Assembly: GCF_006442545.2 (NCBI RefSeq)
Contig: NZ_CP083952.1
Location: 744,001 to 808,000 of the forward strand
Length of the DNA: 64,000 nucleotides
From: Mesorhizobium sp. B2-1-8
GTDB taxonomy: Bacteria; Pseudomonadota; Alphaproteobacteria; Rhizobiales; Rhizobiaceae
Direction of reading: 5' to 3'
Below the pieces are notes generated by a model that saw only the letters and a list, made by a program, of their open reading frames with translations, did no database searches and had not been told where the DNA came from. Positions 1-64,000 of the stretch are shown piece after piece. Both the position numbers and the translations under genes were made by a program. Position 1 is the stretch's first letter. Each line of letters opens with the position of its first letter.

Positions 1-660
1 TTCGGCGATCGCCTCGACGACGGTTTCGTCTCCGTAACGATCCAGGATTCCATTGAGCCGATCCTGGCCGATCAGCAGCGCGGCGGCCTGGGCCCTGATG
101 TCGCCGATGCGCTGATCGGCAACCCGGATGTTGGAGCAGATGATGGCGTAGATTTCGGAATCGAGCACGCCCTTCTTGAACAGTTTTACCGGCGGCAGCC
201 GCAGGCCTTCCTGCTCGACGGCGGTTGCGGACGCGGAGAAGCCTCCCGGAACGGAACCGCCGATATCGGGCCAATGGCCGGTGTTCGACAGCCAGCAGAA
301 GATCTTTTCACCGCGATAGACCGGCATGGCGAAACGCACATCCATCAGATGCGTGCCGCCGAGATAGGGATCGTTGACGATGTAGATGTCGCCCGGCTCC
401 GGAGCCAGGCAGCGGCCGTCGGCGATCATCTCGATGACCGTCCTGGTCGAATATTGCATGACGCCGACGAACACCGGCAGGCCCTGACTGCCCTGTGCGA
501 TCAGCGAGCCGTCTACCGCTGAATAGATGCCGTCCGAGCGGTCATTGGCCTCGGCGATCACCGGCGAGAAGGCGGCACGCGAAAAGGTCAGGTCCATTTC
601 GTCGCAGACCTGCTGCAGGGCCGCCTGGAGAACCGAAAGGGTAATGGCGTCGAGCTTCAT
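1..660 (-). CDS. hyuB: Hydantoinase B / 5-oxoprolinase beta-type subunit (partial, 3' end outside window)
   Basis: Reading leftward from an ATG at 660, 220 codons stay open to the window edge. The family is about 520-590 residues, so over half is missing. The translation begins MKLDAITLSVLQAALQQ and carries NDPYLGGTHLMD near residues 96-107, typical of HyuB/oxoprolinase B. Its start is 1 nt beyond the hyuA stop, so the two are translationally coupled. HyuA and HyuB form an ATP-dependent cytoplasmic enzyme that opens hydantoin-like or 5-oxoproline rings. The exact substrate cannot be told from sequence. Confidence 0.9.
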   Translation of the reverse strand, partial: MKLDAITLSVLQAALQQVCDEMDLTFSRAAFSPVIAEANDRSDGIYSAVDGSLIAQGSQGLPVFVGVMQYSTRTVIEMIADGRCLAPEPGDIYIVNDPYLGGTHLMDVRFAMPVYRGEKIFCWLSNTGHWPDIGGSVPGGFSASATAVEQEGLRLPPVKLFKKGVLDSEIYAIICSNIRVADQRIGDIRAQAAALLIGQDRLNGILDRYGDETVVEAIAE

Positions 661-661
661 T

Positions 662-2746
662 TCAGGCCTCGCCAATGTCGATGACGATGTTGCCGTCGGC
701 GTCCGGTCGCGCGCGGTCGCCGGGTTCCAGCACGGTGGTTGCGTCCATCTGTTCGAGGATCGCCGGCCCTTCTATGACAGCGTCGAGCGGCAGCTTTTCC
801 CTGATATAGACCGGCGTGTCATACCAGCGTCCGCCATACCAGACCGGCCTGATTTCGCGCCGCGCCTCTTCGAGCGTCTTTGACCGCCCGGCCGGGTCGA
901 TCAGTCGCGACAGATCGATCGCCGGGCGCACGCCGGTGACCGAGGTGTTGAGATTGACGAGGTTGGCGCGGATTTCCGGCAGTTCTACCTTGAAGCGGGC
1001 GAAATAGGCCTTTTCGAACAGGGACTGCAATTCGTGCCGGGTCACCGACGAGGACGGCAACGGCACGTTGATGATGTGGGTCTGGCCGACGAACTGCATG
1101 TCGGCGGAGTGAGTGACGCGGATCGTTTCCGGCTTCACCGCTTCCTTGGCGATCAGCTCCTCGCCTTCGTTCCGGTGCCGTTCCAATACCTGGTGGAGCC
1201 GGGCTTCATCGAGCACAGCCACGGGCTGGTTGATGGTGTTGACGAAGTCGTGGCGCAGATCGGCGACGACGCAGCCGAGCGCGTTGGTGATGCCGGGACG
1301 CGCCGGCACCAGCACTTTGGGCAAGCCGAGTTCGCGGGCGAGCGCCGTGGCATGCAATGGGCCCGCGCCGCCGAAGGCGAATAGGGCGAAGTCGCGGGGG
1401 TCGTGGCCGCGCGACACCGAGACCATGCGGATGGCGCCGGCCATCTTCATGTTGCCGAGCCTGAGCACCGCGCCCGCGGCCTCGACACCCGACAGGCCCG
1501 TCGCCTTGCCGATCCTGTCCTCGAAGATGCCGGTGACGCGCTCCGACGTGACCGGATTGTCGACTGCGAGCAGCTTCTTCGGCGCCAGCCGGCCGAGCAC
1601 CAGATTGGCGTCGGTGATCGTCGGCTCGGTCCCGCCGCGCCCGTAACAGACCGGGCCGGGATTGGCGCCCGCACTTTCCGGACCGATCTGGATCAGGCCG
1701 GCCGCATCGACGCGGGCGATCGAGCCGCCGCCGGCGCCGACCGTATGCACCGCCACCATCGGCACATGGATCGGCATGGCGTATTCGATCTCGATCTCGT
1801 TCGAAACAGCCGGCTCGGCGTTGCGGATCAGCGCCACGTCGGTCGAAGTGCCGCCCATGTCGTAGGTGACGAGATTTTGGAAGCCGGCGCGCTTGCCCGT
1901 ATAGGCGGCGGCGATGACGCCGGAGGCGGGGCCCGACATCACGGTCTTGGCCGATTCACGTGTGACGAAGCGCGCCGAGATCATGCCGCCATTGCCGTTC
2001 ATGATGAGAAAATCGCGGGCATAACCCTTGTCGGCCAATTCCTTGCGCAGGCGCTCGACATAGCGCTCCAGGATCGGTTGCACCGAGGCGTTGACCGATG
2101 CCGTCACCCCACGCTCGAATTCGCGCGCTTCCGACAGCAGCGCATGGCCGGTGGTGATGTAACCGTTCGGCCAAAGCTCGGCGGCGATTTCGGCCGCGCG
2201 CCGCTCATGTGACGGGTTGGCGTAGGAATGCAGGAAATGGATGACGAGGGATTCGCAGCCGGCCGCGATGAGCGCCTGCACCGCCGCGCCCATCTCGGCC
2301 TCGTCGAGCGGCGTGCGGACGGCGCCTGATGCCTCGACGCGTTCGGACACTTCTAGGCGCAAATTGCGCGGGATGATCGGGACAAAGGTTCCGGTCATGC
2401 CATAGGGCTGCGGCCGCGTGCGCCGGCCGAGCTCGATCACGTCGCGAAAACCGCGCGTGGTGATCATGCCGGTCTTGGCCAGCCGGCGCTCCAGCACCGC
2501 ATTGGTGGTGGTGGTCGTGCCATGCACGATGAGGTCGATGCCGTCGACCGGAAAGCCGGTGGCGCCGAGCGCCGAAACCACGCCGAAGGCCTGGTTGTCG
2601 ACCGTGGTCGGGGTCTTGGCCAGATACACCTTGCCACCGTCCCTGCCGTCGATCAGAAGCAGGTCGGTGAAGGTTCCGCCGACATCGATGCCGGCGACGA
2701 CGCTGCCCAGGGAATCCGGCGGCTGCACCGAAAAATTCTCTTTCAT
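662..2746 (-). CDS. hyuA: Hydantoinase A / N-methylhydantoinase-oxoprolinase alpha-type subunit
   Basis: 694 residues, normal for the family. The N-terminus has the actin-like nucleotide-binding signature GIDVGGTFTDLLLID (about residues 19-33), then HGTTTTTNAVLER near residue 75. A second phosphate-binding element, DMGGTSTDVALI, lies mid-protein, and GAGGGSIARVD and FGGAGPLHA follow. This is the ATP-using subunit of a ring-opening amidohydrolase. It is first in an operon with hyuB. A possible GntR-type operator (2830-2840) lies 84 bp upstream. A distant relative is encoded at 55894-57936. Substrate (hydantoin, N-methylhydantoin, oxoproline or other) is unresolved. Confidence 0.9.
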   Translation of the reverse strand: MKENFSVQPPDSLGSVVAGIDVGGTFTDLLLIDGRDGGKVYLAKTPTTVDNQAFGVVSALGATGFPVDGIDLIVHGTTTTTNAVLERRLAKTGMITTRGFRDVIELGRRTRPQPYGMTGTFVPIIPRNLRLEVSERVEASGAVRTPLDEAEMGAAVQALIAAGCESLVIHFLHSYANPSHERRAAEIAAELWPNGYITTGHALLSEAREFERGVTASVNASVQPILERYVERLRKELADKGYARDFLIMNGNGGMISARFVTRESAKTVMSGPASGVIAAAYTGKRAGFQNLVTYDMGGTSTDVALIRNAEPAVSNEIEIEYAMPIHVPMVAVHTVGAGGGSIARVDAAGLIQIGPESAGANPGPVCYGRGGTEPTITDANLVLGRLAPKKLLAVDNPVTSERVTGIFEDRIGKATGLSGVEAAGAVLRLGNMKMAGAIRMVSVSRGHDPRDFALFAFGGAGPLHATALARELGLPKVLVPARPGITNALGCVVADLRHDFVNTINQPVAVLDEARLHQVLERHRNEGEELIAKEAVKPETIRVTHSADMQFVGQTHIINVPLPSSSVTRHELQSLFEKAYFARFKVELPEIRANLVNLNTSVTGVRPAIDLSRLIDPAGRSKTLEEARREIRPVWYGGRWYDTPVYIREKLPLDAVIEGPAILEQMDATTVLEPGDRARPDADGNIVIDIGEA

Positions 2747-2829
2747 TGTCGAAACCCGAAATGCTGGGACTACGGATATGCCACAGTTTGGAAAGGTGTT
2801 TTACGGCGGCATCTTGACGCAAATATCGT

Positions 2830-2840
2830 TTGTATACTAA
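2830..2840. promoter_or_regulatory. Candidate GntR/FCD-type operator in the hyuA-fpr divergent region
   Basis: The sequence TTGTATACTAA lies between divergent hyuA and fpr. It is one base from the palindromic TTGTATACAA core bound by several FadR/FCD-subfamily GntR regulators (established knowledge). No such regulator gene is adjacent in this window. The call rests on motif and position only. Confidence 0.35.
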
Positions 2841-2965
2841 TAAATTCCGGACACAAGAGCTTACCGCTTCGGTAGCGTGCATGGCACGCCGGAACCTGAA
2901 TGGTCCGGGCGCGCACGGGAAAGTTTGGCGCCCGCGTCTGTAATTGGGCGAGAAGGTTGGAATTG

Positions 2966-3793
2966 ATGAATACCACGCCCGCGTTCAATACCGCTGAAGC
3001 CCGCCCGCTACAGTTTCCGATTCCGGCCAATGTCTATGCCGAAACCGTCGTCTCGGTGAAGCACTACACCGACCGGCTGTTCTCGTTCCGCATCACGCGC
3101 CCGCAGTCGCTGCGTTTCCGCTCCGGCGAATTCGTCATGATCGGCCTGCCCAATGCCGAGAAGCCGGTGTACCGCGCCTACTCCGTCGCCAGCCCGGCCT
3201 GGGACGAAGAGCTGGAATTCTTCTCGATCAAGGTACCGGATGGCCCGCTGACCTCGGAACTGCAGAAGATCCAGGTCGGCGACACGGTCATCATGCGCCA
3301 GAAGTCCACCGGCACGCTGGTGGTCGACGCACTGACCCCGGCCAAGCGCCTGTTCATGATCTCGACCGGCACCGGCATCGCGCCCTTCGCCAGCCTGCTG
3401 CGCGACCCCGACACCTACGAGAAATTCGATCAGCTGATCCTGACCCACACCTGCCGCGACAATGCCGAGCTGATCTACGGCCAGGAGTTGGTGGCGGCAC
3501 TGGAAAGCGACCCGCTGATCGGCGAGCTGACCGCCGGCCGCGTCACGCTGTACAATTCGACGACCCGCGAGGAGTCGGCGCGCATGGGCCGCATCACCGC
3601 GCTGATCGGCTCCGGCAAGTTCTACAGCGATCTCGGCATCGAGAAGCTCGATCCAGAGACCGACCGCATCATGATCTGCGGCTCGATGCACATGCTGAAG
3701 GACGTCAAGGAGCTGGCCGAAAGCCTCGGCTTCCAGGAAGGCTCGCTCAGCCATCCCTCGAGCTTCGTCGTCGAGCGCGCCTTCGTCGGCTGA
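2966..3793 (+). CDS. fpr: Ferredoxin/flavodoxin-NADP+ reductase
   Basis: 275 residues from ATG 2966, chosen over an upstream in-frame ATG at 2900 because GAGAAGG sits about 9 nt before it and the extra N-terminus is not family-like. It has the FAD-binding YRAYSVASP (RxYS motif), the NADP pyrophosphate loop STGTGIAPFASLLRD, and ICGSMHMLKDVKEL. The C-terminus VERAFVG is the usual ending of bacterial-type FPR. It transfers electrons between NADPH and ferredoxin or flavodoxin in the cytoplasm. It appears monocistronic, with a hairpin at 3820-3839 downstream. Confidence 0.93.
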   Translation: MNTTPAFNTAEARPLQFPIPANVYAETVVSVKHYTDRLFSFRITRPQSLRFRSGEFVMIGLPNAEKPVYRAYSVASPAWDEELEFFSIKVPDGPLTSELQKIQVGDTVIMRQKSTGTLVVDALTPAKRLFMISTGTGIAPFASLLRDPDTYEKFDQLILTHTCRDNAELIYGQELVAALESDPLIGELTAGRVTLYNSTTREESARMGRITALIGSGKFYSDLGIEKLDPETDRIMICGSMHMLKDVKELAESLGFQEGSLSHPSSFVVERAFVG

Positions 3794-3819
3794 GGCTGGC
3801 GCTTCTCTCGTCAATCGAG

Positions 3820-3839
3820 TTTTGACCTTCCGGTCAAAA
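3820..3839 (+). terminator. Inverted repeat after fpr, possible terminator
   Basis: TTTTGACC, a 4-nt loop TTCC, then GGTCAAAA form a perfect 8-bp stem 27 bp past the fpr stop. A short A/T run follows. The stem is short, so it could be a weak bidirectional terminator or a protein-binding palindrome. Confidence 0.4.
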
Positions 3840-3997
3840 ATCAGCTGCTTTCGCGGCCTTTTTCAGCTATCCCTCGCTTGAGGACTCGTGAAGCGCGGCT
3901 TCGCGGGCTATCTTCGTGCGTGTCGCCCAAAGTGCCGAACGGCTTTGGGAGAACGATGCGCACCAAGAGCGCACGCCGCTGAATGAAAGGGCAGGAG

Positions 3998-5044
3998 ATG
4001 AGCAGCACAATCCGCGAAGCCGATCTTGGCACCAAGGTGACGCCGCTGCCGGCACGCGCCGCCGCCAACACGCCGGTGCCGCTGGACCATCACATCGCGC
4101 GCAATCCCGGCCTGAAACTCGACCTCGGTTTTCTGGAATCGGTGCGCAGCGTCAACCGCTCGGCGCTGGAACGCCGCGTCGCCAGCCTGACCAAGCGGCG
4201 CTCGATCAAGGCCGACAACCAGGCCGCCTGGCTGCTGCGGGCGATCGCCTGCATGGACCTGACGACGCTCAACTCCAACGATACCGAGGAGCGCGTGCGC
4301 CGGCTCTGCGCCAAGGCGATCAACCCGCTGCGCCGCGACATCATGGAAGGCCTCGGCATTGCGGGCGAGACCATCCGGCCCGCCGCCGTCTGCGTCTACC
4401 ACCCCTTCGTCGCCACGGCTGTCGACGCCGTGCGCGGCACCGGCATCCATGTCGCCGCCGTCTCCACTGCCTTCCCGCATGGCCTGGCGCCGCTGTCGAC
4501 CCGGCTGCAGGAGATCGAGGCCTCGGTGAAGGACGGCGCCGACGAGATCGACGTCGTCATCCCGCGCGGCCTGGTGTTCGGCGCCAAGTGGCGCGAGCTC
4601 TACAACGAGATCGTCTCGATGCGGGCCGCCTGCGGGGACGCGCATCTGAAGGTGATTTTGGGTACAGGCGACCTCGCCACGCTGCGCAATGTCATGCTGG
4701 CCTCGATGGTGGCGATGATGGCGGGCGCCGATTTCATCAAGACCTCGACCGGCAAGGAAAGCGTCAACGCTACGCTGCCGGTCGGGCTTGCCATGGTGCG
4801 CGCCATCAGGGCCTATTTCGAGGAGACCGGCTATCTCATCGGCTTCAAGCCGGCCGGCGGCATTTCCACCGCGAAAGTGTCGCTCGACTGGCTGGTGCTG
4901 ATGAAGGAAGAGCTCGGCCGGCCATGGCTGGAGCCGGAGCTGTTCCGCTTCGGCGCCTCCAGCCTGCTGACCGATATCGAGCGCCAGCTCGAGCATCATC
5001 TGACCGGGCATTATTCGGCCAATCATCGCCACGCGATGGCTTGA
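3998..5044 (+). CDS. deoC: Deoxyribose-phosphate aldolase
   Basis: 348 residues from ATG 3998, with AAAGG about 7 nt upstream; ATG 3983 is an alternative adding MKGQE. It splits 2-deoxyribose-5-phosphate into glyceraldehyde-3-phosphate and acetaldehyde. The Schiff-base lysine is in GADFIKTSTGKE and the second active-site lysine in GFKPAGGI. It is longer than the 220-260 residue enterobacterial form because of an N-terminal extension, as in long eukaryote-like DeoC enzymes. The next gene, 72 bp downstream, is an aldehyde dehydrogenase, which fits disposal of the acetaldehyde. Confidence 0.93.
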   Translation: MSSTIREADLGTKVTPLPARAAANTPVPLDHHIARNPGLKLDLGFLESVRSVNRSALERRVASLTKRRSIKADNQAAWLLRAIACMDLTTLNSNDTEERVRRLCAKAINPLRRDIMEGLGIAGETIRPAAVCVYHPFVATAVDAVRGTGIHVAAVSTAFPHGLAPLSTRLQEIEASVKDGADEIDVVIPRGLVFGAKWRELYNEIVSMRAACGDAHLKVILGTGDLATLRNVMLASMVAMMAGADFIKTSTGKESVNATLPVGLAMVRAIRAYFEETGYLIGFKPAGGISTAKVSLDWLVLMKEELGRPWLEPELFRFGASSLLTDIERQLEHHLTGHYSANHRHAMA

Positions 5045-5116
5045 GGCGAGCGAGGCTTTGAACGTGGAGCCCTACGGCGAAGAAATGCTTCCCGAGACAA
5101 TTATCTGGAGCGCCCC

Positions 5117-7489
5117 ATGAACATTCTCGAACGCTATCACGCCATGGAATACGGCCCGGCGCCGGAGGCCCGCAACGAGGCGGATGCCTGGCTCGCGGCG
5201 CGCGAATTCGGCAAGGCGCTGTTCATCGGCGGCGACTGGAAAGCCGCCAGTGGCGGCAAGACTTTCGACACCAGCGAACCGTCTTCCGGCAAGCTGCTGG
5301 CCAAAGTCTCCGACGCCAATGCCGCCGATATCGACGCGGCGGTCGCTGCGGCCACCAAGGCGCTACCGAAATGGAGCGCCAGTTCGGGCTACCAGCGCGC
5401 GAAAGTGCTCTACGCCATCGGCCGGGCCATGCAGCGCCACCAGCGCCTGTTCGCCGTGCTTGAGACAATCGACAACGGCAAGCCGATCCGCGAAAGCCGC
5501 GATATCGACGTGCCGCTGGCGATCCGCCATTTCATTCATCATGCCGGCTGGGCGCAGGCGCTGGACCGGGATTTCCCCGGCCACAAGGGTGTCGGCGTCG
5601 TCGGCCAGATCATCCCGTGGAATTTCCCGCTGCTGATGCTGGCCTGGAAGATCGCGCCGGCGCTTGCGGCGGGCTGCACCGTGGTGCTGAAGCCGGCCGA
5701 ATTCACGCCGCTCACATCGATCCTGTTCGCCGAGATCTGCGAACGTGCCGGCGTGCCGAAGGGCGTCGTCAATATCGTGCAGGGCGGTCCGGAAGCAGGT
5801 GCGGCCATCGTCAACCATCCCGGCATCCAGAAGATCGCCTTCACCGGTTCGTCGGAAGTCGGCAAGATCATTCGGAAAGCCACCGTCGGGTCGGGCAAAA
5901 AACTGTCGCTGGAGCTCGGCGGCAAGTCGGCCTTCATCGTCTTCGAGGACGCCGATCTCGACAGCGCCGTCGAAGGGCTGGTCGACGGCATCTGGTTCAA
6001 CCAGGGCCAAGTCTGCTGCGCTGGTTCGCGCCTGCTGGTGCAGGAAGGCATCGCCGACGCCTTGATCGCCAAGGTCAAGACGCGGATGAGCCGGCTGCGT
6101 GTCGGCAGCCCGCTCGACAAGAACACCGATATCGGCCCGCTGGTCGACCTGACCCAGCTCGACCGAGTCAAGGGGCTGATCGCCGAGGGCGCCAGGCAGG
6201 GCGCCGTCTGCTGGCAGCCGGACGCGGCGCTGCCGTCGTCGGGTTACTATCACCTGCCGACGCTTGCAACGGGTGTTTCGCCGGCTAATATCCTGGCGCA
6301 GGAAGAGGTGTTCGGGCCGGTGCTCGCCACCATGACCTTCCGCAACACCGAGGAAGCGATCGAGCTCGCCAACAACACGCGCTATGGGCTGGCGGCCTCG
6401 GTGTGGAGCGAGAACGTCAACCTTGCCCTCCATGTGGCGCCGCAATTGAAGGCCGGCGTGGTCTGGGTCAACGGCACCAACATGTTCGACGCTGCCTGCG
6501 GCTTTGGCGGCTACCGCGAGAGCGGCTTCGGCCGCGAAGGCGGGCGCGAAGGCATGTTCGAGTATCTTTCGGCGAAACTGCCGCTAGGCCCGGTGATCAA
6601 GCCGGCGACGTCTTCGGCGCAGCCCGTCGATCAGACGGATGGCGCTGATATCGACCGCACGGCTAAGCTGTTCATCGGCGGCAAGCAGGTGCGTCCGGAC
6701 GGCAATTACTCGATTGCCGTCGCCACCGCCAAGGGCAAGCTTGCCGGCGAGGTCGGGCTCGGCAGCCGCAAGGATATCCGCGATGCGGTTTCGGCCGCCC
6801 GCGCCTGCAAGAGCTGGCCGGAAGCGACCGCCTATAACAGGTCCCAGGTGCTTTATTACCTGGCCGAAAACCTTTCCGGCCGTGCAAGCGAGTTTGCCGC
6901 CCGCCTTGCCGAGTTGACAGGCGCCAATGCCAAGGCCGCGCGGGACGAGGTGGAACTCTCGATCGAACGGCTGTTCCTCTATGCCGGCCTTGCCGACAAG
7001 TTCGAAGGCCGCGTCCACCAGCCGCCAGCCAGGGCCGTGACGCTGGCACTGCACGAGCCGGTCGGCGTCGTCGGCATCGTCGCGCCGGACAATCAGCCCC
7101 TGCTCGGCTTCATCTCGCTGGTCGCGCCGGCGCTGGCCATGGGCAACATGGTGGTCGCCGTGCCGTCGGAACGGTATCCGCTGCTGGCCACCGATCTCTA
7201 TCAGGTCATCGAATATTCCGACGTGCCGGCCGGCGCCATCAACATCGTCACCGGCCGCAGCGCCGAACTTGCCGGCGTGCTGGCCAAGCACGACGACGTC
7301 GACGGGCTCTGGCTGTTTGCTGACGCCGATACCTGCGCCAAGGCGGAAGCCGACTCCATCGGCAATCTCAAGCGCGTGTGGAGCGGCAATGGCCGCAGCC
7401 TCGACTGGGCCTCGGAAGAAGCCGCCGGCGACGCGTTGCTGCGCCGCGCCATCGAGGTGAAGAATGTCTGGGTGCCTTATGGCGATTGA
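5117..7489 (+). CDS. ALDH16-like double-domain aldehyde dehydrogenase
   Basis: 790 residues with two ALDH units. The first (about 30-490) is complete: IIPWNFPLLM cofactor-site motif, general base in LELGGKSA (Glu266), catalytic nucleophile in GQVCCAGSR (Cys300), and EEVFGPVL. The second (about 510-790) repeats the NAD-binding half (EPVGVVGIVAPDNQPLL) but ends without a GQxC nucleophile segment. This is the layout of the ALDH16 family, where the C-terminal unit is structural. It directly follows deoC, so acetaldehyde from deoxyribose breakdown is a plausible substrate. That substrate is inferred from context. Confidence 0.88.
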   Translation: MNILERYHAMEYGPAPEARNEADAWLAAREFGKALFIGGDWKAASGGKTFDTSEPSSGKLLAKVSDANAADIDAAVAAATKALPKWSASSGYQRAKVLYAIGRAMQRHQRLFAVLETIDNGKPIRESRDIDVPLAIRHFIHHAGWAQALDRDFPGHKGVGVVGQIIPWNFPLLMLAWKIAPALAAGCTVVLKPAEFTPLTSILFAEICERAGVPKGVVNIVQGGPEAGAAIVNHPGIQKIAFTGSSEVGKIIRKATVGSGKKLSLELGGKSAFIVFEDADLDSAVEGLVDGIWFNQGQVCCAGSRLLVQEGIADALIAKVKTRMSRLRVGSPLDKNTDIGPLVDLTQLDRVKGLIAEGARQGAVCWQPDAALPSSGYYHLPTLATGVSPANILAQEEVFGPVLATMTFRNTEEAIELANNTRYGLAASVWSENVNLALHVAPQLKAGVVWVNGTNMFDAACGFGGYRESGFGREGGREGMFEYLSAKLPLGPVIKPATSSAQPVDQTDGADIDRTAKLFIGGKQVRPDGNYSIAVATAKGKLAGEVGLGSRKDIRDAVSAARACKSWPEATAYNRSQVLYYLAENLSGRASEFAARLAELTGANAKAARDEVELSIERLFLYAGLADKFEGRVHQPPARAVTLALHEPVGVVGIVAPDNQPLLGFISLVAPALAMGNMVVAVPSERYPLLATDLYQVIEYSDVPAGAINIVTGRSAELAGVLAKHDDVDGLWLFADADTCAKAEADSIGNLKRVWSGNGRSLDWASEEAAGDALLRRAIEVKNVWVPYGD

Positions 7490-7648
7490 ACGCTGTCGTT
7501 CGGGCTTGACGGGCGGGTATATGTTCTTTAACGAGAAAAAACATCTTTATCAGTGAACTGGCACAGGCCGCATAATGGCGCCTGACTGGCACATGACGCC
7601 TTCGCCGGCCGCCGATAGAGGCAGTTGACCCAAGCAGGCGAGGAAAAC

Positions 7649-8380
7649 ATGGCGGATCTGGCAGGCAAGGTCGTTGTCATCACGGCAGCGGCGCAAGGCA
7701 TCGGCAAGGCAAGCGCGCTGGCCTTCGCCAAGGCTGGCGCCACCGTCCACGCCACCGACATCAACGAGACGCTGCTGGCGGAACTCGCCAGGACCTCCGG
7801 CATCAAGACTCGCAAGGTCGACGTGCTCAACGACGAGGCGGTCAACGCCGCCTTTGCCGAGATCGGCGCCGTCGACGTGCTGTTCAACTGCGCCGGCTTC
7901 GTTCATTCGGGCTCGATCCTGGAGATGAAGGACGCCGATCTCGATTTCGCCTTCAATCTCAACGTGCGCGCCATGATCCGCACCATCCGCGCCGTGCTGC
8001 CCGGCATGCTGGAGCGTGGCGACGGATCGATCATCAACATGGCCTCGCTCGCCAGCTCGACCAAGGGTGTGCCGAACCGCTTCGCCTATGGCGTTACCAA
8101 GGCGGCGGTCATCGGCCTGACCAAGGCGGTCGCGGCCGACTATGTCGGCAAGGGCATACGCTGCAACGCCATCTGCCCCGGCACGGTCGAAAGCCCGTCG
8201 CTGCAGGACCGCATGCATGCCCAGGGCGACTATGACGCCGCCCGCGCTGCCTTCATCGCCCGCCAGCCGATGGGCCGGCTCGGCACACCGGAAGAGATTG
8301 CCGATCTCGCCGTGTATCTGGCCGGCGCCACTTACACATCGGGGCAGGCCTATAATATCGACGGTGGCTGGTCGATCTGA
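7649..8380 (+). CDS. SDR-family dehydrogenase, likely 2-keto-3-deoxy-fuconate/rhamnonate type
   Basis: 243 residues from ATG 7649, preceded by GCGAGGA; a TTG at 7625 is less likely. It is a classical short-chain dehydrogenase: cofactor motif TAAAQGIG near residue 13, NCAG near 80, catalytic Ser in NMASLASS and YGVTK (Tyr-Lys). The segment IRCNAICPGTVESPS matches the DHRS6 / 2-keto-3-deoxy-L-fuconate dehydrogenase branch. The next gene is an FAH-family hydrolase. The pair fits the last steps of non-phosphorylative 6-deoxysugar breakdown, oxidation to a 2,4-diketo acid then cleavage. Substrate is inferred. Confidence 0.8.
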   Translation: MADLAGKVVVITAAAQGIGKASALAFAKAGATVHATDINETLLAELARTSGIKTRKVDVLNDEAVNAAFAEIGAVDVLFNCAGFVHSGSILEMKDADLDFAFNLNVRAMIRTIRAVLPGMLERGDGSIINMASLASSTKGVPNRFAYGVTKAAVIGLTKAVAADYVGKGIRCNAICPGTVESPSLQDRMHAQGDYDAARAAFIARQPMGRLGTPEEIADLAVYLAGATYTSGQAYNIDGGWSI

Positions 8381-8574
8381 GCGCCGCCCGGGGACAAAGA
8401 TCGGGCTTGACGAAGGATCGGGAAGTCTGAAAACCGGCTAGCCGGCCGTCAAAGCAGGCTGTCCGCGCTTGTCGTGAAGCAGGCCGGTGGCTACGGTCCG
8501 CCCGGTTCCGGAAGGGCTGATGCCTCGGCGGAGAGTTTTAGAACGGCCACGAGGTCGCAATCAGGAGAAGATGC

Positions 8575-9420
8575 ATGAAACTGCTGCGCTATGGCGAGAT
8601 GGGGAGCGAACGTCCCGGCCTGCTCGATGCGGATGGAACGATCCGCGATCTCTCCGCCCATGTCGCCGATATTGCCGGCACCACGCTTCATCCGGCGTCG
8701 CTGGACATGCTGTCGAAGCTCGACGCGAAGTCGCTGCCGGTGGTTCCCGGCAAGCCGCGCCTTGGCGCCTGCGTTGCCGGCACCGGCAAGTTCATCTGCA
8801 TCGGCCTCAACTATTCCGACCACGCCGCCGAGACCGGCGCCACCGTGCCGCCTGAGCCGATCATCTTCATGAAGGCAAGCTCGGCCATCGTCGGCCCGGA
8901 CGACGACGTGCTGATCCCGCGCGGCTCCGAGAAGACCGACTGGGAAGTCGAGCTCGGCGTGGTCATCGGCAAAACCGCGAAATACGTCAGCGAGGCCGAC
9001 GCGCTCGACTACGTCGCCGGCTACTGCGTCGCCCATGACGTGTCCGAACGCGCCTTCCAGGCCGAGCGCCAGGGCCAGTGGACCAAGGGCAAGAGCTGCG
9101 ACACGTTCGGCCCGACCGGCCCGTGGCTGGTGACCAAGGATGAAGTGGCCGACCCGCAGAATCTGAAAATGTGGCTGACCGTCAACGGCAAGACGATGCA
9201 GAACGGCTCGACCAGGACCATGGTCTATGGCGTTGCCTACCTCGTCTCCTACCTCAGCCAGTTCATGTCGCTGCACCCCGGCGACATTATTTCGACAGGC
9301 ACCCCGCCCGGCGTCGGCCTCGGCATGAAGCCGCCGGTGTTCTTGAAGGCCGGCGACGTGGTGGAACTGGGCATCGAAGGGCTCGGCCAGCAGAAGCAGA
9401 CGTTCAGGGCTGATATTTAA
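8575..9420 (+). CDS. Fumarylacetoacetate hydrolase family protein (2,4-diketo-3-deoxy-sugar-acid hydrolase type)
   Basis: 281 residues. The FAH fold signature CIGLNYSDHAAE is followed by the metal-binding run EVELGVVIGK and by HDVSERAFQ. The C-terminal STGTPPGVGLGMKPP is typical of the branch often labelled ureidoglycolate lyase but shown in sugar-acid pathways to cleave 2,4-diketo-3-deoxy acids to pyruvate plus a hydroxyacid. Position 195 bp after the SDR supports that role. GGAGAAG provides the ribosome site. The exact diketo acid is not known. Confidence 0.82.
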   Translation: MKLLRYGEMGSERPGLLDADGTIRDLSAHVADIAGTTLHPASLDMLSKLDAKSLPVVPGKPRLGACVAGTGKFICIGLNYSDHAAETGATVPPEPIIFMKASSAIVGPDDDVLIPRGSEKTDWEVELGVVIGKTAKYVSEADALDYVAGYCVAHDVSERAFQAERQGQWTKGKSCDTFGPTGPWLVTKDEVADPQNLKMWLTVNGKTMQNGSTRTMVYGVAYLVSYLSQFMSLHPGDIISTGTPPGVGLGMKPPVFLKAGDVVELGIEGLGQQKQTFRADI

Positions 9421-9431
9421 GGGCGCCCTTT

Positions 9432-9573
9432 CCTTCTCCCCTTGTGGGAGAAGGTGGATCGGCGCGCAGCGCCGAGACGGTTGAGGGGTGCGTGACGGAT
9501 CGCCGTCATTGCCAAGCTGGAGCACCCCTCATCCGGCCGCTTCGCGGCCACCTTCTCCCACAAGGGGAGAAGG
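9432..9573. repeat. Long imperfect inverted-repeat element B
   Basis: The left arm starts CCTTCTCCCCTTGTGGGAG and the right arm ends with its reverse complement CTCCCACAAGGGGAGAAGG. Internal parts (CGGTTGAGGGGTG versus CACCCCTCA) also pair. The roughly 142-bp element fills the gap between the FAH gene and the converging ABC ATPase gene. It could act as a bidirectional terminator. It looks like an intergenic palindrome of the REP/RIME kind. Confidence 0.75.
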
Positions 9574-9593
9574 CAAGAAGCGTCGGCGCCTGC

Positions 9594-10592
9594 CTACTTC
9601 AGCACCTTCCCGTCAGCCCCGAACCGATACGTCTTCGCCGGATCCGGCGTCGCGTAAAGCGTCGCACCCGGCTCCGCGTCGTACACGCCGAAAATCCGCA
9701 CGGTGATCAGCCCGGCCTTCTCGCAATCGAGATAAAGATTGGTGTCGGCGCCGAGATGCTCGGCGTGGACGACAGTGCCTTTCCAGGCGCCCGATTTCGG
9801 ATCGACGGTCAGGTGCTCCGGCCGCACGCCGATGGTCTTGGCCGTCTCGCCGAGCCGGGCGCCGTCGACGAAATTCATCTTCGGCGAACCGATGAAACCG
9901 GCGACGAATTCGTTTGCCGGCGAATTGTAGAGCTCCATCGGGCCGCCGATCTGCTCGATCTTTCCGGCGTTGAGCACGACGATCTTGTCGGCGAGCGTCA
10001 TCGCCTCGACCTGGTCGTGGGTGACGTAGATCATCGTCGCCTTCAGCCGGCGATGCAGCTGCGCGATTTCCAGCCGCGTGTTGACGCGCAGTGCCGCGTC
10101 AAGGTTCGACAAAGGCTCATCGAACAGGAACAGCTTTGGTTCGCGCACTACGGCGCGGCCGATGGCGACGCGCTGGCGCTGGCCGCCGGAGAGTTCCGCC
10201 GGCCGCCTTTCGAGATAGGGCTCCAGCGACAGCATGGACGAGGCGATGCCGATGCGACGGTCGATCTCCGTCGCAGGGGTGTTCGCCTGCTTGAGGCCGA
10301 GGCCCATATTGTTCTTCACCGTCAGATGCGGATAGAGCGCATAGGTCTGAAACACCATGGCGATGCCGCGCTTGGCAGGCGGGGTGACGGAGACATCCTC
10401 GCTATCGATCAGCACCCGGCCGGAGGTCGAATCCTCCAGCCCGGCGATGACGCGGAGCAAGGTCGACTTGCCGCAGCCCGAAGGGCCGACGAAGACGACG
10501 AACTCGCCATCCGTCACTTCGAGGTCGATGCCCTTCAGCACCTCGACCGGCCCAAAAGCCTTCTTCACATTCTCGATCTTCAGCGAGCCCAC
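9594..10592 (-). CDS. ABC transporter ATP-binding protein, sugar importer (MalK/UgpC type)
   Basis: 332 residues. Walker [10 protein letters not shown], signature [14 protein letters not shown], Walker [13 protein letters not shown] and switch [14 protein letters not shown] are present. A C-terminal TOBE/OB region (about 240-332) is typical of carbohydrate importers. It energises uptake by the two permeases upstream on the same strand. It is the last gene of the leftward operon beginning at murQ, separated from the oxidoreductase gene by a 220-bp gap filled by a palindromic element. Such ATPases often serve several importers. Confidence 0.9.
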
Positions 10593-10626
10593 GGCAGTCC
10601 TCCAAATTGATGAGTGGGCGCGAAAG

Positions 10627-10787
10627 CACCCCCCTCTGGCCTGCCGGCCATCTCCCCCTCAAGGGGGGAGATTGGCAGCGTCGACCCAGGCATTCTTCTT
10701 GCAATGTTGGTGATTGGCGAAGGCAAACGAGACAGCCGATCTCCCCCCTTGAGGGGGAGATGGCCGGCAGGCCAGAGGGGGGCGCCG
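10627..10787. repeat. Composite palindromic element E1 (paired GC-rich arms with conserved core)
   Basis: Arms of about 48 bp face each other: CCCCCCTCTGGCCTGCCGGC on the left and its inverse GCCGGCAGGCCAGAGGGG on the right, each with a CTCCCCCTCAAGGGGGGAG hairpin. A core at 10701-10724 (GCAATGTTGGTGATTGGCGA) is shared with copies at 12748 and 58074. It sits between two genes of one operon. Confidence 0.85.
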
Positions 10788-10812
10788 TAGGGCGCGGACG
10801 ACAACAGCCTCA

Positions 10813-11874
10813 TCACAGTCGCACCGCCTTGCCGCTGCGCACGCTCTCGTCGGCGGCAAGGCAGACGGCGAGCGATCGCACCGCGTCGTCCATGTGTCTG
10901 GTGAGATCGATATCCTCGCGGATCGCCTTGAGGACAAAAGCCTGTTCGAGATCGCAGAGGTCCTGATGGCCGGGTTCGCCCTCCATCGACAGCATCTCGT
11001 CCGGCCTGGCGAATTTGCCGTCCGGCCCGGTTGCGGCGCTGTGCAGACGGATGGTCGAGGTCTTGGTATGGGTGTCGATGTCGTCGGACTTGACGCCTTC
11101 CTTCATGACGATCGACACGCAGCCCTTTGGCGACATGACATCCTTCACGAAGAAGGCCGTCTCGGAAATCATCGGACCCCAGCCGGCCTCGTACCAGCCG
11201 ACCGAACCGTCGTCGAACAGCACCTGCAGATGGCCGTAATTGTACATGGAGGGCGCCACCTCGTCGGTCAGCCGCACCCCCATGCCGCGCACCTCGACTG
11301 GCTTCGCATCGGTGATCTGCAGCATGACGTCGAGATAGTGCACGCCGCAGTCAACGATCGGCGAGGTCGTCTGCATCAACTGCTTGTGCGTCTCCCAGGT
11401 ATGGCCCGAGGATTGCTGGTTGAGGTTCATGCGGAACACGTAGGGACCGCCGAGCTTGCGCGCCTCGGCGATCAACCTGATCCAGGACGGGTGATGGCGC
11501 AGGATGTAGCCGATCACCAGTTTTCGGCCGTTGGCCTTGGCGGCGGCGACGACGCGCCTGGCATCCGCCACCGTCGTTGCCAGCGGCTTTTCGACGAAGA
11601 CGTGGCAGCCGGCCTCGAACGCTCTCACCGCATAGTCGGCATGGCTGTCCGAATAGGTGGCGATGCAGGCGACGTCGGGTTTTTCCTCGCGCAGGGCGTC
11701 GTCGAAGGACCGCCTGATGCCATAGCCGGACAGCCCGCCAGGCAATGGCACGTCGGAGCGGTTGACCAGCGCCGCGATCTGAAAACCCGGATTGGTGTGG
11801 TAGGCCAGCGCATGGCTGCGGCCCATATTGCCGAGACCGGCGACGACTACACGAAGAGGGGCTTGCGAACTCAC
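10813..11874 (-). CDS. Gfo/Idh/MocA-family NAD(P)-dependent oxidoreductase
   Basis: 353 residues from GTG 11874. The start is fixed by a 4-bp GTGA overlap with the upstream permease stop and GGAG about 9 nt before it. The same frame stays open far upstream through the permease gene, which is chance. Rossmann motif GLGNMGRSH (residues about 11-19), VEKPLA near 100, and the C-terminal sugar-dehydrogenase-like domain with GVHYLD are visible. It probably oxidises or reduces a sugar imported by the transporter encoded around it. Its place inside the importer operon next to murQ suggests an amino-sugar or anhydro-sugar substrate (inference). Confidence 0.88.
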   Translation of the reverse strand: MSSQAPLRVVVAGLGNMGRSHALAYHTNPGFQIAALVNRSDVPLPGGLSGYGIRRSFDDALREEKPDVACIATYSDSHADYAVRAFEAGCHVFVEKPLATTVADARRVVAAAKANGRKLVIGYILRHHPSWIRLIAEARKLGGPYVFRMNLNQQSSGHTWETHKQLMQTTSPIVDCGVHYLDVMLQITDAKPVEVRGMGVRLTDEVAPSMYNYGHLQVLFDDGSVGWYEAGWGPMISETAFFVKDVMSPKGCVSIVMKEGVKSDDIDTHTKTSTIRLHSAATGPDGKFARPDEMLSMEGEPGHQDLCDLEQAFVLKAIREDIDLTRHMDDAVRSLAVCLAADESVRSGKAVRL

Positions 11875-12710
11875 TTGACGGCTCCCGACGTAATGCCGCG
11901 GATCAGCTGCCGCGAGAAGATGACATAGAGGATCAGCACCGGCAGGATCGCCAGCGACAGCGCGGCCAGGATGGCGTTCCAATTGGTGACGAACTGGCCG
12001 AGGAAAAGCTGGGCGCCGAGCGTCACCGTCTTGGTCTCTTCGGATGGCGCCAGGATCAGCGGGAACCACAGATCGTTCCAGATGGGGATCATGGTGAAGA
12101 CGGCGACGGTCGCCATCGACGGCCGCACGAGCGGCACCACCAGGCGGAAGAAGATGGTGTATTCCGACAGGCCGTCGATGCGGCCGGCATTCTTCAGATC
12201 GTCGGACACCTGCTTCATGAATTCGGACAGGATGAAAACGGCCAGCGGCAGGCCTTGCGCGGTGTAGACCAGGATCAGCGCCGTCAGCGTATTGACCAGC
12301 CCGCTCGCCACCATCAATTGCAGGATGGCGACGGTGGCGAGGCGGATCGGGATCATGATGCCGAGCGCCAGGTAGAGCCCCATCAGCGTGTTGCCGCGAA
12401 AGCGGTATTCCGACAGCGCGAACGCCGCCATGGCGCCGAACAGCAGCACGAAGAACAGCGAGCCGACGGTGACGACGAGGCTGTTCTGGAAATAATGGAT
12501 GAAGTCGCCCTGGCCGATCACCGTGGTGTAGCCGATCATGTCGAAGGTCTTCGGCGTCGGCGGCGTCAGCGGCGCGCCGAAGATGCCGGCGCGGGACTTG
12601 AACGAATTCATGATGACCAGGACCACCGGGAAAAGCGCGATCACCGTATAGGTCAGCAGGATCGCGTGGGCGCCGATGGTGCGGGGGAGCGAACGGGTGG
12701 CGATGCTCAT
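11871..12710 (-). CDS. ABC sugar transporter permease (MalG/UgpE type)
   Basis: 279 residues from ATG 12710, preceded by GGGAGG; an in-frame ATG at 12728 lies upstream of that site. About six hydrophobic segments are seen. The EAA-like cytoplasmic loop for ATPase docking is DLKNAGRIDGLSEYTIFFRL, followed by VVPLVRPSM. It is the second membrane subunit of the importer in the inner membrane. It overlaps the oxidoreductase gene by 4 bp, while its upstream partner is 218 bp away across palindromic element E2. Confidence 0.9.
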   Translation of the reverse strand: MSIATRSLPRTIGAHAILLTYTVIALFPVVLVIMNSFKSRAGIFGAPLTPPTPKTFDMIGYTTVIGQGDFIHYFQNSLVVTVGSLFFVLLFGAMAAFALSEYRFRGNTLMGLYLALGIMIPIRLATVAILQLMVASGLVNTLTALILVYTAQGLPLAVFILSEFMKQVSDDLKNAGRIDGLSEYTIFFRLVVPLVRPSMATVAVFTMIPIWNDLWFPLILAPSEETKTVTLGAQLFLGQFVTNWNAILAALSLAILPVLILYVIFSRQLIRGITSGAVK

Positions 12711-12747
12711 TGGAAAACCTCCCTGCACAGAGAGGTTGGCGCCAAGG

Positions 12748-12905
12748 CACCCCCCTCTGTCCTGCCGGACATCTCCCCCTCAAGGGGGGAGATCGGCAGC
12801 GTTGGCCTTGCCGCCCACTTTGCAACGTTGGCGATTGGCGAAAGCAGTAGCGACATCTGATCTCCCCCCTTGCGGGGGAGATGGCCGGCAGGCCAGAGGG
12901 GGGTG
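12748..12905. repeat. Composite palindromic element E2
   Basis: Same architecture as the 10627 copy: arm CCCCCCTCTGTCCTGCCGGA, hairpin, core GCAACGTTGGCGATTGGCGA at 12822-12841, then the inverse arm GCCGGCAGGCCAGAGGGG. It fills the gap between the two permease genes of one transporter. Confidence 0.85.
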
Positions 12906-12928
12906 TTCAGCCGTGACATTTCCGCCCC

Positions 12929-13858
12929 TCAGAACTGGTAGCGACGCAGGCGCGTCTGGATGAGGAAGAGGTAGACGCAGACACCGCCGAGGATGATCAG
13001 GAACATGATCGTGGCGATGGTCGCGCCCATGTTGGGGTCGCCGACCTGTAGCTGGAAGCCGAAGAAGGCGCGGTAGAGGAAGGTGCCGAGAATATCGGTC
13101 GAATAATTCGGTCCGGCGAGCGCGCCTTGCGCGGTGTAGATCAGGTCGAAGGCGTTGAAATTGCCGACGAAGGTGAGGATCGAGATGATGCCGATCGACG
13201 GCAGGATCAGCGGCAGCTTGATCTTCCAGAACTGCGACAGGCCGGTGATCCCGTCGCATTCGGCGGCCTCGATCACCTCTTCGGGGATCGACAGCAGCGC
13301 GGCATAGATCAGCATCATCGGGATGCCGATGAACTGCCACACCGAGATAAGGCTGAGCGCGGTCAGCGCGTATTGCTCCTTGCCGAGCCACGGCGTGAAC
13401 AGGCTCTTCAGGCCGACGAAATCGAGCAGATGCGGCGCCACGCCCCACAGCGGCGACAGGATCAGCTTCCAGGCAAAGCCGACGATGACGAAGGACAGGA
13501 TGGTCGGCACGAAAATCGCGGTGCGGTAGAAGGCCGAGAACCGGAGCTTCGGGCTGGACAGGAGCGCCGCCAAAAGCACGCCGACCGGGTTCTGCACCAG
13601 CATGTGGATGATGAAGAACCAGACATTGTTGCGCAGCGCGTTCCAGAAATTCACCGACCAGTTGGGGTCGCCGAACAGTGTGCGGAAATTGTCCAGGCCG
13701 ACGAAGATCTGGGACTGCTCGACGTTTCGGAACAGCGAGAGCTGCAGCGTGCCGGCGAGCGGCAGGATCATGATTGCCGTATAGACCAGCACCGCCGGCG
13801 CCAGGAAAACGGCGATATGCCAGCGGAACGGTCTTTTCGGTCGTGTTTGTGCGGCCAT
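12929..13858 (-). CDS. ABC sugar transporter permease (MalF/UgpA type)
   Basis: 309 residues. A leading hydrophobic helix (about 15-37) and five more membrane segments fit the family. The EAA loop reads EVIEAAECDGITGLSQFWKI followed by LPLILPSI. It pairs with the MalG-type permease encoded downstream to form the channel. The solute-binding gene lies 232 bp upstream on the same strand. Confidence 0.9.
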   Translation of the reverse strand: MAAQTRPKRPFRWHIAVFLAPAVLVYTAIMILPLAGTLQLSLFRNVEQSQIFVGLDNFRTLFGDPNWSVNFWNALRNNVWFFIIHMLVQNPVGVLLAALLSSPKLRFSAFYRTAIFVPTILSFVIVGFAWKLILSPLWGVAPHLLDFVGLKSLFTPWLGKEQYALTALSLISVWQFIGIPMMLIYAALLSIPEEVIEAAECDGITGLSQFWKIKLPLILPSIGIISILTFVGNFNAFDLIYTAQGALAGPNYSTDILGTFLYRAFFGFQLQVGDPNMGATIATIMFLIILGGVCVYLFLIQTRLRRYQF

Positions 13859-14090
13859 GAGTTCGGTCCCCGCCGTCTCTCGGTTCCAGATGATGTGATA
13901 CTAGATGATGCCTCGATGCATCGCCCAAACCTTGCCCGGTGCGGCAAGACAAAGGCCTGCGACTGATCAGCCAGCCTTCCCCAATAAGAGCAGGGTAAGG
14001 CCGAGAGGCAGAGCCGACAATCGCAATATGAAAACAGGATAATCCGGAACCGTCCGGGCATGCGCCCAGCCGATTCCGTTGCCTGAGCTC

Positions 14091-15350
14091 TTACTTGGCG
14101 GGCTTATACCAGCTGTCGAGACCGGTCTGCAGCTTCTTGGCCGCGGCCTCGGGCGTGTCGGTGCCGTTGATGACGTTGGCCGATTCAACCCAGGTCTCGT
14201 TTTCGAGGTTCGGCGTGCCGCGCGACAGGATCTGATAGGTCGAGCGGATCGTCGACTTGCACTTGCCGCGCCAGGAGACGAATTCCTGCGCCAGCGGGTC
14301 TTGCATCTTCACCGGCGAGGAGTTCAGGCTGAAGAAGCCCGGCAGCGCGTTGGCGTAGATGGTGGCGAAATCCGGCGAGGCCACCCAGGACAGGAAGGTC
14401 TTGGCCGCGTCCGCGTGCTTGGAGGCTGCGTTCAGGCCCATGCCGATATCAGTATGGTCGGAGATGTAGCAGGTGTCTCCGGCCTTCTCGACCGGCGGCG
14501 GGAAGGCGCCCATCTTGAACTGGGCCTGGGTGTTGAACAGGCCGATTTCCCACGAGCCGGCCGGGTAGATGGCGGCGCGGCCGAGGGTGAACAGGTTCTG
14601 GCTGTCCGGATAGGTCTGGGCTTCGAAACCGTCGCCCAGATATGGCTTCCACTTGGCCAGTTCCTCATACGGAGCGACCCAGTCCTTGTCGGTCAGCTTC
14701 TGATCGCCCTTGATCAGCGCCTTGCGGCCGTCCTCGCCCTTCCAGTAGTTGGGGCCGATGTTCTGGTAGCCCATGGTCGCGGCTTCCCAGAGGTCCTTGG
14801 TGCCCATCGCCATCGGGATATAGGTGCCGTCGGCCTTGATCTTGTCGAGCGCGGCGAAGAACTCGTCGCGGGTCTGCGGCACCTTGATGCCGAGCTTTTC
14901 GAAGGCGTCCTTGTTGTAGATGAAGCCGTGGATGACCGACGCCATCGGCACGCAGAAGCTCGCCTTGCCGTCATCGGTCTGCCAGGCGGACTTGGCGACG
15001 GGCGAGAAGTTTTCCATGCCGGGCAGCGCCGAGAGATCGGCAAGGTTGCCCTTCTTGAACAGTTCGAGCGACTTGTCGAACGGGCGGCAGGTGATCAGGT
15101 CGCCGGCCGAGCCGGCGGCGAGCTTGGCGCCGAGCGCGGCGTCATATTCGGTCGGAGCCGAGGGGGCGAACACCACCTTGATGCCGGGGTTCTTGGCTTC
15201 GAAGGCCGGGATCAGCTTGTCCTTCCAGATGGCAAGGTCGTCGCCGCGCCAGCTTTCGATGTTGAGCGTTACGTCCTCGGCGTGAGCCATCCCGGCCGAG
15301 CCGAGAATGCTTGTGCCCAGAAGCAGTGCCGTCAGTAGTTTCGTTGTCAT
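14091..15350 (-). CDS. ABC transporter periplasmic sugar-binding protein (family 1)
   Basis: 419 residues with a clear Sec signal peptide: MTTKLLTALLLGTSILG, then a likely cleavage after AHA at residue 24. The body (TLNIESWRGDDLAIWKDKLI, FEAKNPGIKVVF) is typical of family-1 carbohydrate-binding proteins, and the length fits. It captures the substrate in the periplasm for the two permeases. The neighbours murQ, N-acetylglucosamine kinase and nagA suggest an amino sugar, chitooligosaccharide or muropeptide-derived sugar; this is inferred. An intercistronic hairpin (15432-15461) lies between it and murQ. Confidence 0.9.
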   Translation of the reverse strand: MTTKLLTALLLGTSILGSAGMAHAEDVTLNIESWRGDDLAIWKDKLIPAFEAKNPGIKVVFAPSAPTEYDAALGAKLAAGSAGDLITCRPFDKSLELFKKGNLADLSALPGMENFSPVAKSAWQTDDGKASFCVPMASVIHGFIYNKDAFEKLGIKVPQTRDEFFAALDKIKADGTYIPMAMGTKDLWEAATMGYQNIGPNYWKGEDGRKALIKGDQKLTDKDWVAPYEELAKWKPYLGDGFEAQTYPDSQNLFTLGRAAIYPAGSWEIGLFNTQAQFKMGAFPPPVEKAGDTCYISDHTDIGMGLNAASKHADAAKTFLSWVASPDFATIYANALPGFFSLNSSPVKMQDPLAQEFVSWRGKCKSTIRSTYQILSRGTPNLENETWVESANVINGTDTPEAAAKKLQTGLDSWYKPAK

Positions 15351-15431
15351 GCTCAGTCTCCCTGTTGACCTTTTTCAGGTTCGGTTTTGATGAGAACCTA
15401 GGCTTTGGAGCCCTTGTTCCCCTCGCAAGCC

Positions 15432-15461
15432 CGTTTCACCCCGATCGAAATCGGGATGAAA
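15432..15461. repeat. Intercistronic hairpin between murQ and the binding-protein gene
   Basis: GTTTCACCCCGAT, loop CGAA, then ATCGGGATGAAAC make a 13-bp stem with one mismatch. It lies a few bases past the murQ stop and upstream of the binding-protein start. It may stabilise the downstream transcript or attenuate read-through. Confidence 0.65.
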
Positions 15462-15467
15462 CAGGCT

Positions 15468-16418
15468 CTATTTCTTTGTTCGAGCATGATCTTTTCCGAA
15501 AAGCGGTTTCCAGTTTTCGGGATCATGCCCCAGCGCGGAAAGGGCTGGCCGCAGCTTATGGCCCGTCCGTTCCAGTATCTTCCGCGCGGCGTCGGCGCTG
15601 TCGGCGCCGGCGGCGAGCAGAATGGCGGTCTTGACGGCGCCGCCGCTCTTTTCGAGCAGGCTGGCAGCCTCTTCGCGGCTCGCGCCGCTGATGGCGGCGA
15701 CCATCCGCGCCGCCCTGTCGCGCAGCTTCATGTTGTCGGCCATGAGGTTGACCATGTAGCCGTCATGAACATGGCCGAGATGGATGGCGGTCAGCGTCGA
15801 CAGCATGTTGAGGGCGATCTTCTGCGCCGTTCCGGCGCCCATGCGGGTCGAGCCGGCGATGACTTCCGGCGGCGTTTCGAGCAGGATGGCGGTGTCGGCC
15901 TGCCTGAGCAGAGCCGAGTCCCTGTTGTTGGCGACGCCGATGGTGGCGGCACCCCGGCGCCGCGCGTCCTCGATGGCGCGCACCGCATAGGGCGTCGTGC
16001 CGCTGGCCGAAAGAGCGATCAGGCAATCGCCCGCGCCGATGCCGGCATTGGCGACCGCGGTCGAGGCCTCCTCGGCATCATCCTCGGGTCCGCCGGCCAG
16101 TGTTTTGAAAGCTTCGTCGCCGCCGGCGATCAGCATGACGATGCGGTCGCGCTGGAGGCCGAACGTGCCGGGCAGTTCCAGCGCGTCGGCCAGCGCCATC
16201 AGGCCGGAGCTGCCGGCCGCGGCATAGGCAAGTTTGCCGCCGCTGCTCAGGCTGCCGGCAATGATCTCGGCTGCCCTGGCGATGGAGGGAATGGCGTTGC
16301 GGACGGCCTTCGCGGCCTCGACCTGCGCATCGGCCAGCGAGCCGAGGATCGCTTCGGGAGCCTGGATATCCAGTCCCTCGGCATTCCCATGCAGCGCTTC
16401 GGTGCGCATTTCGGCCAT
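15468..16418 (-). CDS. murQ: N-acetylmuramic acid 6-phosphate etherase-like SIS protein
   Basis: 316 residues from ATG 16418, supported by GGAGGAAC upstream; a longer in-frame start at 16475 is rejected because it would cross the operator. The enzyme splits MurNAc-6-phosphate into GlcNAc-6-phosphate and D-lactate in the cytoplasm. SIS-domain motifs YAAAGSSGLMALADA and ALSASGTTPY, and the MurQ-like stretch EVIAGSTRMGAGTAQKI, are present. It heads the leftward operon with the importer. The last 20 or so residues are encoded by a palindromic repeat (15482-15530), so its native C-terminus has probably been replaced. Confidence 0.88.
   Translation of the reverse strand: MAEMRTEALHGNAEGLDIQAPEAILGSLADAQVEAAKAVRNAIPSIARAAEIIAGSLSSGGKLAYAAAGSSGLMALADALELPGTFGLQRDRIVMLIAGGDEAFKTLAGGPEDDAEEASTAVANAGIGAGDCLIALSASGTTPYAVRAIEDARRRGAATIGVANNRDSALLRQADTAILLETPPEVIAGSTRMGAGTAQKIALNMLSTLTAIHLGHVHDGYMVNLMADNMKLRDRAARMVAAISGASREEAASLLEKSGGAVKTAILLAAGADSADAARKILERTGHKLRPALSALGHDPENWKPLFGKDHARTKK
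15482..15530. repeat. Rhizobial palindromic repeat D inside the murQ 3' end
   Basis: GAGCATGATCTTTTCCGAAA at one end and TTTTCGGGATCATGC at the other form the familiar imperfect palindrome found between genes in many Rhizobiales. Here it lies in the coding frame of murQ and encodes HDPENWKPLFGKDHA. Confidence 0.8.
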
Positions 16419-16442
16419 CCCAGTTCCTCCAACTTCGAAAAC

Positions 16443-16461
16443 AATACCAAAAAAATACCAC
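16443..16461 (-). promoter_or_regulatory. Candidate operator for the GntR/UTRA regulator, murQ side
   Basis: On the minus strand this reads GTGGTATT, three T, TTGGTATT: a direct repeat with an 11-bp period, 25 bp upstream of the murQ start. The same arrangement occurs on the kinase side at 16577-16595. The regulator gene is two genes into the facing operon. Confidence 0.75.
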
Positions 16462-16576
16462 TTGTCCACACGCATTAACGAATTCGCGGACAGGAAATCG
16501 CCGAGCCGACGAATTGAGCAGCTTTTTCAGTAAAATACGGCTTAATCTTTTTGAAACGGAAATTAACCCTTGGCTA

Positions 16577-16595
16577 TTGGTATTTTATTGGTATT
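16577..16595 (+). promoter_or_regulatory. Candidate operator for the GntR/UTRA regulator, kinase side
   Basis: TTGGTATT, TTA, TTGGTATT: a perfect direct repeat with an 11-bp period, 22 bp upstream of the kinase GTG start and overlapping where a promoter would lie. It mirrors the site at 16443-16461. The two sites are about 134 bp apart centre to centre. Confidence 0.78.
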
Positions 16596-16617
16596 ATCCG
16601 CCCGGAGGAGAAATCGC

Positions 16618-17499
16618 GTGAAATTCGTGCTCGGCATCGATGGCGGCGGCACCAGCTGCAGGGCCGCACTGGCTACAGCGGACGGCGTTGTTGTCGGCCG
16701 TGCCAAAAGCGGCGCCGCCAACATCCGCACCGACCTCACCGGCGCCCGCTCGAACATCGTCGATGCGGCGCGGCAGGCTTTCATCGCCGCCGGGCAGGAT
16801 CCGGACCTGATCCCGCAAACACCGGCCATTCTCGGCCTTGCCGGCGCCAATGTCGGCACCTACCGGCAGCAGCTCGAAGCGATCCTGCCGTTCAGCACCA
16901 GCCGCGTCGAGACCGATGCGGAGATCGCGCTCGAAGGCGCGGTCGGTTCCGGCGACGGCGCGATGGCGATCCTTGGCACCGGCACCGCCTATATGGCGCG
17001 CAAAAATGGCAAATCGCGTGCCATCGGCGGCTGGGGGTTCCAGGTCGGCGACCAGGGCAGCGGCGCCCGCATCGGCCGCGACCTGCTGGAACAGACATTG
17101 CTGGCGCATGACGGCGTGCGCCAGGCCTCGCCGCTGACCGACAGCATGATGGCCGTTTTCCGCAACAATCCCGAGGACGTGGTCGAATTCACCACCAACG
17201 CCAAGCCAGGCGATTTCGGCGGCTTCGCGCCGAAAGTGTTCGAGCACGCGCAAAAAGGCGACATCGTCGCCAACTGGATCCTCGACAAGGCGGTCGCCGA
17301 TGTCGAGGCCTCGCTCGGCGCGCTCGACCTCGCCGCCGGCGCGCCGCTCTGCCTGCTTGGCGGGCTGGCGCCGCTCTATGCGCCGCGCCTGTCGGCGCGC
17401 TACCGCGCCTTGCTGAAGGAACCGCTCGACGATGCGCTTGGCGGCGCGGTGCAGATGGCGGCGCGCCTTTTCACTGGGCACTTGGGGGCGGCGCGATGA
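16618..17499 (+). CDS. N-acetylglucosamine kinase (BadF/BadG/BcrA/BcrD ATPase family)
   Basis: 293 residues from GTG 16618, set by GGAGGAG at 16604-16610. An upstream in-frame start at 16570 would run through the operator. ATPase motifs: LGIDGGGTSCRAAL at residue 5, AILGTGTAYMAR near 118, and GGWGFQVGDQGSGARIGRDL near 137. This is the signature of the GlcNAc kinase branch. It makes GlcNAc-6-phosphate for the deacetylase encoded three genes on. It overlaps the regulator gene by 4 bp (ATGA). Confidence 0.87.
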   Translation: MKFVLGIDGGGTSCRAALATADGVVVGRAKSGAANIRTDLTGARSNIVDAARQAFIAAGQDPDLIPQTPAILGLAGANVGTYRQQLEAILPFSTSRVETDAEIALEGAVGSGDGAMAILGTGTAYMARKNGKSRAIGGWGFQVGDQGSGARIGRDLLEQTLLAHDGVRQASPLTDSMMAVFRNNPEDVVEFTTNAKPGDFGGFAPKVFEHAQKGDIVANWILDKAVADVEASLGALDLAAGAPLCLLGGLAPLYAPRLSARYRALLKEPLDDALGGAVQMAARLFTGHLGAAR

Positions 17500-18278
17500 G
17501 CGATGCCGCCGACCAGATCTTCGCCGCCCTCAAACAATCCTCGCAAAGCGGCGCGCCGCTTTACCTGCAGCTGCGCAAAAGCATCGAGGACGCCGTCAAT
17601 CGCGGGCTGATCGGCCCGGGCGACGCGCTGCCATCCGAGCGCGACATCGCCACCAAGGCCGACATTTCACGCGTCACCGTGCGCAAGGCGGTGCAGGACC
17701 TGGTCAAGGGCGGCATATTGGTGCAGCGCCACGGCTCCGGCACCTTCGTGGCGCCGCGCATGGAGCGCGTCGAGCAGTCGCTGTCGCGGCTGACTTCCTT
17801 CACCGAGGACATGGCGCGGCGCGGCATGGCGGTGCGTTCGGCCTGGCTCGACCGCGGCCTCTACGCGCCGTCGCCCGACGAGATGATGGTGCTAGGCCTG
17901 TCGTCGAACGAGCTGGTGGCGCGCGTGGCGCGCCTGCGCATCGCCAACGATACGCCGCTGGCGATCGAACGCGCCTCGCTGTCGGCCAGCGTGCTGCCCG
18001 ATCCGGCCGGCATCGGCTCCTCGCTCTACGCGGCACTGGAACTGACCGGCAACCGGCCGGTGCGGGCGGTGCAACGCATCGCCGCCGCCAATCTCGGCGA
18101 TGGCGATGCGCGCCTGCTCGAAGTGCCGCCGGGTATTGCCGGCCTGCACATCGAGCGTATTTCCTATCTGGCGAGCGGCAAGGTGATCGAATTCACCCGC
18201 TCCATCTACCGGGGCGACGCCTATGATTTCGTCACCGAACTGCGGCTGACAGGGCCGAGCGAAGAGAGCCGACCATGA
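17496..18278 (+). CDS. GntR-family regulator with UTRA domain (HutC/NagR type)
   Basis: 260 residues. The N-terminal winged helix has PLYLQLRKSIEDAV, LPSERDIA and ISRVTVRKAVQDLV (residues about 20-65), then the linker GSGTFVAPR. The UTRA effector domain (about 90-250) fits binding of a phosphorylated sugar such as GlcNAc-6-phosphate or GlcN-6-phosphate (known for NagR/NagQ relatives). It is embedded in the amino-sugar operon with 4-bp overlaps on both sides. It most likely binds the paired TTGGTATT repeats in the divergent promoter region. Confidence 0.9.
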   Translation: MSDAADQIFAALKQSSQSGAPLYLQLRKSIEDAVNRGLIGPGDALPSERDIATKADISRVTVRKAVQDLVKGGILVQRHGSGTFVAPRMERVEQSLSRLTSFTEDMARRGMAVRSAWLDRGLYAPSPDEMMVLGLSSNELVARVARLRIANDTPLAIERASLSASVLPDPAGIGSSLYAALELTGNRPVRAVQRIAAANLGDGDARLLEVPPGIAGLHIERISYLASGKVIEFTRSIYRGDAYDFVTELRLTGPSEESRP

Positions 18279-19309
18279 TTGCCAACACCACCCATATGCA
18301 GCGCGAGATCGAGGAGATCCCGCAGGCCGTCGCCCGCCTGCTCGACGGCTCGGGAGCGGTGCTGGCCGAAGCCGGGCGCGGCATCAGGGAACGCGACCCA
18401 CATTTCGTCGTCACCGTGGCGCGTGGTTCGTCCGACCATGCCGCCACCTTCATGAAATATGCCGTGGAACTAACCGCGGGCCTTGCGGTCGCCTCGGTCG
18501 GCCCCTCCATCGCCTCGATCTACGGCCGCAAGCTCCGGCTCGGTGGCTCGGCCTGCCTGGCGATCTCGCAGTCGGGCAAGAGCCCTGACATCGTCGCCAT
18601 GGCCGAAACCGCCCGGGCCGGCGGCGCGCTGACCATCGCCGTCACCAATACCGCCGATTCGCCGCTCGCGCGGGCCTCGGATTTCGCCATCGACATCCTG
18701 GCCGGTCCCGAGCGCAGCGTCGCGGCAACCAAGACCTTCATCAACTCCGCCGTTGCCGGTCTTGCCCTGATGGCGCATGCGACCGGCGATGAAGCGCTTC
18801 TCGCGGCACTTGCCCGCCTGCCCGAGCATTTCGGCAAGGCGATCGCCTGCGACTGGATGAGCGTGCTGGCCGAGACGATCGAGAAGCAGAAGTCGCTGTT
18901 CATTCTCGGCCGCGGCCCGTCGGCGGCGATGGCCAACGAGGCAGCGCTGAAGTTCAAGGAGACCTGCGGCATGCATGCCGAGGCCTATAGCGCGGCCGAA
19001 GTCATGCATGGTCCGCTGGCGCTGATCGGCCCCGACTTTCCAGTGCTGGCGCTGGCCGCGCGCGACGCGTCCGAGCCCTCCGTCGCCGAAGCGGCCGACA
19101 GCCTGGCGGCCAAGGGCGCGCCGGTGTTCGTCACCTCGGCGCTCGCCAATCGCGCCACGCGCCTGCCGCATGTCGCCACCGGTCACCCGTTGACCGATCC
19201 GCTGACGCTGATCGTCTCCTTCTACATGTTCGTCGAGGCCTTTGCCCGGCATCGCGGCCTCGACCCGGACGCGCCGCGCAACCTTCGCAAGGTGACGGAG
19301 ACCGTATGA
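18275..19309 (+). CDS. SIS-domain glucosamine-6-phosphate deaminase-like protein (NagB-II / GlmS-SIS type)
   Basis: 344 residues with two SIS domains and no N-terminal glutaminase domain. Motifs: VARGSSDHAATFMKY (about 48-62), AISQSGKSPD (about 92), VAATKTFINS, then ETCGMHAEAYSAAEVMHGP. These resemble the isomerase half of GlmS. Such stand-alone forms deaminate GlcN-6-phosphate to fructose-6-phosphate. It overlaps the regulator and nagA genes by 4 bp each, so the three are translationally coupled. Deaminase activity is inferred from family and context. Confidence 0.86.
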   Translation: MIANTTHMQREIEEIPQAVARLLDGSGAVLAEAGRGIRERDPHFVVTVARGSSDHAATFMKYAVELTAGLAVASVGPSIASIYGRKLRLGGSACLAISQSGKSPDIVAMAETARAGGALTIAVTNTADSPLARASDFAIDILAGPERSVAATKTFINSAVAGLALMAHATGDEALLAALARLPEHFGKAIACDWMSVLAETIEKQKSLFILGRGPSAAMANEAALKFKETCGMHAEAYSAAEVMHGPLALIGPDFPVLALAARDASEPSVAEAADSLAAKGAPVFVTSALANRATRLPHVATGHPLTDPLTLIVSFYMFVEAFARHRGLDPDAPRNLRKVTETV

Positions 19310-20478
19310 GCGACCGTTTTGCCCTGACTGGCGCCCGCATCTTCGACGGCGACGACTGGCATGAAGGCTCAGCCCTCGTCGTGCGCGACGGCCTCGTCGA
19401 GGCCATGCTGCCGCAAGGCGCGCTTCCGGGGGATATCCGCGCCATCGACACTGGTGGCGGCATGCTGGCGCCGGGCTTCGTCGACATCCAGGTCAATGGC
19501 GGCGGCGGAGTGATGCTCAACGACCATCCCGATGTCGCTTCCATCGAAACCATCTGCCGCGCGCATGCGCCGTTCGGCACGACGGCGCTGCTGCCGACGC
19601 TGATCACCGACACGCCCGCGATCACCGCCGCGGCAATCGCCGCCGGCGAAGCGGCAGCGCTGCAAAAAGTGCCGGGTTTTCTCGGCCTGCATCTGGAAGG
19701 TCCGCATCTGTCGATCGCCCGCAAGGGTGCGCATGATCCGGCGCTGATCCGGCCGATGACGGACGCCGACCAGGCCATGCTGATCGCGGCGCGCAACAAA
19801 TTGCCGGTGCTGCTGACCACGATCGCGCCCGAATCCGTCGATGCGGCCCGGGTCACGGCCTTGGCCAAGGCCGGGATCATCGTCAGCCTCGGCCACTCGG
19901 ATACGGGCCATGCCACGGCAAAAGCCTTCGCCGAGGCCGGCGCCAGCGTCGTCACGCACCTCTTCAACGCGATGAGCCAGATCGGCAACCGCGAGCCCGG
20001 GCTGGCGGGCGCGGCCATCGACATCGGCGCCTTGTCGGCCGGGCTGATCGCCGACGGCATCCATGTCCATCCGGCCACGATCAGGATCGCGCTCGATGCC
20101 AAGCAGGGGCCGGGCAGGATCGTGCTGGTCACCGACGCGATGGCGACAATCGGCACCGACATGAGTTCGTTCGCGCTCAACGGCCGCACTATCTACCGCA
20201 AGGACGGAAGCCTCAGGCTTGCCGACGACACGCTGGCGGGCGCCGACCTCGACATGATCTCGGCCATCCGGTTCATGCACCGCACCGTCGGGCTCGAGCT
20301 GTCCGAAGCCTTGCGCATGGCTTCGCTCTATCCGGCGCAGGCGATCGGCCAGTCGCGCCGGCTTGGCCGCTTCGCCAACGGCACGGCGGCGGACATCGTT
20401 GCGCTATCGGACGATCTTGGCATAGGAAGCGTCTGGATCGGCGGCGACAAGGTGTTCGAGGCTGCCGCTTCCCGCTGA
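19306..20478 (+). CDS. nagA: N-acetylglucosamine-6-phosphate deacetylase
   Basis: 390 residues. It removes acetate from GlcNAc-6-phosphate. NagA hallmarks: PGFVDIQVNGGGG (about 56-68), LHLEGPHLS with metal-ligand Glu131, SLGHSDTGHAT, VTHLFNAMSQ and VTDAMATIG with the catalytic Asp. It converges the MurQ and kinase products into glucosamine-6-phosphate for the SIS deaminase. The next gene begins 10 bp after its stop. Confidence 0.94.
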   Translation: MSDRFALTGARIFDGDDWHEGSALVVRDGLVEAMLPQGALPGDIRAIDTGGGMLAPGFVDIQVNGGGGVMLNDHPDVASIETICRAHAPFGTTALLPTLITDTPAITAAAIAAGEAAALQKVPGFLGLHLEGPHLSIARKGAHDPALIRPMTDADQAMLIAARNKLPVLLTTIAPESVDAARVTALAKAGIIVSLGHSDTGHATAKAFAEAGASVVTHLFNAMSQIGNREPGLAGAAIDIGALSAGLIADGIHVHPATIRIALDAKQGPGRIVLVTDAMATIGTDMSSFALNGRTIYRKDGSLRLADDTLAGADLDMISAIRFMHRTVGLELSEALRMASLYPAQAIGQSRRLGRFANGTAADIVALSDDLGIGSVWIGGDKVFEAAASR

Positions 20479-20488
20479 GAGCGAGGCC

Positions 20489-21601
20489 ATGCAGACAATC
20501 GATTGTGTCGTCGCCGGAGCAGGCGTCGTCGGGCTGGCCATTGCCAGGGCGCTTGCCTTGTCGGGCCGCGAGGTGGTGGTGATCGAAAAGGCCGACGCGA
20601 TCGGCACCGTCACCAGTTCACGCAATTCGGAAGTCATCCATGCCGGGCTCTATTATGCGCCTGGCAGCCTGAAGGCCCGGCTCTGCGTCGAAGGACGCCG
20701 GCTTCTCTACGCCTACTGCGCCGAACACGATATCGGCCATCGCCGCGCCGGCAAGCTGATCGTCGCCAGCGAGCCTGCCCAGGCGGACGGGCTACGGGCG
20801 ATCGAGGCCAATGCGAAGCGCTGCGGGGTCGACGATCTCGAACTTTTGACGCGCGGCGAGGCCGAGCGCCTGGAACCGGCGCTGACCTGCGCCTCCGCGT
20901 TGCTGTCGCCATCGACCGGCATCATAGACAGCCATGCGCTGATGCTGTCGCTGCGCGGCGACGCCGAGGCCGCCGGCACATCCTTTGCTTTCCTCACTTC
21001 CGTTGCCGGAGCAGCGATCGAAGCCGACGCGATCCGGATCGACACGCGCGATGCCAATGGCGAGACCTTCGTCCTGGAGGCCGGCGCTTTCGTCAACGCC
21101 GCGGGCCTCGATGCGCAGGCGGTGGCCAGCCGGATCGAGGGTTTCCCAAGGGGCCTCATCCCCCGGCAGTGGCTGGCGCGCGGCAATTATTTCGCGCTTC
21201 CGGGGCGGTCGCCGTTTTCCCGGCTGATCTATCCGGTTCCGGTCGAAGGCGGCCTCGGCGTCCATCTGACGCTCGACCTTGCCGGCAATGCGCGCTTTGG
21301 CCCCGACGTCGAATGGATCGACGGCGTGGATTACACGGTCGACCCCGGCCGAAGCGCCGTCTTCTACGAGTCGATCCGCCGCTATTGGCCCGACCTTGCC
21401 GACGACGCCCTGCAGCCGGCCTATGCCGGCATCAGGCCGAAGCTGTCCGGCCCGGGCCAAACTTCAGCCGATTTCATGATCCAAGGGCCGGCCGATCATG
21501 GCGCGGGCCGGATCGTCAATCTGTTCGGCATCGAGAGCCCCGGCCTGACCGCGAGCCTGGCGATCGCCGACCATGTCGTCGAACTCTTGTACCCGGCCTG
21601 A
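20489..21601 (+). CDS. FAD-dependent 2-hydroxyacid oxidase-like protein (LhgO/DAO family)
   Basis: 370 residues. The N-terminal FAD motif is VVAGAGVVGLAIARAL, and NSEVIHAGLYYAPGSLKARL matches the L-2-hydroxyglutarate oxidase signature except Glu for the usual Gly. The C-terminal AGIRPKLSGPG and GIESPGLTASLAIA also fit. It starts 10 bp after nagA with GAGCGAGG upstream, so it is probably the last gene of the amino-sugar operon. L-2-hydroxyglutarate is the family default. A link to the lactate released by MurQ is only a hypothesis. Confidence 0.82.
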   Translation: MQTIDCVVAGAGVVGLAIARALALSGREVVVIEKADAIGTVTSSRNSEVIHAGLYYAPGSLKARLCVEGRRLLYAYCAEHDIGHRRAGKLIVASEPAQADGLRAIEANAKRCGVDDLELLTRGEAERLEPALTCASALLSPSTGIIDSHALMLSLRGDAEAAGTSFAFLTSVAGAAIEADAIRIDTRDANGETFVLEAGAFVNAAGLDAQAVASRIEGFPRGLIPRQWLARGNYFALPGRSPFSRLIYPVPVEGGLGVHLTLDLAGNARFGPDVEWIDGVDYTVDPGRSAVFYESIRRYWPDLADDALQPAYAGIRPKLSGPGQTSADFMIQGPADHGAGRIVNLFGIESPGLTASLAIADHVVELLYPA

Positions 21602-21620
21602 GCCGGAGCGGAATATCTGC

Positions 21621-23147
21621 TTAGCCGGCTTTGGCGGACACGTAGAGATCCTTGTAGCTGTCGCGGAGCAAGTTCTTCTGCACCTTGCCCATCGTGTTGC
21701 GCGGCAGTTCGTCGACGAAAATCACCCGTTTGGGATGCTTGTACTTCGCCACGCGTCCGGTGATGGCGTCGAGAATCTCGGCCGCGCTGATCCGCGACGC
21801 GGGTGAGCGCACGACGACAGCGGTGACGCCTTCGCCGAAGTCCGGATGGGCAAGGCCGATGACGGCGCTTTCCAGGACGCCGTCGAGCGCGTCGATCTCG
21901 CTTTCGAGTTCCTTCGGATAGACGTTGTAGCCGCCGGAGATGATCAGGTCCTTGCCGCGACCGACGATGTGGACATAGCCGTCGGCGTCGATCATGCCGA
22001 GGTCGCCGGTGATGAAGAAGCCGTCGGCGCGGAATTCCGCCTTGGTCTTTTCCGGCATGCGCCAGTAGCCGCCGAACACGTTCGGACCCTTGACCTCGAT
22101 CATGCCAACCTCGCCCTGGGCAAGCGGCTTGCCGCTATCGGGGTCGGCGATGTGGAGCGACACGCCGGGCAAGGGGAAACCAACCGTGCCGGCGCGTCGC
22201 TCGCCTTCGTAGGGATTGGAGGTGTTCATGTTGGTCTCGGTCATGCCGTACCGCTCGAGAATGGCGTGGCCGGTACGATCGCGCCATGCCTTGTGCGTTT
22301 CGGCCAGCAGCGGCGCGGAACCGGACACGAACAGCCGCATGTTTTTGGCCGCCTCTCGATCCAGCCCCTCCTGCTGCAGCAGCCTGGTGTAGAAGGTCGG
22401 CACGCCCATCAGGGCGGTGGCGCGCGGCAGCAGCGAGATGATGCGGCCGGCGTCGAATTTCTGCTCGAACAGCATCGAGGCGCCGGCCATCAGGACGACG
22501 TTGGTGGCGACGAACAGGCCATGCGTGTGGAAGATCGGCAGCGCGTGGATCAGCACGTCATCCCTGGTGAAGCGCCACTGATCGACCAGCACCCGCGCGT
22601 TCGAGGCGAGGTTCTCGTGGCTGAGCATGGCGCCTTTCGAACGGCCGGTCGTTCCCGACGTGTAGAGGATCGCCGCAAGATCGTCCGCGCCGCGCTCGAC
22701 ATCGTGGAAATCGGAGGACTGACGCGATGCCTGGTCCGCAAGGGATCCCTGGCCATTACGGTCGAGCGTGACCACGACGGCACCGGATGGGTCGACCATC
22801 CCACGGATATCCGCCGACTGCGCCGGATCGCAGACAATCACGCGAGGCGCCGCATCGTCGAAGAAATAGCCGAGCTCGGCCAGCGTATAGGCGGTATTGA
22901 GCGGCAGGAAGACGGCGCCGGCGCGCACACAGGCGAGATAGAGCAAAACCATCTCCGGGCTCTTCTCGACCTGCACGGCAACGCGGTCGCCGGGCGTGAC
23001 ATCCATTTGCAGCAGCGCATGCGCGAGCTGCGCCGACTGCGCCTGCATGTCGCCATAGGTGAGCGAGCGCCCATCATCGGTTTCCATCAACAGATGCCCA
23101 GGCGCCGGCATCCGGGACCAGAATGCATCGAACAGATGATTGCTCAT
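21621..23147 (-). CDS. matB: Malonyl-CoA synthetase
   Basis: 508 residues from ATG 23147 (GGAAG upstream; the longer open frame to 23249 lacks family similarity). It activates malonate with ATP and CoA. The N-terminus MSNHLFDAFW and the run GDRVAVQVEKSPE are characteristic of rhizobial MatB. The adenylation core LYTSGTTGRSKGAMLSHEN, YGMTETNMN, ITGDLGMIDADGY and the C-terminal PRNTMGKVQKN (catalytic Lys) are all present. An FCD GntR gene lies 180 bp upstream on the same strand. No malonyl-CoA decarboxylase (matA) or carrier (matC) gene is in the window. Confidence 0.9.
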   Translation of the reverse strand: MSNHLFDAFWSRMPAPGHLLMETDDGRSLTYGDMQAQSAQLAHALLQMDVTPGDRVAVQVEKSPEMVLLYLACVRAGAVFLPLNTAYTLAELGYFFDDAAPRVIVCDPAQSADIRGMVDPSGAVVVTLDRNGQGSLADQASRQSSDFHDVERGADDLAAILYTSGTTGRSKGAMLSHENLASNARVLVDQWRFTRDDVLIHALPIFHTHGLFVATNVVLMAGASMLFEQKFDAGRIISLLPRATALMGVPTFYTRLLQQEGLDREAAKNMRLFVSGSAPLLAETHKAWRDRTGHAILERYGMTETNMNTSNPYEGERRAGTVGFPLPGVSLHIADPDSGKPLAQGEVGMIEVKGPNVFGGYWRMPEKTKAEFRADGFFITGDLGMIDADGYVHIVGRGKDLIISGGYNVYPKELESEIDALDGVLESAVIGLAHPDFGEGVTAVVVRSPASRISAAEILDAITGRVAKYKHPKRVIFVDELPRNTMGKVQKNLLRDSYKDLYVSAKAG

Positions 23148-23326
23148 GAAATCTTCCAGGGTGACGGCAATTGGGGGTGACAGCAATGTCGACGCCGGCC
23201 GTGGGTCGGCACGCGGCGAAGAGTTCGCGTTTCCCGGCCCGGCCGTCAAGGCCGCAAAGGGCTGCCCGGCGTCTATCGAAAAGATTCGAGGGATGGGGAC
23301 AGCAGAGCGCGACGATCAAACAGCCG

Positions 23327-24073
23327 TCAACGGTGGGCGCGATGACCCGGACCGGCGGCGACCTTTGTTGCCTCGCCTTGCTTGAAGCGTTCCATGCACA
23401 TGGCGGCGGTCAGCTGGTAGTGATCGATCAGGGCCTGGACGGCGCCATCCGCATTTCCGTCCAGCGCATTTTCAGCAATCAGCCGGTGTTCGGCGAAATC
23501 GTCGCGCTGGACGCTCTCGCCGTCATGGGCCATCTGGCGATAGCGGTAGGCGTGATCGGAAAGCTGCTCGCAGAAGCCCACCAGCCAGTGCGACCGGCAG
23601 GCCGAGATCAGCACCCGGTGGAAGGCGCGGTGCAATTTCTCCCAGTCCGGATCGAGCGACGAGCTACTTTGCGGCGAAAGCCGTGAGGCGCGCCCCAGGC
23701 GATGCAGCGCCAGCACCAATTGTTCTTCCCATTCGGGGGTGCGGTGGGCGATCGATTCGCGCAGCGCCCGCTCCTCGAGCCAACAGCGCGTGCGCGTCAG
23801 CTCCTCGAGTTCGGCCGCACTGACCGGCATGATGAAGAAGCCGCGCTGGTCATGGCGGCCGAGGAGACCTTCGGAGGCAAGGCGATTGAGAGCTTCGCGA
23901 ACCGGAGAGGCACCGGCGCCATACTTGGAAACGACCCATTCGACGCGCAGCTTGCTTGGGGCTTCCAGAGCGCCGCCGAGAAGATCATCCCGCAATTGAT
24001 GATAGACCGTGCTGGCAAGCGTACTCTTGGCTTCCGTGCCGTCGTCGTTCAGATTGGCAGCTCCATATGTCAA
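23327..24073 (-). CDS. GntR-family regulator with FCD domain, probable MatR-like regulator
   Basis: 248 residues from TTG 24073. This rare start is preferred because AAGGAG precedes it by 6 nt, while the ATG at 24145 lies inside a palindrome and has no good ribosome site. The winged helix includes VYHQLRDDLLGG and GASPVREALNRLASEGLL (about residues 20-70). The all-helical FCD domain follows (about 95-230). FCD regulators sense organic acids, so malonate control of matB is likely (inference). A 10-bp perfect palindrome sits about 60 bp upstream. Confidence 0.83.
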   Translation of the reverse strand: MTYGAANLNDDGTEAKSTLASTVYHQLRDDLLGGALEAPSKLRVEWVVSKYGAGASPVREALNRLASEGLLGRHDQRGFFIMPVSAAELEELTRTRCWLEERALRESIAHRTPEWEEQLVLALHRLGRASRLSPQSSSSLDPDWEKLHRAFHRVLISACRSHWLVGFCEQLSDHAYRYRQMAHDGESVQRDDFAEHRLIAENALDGNADGAVQALIDHYQLTAAMCMERFKQGEATKVAAGPGHRAHR

Positions 24074-24132
24074 AGCGACTCCTTGTCCCCAACTGTCGTC
24101 TTGGGCAATTCGAGTCCGAACACTCCCCTTCT

Positions 24133-24142
24133 GTACATGTAC
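24133..24142. promoter_or_regulatory. Palindrome upstream of the FCD regulator, possible autoregulatory operator
   Basis: GTACATGTAC is a perfect 10-bp palindrome, extended by T on one side and A on the other, 60 bp upstream of the proposed TTG start. FCD-type GntR proteins bind GT-AC palindromes of this general form. The stretch from 24143 to 24378 shows nothing else I can assign. Confidence 0.35.
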
Positions 24143-24378
24143 CATACAGCGCCACGCTTCCGCGGCTCAAGCAGAAGATCGCGCTATTGTACTTTAGAAC
24201 AAAGAAATATACCCAATCGGCGCGCCGATCGCGGGAATTCGAATATCTCTGCAACCAGCAGAAACTGAACGTGTTTGTATGCACGCAGAATCATATGTTT
24301 CTCGTGCGCCCGTGCGAGCATCTTTTCTGTCGCGCGCAAAGACAGTGGCAGGTTCGACCGAATCGATCGGGCCGAGTC

Positions 24379-24504
24379 AGAGCGGTTCAGTGTCTGTTGG
24401 AATTGCCGAACAGCTCTAACTCTTTGTTTTCCCGCAATTCCCAAGGGAAAGCGCTACGCGCTTTTCCCGGGAAAACCGCTACGCACTTTTCCTGGAATTG
24501 CTCT
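24379..24504. repeat. RIME-like rhizobial repeat C1, abutting the rpe stop codon
   Basis: It starts AGAGCGGTTCAG, contains CTCTAACTCTTTGTTTTC, and ends CTTTTCCTGGAATTGCTCT. The same block order occurs at 37671-37772. This copy has an extra hairpin (GGGAAAGCGCTACGCGCTTTTCCC). Its right edge merges with the rpe stop codon (24503-24505). Confidence 0.8.
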
Positions 24505-25180
24505 AGCCGGCGGCCTTGTCGGCCGTGGTCCTAATGGCTTCGATGTTGGCGCGGTAAGCCTCGACACTGCCACCTTTGAAGATGGCAGCACCCGCCACCA
24601 GCACGTCGGCGCCGGCTGACGTGACCAGCGGCGCGGTTTCCGGCGAGACACCGCCGTCGATCTCGATGCGGATCGGCCGGTCACCGATCAACGCCTTGAC
24701 CCTTTTCACCTTGTCGACCATTGCCGGGATGAAGGCCTGTCCGCCGAAACCCGGATTGACGGTCATGATCAGGATCAGGTCGAGCCGGTCGAGCACATAT
24801 TCGACGGCGCTTTCCGGCGTCGCCGGATTGAGCGAGACGCCGGCCTTCTTGCCGAGGTTCCTGATGGTCTGCAGCGAGCGGTCGAGATGCGGCCCGGCCT
24901 CGGCATGCACCGTCATGCCGTCGCAGCCGGCCTCGGCGAAGGCGGCGAGGTAGGGATCGGCGGGCGCGATCATCAGGTGGCAGTCGAAAAAGGCCTTGGT
25001 GCGGTTGCGGATCGCCTTGATGACAGGCGGCCCGAAAGTGATGTTCGGCACGAAATGCCCATCCATCACGTCGAGATGGATCCAGTCGGCACCGGCCGCC
25101 GCCACCGCCTCGACCTCGTCACCAAGCTTCGAGAAATCCGATGCCAGCACCGACGGTGCGATCAAGGTTTTTTTGCTCAT
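24503..25180 (-). CDS. rpe: Ribulose-phosphate 3-epimerase
   Basis: 225 residues, usual length. It interconverts ribulose-5-phosphate and xylulose-5-phosphate in the pentose phosphate/Calvin pathways. TIM-barrel motifs: [14 protein letters not shown] at residue 7, [12 protein letters not shown] (catalytic Asp, metal His), [19 protein letters not shown] and IDGGVSPET. It is preceded by a short intergenic gap and followed at once by a RIME-like repeat whose edge supplies the stop codon. Confidence 0.95.
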
Positions 25181-25334
25181 CTCGCGGCCTTTCCGGGCGC
25201 CCTTTTCATACGGACGCCCCGAACCGACTGCCTAAAGCGCTGCCGCCGACTTGTCGAGGGCACAAGCGCGGTTCCACAGGGTGGTGTCACGGCGCCGATC
25301 TTGTCGCCGCCAATCACCACCTGACCTGATCATA

Positions 25335-25372
25335 AAGAAAACCCGCCGGACTGCTCCGGCGGGTTCTCGTTT
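25335..25372 (-). terminator. Rho-independent terminator for the secreted-protein operon
   Basis: On the minus strand, AACCCGCCGGA, loop GCAG, TCCGGCGGGTT is followed by TTCTTTAT. The 11-bp GC-rich stem plus U-run lies about 20 bp beyond the stop of the 1286-residue protein gene. Confidence 0.8.
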
Positions 25373-25388
25373 GGCGTCGCGCGGGTGG

Positions 25389-28300
25389 TTACTGCTGCTG
25401 GAGTTTCAGGAGCCTGTTTGGAACCGGATCCTGTTGCTGGTCGATCTGCTGCCTGCGTCGCGGCAGCAATTGCAGCAACTGGCCCGGATCGATTTCCAGC
25501 GATGGCTGTCCGCGTATCGGCCGGCAGTTCGGATACCGCCCGATCGTACCCTCCGGACAGTGTCGCCTGAAGATCGGCTGGCACTGGCCGTTGACCATCT
25601 GCGAGCCCGGCGCGCATTCGCTCTGTTGCCTGGGCTTGCGGCAGGCGCCGTCGATCACCTCGGTCCCACGCGGACAGACGCATTCGCCGCGCTTGTTGTG
25701 GACCTGGCCGCGTATGTCGCACTGCTGCATGTCAGGCTGCTTGCGCCGGCAGGCATTGCCTTGCACCTCGGTACCCCTCGGGCAGAAGCAATTGCCATCG
25801 GAGTCATGGACCTGGCCACGAATGGTGCACTGGTCAGGCTTCGGCCGGATCGGGCGGCAGGCGCCGTCGCGCACCTCGGTGCCTTGCGGGCAGACACAGT
25901 CCCCGTCCGCATTGTGGACCTGGCCACGGATGGTGCACTGCTCGGGCTTCGGCCTGATCGGGCGGCAGGCCCGGTCTCGCACCTCGGTGCCTTGCGGGCA
26001 GACGCAGTCGCCATCCGCATTGTGGATCTGGCCGCGGATGGTGCACTGCTCGGGCTTCGGCCTGATCGGGCGGCAGGCGCCGTCACGCACCTCGGTGCCG
26101 CGCGGGCAGACACAGTCCCCGTCCGCATTGTGGACCTGGCCACGGATGGTGCACTGCTCGGGCTTGTCGGTCCTGACGCATTTTCCGTTCTCCAGCCCCG
26201 TGCCGCGCGGGCAGACACAGCGTCCGTCCTCGGTGCGGATCTGGCCTTCGAGCAGGACGCAGCGCGGTGGCGGCGGCAGTGGCAATGGCAGAAGGTTGGT
26301 GCCGCCGCCAGTGCACTGGCCGTTGCGGAAGGTGGTGCCTTTCGGGCAGACGCAGCGGCCGGCGTCGTTCATGACGAAGCTCGGCGAACACTGGTTCTTC
26401 ACCTCATGCGTGATGGTGAAGGGATGGCACGCATAGGCCTTGCCGCGATCGCCCTGCCCGTTGGTCGCATCCTTGGACAGCACGTCGCCGCCCTGCACCC
26501 GTGTGTCGGGAGACAGCACGCCGACGCAGTTCTGGCCACTGACGTTGCCCTGCAGGTTGGCCAGGCGCCCGTCGCCGGGAATGACCACCGTCACATGGTG
26601 CGACTGGCTTTCGCCGGCGCCGAGCGTCAAGTTGGCGATGCAGGAGGCCGGCAGCGTCGTCGGTTCGGGCGAGCAACCGAAGGGCGGGTCGATCGAAGTG
26701 ATCGCAACGCCATCCAGCCGGCCAAGCCCGTCCACGCCGATCGCATCGCCGATGCGGACCGGACCCGAGAAGGGGCTCGTCCCGTCATTGGATATAGTGA
26801 TGTCGAACGAGCAGGGCTGGCCGACGCGGCACTCGCGGTCGCCGGTCTTCTCGACACGAATGGTCGAGGAGCCGCCGCCCTTGGCGCAGGCCTGGCCGAT
26901 CGGATAGACGACGTCGTCGCCCTGTGCCGGGCCATAGGAGCCCCGCGCGCAGTTCTCGAACTCGCCATTGGCCGAGACAGTCACGTCGAAGTGCCTGGAG
27001 GTTCCGGGCGTCATGACGGCGCCGGGAATCTGGCACGACAACGTATTGGCCGGAACCGGTCCGCACGCCCATTCCGCGCCGTCGGGGGTGACGGTCTGGA
27101 TCTGGACAGGCGCTCCGCCCGACACCAGCGTGGCGGCATCGTTGACCCGTACCGGACCGGTGGGGGCAGCCGTACCGACGCTGGTGACGGTGATGCGGCA
27201 GGAAACCACTGCTGCACCCGCCAGCGAGCCGCTGCAGACCTTGGTGATGCGCAAGGTCGGCTGGCCGCCATTGGGATGGCGGATGCGTTCCTTGGCGCAG
27301 GCCCTGTTGTTGGTGAGATCGACCTCACCGGGGATGGCCTTCACCTCGGCGCAGTTCTCGACCGTGTCCGACCGATAGCTGGCCGGCACCACCGCCTTGA
27401 CGAAGATCGGCGTCGAGGCGCCCGCGGGCAGCGAGATGCCGGCATTGTCGCAGCGGAACTGGCCGGGGCCGTTCGGGCCGCAGGTCCAGGGCGGGCTCGG
27501 TCCGAAGGTCGAGGACGTCGGCGCGCCGCTTGGGTAGTTGTCGATCACCGTCAGCGGACCGTTATAGGTCGATGTACCGTTGTTGATGATGTCGATGATG
27601 AAGGTGCAGACGCCATCGGCGGTGCAGACTTCGGTGCGGGCACGCTTCTTGAGGATCAGGTCGACCTTCTTCTCGACCGGCGGCTGGCAATCCGGGTTGC
27701 GGTCGCCGCGGCGGCAGATCGGGATCGAGGCGCAGCCACGGTCATTGGCCTGGCTGCCGAACAGCGGCTTGCCGCTGGCGCCGTAATTGTAGGTGGCGCA
27801 GTTGCGCAGCACGCTGCCTTGCCAGCCTCCGGCCGGCCTGAAGCCGAGCTTGAGGTCGACAAAGGCCCCCGGATTGAGCGTGGTCACCGGATAGGTGCAC
27901 GTCATCGGGGTGGTTCCCGGCGCGCAGACCCAGGGCGGATTGGGTCCTGAAGTCAGCGTCGAGCCGGCCGGCAGCGTCACCTCGTCGAGCACGATCTTGC
28001 CGTTGTAGGGCGCTGTGCCGACATTGGTGACGCGGATGGTGAAGTCGCACCCGCCGGCCACGGTGCAGCGCGGAACGTCGGCGCGTTTCTCGACCTTGAG
28101 GTCCGGCTCCTTGTCCCGGGGCGGGCATCTCTGGTCACGCGGAATGACGATGTCGATGGTTTGCGTGCAGCACAGGCCCCAGCCCTCCTTCGGCCCGGCA
28201 TAGGTCTCGATGCCGGTGACGATGAGGTGGATGACGTCGCCGGGTGACGCGCCGACGATCTTCCAGTCGAGCACGCCCCCGCCCGCCGGCACCTTCTGGG

Positions 28301-29249
28301 TGTCGGGGATGATGGTGATGCCTGATGAGGTCGTCGAAACCTGCACCCACTTGCCGCCCATCTCCGGGCCGACCGGCATGTGGTAGATGAAGGCGCCGCC
28401 GCCAGGCACGCAGTCGACGGTGCCGCGCTCGACCTTGAAGCATTCATGGTCGGTGGGAGGCGGAGGCTGCTTGTCGCATTTGGTGAGGTCGATCCGGATC
28501 GAGGTCTTTTCGCCGGTCGCGATGTTGCCATCGTCCGGCTTGCCCGGATCCTGCGACGGGATGATGGTTCCCGTGCCGACGCCGCCGGTGACCTTGATCA
28601 GGCCCTGATTGTCGACATTGACCGGCGCCGGAAACGCGGCGTGGTCGATCTTGGCCGTGATGCGGAAGGTGATGACGCGTTCGTTCGGTGCGCCCGAGCC
28701 ATCGAGATCGCTGGCGGAAATCCGGAAATCGGAAACCGTTGCCGTATCGTTGGGTCCGGCCGAATTGCTGACGACAGCACTCGGCAAGGCCCCACCCGAT
28801 GCATCGGTGCCGTCGCCGGATACCGTCACGTTGACGATCGAAAGACCGTGCGGAAGCTGGTCCTTGAACTCGAGCTTGGCTTTCTTCAGCGCCGCCTCGA
28901 GGCCCGGATCGGCAAAGCCCTGCGGATTGCCGCGCAGGCCGAAGGTCAAGGTGTAGAAGACAGAGTCGCAGCTGCGCTGGCCACCGGTCTTGGTGAAGAA
29001 CGGCACGACACGTCCGGGTTCCGGGTTGATGATGCGCGGATTGTCGAGCTGCAGCTGCACATCCGGGCTGGTGACGGCCTGGACGGCCTGCGCGGCGGAT
29101 GCCGGCAGTGCGGGCGCAAGGGCGACCGCGATACCGGCCGCCATCAGCCAGCGCGCACCGCGCCTGGCATATGACAGGGGTTTCATGATCGTCTCCATGA
29201 CGGTTTTTTGCGTTTCGGTCGCGAGCGGGGAGGGGGCAAGAATGGTCAT
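25389..29249 (-). CDS. Large secreted DUF11-like protein with 36-residue Cys-repeat array
   Basis: 1286 residues from ATG 29249 (GAGGAGG 5 nt upstream). A signal peptide ends near ASA-A (about residue 53). Residues 60-260 are unassigned. Residues 270-375 form a Cys-containing domain also found at the C-terminus of the upstream gene product. Four DUF11-like beta repeats follow (about 384-515, 528-655, 664-790, 796-945), each with VEK/LKK-type openings and NxGT motifs. A proline run (988-996) precedes five 36-residue repeats (1031-1210) of the form CTIRGQVHNADGDCVCP..GTEV, with degenerate units on both sides. The tail is Gln/Arg-rich. No anchor or sorting signal is evident. A surface or matrix role is inferred; the function is unknown. 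Confidence 0.85.
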   Translation of the reverse strand: MTILAPSPLATETQKTVMETIMKPLSYARRGARWLMAAGIAVALAPALPASAAQAVQAVTSPDVQLQLDNPRIINPEPGRVVPFFTKTGGQRSCDSVFYTLTFGLRGNPQGFADPGLEAALKKAKLEFKDQLPHGLSIVNVTVSGDGTDASGGALPSAVVSNSAGPNDTATVSDFRISASDLDGSGAPNERVITFRITAKIDHAAFPAPVNVDNQGLIKVTGGVGTGTIIPSQDPGKPDDGNIATGEKTSIRIDLTKCDKQPPPPTDHECFKVERGTVDCVPGGGAFIYHMPVGPEMGGKWVQVSTTSSGITIIPDTQKVPAGGGVLDWKIVGASPGDVIHLIVTGIETYAGPKEGWGLCCTQTIDIVIPRDQRCPPRDKEPDLKVEKRADVPRCTVAGGCDFTIRVTNVGTAPYNGKIVLDEVTLPAGSTLTSGPNPPWVCAPGTTPMTCTYPVTTLNPGAFVDLKLGFRPAGGWQGSVLRNCATYNYGASGKPLFGSQANDRGCASIPICRRGDRNPDCQPPVEKKVDLILKKRARTEVCTADGVCTFIIDIINNGTSTYNGPLTVIDNYPSGAPTSSTFGPSPPWTCGPNGPGQFRCDNAGISLPAGASTPIFVKAVVPASYRSDTVENCAEVKAIPGEVDLTNNRACAKERIRHPNGGQPTLRITKVCSGSLAGAAVVSCRITVTSVGTAAPTGPVRVNDAATLVSGGAPVQIQTVTPDGAEWACGPVPANTLSCQIPGAVMTPGTSRHFDVTVSANGEFENCARGSYGPAQGDDVVYPIGQACAKGGGSSTIRVEKTGDRECRVGQPCSFDITISNDGTSPFSGPVRIGDAIGVDGLGRLDGVAITSIDPPFGCSPEPTTLPASCIANLTLGAGESQSHHVTVVIPGDGRLANLQGNVSGQNCVGVLSPDTRVQGGDVLSKDATNGQGDRGKAYACHPFTITHEVKNQCSPSFVMNDAGRCVCPKGTTFRNGQCTGGGTNLLPLPLPPPPRCVLLEGQIRTEDGRCVCPRGTGLENGKCVRTDKPEQCTIRGQVHNADGDCVCPRGTEVRDGACRPIRPKPEQCTIRGQIHNADGDCVCPQGTEVRDRACRPIRPKPEQCTIRGQVHNADGDCVCPQGTEVRDGACRPIRPKPDQCTIRGQVHDSDGNCFCPRGTEVQGNACRRKQPDMQQCDIRGQVHNKRGECVCPRGTEVIDGACRKPRQQSECAPGSQMVNGQCQPIFRRHCPEGTIGRYPNCRPIRGQPSLEIDPGQLLQLLPRRRQQIDQQQDPVPNRLLKLQQQ
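25677..26216 (-). repeat. Five tandem 108-bp in-frame repeats
   Basis: The marker GGTGCACTG recurs at 25824, 25932, 26040 and 26148, exactly 108 bp apart, giving 36-residue protein units. The three units nearest the proline run are almost identical at DNA level and the last two have diverged. This suggests recent unequal exchange or slippage. Coordinates are approximate. Confidence 0.85.
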
Positions 29250-29259
29250 CTTTGCCTCC

Positions 29260-31224
29260 TCAACGTTCGCAGCTGACGGCTGGGGTGCGGAGCGGCAAGG
29301 TCATCTTGCAGCAAGGGTAGTAGCCACCCTTGTCCTTGTCGGACTTCCTGTAGAAGCACAGCCCGACATCCACTCTGTCGCCCGGATAGTGGCCGGTGAT
29401 GTCGATCGTGTACGGCTTGCCTGGCGCATGCGACATGGGTGAGGTCACCCCGACGCCTGGCGTCCTGGATTGGGCCTTGATCGAATCGCCGCCGAAGCCG
29501 GCATGGTCATGGAGATAGAGATCGGCCTCGAGGCCGCGCGGCGTGCAGTAATACTGCACGGCCTCGACATCGAGACACGGAGGCAGATTGCCGGGCGGTG
29601 GGAAGTCCGGCGGGTAGAAAGGAGACTCATAGCCGCCCGGGATTTCCTCATAATAGCCGGCACGGCCCTCGCAGGGGTGCCAGACGGCGACGTCACCGAC
29701 ATGGCCTTCCACTTCGGGATCCTCGAAATAGCCGTCGAAATCGACGAACCAGGAGCCGAAGGGCGGCACGTTGGCCGGCTTGACCAGCTCCTTGGGCGTG
29801 ATCTGCACGCCATGCACGGCAAGCGGCCCGCCGGCGGCGAGCTTTTCGGCAAGTGTGGGGTTGTCGCGCAATTTGTCGCCGGTGTTGACCAAGGTCTGGG
29901 TGCACACCGAAGTGTCGAGATTGCCGTCGGCATCGTAGCCATATTGCAGGTCGAGGCCGCCGGCCGACTGCCTGTTGCCTTGCGGGAAGCCGACCGCATA
30001 TTCCTGCGGTGCCTCCACCCAGACCGATTCCGTCGCGGGATCGTCCGGATTTTCTCTGAAGTAGCGGATGACCTCGCCCTTGCCGGAATCGGCGAAGCGG
30101 CTGTAGTCGTAGCGGTTTTCGACCGGGCCGCGCTGGGCTAGGTACATGAAGCCGCTGTTGTCGAAGGCAATGTCGGTGACGGCGTAGTCCTTGTCGGCCC
30201 TGACCGTCAGTTCCCAGCGCGGATCGCCGGCGAAGGTGCCGTCGCGGGCAATGCCCACCGACCAGATTTCCGATTTTTCGCCAACCGAATAGTAGAGGCG
30301 GCCGCCATGATAGGAGACGGCCCAGACGCGGCGCTCATCCTGGGTGTAGCCCCAGCTGTCGGGGTCTTCGGTGTCGAAAGCCGCGCCCTGTATGTCCATC
30401 ACCGCGCCATCATCGGCGACGGGAGCCAGCCCATGCGCCGGTCGCCCGGCGACGCCGTGATCGAACGTGTCGACCAGTCTGCCGTTGGCGTCGATGCGAT
30501 GGATCACGCCGGTATCGAGGTCGGAAGCGAAGAACTGGCGGTGGACGGGATCGAAGGTGATATTGCCGATGCCGGGACCGCTGTTGGTGTCGATGTCGGC
30601 GAATTTGACGACCTGGCCGGTGATGCCGTCGATCTTCCAGATGGTGCCCGGTCCGCCGCCGTTTTCGGTGCCGAACTGGCCCTCCATGAAGGTGGCGCCG
30701 GCCGTTCCGCGGCGCTGCCGCTCCGGCCTGCCGTCCTTGTCGGCGTCCGGCGTGACGATCTCGATGCCATGCAGCGAGGTCGCGGCGGCATAGAGGTTGG
30801 GAATGCCGGACGGCACCCCGTCGCGCACGCCGTCATCATAGGTAAGGCCGAACACCTCGCCGATCTGGCCCGCCGTCACCTCGAAAGGCGGCGGCGTGAA
30901 GACGAGCTGGCCCGACGCCGGACCACCCAGGTGCGAAACGTCGAACACGCGCAAAGTGGCGCGCGAAGTGTCGATGAAGGTTTCGTCGATCGGATCGACG
31001 CCGGGCGGCAGCCCCTCGTCGAAATTGGGGATGATGGTGCCGGGAAAGCCGGTGACCGCCATCGAGCCTGGATAGATGATCTGGGTTTCCTGCGCCCGGG
31101 CGGCGCCTCCAAGGCACAGGCTGGCGGCAACCACCAGCGCCAGCAAGCCGCCGGCCTGCAATGCACCGCGCAAGCGGCCGTCAAAGTCAAAAGAAGACAC
31201 GAACGTGCCGCGGACGCGAGACAT
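29260..31224 (-). CDS. Secreted protein, probable beta-propeller-like, with C-terminal Cys domain
   Basis: 654 residues from ATG 31224 (GGGGGTAG upstream). The frame stays open to 31473 but that part is not signal-like. A signal peptide spans GALQAGGLLALVVAASLCLG to about ARAQ (residue 44). The middle (about 60-480) has repeating WKID, HRID, DIQG and DIAFDNSGFMYLAQRG segments resembling NHL/PQQ-type propeller blades. Residues 550-654 form a domain with six cysteines (CLDVEA, YYCTPRG, GLCFYRK, YYPCCK) that aligns with residues 270-375 of the next gene product. That gene starts 11 bp beyond its stop. Function unknown. Confidence 0.78.
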   Translation of the reverse strand: MSRVRGTFVSSFDFDGRLRGALQAGGLLALVVAASLCLGGAARAQETQIIYPGSMAVTGFPGTIIPNFDEGLPPGVDPIDETFIDTSRATLRVFDVSHLGGPASGQLVFTPPPFEVTAGQIGEVFGLTYDDGVRDGVPSGIPNLYAAATSLHGIEIVTPDADKDGRPERQRRGTAGATFMEGQFGTENGGGPGTIWKIDGITGQVVKFADIDTNSGPGIGNITFDPVHRQFFASDLDTGVIHRIDANGRLVDTFDHGVAGRPAHGLAPVADDGAVMDIQGAAFDTEDPDSWGYTQDERRVWAVSYHGGRLYYSVGEKSEIWSVGIARDGTFAGDPRWELTVRADKDYAVTDIAFDNSGFMYLAQRGPVENRYDYSRFADSGKGEVIRYFRENPDDPATESVWVEAPQEYAVGFPQGNRQSAGGLDLQYGYDADGNLDTSVCTQTLVNTGDKLRDNPTLAEKLAAGGPLAVHGVQITPKELVKPANVPPFGSWFVDFDGYFEDPEVEGHVGDVAVWHPCEGRAGYYEEIPGGYESPFYPPDFPPPGNLPPCLDVEAVQYYCTPRGLEADLYLHDHAGFGGDSIKAQSRTPGVGVTSPMSHAPGKPYTIDITGHYPGDRVDVGLCFYRKSDKDKGGYYPCCKMTLPLRTPAVSCER

Positions 31225-31564
31225 CAAGCTACCCCCGTTAGCCACGGGAGAAACACCCGGCGTCGCCGCGCAAATCAGGGCAAGGCGCGATGGTCCGGCA
31301 CGTTCTTCCCTGATCGAATTGTCTGCTTTCCTCATGGTGACGATACGCCTGCTCCTGCGCAGGGTCAACGGAATCAACGGAAAGCCCAGCGCATCGATCC
31401 CGTCCCGAAGGCGGTGGTCGCGCCGAGCTCCTGTTGGTCCCGGAGACCATGGAGTCTCTGGGTTGCTGGTCATGGGGGCTTCCTTTCCGGGGCCACACCA
31501 TGCGGCACCTGGACATCAGTCGCGGGCCGGCGCGGAAAGGTTCATGGACGCCTTGCGCAGAATG
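31225..31564. other. Intergenic region between secreted-protein operon and dnaK promoter
   Basis: About 340 bp separate the secreted-protein start from the likely dnaK promoter. Some frames stay open (for example on the minus strand to 31473), but none shows a family signature or a good ribosome site. I see no repeat element or hairpin of note here. The operon promoter presumably lies in it. Confidence 0.5.
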
Positions 31565-31592
31565 CTTGCGCGCGATGCCGCCTGTTCTTATA
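31565..31592 (+). promoter_or_regulatory. Candidate heat-shock (sigma-32 type) promoter of dnaK
   Basis: CTTGCGC at 31565-31571 is followed after 13 bp by TTCTTATA at 31585-31592. This resembles the sigma-32 pattern CTTGAAA, 13-15 bp, CCCATNTA (established for Escherichia coli and close in alphaproteobacteria). The -35 half is good and the -10 half imperfect. It lies about 120 bp upstream of the dnaK ATG. Confidence 0.45.
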
Positions 31593-31714
31593 TACGCGCC
31601 AAGCCGTGCGGCGCCGGAGAACCGGTGGCCGAACGGGAATTCTTGTGAACAGGGGCTTTCGTCGGAACGCCTTTACCGGGTCCTGAGAGCCTGCTTAGCG
31701 GAGAGACTAGAAAA

Positions 31715-33631
<1,917 letters not shown>

Positions 33632-33655
33632 ACGGCCTGACGGCAAGACAATGCG

Positions 33656-33686
33656 AAAAGCCCGGCGCAAGGCCGGGCTTTTTTGC
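33656..33686 (+). terminator. Terminator between dnaK and dnaJ
   Basis: AAAAGCCCGGC, loop GCAAG-like, GCCGGGCTTTTTTGC gives a GC-rich stem flanked by A and T runs, 25 bp past the dnaK stop. It probably lowers dnaJ expression relative to dnaK, or dnaJ has its own promoter in the following 165 bp. Confidence 0.85.
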
Positions 33687-33853
33687 AACCCTCGCTGAAA
33701 AAAGCGCGAGCACTGCCGAAAAAATCACTGAAAACCACGGACAAGTTCGCGCCGGCCCTAGCATACGGGCAGCACCGCTCCTAAATCGAGACAACGTGCC
33801 GGCAAACGACGCAACACCATGCATCAAGACGTTGATCCGGACTGCGGGAAAAA

Positions 33854-34984
33854 ATGAAAGCTGATTTCTACGAAACGCTGGGCGTGCAAAAAGGCGCCGA
33901 CGAGAAGGAGCTCAAGAGCGCTTTTCGCAAGCTCGCCATGCAGTTCCACCCCGACCGCAACCCCGGCGATCATTCCTGCGAGCACAAGTTCAAGGAAATC
34001 AACGAAGCCTACGAGACGCTGAAGGACCCGCAGAAGCGCGCGGCCTATGACCGTTTCGGTCACGCCGCCTTCGAGCAGGGCGGCATGAATGGCGGCGCGC
34101 AAGGCTTTGGCGCCGGCGGCTTCGCCGACATCTTCGAGGATATTTTCGGCGACATGATGGGCGGCCGCCAGCGCCGCTCGTCCGGTGGCCGCGAGCGCGG
34201 CGCCGACCTGCGCTACAACATGGAAATCTCGCTGGAGGAAGCCTTCGCGGGCAAGACCGCGCAGATCCGCGTGCCGGCTTCGATATCCTGCACGGAATGC
34301 TCCGGCAGTGGCGCGAAGCCGGGCACCCAGCCGGTCACCTGCTCGATGTGCAACGGCCACGGCAAGGTGCGCGCCACGCAGGGGTTCTTCTCGATCGAGC
34401 GGACCTGCCCGCAATGCCAGGGCCGCGGCCAGACCATCAAGGACCCGTGTCCGAAATGCGCCGGCCAGGGCCGCGTCACCGAGGAGCGCTCGCTGTCGGT
34501 CAACATCCCGGCCGGCATCGAGGACGGCACCCGCATCCGCCTTGCCAATGAGGGCGAGGCCGGCCTGCGCGGCGGGCCTTCGGGCGACCTCTATATCTTC
34601 CTGGCGGTCAAGCCGCACGAATTCTTCCAGCGTGACGGCGCCGATCTCTATTGCAAGGTACCGATCTCGATGACCACGGCCGCCCTTGGCGGATCCTTCG
34701 AGGTGACGACGCTGGACGGCACGCAGACCAAGGTGAAGGTGACCGAAGGCACGCAGAACGGACGCCAGTTCCGCCTCAAGGGCAAGGGCATGCCGGTGCT
34801 GCGCCAGCCCAATGTCGGCGACCTCTACATCCAGACCGCGGTCGAGACGCCGCAGAACCTGTCGCGCCGCCAGCGCGAATTGCTGGAAGAGTTCGAACAA
34901 CTCTCCTCGCAGGACAATTCGCCACAATCGAGCGGCTTTTTCGCCCGCATGAAGGACTTTTTCGAGTCTTTCGGCGAGCGTTGA
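33854..34984 (+). CDS. dnaJ: Co-chaperone DnaJ (Hsp40)
   Basis: 376 residues. It stimulates the DnaK ATPase. The J domain carries HPD at residues 32-34. A Gly/Phe-rich linker (about 75-110) leads to four zinc-binding CxxCxGxG motifs ([32 protein letters not shown]) between about 143 and 216. A C-terminal substrate-binding region follows. It lies 222 bp after dnaK. Confidence 0.97.
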
Positions 34985-35088
34985 GACGCGACCAGAGCTA
35001 TCTTATCCACGACAGAGGCATGGCCGCGCCTTGCCTTGCGTCACCCAGGTGTTAAGTAGCTTCCACGGGAGCGCTGAGGAGAGCTTGC

Positions 35089-35694
35089 ATGGCACGTGGT
35101 CACGGACTGCGGAAGGCGTTTGCCGAGAAGTTCGACGACGAACTCAAATTCTTCAAGGGCTGGATCGACAAGCCGAAGACGGTCGGCTCCATCGTTCCGA
35201 CCAGTTCGATCACCGCACGCAAAATGGCCTCGATCGTCAACCCGAAGTCCGGCCTGCCGGTGCTCGAGGTCGGTCCCGGCACCGGGGTCATCACCCGCGC
35301 CATCCTCGCTCAGGGCGTGCGGCCCGAAAACCTCTACGCGGTCGAGTACAATACCGATTTCGTGCGCCACCTGCGCCAGCTCTACCCCGGCGTCAACGTC
35401 ATCGAGGGCGATGCCTTCAACCTCAACGCCACGCTTGGCGAGAGGAGCGGGATGATCTTTGACAGCGTCGTTTCCGGCGTGCCGCTGCTCAACTTCCCGG
35501 TCGCCCAGCGCATCGCCTATATCGAGAGCCTGCTCGACCGCATCCCGGCCGGACGGCCGATCGTGCAACTGACCTATGGTCCGATGTCGCCGATCCCGGC
35601 TGGCCGCGGCGACTATACGGTCAAGCATTTCGACTTCATCTTCCGCAACATTCCACCGACGCAGCTTTGGATCTATCGGCGCGAAGCGCATTAG
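35089..35694 (+). CDS. pmtA: Phosphatidylethanolamine N-methyltransferase
   Basis: 201 residues. A soluble SAM-dependent enzyme acting at the inner membrane to methylate phosphatidylethanolamine toward phosphatidylcholine. The SAM-binding motif is VLEVGPGTGVITRAIL (about 58-73); the N-terminal ELKFFKGWIDKPKTVGSIVP and the C-terminal FRNIPPTQLWIYRR are typical of rhizobial PmtA. It starts 105 bp after dnaJ on the same strand, so partial co-transcription with the chaperone genes is possible. Confidence 0.92.
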   Translation: MARGHGLRKAFAEKFDDELKFFKGWIDKPKTVGSIVPTSSITARKMASIVNPKSGLPVLEVGPGTGVITRAILAQGVRPENLYAVEYNTDFVRHLRQLYPGVNVIEGDAFNLNATLGERSGMIFDSVVSGVPLLNFPVAQRIAYIESLLDRIPAGRPIVQLTYGPMSPIPAGRGDYTVKHFDFIFRNIPPTQLWIYRREAH

Positions 35695-35764
35695 GTTCCC
35701 CGTCGCGGAGGCGCTCGCGGTTCCTGGGTGCTGGCCTGCGTATCTTCGCGATTGGCGGAAGCCC

Positions 35765-35959
35765 CAGGATTTCGTCATCCACGGGCGGGGCAAGGAGCGC
35801 AGCGACGCGGCGCAGACCCGAGGATCCATGCCGCGACCTCGGAGCGCTGCTGCGGTGGGGAGTTCTGCTCCGTTGCGTCCTTCGGCGAATGTCGCGGCAT
35901 GGATCCTCGGGTCTCCGCGACGGAGCTTCGCTCCTGCTTCGCCCCAGGGATGACGAAGT
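35765..35959. repeat. Long inverted-repeat element with near-complete arms
   Basis: The left part (TTCGTCATCCACGGGCGGGG through GACCCGAGGATCCATGCCGC) is the inverse of the right part (GCGGCATGGATCCTCGGGTC through GGGATGACGAAG). Each arm is about 75 bp around a central GC-rich loop. With short flanks it fills the 340-bp gap between pmtA and the FMN reductase gene. No gene is supported inside. Confidence 0.82.
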
Positions 35960-36035
35960 TTAGAGTTGCGGTTTCCGTTTGATGCGTTGATTTGATCGAA
36001 CCTTGGCTGTACGTGTCCCAGAACAAGGGTGGCCA

Positions 36036-36632
36036 ATGGCAGTGATCCCGAAAATCCTCGTCTTCGCCGGCTCGGTGCGCGGCGGCGCCTATAGCGGCAG
36101 GACCGCCGACGTGGCGCAACAGGAACTTGCGGTGCAAGGCGCCGAGGTCACCCGCATTTCGCTCGCCGACTATCCCTTGCCGATCCTCGACGAGGACCTG
36201 GAGAAGGAAAGGGGCGTCCCCGAAAACGCCCAGAAGCTCGCGCGGCTGATCGCCGCTCATGACGGGGTGCTGATCGCGACGCCGGAATATAACGGCTCCA
36301 TCCCGCCGCTGCTCAAGAATACGATCGACTGGGTGAGTCGGGTGCGAAGGGATGGCGGCCGGTCGGTCAGGCCGCTTGCCGGCAAGGTCGCGGGCCTCTG
36401 CTCGTCCTCCAAAGGCCATTTTGCCGGCATCCGCTGCATCAACCATCTGCGCGCCGTCCTGGTGCGCTGCCAGATGGAGGTGGTGACGCCGGAATGCTCG
36501 GTGCCGGAGGGTGGCGACGCCTTCGACGGGGACGGCCATTTCCGCGACGAAAGACTGCACAAATCGATGGAGCACCTATGCCGCACGCTGATCGAAACCT
36601 CACGCATGCTGTCGACCAGGGTCGAGGCGTGA
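36036..36632 (+). CDS. NADPH-dependent FMN reductase family protein
   Basis: 198 residues from ATG 36036 (CAAGGG upstream). Flavodoxin-like fold: [16 protein letters not shown] at the phosphate loop (about 8-23) and [19 protein letters not shown] (about 84-102), the FMN-binding signature of the ChrR/ArsH-like quinone and azo reductases. It probably reduces quinones or similar electrophiles with NADPH. Its stop overlaps the upstream alternative GTG start of pyrF. Confidence 0.88.
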
Positions 36633-36643
36633 CTGCCGCTACC

Positions 36644-37357
36644 ATGCAGGCCCACCCCATGCAGGCCAAATCCATGCAGGAAAGATTGATCGTCGGCCTC
36701 GACGTGGCGACCGTGAAGGAAGCCGAGCAGGCGGTGCGCGAGCTCGACGGCGTCGTCTCTTTCTACAAGATCGGCTATCAGCTGGCCTTCGCCGGCGGGC
36801 TCGACTTTGCCAGGGAGCTGGTCAGCGGCGGGACGAAAATCTTCCTCGACATGAAGCTGCTCGACATCGACCACACGGTGGCCAAGGGCGTCGAAAACAT
36901 CGTCAAGATGGGCATGACCATGCTGACCATCCATGCCTATCCCAAGGCGATGCACGCGGCGGTGGAGGCAGCGCGCGGCAGCGAGCTTTGCCTGCTCGCC
37001 GTCAGCGTGCTGACCTCGATGGACGAGCAGGACATGATCGACGTCGGCTATGAATATGACCCGCACACGCTGGTGCTGAGGCGGTCGGAACAGGCGCTGC
37101 ATGCCGGCATGGGCGGCATCGTCTGCTCGGCCGCGGAGGCCGAAGCGGTGCGCCGCATCGTCGGCCCCGACATGGCGGTGGTGACGCCCGGCATCCGGCC
37201 TGCGGGCAGGGACCATGGCGACCAGAAGCGCGTGGTAACGCCGGCACAGGCGATCCGCAACGGCGCCAGCCACCTCGTGGTCGGCCGGCCGATCGTGGCG
37301 GCCGGCGACCGGCGCGCCGCGGCGGAGGCGATACTCGAAGAGATGCGCTCGGCCTGA
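36644..37357 (+). CDS. pyrF: Orotidine 5'-phosphate decarboxylase
   Basis: 237 residues from ATG 36644; GTG 36629 (4-bp overlap with the FMN reductase gene) and ATG 36674 are alternatives, the last giving the usual rhizobial start [10 protein letters not shown]. It makes UMP from OMP. Catalytic [11 protein letters not shown] (Lys-Asp array), [11 protein letters not shown] at the N-terminus, and [15 protein letters not shown] phosphate loop are present. It shares an operon with the preceding reductase and the DUF1330 gene. Confidence 0.93.
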
Positions 37358-37384
37358 CGAGCCCCCACGAACAGGAGAAAGAGA

Positions 37385-37672
37385 ATGCCCAAGGGATACT
37401 GGATCGCCCGCGTCGATGTGCGCGACGCGGAAGGCTACAAGGATTACGTCGCGGCGGCGAAACCAGCTTTCGAGCGCTTCGACGCGAAATTCCTGGCGCG
37501 CGGCGGCGAGCATGAAAAAGCCGAGGGTCCCGGGCGGGCGCGCAATGTGCTCATCGAGTTCGAATCGCTCGCCGCGGCGCATGATTGCTATCACTCGCCG
37601 GAGTATCAACGCGCGGTGGCGATCCGCCAGAAAGTGGCCGACGGCGAGATCGTGCTGGTAGAAGGGGTCTAG
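37385..37672 (+). CDS. DUF1330 family protein
   Basis: 95 residues. A small ferredoxin-like-fold protein with the family pattern GYWIARVDVRDAEGYKDY, FLARGG near residue 38, NVLIEFES and SPEYQRAVAIRQKVADGEIVLVEG. It begins 27 bp after pyrF with ACAGGAGAAAG as ribosome site. The biochemical role of the family is not known. Its stop codon abuts a RIME-like repeat. Confidence 0.88.
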   Translation: MPKGYWIARVDVRDAEGYKDYVAAAKPAFERFDAKFLARGGEHEKAEGPGRARNVLIEFESLAAAHDCYHSPEYQRAVAIRQKVADGEIVLVEGV

Positions 37673-37772
37673 AGCGGTTCAGCGTTTGATAGAATCGCCG
37701 ACCCGCTCTAACTCTTTGTTTTCACGCAATTCCGGACGGAAAACCGTTACACACTTTTCCTGGAATTGCTCT
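37671..37772. repeat. RIME-like rhizobial repeat C2 between convergent genes
   Basis: AGAGCGGTTCAGCG, then CTCTAACTCTTTGTTTTCAC and CACTTTTCCTGGAATTGCTCT, in the same order as the copy at 24379. Its left edge overlaps the DUF1330 stop codon and its right edge encodes the last eight residues of the convergent ATP-grasp protein. Confidence 0.82.
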
Positions 37773-38829
37773 GGCGGAAGAGCCTGTTCGCCGCGGTTTC
37801 CGCCATCGCGTCGGCCAGGCTCAGCCCCCATTGCTGGCGGCAATAGGCGCGGAAATCGAAGCACGGCAGGCCGGGGCAGACCTCGAACTCGATGAGATGA
37901 ACCGTATCGTCGGCCTCGACGCGCAGGTCGACCGAAAACACGTCGCGCAGGCCGAGCCCGTCCATCAACCGTTTGGCAATCGCGCGGATCCTGGCATCGG
38001 CCACCGGCTGGCTGGCCGCGACCGGGGCGAGTTCGGGTTCGGCATAGTGCCCGGCAGCCTTTGCCGCCTCGCCGGTGTCGCCATAAAGCGCCAGGCTGTC
38101 GGCCATGGTCTGGAAATCGACGCCTGACTCGACAAAGACAATGCCAAGCGCCTCGACACCAACTTGCGGCGTCAACCCGAGGAAGCTGGCGCGCACATTG
38201 CGGCCGCCGACATAGGGCTGGACGACGACATCATCGCGATAGGCCGCGAAAACACGCCGGCTAAGCTCCAGCGCGTGACCGAGATCGGTTATGCGCGAAT
38301 CCGGCCAGATGCCGATCTTGGCGCCGAGCCGGTTGGGCTTGACGAACCAGCCCGCCGCGGAGGCCGGCGGCGCGACCAGCCAGGTTCCATCCCGGGCAAG
38401 GCCCGCCTGCGGGACCGGCAGGCCGAGCGCGCCAAGCACGGCGCCGGAACGGAACTTGTCCTGGCAGAGCGCGAAGAGCGAATCATCGGCACCGATCGTC
38501 CTCAAGCCGTTGAGCCGCGCCAGCGCGGGTGCGGCGCCGCCACGGAAATAGGCGATGCCGTCGGTCAGCGTCCAGACCAGCGTCGTGGAAGGATCGGCTT
38601 CGGTGAGCGCGCTTGCGGCATGGTCCAGCTCCACCGCGGCGAAGGCGAGGCCACGCCTGTCACAGGCGGCGGCCAGCGCATCGAATTCGGGGGCGAGATC
38701 GGTCGATTGCGCCAGGTAGGACGAAATCTCGGCGGCGCGCTGCGGCGCATGGCCGTCGGCGACCAGGCGGTCGAAGCATGCCTTCTCCGGTTCGTGGACG
38801 AGGATCAGCTTTGGCTTGTGACTCGACAT
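37747..38829 (-). CDS. ATP-grasp protein, D-Ala-D-Ala ligase-like
   Basis: 360 residues from ATG 38829 (MSSHKPKLILVHEPEK). The fold is suggested by GWFVKPNRLGAKIG (ATP-binding loop), DVVVQPYVGGRNVRASFLG, and the C-terminal metal site VFSVDLRVEADDTVHLIEFEV. It likely joins a carboxylate to an amine or peptide using ATP, but the partner substrates cannot be told. It is monocistronic and convergent with the pyrF operon. The final residues (QSNSRKSV) come from a RIME-like repeat. Confidence 0.78.
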   Translation of the reverse strand: MSSHKPKLILVHEPEKACFDRLVADGHAPQRAAEISSYLAQSTDLAPEFDALAAACDRRGLAFAAVELDHAASALTEADPSTTLVWTLTDGIAYFRGGAAPALARLNGLRTIGADDSLFALCQDKFRSGAVLGALGLPVPQAGLARDGTWLVAPPASAAGWFVKPNRLGAKIGIWPDSRITDLGHALELSRRVFAAYRDDVVVQPYVGGRNVRASFLGLTPQVGVEALGIVFVESGVDFQTMADSLALYGDTGEAAKAAGHYAEPELAPVAASQPVADARIRAIAKRLMDGLGLRDVFSVDLRVEADDTVHLIEFEVCPGLPCFDFRAYCRQQWGLSLADAMAETAANRLFRQSNSRKSV

Positions 38830-38964
38830 GAGACGAACATTCCCGGCGGTGCGATCACCTAGCATCGCACGACCGACGCAAACGGCTTTCGCGAAACCGA
38901 CTCAGGCCGGACGCCTGCGTGACAGCACCACGACAGATATGAGCGGAGCCGATCGCCGGCCTGT

Positions 38965-39840
38965 TCAGGCGATCAGCACGCGCGGTTCGAAGCGGCCGTT
39001 GACGGGAATATCGAGCAGAAAGGTCATGCCGGCCTGCGGATCGAGCTGGCGCTGTTTGTCGTCCTTGCCTTTCCAGGCCGACGTCACCGCCAGCCGGTCG
39101 GCGTTCCGGCCGACAAAGGCCGGGCAGGAGGGCTGCGTCACCGGCATCGCAATTTCGCGCAGCAATGTGCCGTCGGGCGAATAGGCCTTGACCGCCTTGC
39201 CGCCCCAGACGGCGTTCCACAGCACGCCGTCGCGGTCGACGACCGAACCATCGACATAACCCTTAGACGAACGGTGATCGACGAATACTTTTGGTTCTCC
39301 AGAGGGCAGGCCGCTCGCCGGATCGCAGGCGACGCGCATCAAAAGGCCGGTCGAAGTGTCGGTGTAATAGGCGAGCGCGCCATCCGCGGAGAAACAAATC
39401 GAGTTCGACACGGTGATGCCGGAGAACAGCTTGCGCAGTTCGCCCCTGAAGAACCAGTAGATCGCACCGGCGCCCTTCGATTCGCTCTTGCCCATCGTCC
39501 CCATCCACAGGGCGCCGCAGGGATGGACACGGGAATCGTTGGAGCGGGTAAGGGGGTTGTCCGCCTCGACAGGCGTATGCAGCGTCATCTGGCCGGTCGC
39601 GACGTCGCGGACGAAGAGGCCGGTTTCGGTGGCGATCAGCTGGCGCTTGTCGTCGATGATGGCGATGGCGCTCGCCATCTGGCCAAGCTCGTGGATCTTC
39701 AGCGCACCGCCGGCCACGGGCTTTTCCAGGAGCTGTCCGTTGACGATGTCGAACCAGAACAGCGCGTCGGTGGCGGGATCGTAGCTTGGCCCTTCGCCGA
39801 GCTCGCAGACATGGTCGGAAAAAACAGAAACCTCGCTCAT
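38965..39840 (-). CDS. SMP-30/gluconolactonase family sugar lactonase
   Basis: 291 residues from ATG 39840 (the adjacent ATG 39843 is the alternative; GGAGA favours the second). Beta-propeller metal lactonase: LGEGPSYDPATDALFWFDI with the metal-ligand Glu, NDSRVHPCGALWMGTMG, and GYVDGSVVDRDGVLWNAVWGG. It follows dgoA with overlapping stop/start. In this operon the likely reaction is opening galactonolactone to galactonate. Confidence 0.87.
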   Translation of the reverse strand: MSEVSVFSDHVCELGEGPSYDPATDALFWFDIVNGQLLEKPVAGGALKIHELGQMASAIAIIDDKRQLIATETGLFVRDVATGQMTLHTPVEADNPLTRSNDSRVHPCGALWMGTMGKSESKGAGAIYWFFRGELRKLFSGITVSNSICFSADGALAYYTDTSTGLLMRVACDPASGLPSGEPKVFVDHRSSKGYVDGSVVDRDGVLWNAVWGGKAVKAYSPDGTLLREIAMPVTQPSCPAFVGRNADRLAVTSAWKGKDDKQRQLDPQAGMTFLLDIPVNGRFEPRVLIA

Positions 39841-40478
39841 CATGCGTCTCCGAATGCCGCGTCCCAGGCAGCGACGGCGGCGTGAGCGCGCGCCGCCACG
39901 TCGTCGACGCTCATGCCCGGCTTGAACAGGCTGGAGCCAAGCCCGAACACCGTCACGCCTACCGCCTTGTAGCCGGCAAAGTCCTTGTCCGAAACGCCGC
40001 CGACCGCGCCGACCAGCGTCTGCGCCGGCAGCACCGCCCGGATCGCCGAAATGCCTGATGCACCCAGCACGCTCGCCGGGAAGAATTTCAGCGCCGAGGC
40101 GCCGAGCCGGATCGCCTGGAAGGCCTCGGTGGGGGTGAACACGCCGGGCATGGTCACCATGCCGTATGTCCTGGCGCGGCCCATCACCTCGGCATCGATG
40201 TTGGGGCTGACCAGCAGCCGTCCGCCTGCCTCGTGAAGATTGTCGACATCGGCCGCCGTCAGCACCGTGCCGGCGCCGATCAGGGCTGACTTCGGCAGCA
40301 CTTGGACAATCCTGGCGATCGACGAGAATGGCTGGGGCGAGTTGAGCGGCACCTCGATCGCCTCGATGCCGGCGTCGAACAGCGCCTGACCCATGGCGAT
40401 CGCCTCGGTGGGCTTCAGGCCGCGCAGGATGGCGACCAGGCCGCGCTTGAGTTTTGGAAAGGGGGCGGTCTGGCTCAT
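39840..40478 (-). CDS. dgoA: 2-dehydro-3-deoxy-6-phosphogalactonate aldolase
   Basis: 212 residues from ATG 40478, overlapping the dgoK stop. Class I KDPG/KDPGal aldolase: AILRGLKPTEA, EVPLNSPQP, GAGTVLTAADV, SPNIDAEVM and the Schiff-base lysine in LKFFPASVLG. VPLNSPQP distinguishes the galactose-type enzyme from KDPG aldolase. It cleaves the DgoK product to pyruvate and glyceraldehyde-3-phosphate. Confidence 0.93.
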   Translation of the reverse strand: MSQTAPFPKLKRGLVAILRGLKPTEAIAMGQALFDAGIEAIEVPLNSPQPFSSIARIVQVLPKSALIGAGTVLTAADVDNLHEAGGRLLVSPNIDAEVMGRARTYGMVTMPGVFTPTEAFQAIRLGASALKFFPASVLGASGISAIRAVLPAQTLVGAVGGVSDKDFAGYKAVGVTVFGLGSSLFKPGMSVDDVAARAHAAVAAWDAAFGDA

Positions 40479-41428
40479 GTGGCGGCTCCGGTTCTGGCGA
40501 TCATGCCGTTCTCGCGCGCGGCCTCGATCAGGCCGGCGCGTACAGCTTCGTCCGCATCGACTGTCCGCACACCGAGTCCGGCAAGGTCGAGCGCTGCCTG
40601 GTAAAGCACCGCCAGAGCCCCGGAGGCAATCAGCACCACCGACGTGGCCCCGGCGCCGTGGCGCCGTTTCGCCGAGGCGATCTCGCCGCCGATCAGCAGG
40701 CCCGACAGACAAGCGGCCGCGTCATCGGCCTCGAGATCCTGGAGCAGGCCGGCGGCGCGGATGGCAAACAGCCGCGAGGTGATGTCACCACCCTCGCCCA
40801 GTGCAATTTCGCACCAGCGGCGGAAGAACGGATTGTCGGCGGCAACCGGGCTCGGATGTTCGCCCAGCGAATGGCGCAGGATCGAGTGCGCCGCAAGCAC
40901 GGAAAACAGCTCGCCCGTCGGCCAGGTGCCGAAGCCGGCGACGGCGCCGTCCTCGACCAGCACCCATTTCGAATGGGTGCCAGGCATGCAAACCAGCTCG
41001 CGGCCCTTGGCCGGCAGGCCGGCGCCGGCAAGCTGCGTCTCCTCGCCGCGCATGACGTCGGGCGCGTCGGCCAGACGCTGGGCAAGGCCGGGAACGATAC
41101 GGATGTCGCGTTTCTGGCCGGGCACCCGGGCCGCGCCGCCGAGAATGGCGCCGAGCGGCGACGGCACGCTGACATAGGGCGCCTCCAGCCAGCCCTGGCG
41201 GGAGCCGGCCATGCCGCAGATGATGACGGGCAATTCCTCCGGCGCGCCCATCGCTGTCAGATGGCCCTCCAGGACGTTGACAAAACCCTTTTCGCGCGCG
41301 GTGATGAGGCCATCGTCGCCGCGACGCTCGGCAAGCACCTTGCCGCTTCCGTCGATCAGCCAGGCCCGCAGCCGGGTCGTGCCCCAATCGAGCGCCGCGA
41401 CCGCCGGAACGTTGCTGGCTGGACTCAC
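40475..41428 (-). CDS. dgoK: 2-dehydro-3-deoxygalactonokinase
   Basis: 317 residues from GTG 41428, fixed by GGAGG 6 nt upstream and a 4-bp overlap with the SDR stop. DgoK-family marks: ALDWGTTRLRAWL near residue 12, GMAGSRQGW, PGTHSKWVLVEDG and FGTWPTGELF. It phosphorylates 2-keto-3-deoxygalactonate. It sits between the SDR and dgoA genes with overlaps on both sides. Confidence 0.93.
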   Translation of the reverse strand: MSPASNVPAVAALDWGTTRLRAWLIDGSGKVLAERRGDDGLITAREKGFVNVLEGHLTAMGAPEELPVIICGMAGSRQGWLEAPYVSVPSPLGAILGGAARVPGQKRDIRIVPGLAQRLADAPDVMRGEETQLAGAGLPAKGRELVCMPGTHSKWVLVEDGAVAGFGTWPTGELFSVLAAHSILRHSLGEHPSPVAADNPFFRRWCEIALGEGGDITSRLFAIRAAGLLQDLEADDAAACLSGLLIGGEIASAKRRHGAGATSVVLIASGALAVLYQAALDLAGLGVRTVDADEAVRAGLIEAARENGMIARTGAAT

Positions 41429-42192
41429 AGGAAGCCTCCATCGACGATCAGCATCTGCGCGGTCAGCATGCGCGAGGCATCCGAGGCCAGGAACAGCACC
41501 GTGCCGACCATGTCGTCCGGCCGCATGACGTCCCTGATGCACTGCTTGGCGACATGGGCGGCAAGCGCCTCTTCGGTCACCCAGCGCTCCTGCTGCCGTT
41601 CGGTGATCACCCAGCCGGGCGCGACAGCGTTGACGCGGATGCGGTCGGGCCCGAGCTTGCCGGCCAGCCCCTTGGTGAGGCCGAGTATGCCGGCCTTGGC
41701 GGCGGTATAGGCCGGCATGTCGGGGTGGTTGATCAGGTAGGATGTCGAGGTGAAATTGATGATCGAGCCGCCGCCGGCCCGCTTCATCCCTGGTGCCACC
41801 GCCTGCGCGGTGAAGAAATGCGGCCGCAGGTTGATTGCCTGGTTGTTGTCCCAGAATTCGACGGTGACGTCCTCGACGGCGTGGCGTTCGTCCCAGGCGG
41901 CATTGTTGACCAGCACCGTGACATCGCCATGCGCCTCGGCCGCCCTTGCCGCAGAGGCGCGCAAGGCCTCGACATCGCGCAGGTCGGTCTTGAGGTAGAG
42001 CGGCCGCCGGCCGAATTCTTTCTCGATGCGGTCGGCAAGCGCCGTGCTGGGCTCATCGGCGATGTCGATGAAGGCGACCTTGGCGCCCTGCCGCATGAAT
42101 CCTTCGGTCAACGCCGCGCCGATGCCGGAGCCGCCGCCGGTGATCAGCACCGAAGCGCCTTCGAGGTCGGCAAAACGCGCCGATGGCATCAT
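41425..42192 (-). CDS. SDR-family dehydrogenase, probable sugar (galactose) 1-dehydrogenase
   Basis: 255 residues from ATG 42192 (GGGAGA upstream; a TTG at 42213 is less likely). Cofactor loop TGGGSGIG (about 18-25), NNAA near 90, catalytic Ser in NFTSTSYL and YTAAK. It is first in the dgoK-dgoA-lactonase operon, so oxidation of galactose or a related aldose to its lactone is likely, beginning the De Ley-Doudoroff route. The substrate is inferred. Confidence 0.84.
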   Translation of the reverse strand: MMPSARFADLEGASVLITGGGSGIGAALTEGFMRQGAKVAFIDIADEPSTALADRIEKEFGRRPLYLKTDLRDVEALRASAARAAEAHGDVTVLVNNAAWDERHAVEDVTVEFWDNNQAINLRPHFFTAQAVAPGMKRAGGGSIINFTSTSYLINHPDMPAYTAAKAGILGLTKGLAGKLGPDRIRVNAVAPGWVITERQQERWVTEEALAAHVAKQCIRDVMRPDDMVGTVLFLASDASRMLTAQMLIVDGGFL

Positions 42193-42359
42193 GATTTTCG
42201 TCTCCCGGGTCAACCGGCGCGCATCCTAGCCAGACATGTCCGGCGGGCAAGGGCGAAAAGACGCTATTTCGGGCTTATGTCGGACAAAAAGGCGATCGCG
42301 TCCGCGCGCGACCCGCCAGGCGGCATCGCTGCATGGCGGGCAACGCCGAAATCTGGCGC

Positions 42360-43709
42360 TCAGATCGCCTTGGCGCGCAAGGCGCCACGGAAGGAATCGC
42401 GGAGGTAGCCCAACGTGGCGTCGGCATCGGCCGGCTTGCCGAAGAGATAGCCCTGCCCGCCGGCGCAACCGAACTGGACCAGCCGGTCGGCCTGCGCCTC
42501 CTCTTCGATGCCTTCGGCGACCACGTCCATGCCGAGCCCTTCGCACATGGCGAGGATGGCGCGGATGATGTGTTCGGACGGACGGTCGTCGAGAATGGAG
42601 GAGACGAAGGCGCGGTCGATCTTGAGCTTGTCGAAATGGAACTCGCGCAGACGGCCGAGCGAGGACTGGCCGGTGCCGAAATCGTCGAGCGAGACGCGGA
42701 TGCCGACGCGCCGCAGATCCTCGACGATCTGCGCGGCCGAGGCCGGGTCGTTCATCAGGCCGGTTTCGGTGATCTCGACCTCCAGCCGGCGCGGATCGAA
42801 GCCGGTGCGGTCGAGGATCGCCAGTATGTGCAGGCCGGTGTTCTGGTCGACGAGTTGCGAGGGCGACAGGTTGAAGGACAGGAACAGGTCCTTCGGCCAG
42901 CTCCTGGCGGCTTCGGTCGCCTTGCGCAGCACCAGCTGCGACAGCGGGCCGATGATGCCGCGCTCCTCGGCGATGGGGATGAAGACGGTCGGCGGCACCG
43001 CGCCGAGGTCGCGGTCGGTCCAGCGCGCCAGCGTCTCGAAGCCGATGGTGCGGCGCGTGGTGAGATCGACGATCGGCTGGAAATGCGGCTCCACCTCGCC
43101 GGCGGAGACGGCGCGGCGCAGCGCCTGCTCGATGCGGGTGACGCGTTTGGCGGCCTCTTCCATCTCACGGGTGTAGACGACGACGCGGCCGCGGCCGGAA
43201 CGCTTGGCATGGTAAAGCGCCGTTTCGGCCTTGTTGATGAGAATCTCGGTGGTCTCGTCGCCGGAATAGAACAGCGAGCAGCCGACCGAGGCCGAGAGCC
43301 TGGCGGTGCGCTCGCCGACATCGTAAGGCGCCGACAGGATCTCGATCAGCATGCGGGATTTTTCCGCCGCCGCCTCCTCCGAGAACACCAGGGGGTAGAG
43401 GAAGGCGAATTCGTCGGCGCCGATGCGGCAGACGGTCGAATGGCCGTCCATCGAGGCGCGCAGCCGCATCGCGACCTGGATCAGGATGTCGTCGCCGGCC
43501 TTGTGGCCGAACAGGTCGTTGATCGGCTTGAAGCCGTCGAGATCGAGAATGCCGACGGTGAAGGGCGCGGGATCGTCGGCACGATCGCTAATCAGGCGGT
43601 CTACCTTGTCGAAGAAGCGGCGATGATTGCCAAGCCCGGTCAACGGATCGGTGAACGCCAGATCCGTGCTTTCCCTGTTTGCCTGACCGGTGCCAAACGG
43701 AGTTTGCAT
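42360..43709 (-). CDS. GGDEF-EAL domain c-di-GMP protein, probable phosphodiesterase
   Basis: 449 residues, no transmembrane segment or sensor domain. The GGDEF domain (about 15-180) has GADEF at the active site. The EAL domain (about 190-440) keeps its catalytic set: FETLARW, FNLSPSQL, EVEITE, DDFGTG, KIDRAFV, VAEGIE and QGYLFGKP. This suggests c-di-GMP breakdown, with the GGDEF part possibly regulatory. It is a single gene on this strand. Activity is inferred from motifs. Confidence 0.92.
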   Translation of the reverse strand: MQTPFGTGQANRESTDLAFTDPLTGLGNHRRFFDKVDRLISDRADDPAPFTVGILDLDGFKPINDLFGHKAGDDILIQVAMRLRASMDGHSTVCRIGADEFAFLYPLVFSEEAAAEKSRMLIEILSAPYDVGERTARLSASVGCSLFYSGDETTEILINKAETALYHAKRSGRGRVVVYTREMEEAAKRVTRIEQALRRAVSAGEVEPHFQPIVDLTTRRTIGFETLARWTDRDLGAVPPTVFIPIAEERGIIGPLSQLVLRKATEAARSWPKDLFLSFNLSPSQLVDQNTGLHILAILDRTGFDPRRLEVEITETGLMNDPASAAQIVEDLRRVGIRVSLDDFGTGQSSLGRLREFHFDKLKIDRAFVSSILDDRPSEHIIRAILAMCEGLGMDVVAEGIEEEAQADRLVQFGCAGGQGYLFGKPADADATLGYLRDSFRGALRAKAI

Positions 43710-43911
43710 CGGTGTCCCTGCTCGTCCCTGCTCTTGTCGTCGGAATTTATTTCGAGACTGGCAGCAAACCCTTTAGGAAACGTATCCCAAAAACGATTTT
43801 TGTAGCCGGAGCACGATTCCGAAAACGGGATCCGCCTTTCGCCGTGACCCGTGCCCAGACGCCGGATACCTTCGTGAAGCCGGCTACAAGATACGTCGAG
43901 CACCCGGATTT

Positions 43912-45705
43912 TCAGCCGTTTGACTTGACGCGGTAGAGCTCCAGGGGGCTGCCCCTGGTCTCCGCCACCGGCTCCAGCCATTCCGGCACGCTGCCGCGCA
44001 TCAGCCCGGCCAGAAAACCGTCCGGCGCCCTGGCCGCGAACAGCCGGCTTTCTGGGTTGCCGCGGCAGAGCGCGACAAGGCCGACATGGTGGCTTTCGAC
44101 GATGGCTTTCGCGTCGCTGGCCGAGCCCAGCAAGGCATCGAACACGAGCAGGTTTCCGGCGACGTTGCGATGATAGGGCCCGGCGAACACGCGATGACCG
44201 GTAAAGGCGAGGACGGGCGAACCAACATTGGAGATGGCAAGCACCGTGGTAGGGGCCATCGCGCCAAGCACGGCGAACGAGGCCTTGCTGTTGCAGGGCG
44301 CATCGATGCTGGCGTCCCTGGCGGGTGCGGTGGTTGCGAAGGCGCTCGAGGCGGCCTCGGCGGCACCCGACCAGATCGCATTGACCGAGATCAGCCAGGC
44401 TGCGGCCATTCTGAGCACGGAGCCGCTGGAGGGGCGGGCCTCCGCCCGCTGCCGCCATTTGGCGATCCAGGCCGAAAGCGGAATCACCGCGAAGGCGATG
44501 GAAAAGGTCGAGCCTCGCACTTCCCAGGCGCTGACCAGGACCGCCACCACCAGCAGTGCGGCGACGAGGCTGTCCTGCCGCCGCCAGTCGCCACGGCTGA
44601 AGCGGAGCGCCATCAGGACGATCGCCACCAGGGGCGTCGCAAAACGCGCCACGGCCCTGGCCGGATCGTCGGCGACAAGCTGAACGATCGACTGCGCCTC
44701 CTCGATATAGCCGAGCCACATCCGCTGCAGGCGCGGGTCGAGATGGGCATAGGGCGCCGCCAGGCATTGCGGGAATAGGAGCCCAATAACGAGAGCGAGG
44801 GCGGCGGCAAGCAGGCCAAGCGACATCAGGCGCCGGGCCGCCGTTGCGTTGGCGGCCTTCCATGAAGCAATGATTGCCAGGCCGGCGCCGGCAAGCCCCG
44901 TCACCGCGAACTGGACGACCGAGAACGTGTCGCACTGGGCCTGGCCCCAGGACGACATCGGGACAGTAACGGCGAAGACGACAGCCGAGGCGCCGGCGAC
45001 GCCGAGGCCGAAATCCCTGGCGATCAGCCTTTCACCGTCACCCTTGCCGAGAAACAGCAGCGCGACGACGGCGCCGAGGGCGCCGGCATAGGGCGCGCTT
45101 TCCATGCCGATGGCCAAGGTCAGCGTGGCGCAGATGCCGGCGACAAGGGCAGCCGGCCGATGCGTGGGCGCCTCGAGCAGCAAGGCGAGGCTCGCCAGCG
45201 TCAGCATCAGCTGGACATTGTGATGGTCGAGCGCGCCGGGAGAGAAAATGCCGATGTAATACAAGGCAGCCCCGCCGACGACGGCGGCGGGCAGCACGGC
45301 GGACGCGCCGGCGAAAGCGCGCGCGGCGCGGATGGTGAAGAAGACCGCCAACCAGAACTGCAGCGCAGGCCAGAGCACTTGCACGATTTGTTCGGCCAAG
45401 GCGGTGCTGCCCGTCAGGGCCGAAGCGGCAAGGATGCTCAGCGCCAGCGGCGCATCGAGCAGCCGCGACCAGTGCATGACGAAGCCGCCCTCCAGCCCCA
45501 TCCTGTACTGGTGCAGGTCGAACCAGCCCTGGCCCGCCAGCAGGTCGCGGACTTCGACCAGTTGCAGCAGGCTGTCATTGTCGCCCGCCGGATTGGCCAG
45601 TTGCGGGAATCCCTGCAGGGCCTCGAGCGCCAGCAGCAGCAATGCGGCAAGCAGCGCGAACGCGATATCGGACTTCCAGGTGGAAGTTCCCCTTGCTGTG
45701 CCCAT
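43912..45705 (-). CDS. Integral membrane GT-C-like glycosyltransferase
   Basis: 597 residues from ATG 45705; a TTG at 45747 is an alternative. Ten or more hydrophobic segments are visible between about 15 and 450, then a soluble C-terminal part. The first periplasmic loop has GDNDSLLQLVEVRDLL with an acidic pair, and ALDHHNVQL follows, both reminiscent of lipid-linked-sugar transferases of the GT-C/oligosaccharyltransferase type. It faces a GT2 gene and gtrA across 165 bp, suggesting a Gtr-like modification system. Acceptor and sugar are unknown. Confidence 0.72.
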   Translation of the reverse strand: MGTARGTSTWKSDIAFALLAALLLLALEALQGFPQLANPAGDNDSLLQLVEVRDLLAGQGWFDLHQYRMGLEGGFVMHWSRLLDAPLALSILAASALTGSTALAEQIVQVLWPALQFWLAVFFTIRAARAFAGASAVLPAAVVGGAALYYIGIFSPGALDHHNVQLMLTLASLALLLEAPTHRPAALVAGICATLTLAIGMESAPYAGALGAVVALLFLGKGDGERLIARDFGLGVAGASAVVFAVTVPMSSWGQAQCDTFSVVQFAVTGLAGAGLAIIASWKAANATAARRLMSLGLLAAALALVIGLLFPQCLAAPYAHLDPRLQRMWLGYIEEAQSIVQLVADDPARAVARFATPLVAIVLMALRFSRGDWRRQDSLVAALLVVAVLVSAWEVRGSTFSIAFAVIPLSAWIAKWRQRAEARPSSGSVLRMAAAWLISVNAIWSGAAEAASSAFATTAPARDASIDAPCNSKASFAVLGAMAPTTVLAISNVGSPVLAFTGHRVFAGPYHRNVAGNLLVFDALLGSASDAKAIVESHHVGLVALCRGNPESRLFAARAPDGFLAGLMRGSVPEWLEPVAETRGSPLELYRVKSNG

Positions 45706-45869
45706 CCCGATCGCCCTTGGCGGGAATGCCGGGCCTTTCCAGGCCAATCGACACTCATGAAGTCGGCCTTAAACCTAGCCTTAACGGCTTCAATAAATAG
45801 TAAAACCGCCTGAACGCGGCCGGTTTCCGGAGCGCGACCGTATGGTCGACAAGGCATTCGGAGACAAAA

Positions 45870-46865
45870 ATGCCGCAAGACATCAGCCATGAACCCGTCA
45901 TCGCCGTGCTCCTGCCTTGCTACAATGAGGAGCTGACCATCGCCGAGGTGGTGCGGCGATTCCGCGAGACGCTGCCTGCGGCGACCATCTACGTCTACGA
46001 CAACAATTCGAAGGATCTGACGGCCCTGCGCGCCCGCGCGGCCGGCGCCATCGTGGTTCGCGAGCCGCGCCAGGGCAAGGGCAATGTGGTGCGGCGCATG
46101 TTCGCCGACATCGACGCCGACATCTATCTGATGGCCGACGGCGACGGCACTTATGCGCCCGACGACGCGCCGCAGCTGATCAACACGCTCTTGACCGAGC
46201 GTTGCGACATGGTGGTGGGGACTAGGCGCGGCGTCACCGACGATGCCGGCCGCGCCGGGCATGCCTTCGGCAACCGGGTCTTCAACGGCCTCTACAAATG
46301 GCTGTTCGGCAACGATTTCACCGACATCTTCTCCGGCTACCGCGTCTTCACCAGGCGTTTCGTCAAGAGCTTTCCCGCCGTCTCCGGCGGCTTCGAGATC
46401 GAGACCGAAATGTCGGTGCACGCCTCGCAGCTCAAATTGCCGGTCAGCGAAATCGCGCTCGACTACGGCCGCCGGCCGGAAGGCTCGTCGTCGAAGCTGT
46501 CGACCTTCCGCGACGGCGCCAGGATCCTGTGGATGTTCGCCATGCTGATGAAGGAGACGCAACCGCTGCGCTTCTTCGGCGCCTTTTCGCTGTTCTTCCT
46601 GGCTTCGAGCCTGTTCCTGATGGCGCCGGTGCTGGTCGAATTCGCCGAAACCGGCCTCGTTCCGCGCATGCCGACATGGGTGCTGTCGGTCGGCCTGCTG
46701 CTTCTGTCGATGCTGGCGGCGGTGACCGGACTGATCCTCGATTCGGTCTCGCGTGGGCGCGCCGAACAGAAGCGGATCTTCTATCTCTCCATGCCTTCGG
46801 GCCGTGTCCAGCGCCGCACGGGCGACGTGGTGCAGAAGCCGGGCAAGGCCTCGCGCGCGGCCTGA
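45870..46865 (+). CDS. Family 2 glycosyltransferase with two C-terminal membrane helices (GtrB/DPM-like)
   Basis: 331 residues. GT2 nucleotide-sugar domain: AVLLPCYNEELTI at residue 12, the metal-binding DGDG at 90-93, and GNDFTDIFSGYRVF. Two helices (about 235-258 and 272-295) anchor it in the inner membrane. This is the layout of polyprenyl-phosphate hexose synthases. gtrA starts 3 bp after its stop, so the two act together. Confidence 0.9.
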   Translation: MPQDISHEPVIAVLLPCYNEELTIAEVVRRFRETLPAATIYVYDNNSKDLTALRARAAGAIVVREPRQGKGNVVRRMFADIDADIYLMADGDGTYAPDDAPQLINTLLTERCDMVVGTRRGVTDDAGRAGHAFGNRVFNGLYKWLFGNDFTDIFSGYRVFTRRFVKSFPAVSGGFEIETEMSVHASQLKLPVSEIALDYGRRPEGSSSKLSTFRDGARILWMFAMLMKETQPLRFFGAFSLFFLASSLFLMAPVLVEFAETGLVPRMPTWVLSVGLLLLSMLAAVTGLILDSVSRGRAEQKRIFYLSMPSGRVQRRTGDVVQKPGKASRAA

Positions 46866-46868
46866 ACG

Positions 46869-47243
46869 ATGCAACGCGTCGTCCGCTTTGTCTTCGCAGG
46901 CGGCATCGGCTTCGTCTCGGACGCGGCGGCGCTGTGGCTGCTGCTCGCCGTCACGCCGCTCGGGCCCTTCGTCAGCCGCATCCTGTCGATCGGCTTTGCG
47001 CTCTGCGTCACCTGGCAGATCAACCGGCATCTGACCTTCTCGCCGTCGAGCAGGGGAATGACAAGGGAAGGCGCCCGCTATGGCGGCGTCGGCGTCGCCA
47101 CCAGCATCGTCAACTATGCCGTCTATTCGGCCATCCTGTTTGCGGTGCCGGCAATCTCGCCTCTCGTGGCTCTCGCCATCGCTTCGCTGGTGGCCATGGC
47201 GCTGTCCTTCCTGGGTTACTCGCGGCTGGTCTTCGACCGTTAG
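46869..47243 (+). CDS. GtrA-like membrane protein, probable lipid-linked sugar flippase
   Basis: 124 residues with four hydrophobic helices, the standard GtrA size. [21 protein letters not shown] opens the protein and [10 protein letters not shown] is the family signature after helix two. It probably flips the polyprenyl-linked sugar made by the preceding GT2 enzyme. The start lies 3 bp past the GT2 stop. Confidence 0.9.
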
Positions 47244-47364
47244 CGGCGTGGCCCGATTGGCAGAAGGCGCCGCGACGCTTATATCGCTGTCAATTCAAAA
47301 GTGTTGGAGCGTCCTTGTCCATCCAAGGGGATGCACGTCGCTCCAATTGCGCTGGGAACCTGCC

Positions 47365-48309
47365 ATGAAGCTCAAAATCGCCGTCCAGATGGACCATGTC
47401 TCCACCGTGTCGATCGCCGGCGACACCTCGTTCGCGCTGTCGCTGGAAGCGCAGCGGCGCGGTCATCAATTGTTCCACTACACCCCAGACCAGCTGTCGC
47501 TGCGCGACGGCAAGGTGTTTGCCCGCGTCGAGGAGATGCAGGTGCGCGACGAGAAGGGCAGCCATTACTCGCTGGGCGAAAAGGTGCGCACCGATCTGTC
47601 GGAGATGGACGTCATCCTGCTGCGCCAGGACCCGCCCTTCGACATGAACTACATCACCACGACCCACATCTTGGAGCGTATCCATCCGAAGACGCTGGTC
47701 GTCAACGACCCGGCCTGGGTGCGCAACAGCCCGGAAAAGATCTTCGTCACCGAGTTTTCCGACCTGATGCCGGACACGCTGATCACCAAGGATCCGCTCG
47801 AGGTCGCCGCCTTCCGCAAGGAATTCGGCGACATCATCGTCAAGCCGCTCTACGGCAATGGCGGCGCCGGCATCTTCCATCTGCTGGAAGGCGACCGCAA
47901 CCTCGCCTCGCTGCTCGAAATGTTCGGCCAGTTGTTCCGCGAGCCCTATATCGTGCAGCGCTACCTGAAGGATGTGCGCAAGGGCGACAAACGCATCATC
48001 CTGATCGACGGCGAGCCGGTTGGCGCCATCAACCGGGTGCCGGCGGAGCACGATTCGCGCTCCAACATGCATGTCGGCGGCCGAGCCGAGAAGACCGAGC
48101 TGACCGAACGCGAGCGCGAGATATGCGCCCGCATCGGACCGTCGCTGAGGGAACGCGGCTTCATCCTGGTCGGCATCGACGTGATCGGCGACTACATGAC
48201 CGAGATCAACGTCACCTCGCCGACCGGCGTGCGCGAAGTGCAACGCTTCGGCGGCGCCGACATCGCCAGTCTTTTCTGGGATTGCGTTGAAGGCAAGCGG
48301 CGACTCTAG
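47365..48309 (+). CDS. gshB: Glutathione synthetase
   Basis: 314 residues from ATG 47365 ([13 protein letters not shown]). The frame is open upstream to 47080 across the gtrA gene but without family similarity. ATP-grasp enzyme joining gamma-glutamylcysteine and glycine. Motifs: [48 protein letters not shown] and the metal site [12 protein letters not shown]. It appears to have its own promoter. Confidence 0.95.
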
Positions 48310-48397
48310 GCAGCGCCCCGACCTTTGGTTACCGCCTGTTGCCGCGGGCAGCACGACAATGACCCCGCCACGCAGCCGGCTGACCGACCGCGCTATT

Positions 48398-49003
48398 TCA
48401 TTTCCGCGCCGCCGTGACCAACGTTCTGATCGCCCAGCGCTTCACGTCACGCGCTTCCGCATCGTCGAGCTGCAAAACATCCTTGCACACCACCATGGCC
48501 TCAGGCCCGAGGATGAGCGCAAGCGCCTTCGCAAGCCTGTCGAGGTCCTCCGGGTGGTACCAATCACGTGCCGGCTCGAGCGCCGCCTCGATCAGCGGTG
48601 TGCGTCGGTTCTGGCGGGCAGGGAGGTCGCCATCCTCGACGGCTCTGGCCCGGCGCTCGATTGACTGGGCCAGCATTGCACGGAGCGCGGGCTCATTCGC
48701 GAGGATCATGTCATGCAGGACCCGGTCGGCGCGCTCAACGCGCGCCACCGGATCAGTCGAGGATTCATGCTCGAACAGTTCTTCCGGCCCGGGCACAGCG
48801 ATGTCGATGGAGGCTTCCAGGAGCAGCGCGTCGATGCTCGGGAAGTAGCGGTAGGCGGTGGCTCGTGAGACCAGCGCCTCCGCCGCTACATCTTCGAGTG
48901 CCGGCTGGCGGCCCTGTTTCATGAGCCGCGTCGCGGCTTCAAGCAGGTCCTTGCGGGTCCGCCGCCGTTGGTTCGGCCGTCCGGCCTTACCCGCTCGGGT
49001 CAT
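48398..49003 (-). CDS. TetR-family regulator
   Basis: 201 residues. N-terminal helix-turn-helix: ALEDVAAEALVSRATAYRYF (about 35-54) then SIDALLLEA. The C-terminal half is helical with no named ligand domain. The SnoaL-like gene ends 3 bp upstream of its start on the same strand, so it likely controls that small operon. Confidence 0.9.
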   Translation of the reverse strand: MTRAGKAGRPNQRRRTRKDLLEAATRLMKQGRQPALEDVAAEALVSRATAYRYFPSIDALLLEASIDIAVPGPEELFEHESSTDPVARVERADRVLHDMILANEPALRAMLAQSIERRARAVEDGDLPARQNRRTPLIEAALEPARDWYHPEDLDRLAKALALILGPEAMVVCKDVLQLDDAEARDVKRWAIRTLVTAARK

Positions 49004-49006
49004 TGA

Positions 49007-49441
49007 TCAGTCCTGTGGCAGTTGCCGAATGATTGCTGCAAGGTCGAGCCAGACATTTTCCCGCTTGATGTCGCCCTGGCCGTTGAACTCTATGACATGG
49101 AGCAGCCGGAACTCCAAAGGACGATTGCGGCCTTCAAGCCCAAAGGGCCGGCCTGACGCGCGGCCCCGCCATAGTGACTCATCCACGAGGAAGCCATCGC
49201 CGTAAAGCCTCTTGACGCAATCGACCGAGCTTTCCGCCAGATCGGAAAACGTCGCCTGGTAGAAGGAGCGGGCAGCATCGCGTCCATGTGAGGGTCCGAA
49301 GGGCCAGCCGACAACGTCATGCTCGACGTCTTCGGACAGGGTCCGCAGCACGCCTTCGACGTTGTCGCTTGCCTCGAAGCCGAAATGCTCGTCAATCTTC
49401 CGATCCATGTCCTTGGGGGTAAGCATCATCTTGGTTCTCAT
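49007..49441 (-). CDS. SnoaL-like / NTF2-fold protein
   Basis: 144 residues. The pattern of an N-terminal helix, VEGVLRTLSEDVEHDVVGWP, GRDAARSFYQATFSDL, and the late strands FRLLHVIEFNGQGDIKRENVWLD fits the SnoaL/NTF2-like fold. Such proteins range from polyketide cyclases to small hydrolases. No substrate can be given. The TetR gene follows by 3 bp. Confidence 0.75.
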   Translation of the reverse strand: MRTKMMLTPKDMDRKIDEHFGFEASDNVEGVLRTLSEDVEHDVVGWPFGPSHGRDAARSFYQATFSDLAESSVDCVKRLYGDGFLVDESLWRGRASGRPFGLEGRNRPLEFRLLHVIEFNGQGDIKRENVWLDLAAIIRQLPQD

Positions 49442-49491
49442 TGTTCGCGGGAATGATGCCGCGGCATCGGCGCGGCGGCGGATTAGCAGTC

Positions 49492-50013
49492 TTACTTCGT
49501 GACGAGCTTGTCGCCGGCCAGACGGGCCTCCGGCGACAGGAAATACATGTGAATGTCGTAGTGCGGAATTTCGTAGCCATGGTGGCCGTTTGGCTCGAAC
49601 CCGATATCGATGTGATTGATGGGAGGCTGCCGCTTGCCGTCAAACCAAGGCACGAGCTTGTTGTGGGAGACGCCTTCGGCGAAATCCTTCTGTGAAATCA
49701 TGTACTCCATGCAGGTGATGTGGCCCTCGATCACACAGTAGATGGGTCCGAAGGGCAGATTGGCCGGGTTCGCCCAATGCTCGCCCACGCCGGGCACATA
49801 GGGTGAAATCTGCACCACGCCGGCAGGCAGGACCCGGGTTCTCGGCAGTTGACTAAGTTCGGCCTTCAACGATCCGGCAGACGCGCCGCTCGCGGCGCCC
49901 ATGGCGAGCCCAATTGGCAGCGCCGCTACGAGCAACATTCGAAGGATCGGCCCAGGGGGCGTCCAACGATGATGTTCAGAGGCATCGGAATGAAATGCTC
50001 GGGTCGAAAACAT
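49492..50013 (-). CDS. Exported protein of unknown function with His-rich motif
   Basis: 173 residues from ATG 50013 (AGGGA upstream; an earlier ATG at 50055 is less likely). A hydrophobic segment ILRMLLVAALPIGLAMGAAS (about 24-43) after a polar start suggests a signal peptide or anchor. The body has YCVIEGHITCMEYMIS and HIDIGFEPNGHHGYEIPHYD, a His/Asp/Glu cluster that might bind metal. Proteins with PHYDIHMY-like motifs exist but I cannot assign a function. Confidence 0.7.
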   Translation of the reverse strand: MFSTRAFHSDASEHHRWTPPGPILRMLLVAALPIGLAMGAASGASAGSLKAELSQLPRTRVLPAGVVQISPYVPGVGEHWANPANLPFGPIYCVIEGHITCMEYMISQKDFAEGVSHNKLVPWFDGKRQPPINHIDIGFEPNGHHGYEIPHYDIHMYFLSPEARLAGDKLVTK

Positions 50014-50238
50014 GTGGTGTGATCCCTGGGTGAGATTGAACGATGGGCACCTCATAATGAGATTTCTGTCTCATTGCAATAATAATCTTATTAGGAGACG
50101 ATGGTTTTGACATCCCGGGACACTGGACGCGGGTCGGCCGCGGCAGCTATCGCGCCGATCTCCGGCGAGGGCTGGGGTGTTGGTCTGATCTCACCTGATC
50201 GCAGCGTGGCGGACGGACTTCGTTCAGGGCCCGGACAG

Positions 50239-50440
50239 TTGGTGGCGGGTTCGCACAATGGCTCCCGGCCTCGTGGCGGCCGATGTCCCGCTGATGAATC
50301 GCGCCGGGCGGCATGCAGATCGTCGGCCTGCCCGACAGGGCGGTGACTGCGGGCGCGGACAGGCGGCGCTCCAGGCATCGGCGGCGGACCTGCCCAGGGA
50401 AGGCAGCCGTTACCACCTGCCGACCGCGCTCGGCCTGGAG
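50239..50440 (+). pseudogene. Decayed fragment of the comM 5' region
   Basis: From TTGGTGGCGGGTTCGCACA onward this stretch follows the first 75 or so codons of intact comM (51273), with mismatches and deletions. Clear blocks are ATCGTCGGCCTGCC (residues IVGLPD in comM) and GGGAAGGCAGCC followed by ACCTGCCGACCGCGCTCGG (KEGSHYDLPIALG in comM). Frames are broken and the similarity ends just before the cupin gene. The rest of the 50014-50451 gap shows no gene. It is a relic of a partial duplication or of a displaced comM. Confidence 0.75.
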
Positions 50441-50451
50441 CCTACATCTTA

Positions 50452-50823
50452 CTATGCCTTGGCATACTGCTCGGCACTCATGACTTCGATGCAGACGAAG
50501 CGCTCGTTGCCTTCCACCCAGGCGTCGTGGCCCGGCGGAATCGTATAGGACGTGCCTTGCCCAAACGTTTTCTGGGTTCCGTCATTCATTTTGATGGTGA
50601 TGGTTCCCGAGACGACGTAGCCGACATGCGAAACCTGACAACTGTCGGTCTTGACCACCGGCTTCACGCATTCGGACCATTTCCAGCCCGGCTCCATGTT
50701 GAGCCGGCCCAACGTATAGCCGGGAAGGCGCACCACTTCGACGCGCGTCTTGTCCGGCGTGCGAACTTCATCCGGGCTGTTGTGAGACTTGGACGCAAAT
50801 TTGCTGACTTCCACACCGGCCAT
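50452..50823 (-). CDS. Small cupin-domain protein
   Basis: 123 residues. Cupin motif 1 region SHVGYVVSGTITIKMNDG (about 67-84) and motif 2 TSYTIPPGHDAWVEGNE (about 92-108) form a single beta-barrel. Metal ligands are incomplete compared with classic cupins (one His in each motif). The role is unknown. It lies between the comM relic and intact comM, transcribed away from comM. Confidence 0.85.
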   Translation of the reverse strand: MAGVEVSKFASKSHNSPDEVRTPDKTRVEVVRLPGYTLGRLNMEPGWKWSECVKPVVKTDSCQVSHVGYVVSGTITIKMNDGTQKTFGQGTSYTIPPGHDAWVEGNERFVCIEVMSAEQYAKA

Positions 50824-51272
50824 GTCATCCTCCCTGTACTCGACGCGGAGCCTGACGTTGCGATTGTCGGAACCGCGACGGATTCATATCCCATTTGGAG
50901 CCGGCATACAATTATAAGCAGTTGCTAAAATATATACTGACCGTGCCCGCTCCTCTCCTCTGCGGCGCCGGGTCGAATGGCCTGTTTTCATTTTGTCTTA
51001 ACCATGTTCCGCTTTCTGCAACCGCATACAAGCGCTGTGCAGCCGGGGCGGTTACAGGTTCCGGAGATGTTCCGGGTTTGATCGGGGGGCCAGTGGAACC
51101 CTTGCGTGGGGGACAAACCGAGGGCGAGGGGAGGGCTAGCCTTTTCCACGAAATCCGTCCTTTTTGTTCTTGTATTGTTCTTGCCTAAGCCTGAAATCTG
51201 TGGTTGTCTTGCGTTGACGTCGCTCGCGGCCTGTTCACAAGGCCCGCGGCGAGCCGGCATCGGGGGCAGAAA
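50824..51272. other. Intergenic region upstream of comM, no gene recognised
   Basis: About 450 bp divergent region. It is less GC-rich than its surroundings around 50905-50940. A T-rich run (51158-51182) could be promoter-related. Short open frames here lack ribosome sites or family similarity. No repeat element was recognised. Confidence 0.5.
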
Positions 51273-52805
51273 ATGGTGGCGCGGGTTCGTACGGTCGCTT
51301 TCCAGGGCATCGAGGCCGTGCCGGTCGACGTGCAGGTGATGATCGCGCCCGGCAAGGTCAACATGCACATCGTCGGCCTGCCGGACAAGGCGGTGGCCGA
51401 GAGCCGCGAACGGGTCCAGGCGGCCCTGCACGCGTCGGGCCTGTCGATGCCATCGAAGAAAGTAACGATCAATTTGGCGCCCGCCGACTTGCCCAAGGAA
51501 GGCAGCCATTACGATCTGCCGATCGCACTCGGGCTGATGGCGGCTCTCGGCGCCATTCCGGGCGACATGCTGGCCGGCTATGTCGTGCTCGGCGAACTGT
51601 CGCTAGACGGCACCATTACGGCGGTCGCCGGTGCCTTGCCGGCGGCGATCGGCGCCAATGCCGAGGGCAAGGGCCTGATCTGCCCGTTCGCCTGCGGCCC
51701 GGAAGCGGCCTGGGCGGGGCGGGAATTCGACATTCTGGCGCCGCGCAGCCTGATTGCCATAGCCAACCATTTCCGCGGCACGCAGGTGCTGTCTCGCCCC
51801 GAAGCCGGCATCCATGCCTCGGCCCGCGACCTGCCCGACCTTGCCGACATCAAGGGCCAGGAGACGGCGAAGCGCGCGCTGGAGGTGGCGGCCGCCGGCG
51901 GCCACAATCTCCTGATGATCGGTCCGCCCGGTTCCGGCAAATCGATGCTTGCGCAGCGTTTGCCGTCGATCCTGCCGCCGCTGGCGCCGAAGGAATTACT
52001 CGAGGTTTCGATGATCGCCTCGGTGGCTGGCGAGCTCGGCGAGGGCAAGCTGACCGACCGGCGGCCGTTCCGCGCTCCGCATCATTCGGCCTCGATGGCG
52101 GCAATGGTGGGCGGCGGCATACGCGCGCGGCCGGGCGAGGTGTCGCTCGCACATCACGGCGTGCTGTTCCTCGACGAGTTCCCCGAATTCACGCCGCAGA
52201 CGCTCGATGCGCTGCGCCAGCCGCTGGAGACCGGCGACTGCATGATCGCCCGAGCCAACCACCGCGTCACCTATCCGGCACGCATCCAGCTGGTGGCGGC
52301 GATGAACCCCTGCCGCTGCGGCATGGCCGGCGAGCCGGGCTATCGCTGCCTGCGCGGCGAGCGCTGCCGCACCGACTACCAGGCGCGCATCTCAGGCCCG
52401 CTGCTCGACCGCATCGATCTCAGGATCGAAGTGCCGGCGGTCTCGGCCAGCGACCTGATCCGGCCCGACCGGGCGGAGAAGAGCGCCGAAGTTGCACTCC
52501 GCGCCGGCCGCGCGTGCACCCTCCAGCGCGAGCGCTTCGAACGGCTCGGCGTCAACAGCGCCACCACCAACGCGCATTGCTCTCCCGCGGTCATCGAGGC
52601 GATCGCCGTGCCGGACGCCGCCGGCCTGTCGCTGCTCAAGGACGCTAGCGAAAAACTCGCCTTTTCCGCCCGCGCCTACCATCGCGTGCTGAAAGTAGCA
52701 CGCACGCTGGCCGATCTCGACGCCAGCGAGACCGTCGGCCGCATCCATTTGGCCGAGGCGATTTCTTATCGGATGAGTGCGGAGCGCGTGGCACAGGCGG
52801 CGTAG
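51273..52805 (+). CDS. comM: ComM/YifB-type magnesium chelatase-like AAA+ protein
   Basis: 510 residues from ATG 51273 (CGGGGGC upstream). ComM is a hexameric helicase aiding DNA integration during transformation in other bacteria. Domains: N-terminal ChlI-like part (about 1-170), AAA+ core with GPPGSGKSML (Walker A) and GVLFLDEFPEF (Walker B), a Cys4 patch NPCRCGMAGEPGYRCLRGERC, and a C-terminal ATPase-associated region. A degraded copy of its first quarter lies 1 kb upstream. Confidence 0.95.
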   Translation: MVARVRTVAFQGIEAVPVDVQVMIAPGKVNMHIVGLPDKAVAESRERVQAALHASGLSMPSKKVTINLAPADLPKEGSHYDLPIALGLMAALGAIPGDMLAGYVVLGELSLDGTITAVAGALPAAIGANAEGKGLICPFACGPEAAWAGREFDILAPRSLIAIANHFRGTQVLSRPEAGIHASARDLPDLADIKGQETAKRALEVAAAGGHNLLMIGPPGSGKSMLAQRLPSILPPLAPKELLEVSMIASVAGELGEGKLTDRRPFRAPHHSASMAAMVGGGIRARPGEVSLAHHGVLFLDEFPEFTPQTLDALRQPLETGDCMIARANHRVTYPARIQLVAAMNPCRCGMAGEPGYRCLRGERCRTDYQARISGPLLDRIDLRIEVPAVSASDLIRPDRAEKSAEVALRAGRACTLQRERFERLGVNSATTNAHCSPAVIEAIAVPDAAGLSLLKDASEKLAFSARAYHRVLKVARTLADLDASETVGRIHLAEAISYRMSAERVAQAA

Positions 52806-52890
52806 ACGCCACCCTCGAATGCACTCGACGATGTGCGTTTCGCGCCGAAGGGTGCATGCTATGATGGCGCGTGGCTAATCGGGGGCGTGG

Positions 52891-53406
52891 ATGATTTCAG
52901 TTTCACCGGCGCGCAGCGCCGAAGATTTCGTGATCATGGCCATGCTCTGCCGCAGGCTTGCGCAATGGGATGTCGACGCGTCCGCACCTCATGGCGTCTC
53001 GGAGGAGGATGTAAGGGCGCTCTTCCAGCCTGAAACCAGCGGCCTTCAACTGGCATCGCAATTCGGCGCGCCGAATGCCGTGGCGTTCGTTGCTCGGTCG
53101 GGAACCCTGCCGGCGGGTTGCCTCGCCTTCGACCAGTTCGGCGACGACACGGTAGAGCTTCACAAGTTCTTTGTCGACGCATCCTTCCGCGGGCAGGGTA
53201 TAGGCCGCGCACTAATGGGTGCCGTGCTGGCGGAAATCGAGAAGGGTCCAGCTCGCACGGTGCTAATCCATACGAGTTTTTACATGAAAAGTGCCGTTGC
53301 TGTGTATGAGGCGTTCGGCTTCAACCCCTGCGCGCCTTTTCGCGAAACCCCGGCGCATGTCAGGCATACTGACGTATTCCTGTCGCGCGCGATCAAAGGC
53401 GTGTGA
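52891..53406 (+). CDS. GNAT-family N-acetyltransferase
   Basis: 171 residues. The acetyl-CoA loop is FRGQGIGRALMGAVL (about 109-123), preceded by LHKFFVDASF and followed by HTSFYMKSAVAVYEAFGF, the usual GNAT ending. The acceptor is unknown. It is convergent with glcB, 6 bp apart, and its start follows comM by 85 bp. Confidence 0.9.
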   Translation: MISVSPARSAEDFVIMAMLCRRLAQWDVDASAPHGVSEEDVRALFQPETSGLQLASQFGAPNAVAFVARSGTLPAGCLAFDQFGDDTVELHKFFVDASFRGQGIGRALMGAVLAEIEKGPARTVLIHTSFYMKSAVAVYEAFGFNPCAPFRETPAHVRHTDVFLSRAIKGV

Positions 53407-53412
53407 GGGCTT

Positions 53413-55593
53413 TCAGGCTGATTCCTGCCTATCGCGCGCCTTCAGCTCCAGCCGCCGCTTATGCAGCACCGGCTCGGTGTAGCCATTTGGCTGGCTCGTC
53501 CCCTCGAACACCAGGTCGCAGGCGGCCTGGAAGGCGATCGAGCTGTCGAAATCCGGCGCCATCGGCCGGTAGAGAGGATCGCCGACATTCTGCAGATCGA
53601 CGATTGCGGCCATGCGCTGCAGTGAATCCCTGACCTGGATCTCCGAGCAGACCTTGTGGCGCAGCCAGTTGGCGATGTGCTGCGAGGAGATGCGCAGCGT
53701 GGCGCGGTCTTCCATCAGGCCGACATCATTGATGTCAGGAACCTTGGAGCAGCCGACGCCCTGGTCGATCCAGCGCACGACATAGCCCAGAATGCCTTGC
53801 GCGTTGTTGTCGAGTTCGCGCTGGATCTCGTCGGGCGTCCAGTTAGGCCGCACGGCCACCGGCACCGACAGGATGTCGTCGAGCCTGGCCTTCGGCCGGC
53901 TCTTCAGCGCCGCCTGCACGGCGTGCACGTCGACCTTGTGATAGTGCGTGGCGTGCAGCGTCGCCGCCGTCGGCGACGGTACCCAGGCGGTGTTGGCGCC
54001 GGCCTTGGGGTGCGCGATCTTCTCGACCAGCATGGCCGCCATCAAATCCGGCATTGCCCACATGCCCTTGCCGATCTGGGCATGGCCGGCGAGCCCGCAT
54101 TCGAGACCGGTGTCGACATTCCAGGCTTCGTAGGCGGAAATCCAGGCGGCCTGCTTCATGTCGCCCTTGCGGATCATCGGGCCGGCTTCCATCGAGGTGT
54201 GGATCTCGTCGCCGGTGCGGTCGAGGAAGCCGGTGTTGATGAACACCACGCGCTCGCGTGCCGCGCGGATCGCCTCCTTGAGGTTGATCGTGGTGCGCCG
54301 CTCCTCGTCCATGATGCCCATCTTGATGGTGTTCCGGGCCATGCCGAGCAAAGCTTCGACTCGGTCGAAGATGTCGACCGCGAAGGCGACCTCCTCCGGC
54401 CCGTGCATCTTCGGCTTCACCACATACATAGAGCCGGCGCGGGAGTTCATCCGCCGCCCCTTCGGCCCGACATCGTGCAGCGCGATCAGCGCCGTTATCG
54501 CGGCGTCCATGATGCCTTCCGGCACCTCGCTGCCGTCGCGGTCCAGGATCGCCGGATTGGTCATGAGGTGGCCGACATTCCTGACCAGCATCAATGAGCG
54601 GCCAGGCACGGTCAGCGTGCCGCCGGCAGGCGCGGTATAGACGCGATCGGGGTTGAGCTTGCGGACGAAACTCTTGCCGCCCTTGCTGATCTCTTCGGCC
54701 AAATCGCCCTTCATCAGGCCGAGCCAGTTGCGGTAGACGACGACCTTATCCTCAGCGTCCACCGCCGCGACCGAATCCTCGCAGTCCTGGATGGTGGTCA
54801 GCGCCGATTCCAGGATGACGTCGGCAATGCCTGCCGGATCGGTGCGGCCGATCTGGTTGGCGCGGTCGATCAGGATCTCGACATGCAGCCCGTTTTTCAC
54901 CAGGAGCACGGCTTGCGGATTAGGGGCGTCGCCGCGATAGCCGACGAATTGCCTGGGGTCGGCCAGCGTCGTCGAGCCGGCGCCTTCGCCGACCTTCAGC
55001 GCGCCGTTCGCGACGGACAACCCGTTGACGCCGGCCCATTTGCCCGTGGTCAACGGCACCGACTGGTCGAGAAAGTCCTTGGCCCAGGCGATGACCTTGG
55101 CGCCGCGCGCCGGGTTGAACCCCTTGCCCTTCTGCGCGCCGTCCGTTTCGGGAATGGCGTCGGTGCCGTAGAGCGCGTCGTAGAGCGAGCCCCAGCGCGC
55201 ATTGGCGGCGTTGAGCGCATAGCGCGCGTTCATCACCGGCACGACGAGCTGCGGCCCGGCGACGACGGCGATTTCCGGATCGACATTGTCGGTCGAGACG
55301 CTGAAGGCCGGTCCTTCGGGAACGAGATAGCCGATCTCCTTCAGGAACGCCTTGTAGGCCTCCATGTCGATGGGCGCGCCATTGTCGCGATACCAGCCGT
55401 CGAGCTTTGCCTGCATGGCGTCGCGTTTTGCCAGCAGCGCCCGGTTCTTGGGCGCGAGATCATGGACGACGGCCGAAAACCCATCCCAGAAGTGCGTCGC
55501 TTCGATGCCGGTGCCGGGTAGCGCTTCGTCGACGACGAAGTCATGCAGCTCGCGGGCAATGCGCAATCCGGCGATCTCGATGCGATCGGTCAT
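53413..55593 (-). CDS. glcB: Malate synthase G
   Basis: 726 residues from ATG 55593 (GGAGAAG upstream). It condenses glyoxylate with acetyl-CoA to malate. The G-isoform length fits. Recognisable segments: [66 protein letters not shown] and the active-site [16 protein letters not shown]. It stands alone, flanked upstream by palindromic element E3. Confidence 0.97.
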
Positions 55594-55692
55594 CAGGGCT
55601 TCTCCAGATGAAAGGCTTTGCGGGGCGTTTGGCATGTCAGGGGTGCAGGGTCAATTCGGCTTAGGGTGAAGGTGGGGCATTTTGGGCGGTTA

Positions 55693-55884
55693 GCCAATCT
55701 CCCCCCTCGTGGGGGAGATGCCCGGCAGGGCAGAGGGGGGCGCGAAGGATCGCCGACGCTGCCCATCTTGCCGTGGAAATGTCATCCCCACCAAAAAGTT
55801 GGAGCAAAGGGAGAACGGAGATGCTGGCGGGACAGCGCCCCCCTCTGGCCTGCCGGCCATCTCCCCCACGAGGGGGGAGATCGC
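55693..55884. repeat. Composite palindromic element E3
   Basis: Arms CCCCCCTCGTGGGGGAGATG with CCCGGCAGGGCAGAGGGG, and the inverse CCCCCCTCTGGCCTGCCGGC with CCCCACGAGGGGGGAG, flank about 90 bp of different core (no GTTGGCGATTGGCGA). It occupies most of the 300-bp gap between the HyuA-like gene and glcB. No gene is supported there. Confidence 0.8.
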
Positions 55885-55893
55885 TCTTCTTCC

Positions 55894-57936
55894 TCAAACC
55901 GCGATCCTCGGCCTGCCCGAGGCAACCGCCACGACATGCGCTTCGATGAACATGCGCTGCGCTTCGACGGTCGAGACACGAAACTCGGTCGCAACGTCGA
56001 TCTCGGCGCTGTCGGTGCCGGCATCAAGGGCACGCTGGGCGACGATGGCGCGCACGTCGGCCTCGGCGGCCGCGATCGCCGCCGCCTCGTCGAGGAAATC
56101 GCGCACCGTCTCACCCGAGGCAAGCCGGAACAGGCCTTCCTTGGGCTGACTGACGCGGGCCTCGGCGGACACCCTGACCTGGCCGACGACGGCGCCGAGC
56201 GCGTTGGCGACATCGGTATCCCGGGGCACCAAGCACTCATTGCCGACCAAGGGCGCCAGGCCGGCATAGTGCAGGGGGGCCGACGCGCCGAGCCCGATGA
56301 CCGGCCGGTCGAGCGCGACGCTGAGGCGGGCGATGCCGGGGTGGGCGTCGACGGCGCGCTGGACCAGCGCGTGCGCCACGGTCGCCGCGCCATCGAGCCC
56401 GTCCTCGGCAAAGGCGGTTTCCAGGATGTATTCGGCCGACCAGCGCGTCAGCGTCACCAGCACGCGTTCCGAAATCACCTCCGGTGATGCGGCGATAGGC
56501 TGGCCACGACCATCGCGCCTGCGGGCGAACAGTTCTGCGCCGAGGCGGGCGGCGGCGGCATCCCAGTTCGCCTGCTTGCCGAGCACATGCGCGGCGTCCG
56601 ACGGGGTGAAGCCTGAGATATGCACCAGCCCTCGCGAGACCAGCCGGTTCAGCGTGGCGTTCTGGGCGTTCGAGGTCAGCAGCCTGTCGAGGGCGAGCGG
56701 CGTCGCGCCGATCGCCTCATAGAGCTTTGTCTCGGGGGCGGTCAGCCCCGCGGCGAGCCGGTCCGGCACGCCGGTGCGGACCGCGAAGCGGCCATCCATG
56801 CGGCCGGTGTTGGGGGCGCGCAACTGGCGTTCGAGTTCCGCGGTCACCGCCTCGCCATGCGCCATGCCGGCCAGCGCCAGCGGCACCAGGCGGCGCGGCC
56901 CGAGCAGGATTTTCGGGTTGAGCGCGCCATCCTCCAGCGTCACCTCGGAATCGCCGCCGAGGCCGAACGTGCGCATGGCGACCGCCTCGACCATGGTACG
57001 GAAGCCGCCGACCGTGGCGCCTTCCGGATCGAGCCGCGGCCGGCCGCCATCGAGCACGGCGACGTCGGTGGTGGTGCCGCCAATGTCGGACACCACCGCA
57101 TTGTCGAGCCCGGTCATGTGGCGGGCGCCGACCAGGCTGGCGGCGGGACCCGAGAGGATCGTCTCGATCGGCCGCTGGCGGGCAAACGCCGCCGAAACCA
57201 GCGCGCCATCGCCGCGCACCACCATCAAGGGAGCGGCGATGTTGCGCGCTGTGAGAAACCCCTCGGTCGCCGCCACCAGCCGGTCGATCATCGAGATCAG
57301 CCTGGCATTGAGCAGCGTGGTGAGCGCCCGGCGCGGGCCGCCGAGCTTGGCCGACAGCTCATGGCTCGATGTGACCGGCAGACCGGTCCTGTCGCGGATC
57401 AGTTCGCGGGCGGCGATCTCATGCGCGGGATTGCGGGTGGCGAAATAGGCGCAGACGGCAAAGCCGGACACCGAAACGCCGAGTTCCGGCAGCATCGCCT
57501 CCAGTCCGGACAGGTCGAGCTTTGCCGCATTGCCGTGCACATCATGACCGCCCGGACAAAACACCACCGGGTCGGTGCCGAGCGCCGTCTTCAGCCCATC
57601 GCGGGCAAGATCGGCCTCGGAGAAGCCGATCATGACCAGCGCCACCCGGCCGCCCTGGCCCTCGACCAGCGCGTTGGTGGCAAGCGTCGTCGACATCGAG
57701 ACCAGCTTGATGTCGGCCGGATTGGTGCCAGCCTTTTCCAGCACCGCATCGACGGCGCCCGAAATGCCGACGGCCAGATCATGCCGCGTGGTCAGCGCCT
57801 TGGCCTTGGCCAGCACCTTGCCCTTGTTCGGCCCCTCTTGTGGGCCCTCGGTCTCGGACCACAGCACGGCATCGGTGTAGGTGCCGCCGGTGTCGATGCC
57901 GAGGAAGAGAGGGGCGGGCTTGGATTTGGCGGTCAT
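55894..57936 (-). CDS. Solo hydantoinase A-like / oxoprolinase family protein
   Basis: 680 residues. The actin-like ATPase signature FLGIDTGGTYTDAVLW (residues 11-26), STTLATNALVEG near 82, SDIGGTTTDVAVLDG mid-protein and the C-terminal GASAPLHYAGL are present. It is clearly related to HyuA but distant from the copy at 662. No hyuB partner is adjacent: palindromic elements flank it on both sides. It may act alone or with a distant partner. Substrate unknown. Confidence 0.86.
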   Translation of the reverse strand: MTAKSKPAPLFLGIDTGGTYTDAVLWSETEGPQEGPNKGKVLAKAKALTTRHDLAVGISGAVDAVLEKAGTNPADIKLVSMSTTLATNALVEGQGGRVALVMIGFSEADLARDGLKTALGTDPVVFCPGGHDVHGNAAKLDLSGLEAMLPELGVSVSGFAVCAYFATRNPAHEIAARELIRDRTGLPVTSSHELSAKLGGPRRALTTLLNARLISMIDRLVAATEGFLTARNIAAPLMVVRGDGALVSAAFARQRPIETILSGPAASLVGARHMTGLDNAVVSDIGGTTTDVAVLDGGRPRLDPEGATVGGFRTMVEAVAMRTFGLGGDSEVTLEDGALNPKILLGPRRLVPLALAGMAHGEAVTAELERQLRAPNTGRMDGRFAVRTGVPDRLAAGLTAPETKLYEAIGATPLALDRLLTSNAQNATLNRLVSRGLVHISGFTPSDAAHVLGKQANWDAAAARLGAELFARRRDGRGQPIAASPEVISERVLVTLTRWSAEYILETAFAEDGLDGAATVAHALVQRAVDAHPGIARLSVALDRPVIGLGASAPLHYAGLAPLVGNECLVPRDTDVANALGAVVGQVRVSAEARVSQPKEGLFRLASGETVRDFLDEAAAIAAAEADVRAIVAQRALDAGTDSAEIDVATEFRVSTVEAQRMFIEAHVVAVASGRPRIAV

Positions 57937-58073
57937 TTTGGGGCGAAAGTCCGGGCAAATGGTTTGGTTGCCTGCCCTTAGCCGATACGGGCTTGCGGAT
58001 AAAGTCGGGAGAGATGGGCCAAGGGACGCGGCACTGGCGCGGTGGAGAATTTATTGAAAGGTTTGGCGTGAGG

Positions 58074-58233
58074 CGCCCCCCTCTGTCCTGCCGGACATCT
58101 CCCCCTCAAGGGGGGAGATTGGCAGTTTCAGTGCCGGCGCTGCCCCAGCAACGTTGGCGATAGGCGAAACCCGGCGTGGCATCTGATCTCCCCACCTGAG
58201 GGGGAGATGCCCGGCAGGGCAGAGGGGGGCGCC
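58074..58233. repeat. Composite palindromic element E4
   Basis: Arm CCCCCCTCTGTCCTGCCGGA, hairpin CTCCCCCTCAAGGGGGGAG, core GCAACGTTGGCGATAGGCGA at 58148-58167, then the inverse arm ending GGCAGGGCAGAGGGGGGC. It fills the gap between the CDGSH gene and the HyuA-like gene. Bases 57937-58073 hold nothing I can assign. Confidence 0.85.
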
Positions 58234-58251
58234 TCGCGCCAACCTCCGCAG

Positions 58252-58878
58252 CTACCCCACAAACCCAACCTTCTTATGGCTGCCGTCGCAGAACGGCTTG
58301 TTCGCTGAATGGCCGCAGCGGCACAGGAAGACCTTCGTGGTGCGGTCGACCGTGTGGCCGGTGCCGGTGACGATCTCGACATTGCCTTCGAGTTTGAGCG
58401 GGCCGTTCGCGGTCGGCGTCGCCTTCAGCGGGCCATTACGGGTCTCCAGCGCTGGCGTATCCTTCAGCGCCGGTTCGCCGGTGGCGGCAAAGCCGGCCTT
58501 GATATGGCTGTTGTCGCAGAACGGCTTGTTCTGCGAGGCGCCGCAGCGGCAGAGCGTGGCGCGGAAAAACGTCTCGTCGCCAAGCACGATCTCGGCATGC
58601 ACCGCCAGCGGGCCGTTTTCGCGCAGCCGCACGGTGTTGACCGCAGGCGGCTTTTCCTGCGGGCCGCCATCCTTGCGGACATAGGTGATGGCGCCCGAGG
58701 GGCAGTTCTCGGCCAGCGCGACGATCTTTTCGACGCTGGCCGCCTCGGGATGGATCCATTGGCCCGGCGCGTTGGGCACGAAGACATGCGGGTCGCCAAG
58801 CACGCAATTGCGCGAGTGGATGCAGCGTTTGCCGGAAAATCCGACGTCGATCTTGTCGCTTTCGACCATGCCGGCCAT
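58252..58878 (-). CDS. Iron-sulfur protein: mono-cluster Fer4_19 domain plus two CDGSH domains
   Basis: 208 residues. The N-terminal segment RCIHSRNCVLGDPHVF with NCPSGAIT (about 18-66) resembles the divergent Fer4_19 domain. Two CDGSH-type 2Fe-2S sites follow: CRCGASQNKPFCDNSH (about 109-124) and CRCGHSANKPFCDGSH (about 186-201). The three-Cys-one-His ligand pattern is complete in both. Such proteins probably carry electrons or sense redox state in the cytoplasm. The function of this layout is unsettled. Confidence 0.92.
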   Translation of the reverse strand: MAGMVESDKIDVGFSGKRCIHSRNCVLGDPHVFVPNAPGQWIHPEAASVEKIVALAENCPSGAITYVRKDGGPQEKPPAVNTVRLRENGPLAVHAEIVLGDETFFRATLCRCGASQNKPFCDNSHIKAGFAATGEPALKDTPALETRNGPLKATPTANGPLKLEGNVEIVTGTGHTVDRTTKVFLCRCGHSANKPFCDGSHKKVGFVG

Positions 58879-58988
58879 TGGCGTGCTCCCTGTTTGCCTG
58901 GACCACGCCGCCTGAATGACGCGGCGTGCCTTAGGTGTTTGGGTAGGCTATGGCTCCCAGCAGGAAAACCGTCAAGCTGGCAAACCGG

Positions 58989-59360
58989 TCAGGGGACCAG
59001 CTCGATCTCCTCGGTCTCGCCGCCGCTGCAGGTGTAGCAGCAATCCTCGCATTTTTCCTTGTTGCCGGGGCCGACGCCCCAATAGGTGCCCTCATCGCCA
59101 TCGACCCAAGCGCCGTAGCAGATCGATTCGCCTTCATTGCAGGAAATCGGCAGCTGCTTGGTCTCGCCGTCGTCGAGATAGAAATCCTTGCCATTGCCCG
59201 GCCAGACATAGTCGCGGTCCTGGCTGTAGAGCTCGAGGCGCATGGCGTTTGGATGGCTGTTCTTGACGGCGAAGGTGACGTCGCCGGCATGGGCCGACGG
59301 CACCAGCAACATGGCGAGAGAAAGCGCGGCCAGCGAGCGGCGCGCATAGGCGCAGAACAT
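58989..59360 (-). CDS. Small exported six-cysteine protein, paralogue 1
   Basis: 123 residues from ATG 59360 (GGGGGTTACC upstream). A signal peptide, RRSLAALSLAMLLVPSAHAG, is likely cut after AHA (about 25). The mature part has VKNSHPNA, VWPGNGK, ISCNEGESICYGAWVDG, GVGPGNKEKCEDCCYTC and ends EEIELVP. Six cysteines suggest disulfides in the periplasm. It is a clear paralogue of the next gene upstream (59493), and the two are on the same strand. Function unknown. Confidence 0.78.
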   Translation of the reverse strand: MFCAYARRSLAALSLAMLLVPSAHAGDVTFAVKNSHPNAMRLELYSQDRDYVWPGNGKDFYLDDGETKQLPISCNEGESICYGAWVDGDEGTYWGVGPGNKEKCEDCCYTCSGGETEEIELVP

Positions 59361-59492
59361 GGTAACCCCCTGAATAAGCGGCCCATCTGGCCGCGCCGCA
59401 ACCATCGCATGCCGTGCTGAATCGCGGAAGTGGGGCTGGTGACTGGATCCCTGACTTAATTTGGGTCCGACGCGCTTATGGCCCACCTTGTC

Positions 59493-59849
59493 TTACGGCA
59501 CCAGGTCGATCGTCTCGGTCGTGTGCTCCACGCAGATGAAACAGCAGGTATCGCAGGGCTGGTCGTTGTCTGGCCCGACGCCAGCGGAAATCTTGTCATT
59601 GCCGTCGACCCAGGCGCCATAGCAGATGCGTTCGCCCTGATTGCAGGAGATCGGCACCGATTTCTGTGAGCCCGGATCGACGAGGAACACCTTGTCGCTG
59701 CCCGGCCAGACGGTCTCGCGGTCGCGGCTGAACAGCTCGACCGCGACCGCCTCCTTGCGCAGGTTCTTGACGAAAAACGCCATGTCGGCGGCCTCCGCCG
59801 AATTGGTCAGGACCAGTGCCGCCAGCGCAACCATGCGAAACAGCGTCAC
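59493..59849 (-). CDS. Small exported six-cysteine protein, paralogue 2
   Basis: 118 residues from GTG 59849, chosen because GAGGGAGG sits 6 nt before it; ATG 59870 is an alternative. A signal peptide spans VTLFRMVALAALVLTNSAEA. The mature part mirrors paralogue 1: FFVKN, VELFSRDRETVWPG, ISCNQGERICYGAWVDG, GVGPDN, CDTCCFIC and TIDLVP. All six cysteines are conserved. Likely a periplasmic or secreted protein of unknown role, arisen by tandem duplication. Confidence 0.78.
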   Translation of the reverse strand: MTLFRMVALAALVLTNSAEAADMAFFVKNLRKEAVAVELFSRDRETVWPGSDKVFLVDPGSQKSVPISCNQGERICYGAWVDGNDKISAGVGPDNDQPCDTCCFICVEHTTETIDLVP

Positions 59850-59899
59850 CGCCGACCTCCCTCGAATCATCGCGGGCAGACTGGCACGCTCGCCGGCAA

Positions 59900-61387
59900 C
59901 TAGGAAGACAGCGGGCGCTGCGCAGTGATCTCGCGCCCAAGCCTCACGACTTCACGCACCAGCAGATCGAGATCGTCGCGTCGGGTGCGATGGTTGGTGA
60001 TCGCCACGCGCAGCCAGTGTTCGCCATGCACGGTGGTGTCGGAGAGTGCGGCGATGCCTTGCTCCTGCAGCCGCAGCATGATCTCGGTGTTGAGCGCCTT
60101 CAGCGCTTCGCCCGCCAAACCGGGCTGGTAGCGGAAGCAGACGATGTTGATGGTCGGCGCCGCCGCCAGCTCCAGCGAAGGCTCGGCCTCGATCAGCCCG
60201 GCCAGATAGGACGCCTGCGCGATGTTCTGGTCGATCAGGCGGCCGAATTTTTCGACGCCATGTTCCTTCAGCGCCATCCACACTTTCAGCGCGCGAAAGC
60301 CGCGCGACGTCTGCAGGCCGTAATCGTGCAGCCATTCGCCGGAAGCGAGGCCGCGCGGCGTCGACTCCAGATATTCCGGCGTCACCGCGAAGCTCCGGCG
60401 GTGCGCTGCGGCATCCCTGACCAGCGCGCAGCCGACCTCGAAGGGTGCATGCAGCCATTTGTGCGGATCGAGCGCGATCGAATCGGCCCATTCGATGCCG
60501 GCAACGCGGTGGGCGTTTTGCGGCGCGATGGCGATCAGCGCGCCGATGCAGCCGTCGACATGGAACCAGAGGCCTTCCTCGTGCGCCAGCTTGGCAAGCG
60601 CCTTGAGGTCGTCGATCGCTCCGGTGTTGACGGTGCCGGCGGTGCCGATGATGCATGCCGGCTTGAACCCGGCTGCCCGGTCCTCTGCGATCGCCGCGCG
60701 CAGGGCCGATATGTCGATGCGCAGTCCGGCATCCGTCGGGATGCGGCGCAGCGCCCGGTTGCCGAGGCCAAGCGCTTCCATCGCCTTGCGGTGGCAGGAA
60801 TGGATCTGGTCCGAGCCGTAGAATCGCAGCGGTTTTTCGATCGCGGCGACGCCGTGCTCGCGCACATCGATGCCGGCCTTGACGTTGCGCGCCACCGTCA
60901 GCCCGATGATGTTGGCCATCGAGCCGCCGCTGACCAGCGTGCCGGAGGCGGAGGCCGGAAAGCCCAGCATCTCCTTGCACCAGTTCACCACTTGCCCGTC
61001 CATCAGCCCGGCGGCGTGGTTGCCGCCGCCGAGGTTGGAGCCCTGGATCGCCGCGAGGAAATCGCCGAGCGCGCCGGTGAAGTTGCTCGACCCCATGTAC
61101 CAGGACCAGAAGCGCGGATGGATGTTGCCCATTGGATAGGACATCACCGTGCGGGAGACCTCGCCGTAGACATCGGCCAGCGGCGCCGGCGCACGCGGCA
61201 GGGGTGCCGCGAAAAACGCTCGCACGTCCACGGGCATTTCCCGCCATACCGGGCGGTCGCGCACGTCGCGCAAATAATCGACGGCATCGTCGACGACCCG
61301 GCGCGACAGGGCCTGGACATCAGCCCAGTCGGCGGGGTCAAGCGCTTCTTCGGTTGCGACGCCGAGGGTTTCCTGCGCGATGTCCAT
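59900..61387 (-). CDS. PLP-dependent group II amino-acid decarboxylase
   Basis: 495 residues from ATG 61387 (GGAGG upstream). Aromatic-amino-acid/glutamate decarboxylase fold: HPRFWSWYMGSSNFTG, LVSGGSMANIIGL, FHVDGCIGA and the PLP lysine in LDPHKWLHAPFEVG. It starts 12 bp after the cysK-like gene stop, so they share an operon. The substrate is uncertain: an aromatic amino acid, or a sulfur amino acid such as cysteine or cysteate given the neighbour. Confidence 0.9.
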   Translation of the reverse strand: MDIAQETLGVATEEALDPADWADVQALSRRVVDDAVDYLRDVRDRPVWREMPVDVRAFFAAPLPRAPAPLADVYGEVSRTVMSYPMGNIHPRFWSWYMGSSNFTGALGDFLAAIQGSNLGGGNHAAGLMDGQVVNWCKEMLGFPASASGTLVSGGSMANIIGLTVARNVKAGIDVREHGVAAIEKPLRFYGSDQIHSCHRKAMEALGLGNRALRRIPTDAGLRIDISALRAAIAEDRAAGFKPACIIGTAGTVNTGAIDDLKALAKLAHEEGLWFHVDGCIGALIAIAPQNAHRVAGIEWADSIALDPHKWLHAPFEVGCALVRDAAAHRRSFAVTPEYLESTPRGLASGEWLHDYGLQTSRGFRALKVWMALKEHGVEKFGRLIDQNIAQASYLAGLIEAEPSLELAAAPTINIVCFRYQPGLAGEALKALNTEIMLRLQEQGIAALSDTTVHGEHWLRVAITNHRTRRDDLDLLVREVVRLGREITAQRPLSS

Positions 61388-61398
61388 GACTGCCTCCG

Positions 61399-62487
61399 TC
61401 AAGCCGCCGGGAATTGGCAGCCAGGCGTCGAGCGCGACAGCGCCAGCTCGTCGGCGTCCATCTCGGCCTCGATGCCGTCGAACAGCGGCGTCGACATATA
61501 GCGCTCGCCAGTGTCGGGCAGCATGCACAGGATTACCGATCCCGCGGGCGCCTTCTCCGCGATCTGGCGCGCCACGGCGAAGGTCGCGCCGCCGGAAATG
61601 CCGGTGAAGATGCCTTCCTTCTGGGCCAGCGCCCTGGCCCATTTGATACCGTCTGACCCGGCGATCGGGATCACCTCGTCGTAAAGGCTGGCATCGATCG
61701 CCTCCTGCAGGACGTTGGGGATGAAATCCGGCGTCCAACCCTGGATCGGGTGCGGCTCGAAGGCCGGATGGCTGGCCGCAGGGGCGCCATCGGCCCCGCG
61801 CTGCTGCGCCTTGCCGCTGCCGATCAGTTGCGCATTGGCCGGCTCGGAGAGCACGATGCGGGTGTCGGGCCGTTCACGGCGCAAGACGCGCGCAACGCCG
61901 ACGACAGTGCCGCCGGTGCCATAGCCGGTGACGAAGCAGTCGAGCCGCGAGCCGGCGAAATCATTGATGATTTCGCGCGCGGTCGTCGCCTCGTGGATGG
62001 CGGCATTGGCGGCCGTCTCGAACTGGCGGGCAAGGAACCAGCCATTGGCCTCGGCCAGCTCGACCGCCTTCTTGTACATGCCGAAACCCTTTTCGGCGCG
62101 TGGCGTCAGCACCACCTTGGCGCCGAGCATGCGCATCAGCTTGCGGCGCTCGACCGAAAAGCTGTCGGCCATGGTGACGACCAGCGGATAGTTCTTTTGC
62201 GCGCAGACCATGGCGAGGCCGATCCCGGTGTTGCCGCTGGTCGCCTCGACCACGGTCTGGCCCGGCTTCAGCGCGCCGCTGCGCTCGCCCTCCTCGATGA
62301 TGTTGAGCGCCAGCCGGTCCTTCACCGAGGCGCCCGGATTGAAGAACTCGGCCTTGACGTAGATGGTCGCATGGGCCGGTGCGAGATTGTTGATGCGCAC
62401 CGCCGGCGTGTCGCCGACCGTGTCCAGAATGCTGTCGAACAGGTGGCCGCGCCCGGCGGTGGTCCTGATTCTTTGTTTGTTCAACAT
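61399..62487 (-). CDS. cysK: Cysteine synthase / O-acetylserine sulfhydrylase family enzyme
   Basis: 362 residues, longer than the usual 310-330 because of extra N- and C-terminal residues. PLP fold type II: PLP lysine in NPGASVKDRLAL, ATSGNTGIGLAMV, GYGTGGTVVGVARVL and TGISGGATFAVA. The family makes cysteine from O-acetylserine and sulfide, but cystathionine beta-synthase-like and diaminopropionate-forming relatives look similar. It is first in an operon with a decarboxylase and divergent from a SARP-like regulator. Confidence 0.88.
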   Translation of the reverse strand: MLNKQRIRTTAGRGHLFDSILDTVGDTPAVRINNLAPAHATIYVKAEFFNPGASVKDRLALNIIEEGERSGALKPGQTVVEATSGNTGIGLAMVCAQKNYPLVVTMADSFSVERRKLMRMLGAKVVLTPRAEKGFGMYKKAVELAEANGWFLARQFETAANAAIHEATTAREIINDFAGSRLDCFVTGYGTGGTVVGVARVLRRERPDTRIVLSEPANAQLIGSGKAQQRGADGAPAASHPAFEPHPIQGWTPDFIPNVLQEAIDASLYDEVIPIAGSDGIKWARALAQKEGIFTGISGGATFAVARQIAEKAPAGSVILCMLPDTGERYMSTPLFDGIEAEMDADELALSRSTPGCQFPAA

Positions 62488-62690
62488 CGTTGATCTCCTC
62501 CATCGTGTTCATCTTCACAGGCCGGTTACAAACCGCCGGCCTGGGCGGCGAGGTTTCGAGACCTTGTCGCGCTAGGGCTGACATGCCGGCGATGCGGCAT
62601 TGACCGCGGCCGGCGCGAAATTCGCCGCCGGATGCGCCGTGTCGTGTTTGGTGATAAAGCAAGGGCCGACAGGCCAGCGTGGGAGCAGGC

Positions 62691-64000
62691 GTGGAAACGG
62701 ACGTGGAAACCGCACCATCAAGGCAGGACGGCGGCATGCCGTGCCTGTCCGTGCGGCTGCTCGGACCGTTGACGGTCACGCGCAACGGCGCGCCGATGGC
62801 GCTGGCGGCGTCACGCAAGCTGCGGGCGCTGCTGGCCTATCTCGTGCTGGCGCCGCACCCGGTGGGGCGCAGCCGCCTGTGCGAACTTCTGTGGGATGTG
62901 CCCAACGATCCGCGAGGCGAGCTGCGCTGGTGCCTGAGCAAGTTGCGCGGCGCTCTCGACACGCCGGACCGGCGCCATGTCCGCACGCAGGACGATACGG
63001 TCGCGCTCGATCTCGGCGGCTGCCTTGTCGATGCCCTGGAGATCAGCCGTGCCGCCGCGCACGGGATCGACACACTCGATGCGGAGCGGTTGCGAACCCT
63101 GGCAAAACTCTTCGCCGGCGATTTTCTCGACGGGCTGGAGCTCGAACGCAATCCGCACTTCAACAGCTGGCTGATCGGCCAGCGCCGCCGCTTCCGGTCC
63201 GTCCATGCAGCGGTGTTGGAACGGCTCGTCGCGAGCCTGCCCGCGGACTGCGACGAGGGCATCGCGCATCTCGACAGGTGGGTGGAACTCGCGCCTTTCG
63301 ACGAGCGCGCGCATACGACGCTGCTGGCGAGCCTCGCCCGGCGCGGCGAGATCGCCGCGGCCGAGAGGCATCTGGCGGTGGCGGCACAATTGTTCCAGTC
63401 GGAAGACCTGGATTTCGCCCCGCTGCGGGCAACATGGCGCATGATCCGTGACCAGCAGGCGCAGCCGGCCTGCCAGTCCACGGGATCGCAATTGGCGTCA
63501 TCGCTAGACCTGCTCAACCATGGTCCGCCCGACTCCGGTCCAGTCGAGCCGAGCCATGCTTCGCTGGCGGTGATGCCGTTTGTGGAGGAAGCCCGCCTGC
63601 GCGGCGGGCTGGCCGACGGCCTCACCCATGACATCATCACCCGTCTCGCCAAGCTGCGGGATTTCTTCGTCATCGCGCGCGGATCGGTGTTCGCGCTGGC
63701 CGACAAGGGCATCGCGCCCGAGGAGGCAGGCCGCCGGCTGAAGGTCGACTATGTCGCCACCGGCACGGTGCGCAGCATGGCCAGCCGCCTGATCGTCAGC
63801 GTCGAACTCGTCGAGGTGCGTACCGCCAGAATCGTCTGGGCCGAGACCTTCGAGCGCCGTCCGGACGACATTTTTGCGGTGCTCGACGACATCGGCGACA
63901 GCATCGTGTCGTCGATCTCGGTGGAGATCGAGACGGTCGAGCGCAACCGCGCCCTGCTGAAGGCACCCAACTCACTCAATGCCTGGGAGGCCTATCATCG
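62691..64000 (+). CDS. SARP/BTAD regulator with TolB-like domain (partial, 3' end outside window)
   Basis: Open for 436 codons to the window edge from GTG 62691, with GGGAG 5 nt before it. An N-terminal winged helix (about 17-95: SVRLLGPLTVTRNG, SRKLRALLAYLVL, LCELLWDVPNDPRGELRWCL) is followed by a BTAD-type helical region (about 100-245). A TolB_N-like part begins near residue 292 (LAVMPF, GGLADGLTHDII). In rhizobia TPRs often follow. It reads away from cysK, from which it is 203 bp distant, so it probably controls that operon. Confidence 0.82.
   Translation, partial: METDVETAPSRQDGGMPCLSVRLLGPLTVTRNGAPMALAASRKLRALLAYLVLAPHPVGRSRLCELLWDVPNDPRGELRWCLSKLRGALDTPDRRHVRTQDDTVALDLGGCLVDALEISRAAAHGIDTLDAERLRTLAKLFAGDFLDGLELERNPHFNSWLIGQRRRFRSVHAAVLERLVASLPADCDEGIAHLDRWVELAPFDERAHTTLLASLARRGEIAAAERHLAVAAQLFQSEDLDFAPLRATWRMIRDQQAQPACQSTGSQLASSLDLLNHGPPDSGPVEPSHASLAVMPFVEEARLRGGLADGLTHDIITRLAKLRDFFVIARGSVFALADKGIAPEEAGRRLKVDYVATGTVRSMASRLIVSVELVEVRTARIVWAETFERRPDDIFAVLDDIGDSIVSSISVEIETVERNRALLKAPNSLNAWEAYH

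Follow-up and report, generated by a model that had tools for sequence, protein, structure and literature searches.

Passages of PMC12617251 describe DUF7929 and DUF11 as isopeptide-bond domains of surface proteins; DUF7929 is listed in a table of that paper, and a bond is predicted in A0A090G7K7. The CLIPPER (DUF11)-stalk fibrillar adhesins presented in those passages resemble the protein pair studied here, A and B, in having a signal peptide, tandem DUF11 domains with Lys-Asp-Asn triads, and an isopeptide domain at the N-end. Unlike the adhesins presented there, head and stalk are here two proteins, each carrying a module that is absent from the one-piece forms examined.

In one-piece relatives from the same taxonomic order (L053, L126 and L127, for example), a homologous N-end propeller is followed by DUF11 units in a single ORF, so that head and stalk occur as one protein. 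In contrast to A and B, neither the module nor DUF7929 was found in these proteins, and their tails differ. Cohesin and dockerin are alike in working only, as a dedicated small module pair joining two secreted proteins. These two have unrelated folds, and dockerins bind calcium, whereas the modules of A and B are Cys-rich homologs.

A sequence-only reading of this DNA had named no described system with such a layout. None was listed under the keywords used in the full-text literature, where the matching passages of PMC3420878 concern DUF1109.

A gene pair between rpe and dnaK

The window, a 64,000-nucleotide stretch of the genome of the soil bacterium Mesorhizobium sp. B2-1-8 (NZ_CP083952.1, positions 744,001 to 808,000), contains genes A and B on the minus strand, flanked by rpe and dnaK (Table 1). 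The two genes are closely spaced as first noted, with the gap counted from stop to start as 10 bp and not 11. Lengths of ~654 aa and ~745 aa both occur among the listed relatives of gene A. Mobile cargo was set aside because of the position between rpe and dnaK, and an antisense ORF (25251-27950) was set aside as a gene because it is probably a shadow of B.

Table 1. Features of the A-B locus (positions in the window)
Feature	Position	Strand	Basis or remark
Gene A, head protein, 654 aa	29260..31224	-	ORF extendable upstream to 31473
A residues 1-44, probable signal peptide	31093..31224	-	Hydropathy scan; inference
A residues 48-538, six-bladed beta-propeller (predicted)	29611..31083	-	
A residues 539-549, Pro-rich linker	29578..29610	-	Sequence
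A residues 550-654, module A, six Cys	29263..29577	-	BLASTP, profile comparisons, Cys/residue conservation
Gap between A stop and B start, 10 bp, with GGAGG ahead of B start	29250..29259	-	Sequence
Gene B, stalk protein, 1286 aa	25389..29249	-	Sequence
B residues 1-53, probable signal peptide	29091..29249	-	Hydropathy scan; inference
B residues 82-256, DUF7929 (PF25551), K87/D130/N214	28482..29006	-	Pfam
B residues 270-375, module B, five Cys	28125..28442	-	BLASTP, profile comparisons, Cys counts
B residues 382-515, DUF11/CLIPPER unit 1	27705..28106	-	Pfam; fold
B residues 527-663, DUF11 unit 2, K535/D570/N632	27261..27671	-	Pfam; triad reading
B residues 664-790, DUF11-like unit 3, K670/D704/N766	26880..27260	-	Boundaries by eye, used as HMM; without Pfam match
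B residues 793-942, DUF11-like unit 4, K801/D835/N907	26424..26873	-	Boundaries by eye, used as HMM; without Pfam match
B residues 955-1240, repeats of ~36 aa, four Cys each	25530..26387	-	Sequence, Cys counts

Domain composition of A and B

Protein A consists of a probable signal peptide, a predicted propeller and the C-terminal module. It matched 0 families in Pfam and NCBIfam at E 1, and when 48 relatives were scanned the only matches were two weak ones, at E 0.049 and E 0.063, each confined to a single member. The first protein had been called propeller-like, and fold comparison of the predicted model indeed points to a six-bladed propeller. Foldseek returned mostly propellers among the matches listed, with poor rmsd, and a VIA-align comparison spans residues 50-529, so that it barely tests module A. 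The A profile gave a weak match to the sequence of a solved structure, diisopropyl-fluorophosphatase (95 residues, E 0.0038). Six-bladed propellers of the YWTD/NHL type (nidogen, LRP6, TRIM2) show 9-14% identity to the A propeller, and the fold predicted to be common to them shows no function. An enzyme reading was provisionally set aside, since Pfam and NCBIfam gave no catalytic family.

In protein B, the probable signal peptide is followed by DUF7929, the module, four DUF11-like domains and the Cys-repeat tail. DUF7929 scored 286.8 bits (Pfam cut-off 27), and its residues K87, D130 and N214 are kept in 120/120 aligned sequences, our own included. The Lys-Asp-Asn triad is conserved in DUF7929 and DUF11 units 2-4, and the conserved acidic residue of unit 1 is E423; the triads of the DUF11 units were assigned by eye, and their isopeptide bonds are predictions. 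The earlier label "DUF11-like" is upheld by Pfam matches and, for unit 1, by the match of the predicted model to the solved CLIPPER domain 9ifr. The Cys-repeat tail, also claimed before, is visible in the sequence. In some relatives of B, the tail is named as an EB domain.

B thus has the tandem DUF11/CLIPPER domains of a CLIPPER-stalk fibrillar adhesin. The adhesive head of such adhesins may have a counterpart in the predicted six-bladed propeller, which resides on the separate protein A and has a putative ligand-binding role. Protein B gave no match at E 0.1 to the sequences of solved structures. No surface anchor was identified for A or B, and no sorting signal was recognised. The predicted models of A and of B residues 55-525 contain no barrel; two-partner secretion would need a TpsB outer-membrane barrel.

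The shared module and its distribution

The reported relationship between the C-terminal region of A and residues 270-375 of B was confirmed by BLASTP, shuffling and profile-profile comparison. BLASTP aligned A 542-648 with B 262-370 (23% identity, E 0.003), and the alignment score was reached by 0/2000 shuffles of the B region. The two module profiles matched with P 9.9e-11 over 97 columns (1.2e-10 for a rebuilt pair). Comparisons of either module with DUF7929, the four DUF11 units, the propeller or the tail gave P 0.0082 or worse; because these controls score far more weakly, the similarity is specific, and not general Ig-likeness. Across a diverse set of 23 modules, both types included, the residues that never vary are five Cys, two Gly and one Pro. 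The A and B types separate once in a 69-module tree (branch support 100/98), which points to one duplication with no later mixing.

No Pfam family covers either module. The best match of the module profile to a solved structure (a teneurin-like protein, E 0.002) was taken as chance, since no stretch passes alone. Module A is modelled with seven strands and module B with eight, and the matches of model B that reach the module region are multi-domain proteins (integrins etc.) with large rmsd.

A whole-genome search found exactly two copies of the module in our own genome, those in A and B, with the next match at E 0.995. In the order sample, 29/397 genomes contained the module, with 57 matches that by position always lie on an A-B pair: the A copies fall in recognised A genes, with their partners nearby on the same strand (in G397, G428, G440, G467, G510 and G529, the assignment is by position only). 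Exactly two copies were present in 28 of the 29 genomes, and G363 had one, its second being weak at 29 bits. The class sample added 3/384 other genomes.

The two genes proved to be strictly paired. In the genus and family samples, each of the 65 full-length A genes adjoins a same-strand B (a count that excludes two-gene loci of other families), and the pair is present at 80/80 named loci, the best 80 of 140. Neither of the outcomes named beforehand as refuting the shared-module claim, no significant profile similarity or rare co-occurrence, was obtained. The pair is missing from 12 of 61 genus genomes (our own included in the 61) and is thus dispensable. The module is kept where B has no detected DUF7929 (L092, L093) and where much other sequence precedes (L147, L148).

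Fused relatives and a proposed role for the modules

We sorted 138 propeller loci by the length of ORF beyond the propeller, giving 72 long loci and 66 others. The module was absent from 71 of the long loci; the one that remains, L096, consists of two genes and carries both modules. Both genes carry the module in 62 of the other 66. As for the remainder, one has the module in A while B is cut by the contig end (L074), one has the modules on separate ORFs (L098), and two that lie at contig ends or close to them (L121, L047) lack the module. Among the 71 long module-free loci, DUF11 was recognised in 53 and only the Cys tail in 2; the other 16 showed neither, so that a stalk is there assumed from length. 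Many one-piece loci may never have carried modules.

Presence of the module pair closely tracks the split or fused state in the loci examined. A tree of 68 propellers requires 10 changes between the one-gene and two-gene states, at least 5 of them on supported branches, and a second tree of 78 rows requires 7, all on supported branches. Judged from these sequences, two-gene forms have fused repeatedly. Homologous heads and stalks that occur as two proteins or as one provide a natural experiment on the splitting and fusion of secreted multi-domain proteins.

By the Rosetta stone criterion, two proteins are regarded as an interacting pair when homologs of both form one chain elsewhere. Such chains were found in 20 fusion proteins (every new id in the top 120 of 290) and in fusions in place in G016 and G020. 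All 20 lack both modules and DUF7929. In seven of them the sequence picks up again at DUF11 unit 1, and inspection by eye shows the joint running from module A's first Cys to module B's last. In the other 13, DUF11 unit 1 or more is gone as well.

We consider it probable that A is the head and B the stalk of a divided fibrillar-adhesin-like structure, with a dedicated module pair joining them. Both proteins would be exported through their signal peptides. B would consist of Ig-like domains in a row, the majority with isopeptide-bond residues, ending in the Cys-rich tail, and A would contribute a propeller that binds a ligand, presumably for adhesion. The joint would lie between the homologous modules, most simply as a heterotypic contact between module A and module B. 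This would place the head on the stalk's N-terminal end, the position of the covalently attached head in one-piece relatives. A covalent fusion would make the pair unnecessary.

The modules flank the gene junction, at the C-end of A and near the N-end of B, so that a deletion joining the two genes will tend to take them with it, irrespective of their role. The 13 fusions that have also lost DUF11 sequence fit a loss that is a by-product of gene joining and uninformative on role. We regard this account as quite improbable, since fusion calls for no larger loss than a stop, a start and the B signal peptide, yet 0/20 keep a module. It is further opposed by the seven fusions that continue from DUF11 unit 1 and by the state changes in several lineages, and it leaves the strict pairing unexplained.

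The earlier proposal of co-assembly at the surface is supported in part, by the strict pairing, the exclusivity of the module to the pair and the repeated module-free fusions; co-variation in a mirror-tree analysis was not found. The partial correlation between modules A and B was -0.13 (25 loci; 270/300 permutations as high), indicating no special co-variation, while values of 0.46 for propeller and module B and 0.38 for module A and DUF11 unit 4 were each reached by 0/300 permutations. A and B might then cooperate without contact between the modules, with both binding one third thing (a glycan or an outer-membrane receptor), as homologous domains could have a common ligand, or with module B touching the A propeller, the pairing singled out at 0.46. 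This seems unlikely, because one would expect to meet a targeting domain on further proteins, and in our own genome and in the order and class samples the module was found on the pair only. The 20 fusion proteins also keep neither module, so that a shared anchor would have been lost along with the need for co-localisation.

Module A has six Cys and module B has 5 in 120/120 aligned sequences; the Cys total of whole B is odd in 110/120, and mature A has 8 in 119/120. B should therefore have one spare thiol and A none, a predicted count that does not favour a simple A-B disulfide. These numbers would suit B-B homodimers driven by the odd cysteine, with module A a capped paralogue having another task. 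We think this very improbable, as it leaves unexplained why module A is kept wherever module B is and why both are missing from fusions.

Extending the docked head-and-stalk reading, we tentatively propose that a heterotypic docking pair, arising from one duplication, turned a one-piece fibrillar adhesin into two proteins with a separate head that could be exchanged or released. Docked and covalent states would have switched many times, fusion making the pair redundant. Through its odd cysteine, module B might lock the assembly or confer redox sensitivity on it. The modules may represent a new extracellular docking pair and can be tested as such; docking would assign a role to a domain without a family match in this analysis. 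The system, whose surface location is presumed, occurs commonly in Mesorhizobium, a legume-symbiont genus.

The fusions in G016 and G020 (dN/dS 0.41) lie between rpe and dnaK, as does the pair here; the fused genes are under somewhat weaker constraint.

Locus and gene pairing

The genome (6.87 Mb) that carries the window is Mesorhizobium-like, and its close relatives are named Mesorhizobium. The genes for A, the head protein with a propeller and a C-terminal module, and B, the stalk protein, are positioned between genes that we take, from the window translation, to be rpe and dnaK, and are separated by 10 bp containing GGAGG. Both proteins likely carry a signal peptide at the N-end. The 899-aa open frame opposite gene B is probably just the antisense shadow cast by GC-rich coding sequence.

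Features of the A/B locus (window positions)
Feature	Position	Strand	Remark
Presumed rpe	24503-25180		flanks the pair
Open frame	25251-27950	plus	opposite gene B
Gene B	29249-25389	minus	1286 aa
Module B	28125-28442		odd Cys count in every aligned close relative
Gene A	31224-29260	minus	654 aa
Presumed dnaK	31715-33631	divergent	other flank of the pair

The sequence-only reading described a two-gene cassette whose proteins have a Cys-containing domain in common; the common domain and conserved pairing of the genes were both borne out. B adjoins A on the same strand at 65 of 65 full-length A genes (47 in the genus sample and 18 in the family sample, excluding fused copies and two-gene loci of other families), and the complete pair is present at 80 of 80 named-genome loci (the best 80 of 140). 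The A and B matches lie 80 bases or less apart in 64 of the 65; in the other (G146), the spacing is 914 because the B match begins within the gene. A single B without A was found, at a contig end (G024). In a mixed sample of 101 genomes that included far relatives, A was matched in 65 and B in 63; within the genus, A was matched in 49 of 61 (own included). The pair is thus common but dispensable.

The shared module and its cysteines

Modules A and B are homologous, with a BLASTP E of 0.003 and a profile comparison P of about 1e-10, against 0.0082 or worse in control comparisons of the modules with other domains of the pair. They are the only two copies in the genome (next match, E 0.995), and in a tree of 69 modules a single branch (100/98) parts A-type from B-type. 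The order sample contained the module in 29 of 397 genomes (57 matches), with two copies in 28; in the other (G363), the second was recovered at 29 bits. Six of the 29 (G397, G428, G440, G467, G510 and G529) were judged only by position relative to A genes. The class sample contained it in 3 of 384 genomes besides our own. The locus of G820, which has one module match, is identical in sequence to that of G907 (L144 and L145); the genomes are assigned to different families, and the contigs are probably shared or misbinned.

DUF7929, the domain preceding module B, occurs once each in 12 of 121 genomes (own included), all on the module genome list. It was undetected in loci L092-L096, of which L092 and L093 leave little room for one, and is therefore not essential to the pair. 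L147 and L148 have some 700 codons of open frame upstream of the module.

Across 23 diverse modules of both types, the invariant residues comprise five Cys, two Gly and one Pro. A-type modules on a propeller ORF have six Cys (64 of 64), and B-type modules in the family alignment have five (120 of 120). Among module entries without a propeller, 61 of 68 have five; of the remaining seven, two (L092 and L098) are A-type modules encoded on separate ORFs, three owe a sixth Cys to flanking letters, one (L092, gene B) truly has four, and one is a false match in antisense. The other segments of B have even Cys numbers in nearly all relatives, and B as a whole has an odd number in 110 of 120. From these counts, one B thiol is expected to be free or bonded to a different chain.

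One-piece relatives

In many relatives, propeller and DUF11 stalk form a single gene. We sorted 138 propeller loci, which are not independent because many are close relatives, by ORF length past the propeller, ignoring modules. Of the 72 long loci (>135 residues), 71 lack the module both within the gene and adjacent to it; the other (L096, 154 residues) is two-gene with both modules. The 71 contain recognised DUF11 (53), a Cys tail only (2) or neither (16), and L043 and L066 also carry DUF11 on the next ORF. In 62 of the 66 non-long loci, each of the two genes carries the module. In L074 the module is in A and the contig ends within B, and no module is seen in L121 and L047, which stop near or at contig ends. 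In L098 (G361:C106) the propeller ORF (998-2743) ends at an in-frame TAG, followed by module A on its own 123-aa ORF (2747-3115) and then B, which makes it a broken or three-piece version.

Two one-piece loci (L054, 1222-3993; L058, 1520-5194) end in extended tracts of short repeats (HRPRGSVV-like, SHLKTGSPHNKLQ-like) instead of Cys repeats, and the tail of the L103 propeller protein (1390-3801) scores as chitin-binding CBM_14 (Pfam E 1e-18), with no single stretch passing alone.

Within the genus, G016 and G020 carry the pair as a single ORF that lies between rpe and dnaK and has 1241 and 1250 codons, respectively. By eye, the joint links A, just past Cys 550, with B at roughly residue 504, close to where DUF11 unit 1 ends. 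The fused gene has a dN/dS of 0.41, compared with 0.17 for A and 0.23 for B in another genome pair, and remains under constraint. The best 120 of 290 protein search matches included 20 new entries (P0242-P0261), all propeller-DUF11 fusions, in none of which was module A, module B or DUF7929 found. Sequence restarts at unit 2 in 9, unit 4 in 4 and unit 1 in 7 (P0250-P0256). In these seven, a Cys-to-Cys joint (placed by eye) takes the place of the stretch that begins with module A and ends with module B, and two of them lack unit 3, like some B proteins.

A 68-row propeller tree gave 10 changes between one- and two-gene states, at least 5 on supported branches; a 78-row tree gave 7, all on supported branches, and the first tree (67 rows) gave the same picture. 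In the 78-row tree, the window clade (97/96, 29 rows) has 24 two-gene rows and 5 one-piece rows nested among them. Some placings are unsure because of long branches, and the direction of individual changes is unproven.

A possible joint between head and stalk

No paper on the A/B pair was found in the literature searched under the words used. The stalk and its domains are of an already known kind; the division into head and stalk, with modules exclusive to the pair, looks like a novel variation on it.

The module pair arose by one duplication and has remained with the two halves; it is absent where these form one chain, the pattern expected of a joint. Modules A and B would then dock the head of a split fibrillar adhesin to its stalk. 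The analysis established the homology of the modules, their exclusiveness to the pair, the pairing of the genes and the fusion pattern, with folds predicted for the propeller and the first B domains; A-B contact, export and adhesion are inferred. Absence from the fusions could instead be a side effect, as a deletion that fuses the genes takes out sequence around the junction in any case. Many one-piece loci may have lacked the modules from the start. The odd cysteine is confined to B and does not favour a simple disulfide between A and B. In a mirror-tree comparison of 25 loci, module A and module B showed no special co-variation (partial r -0.13), whereas the combinations that did stand out were the propeller with module B (0.46) and module A with DUF11 unit 4 (0.38); either the test is too crude, or module B might contact the propeller instead of module A.
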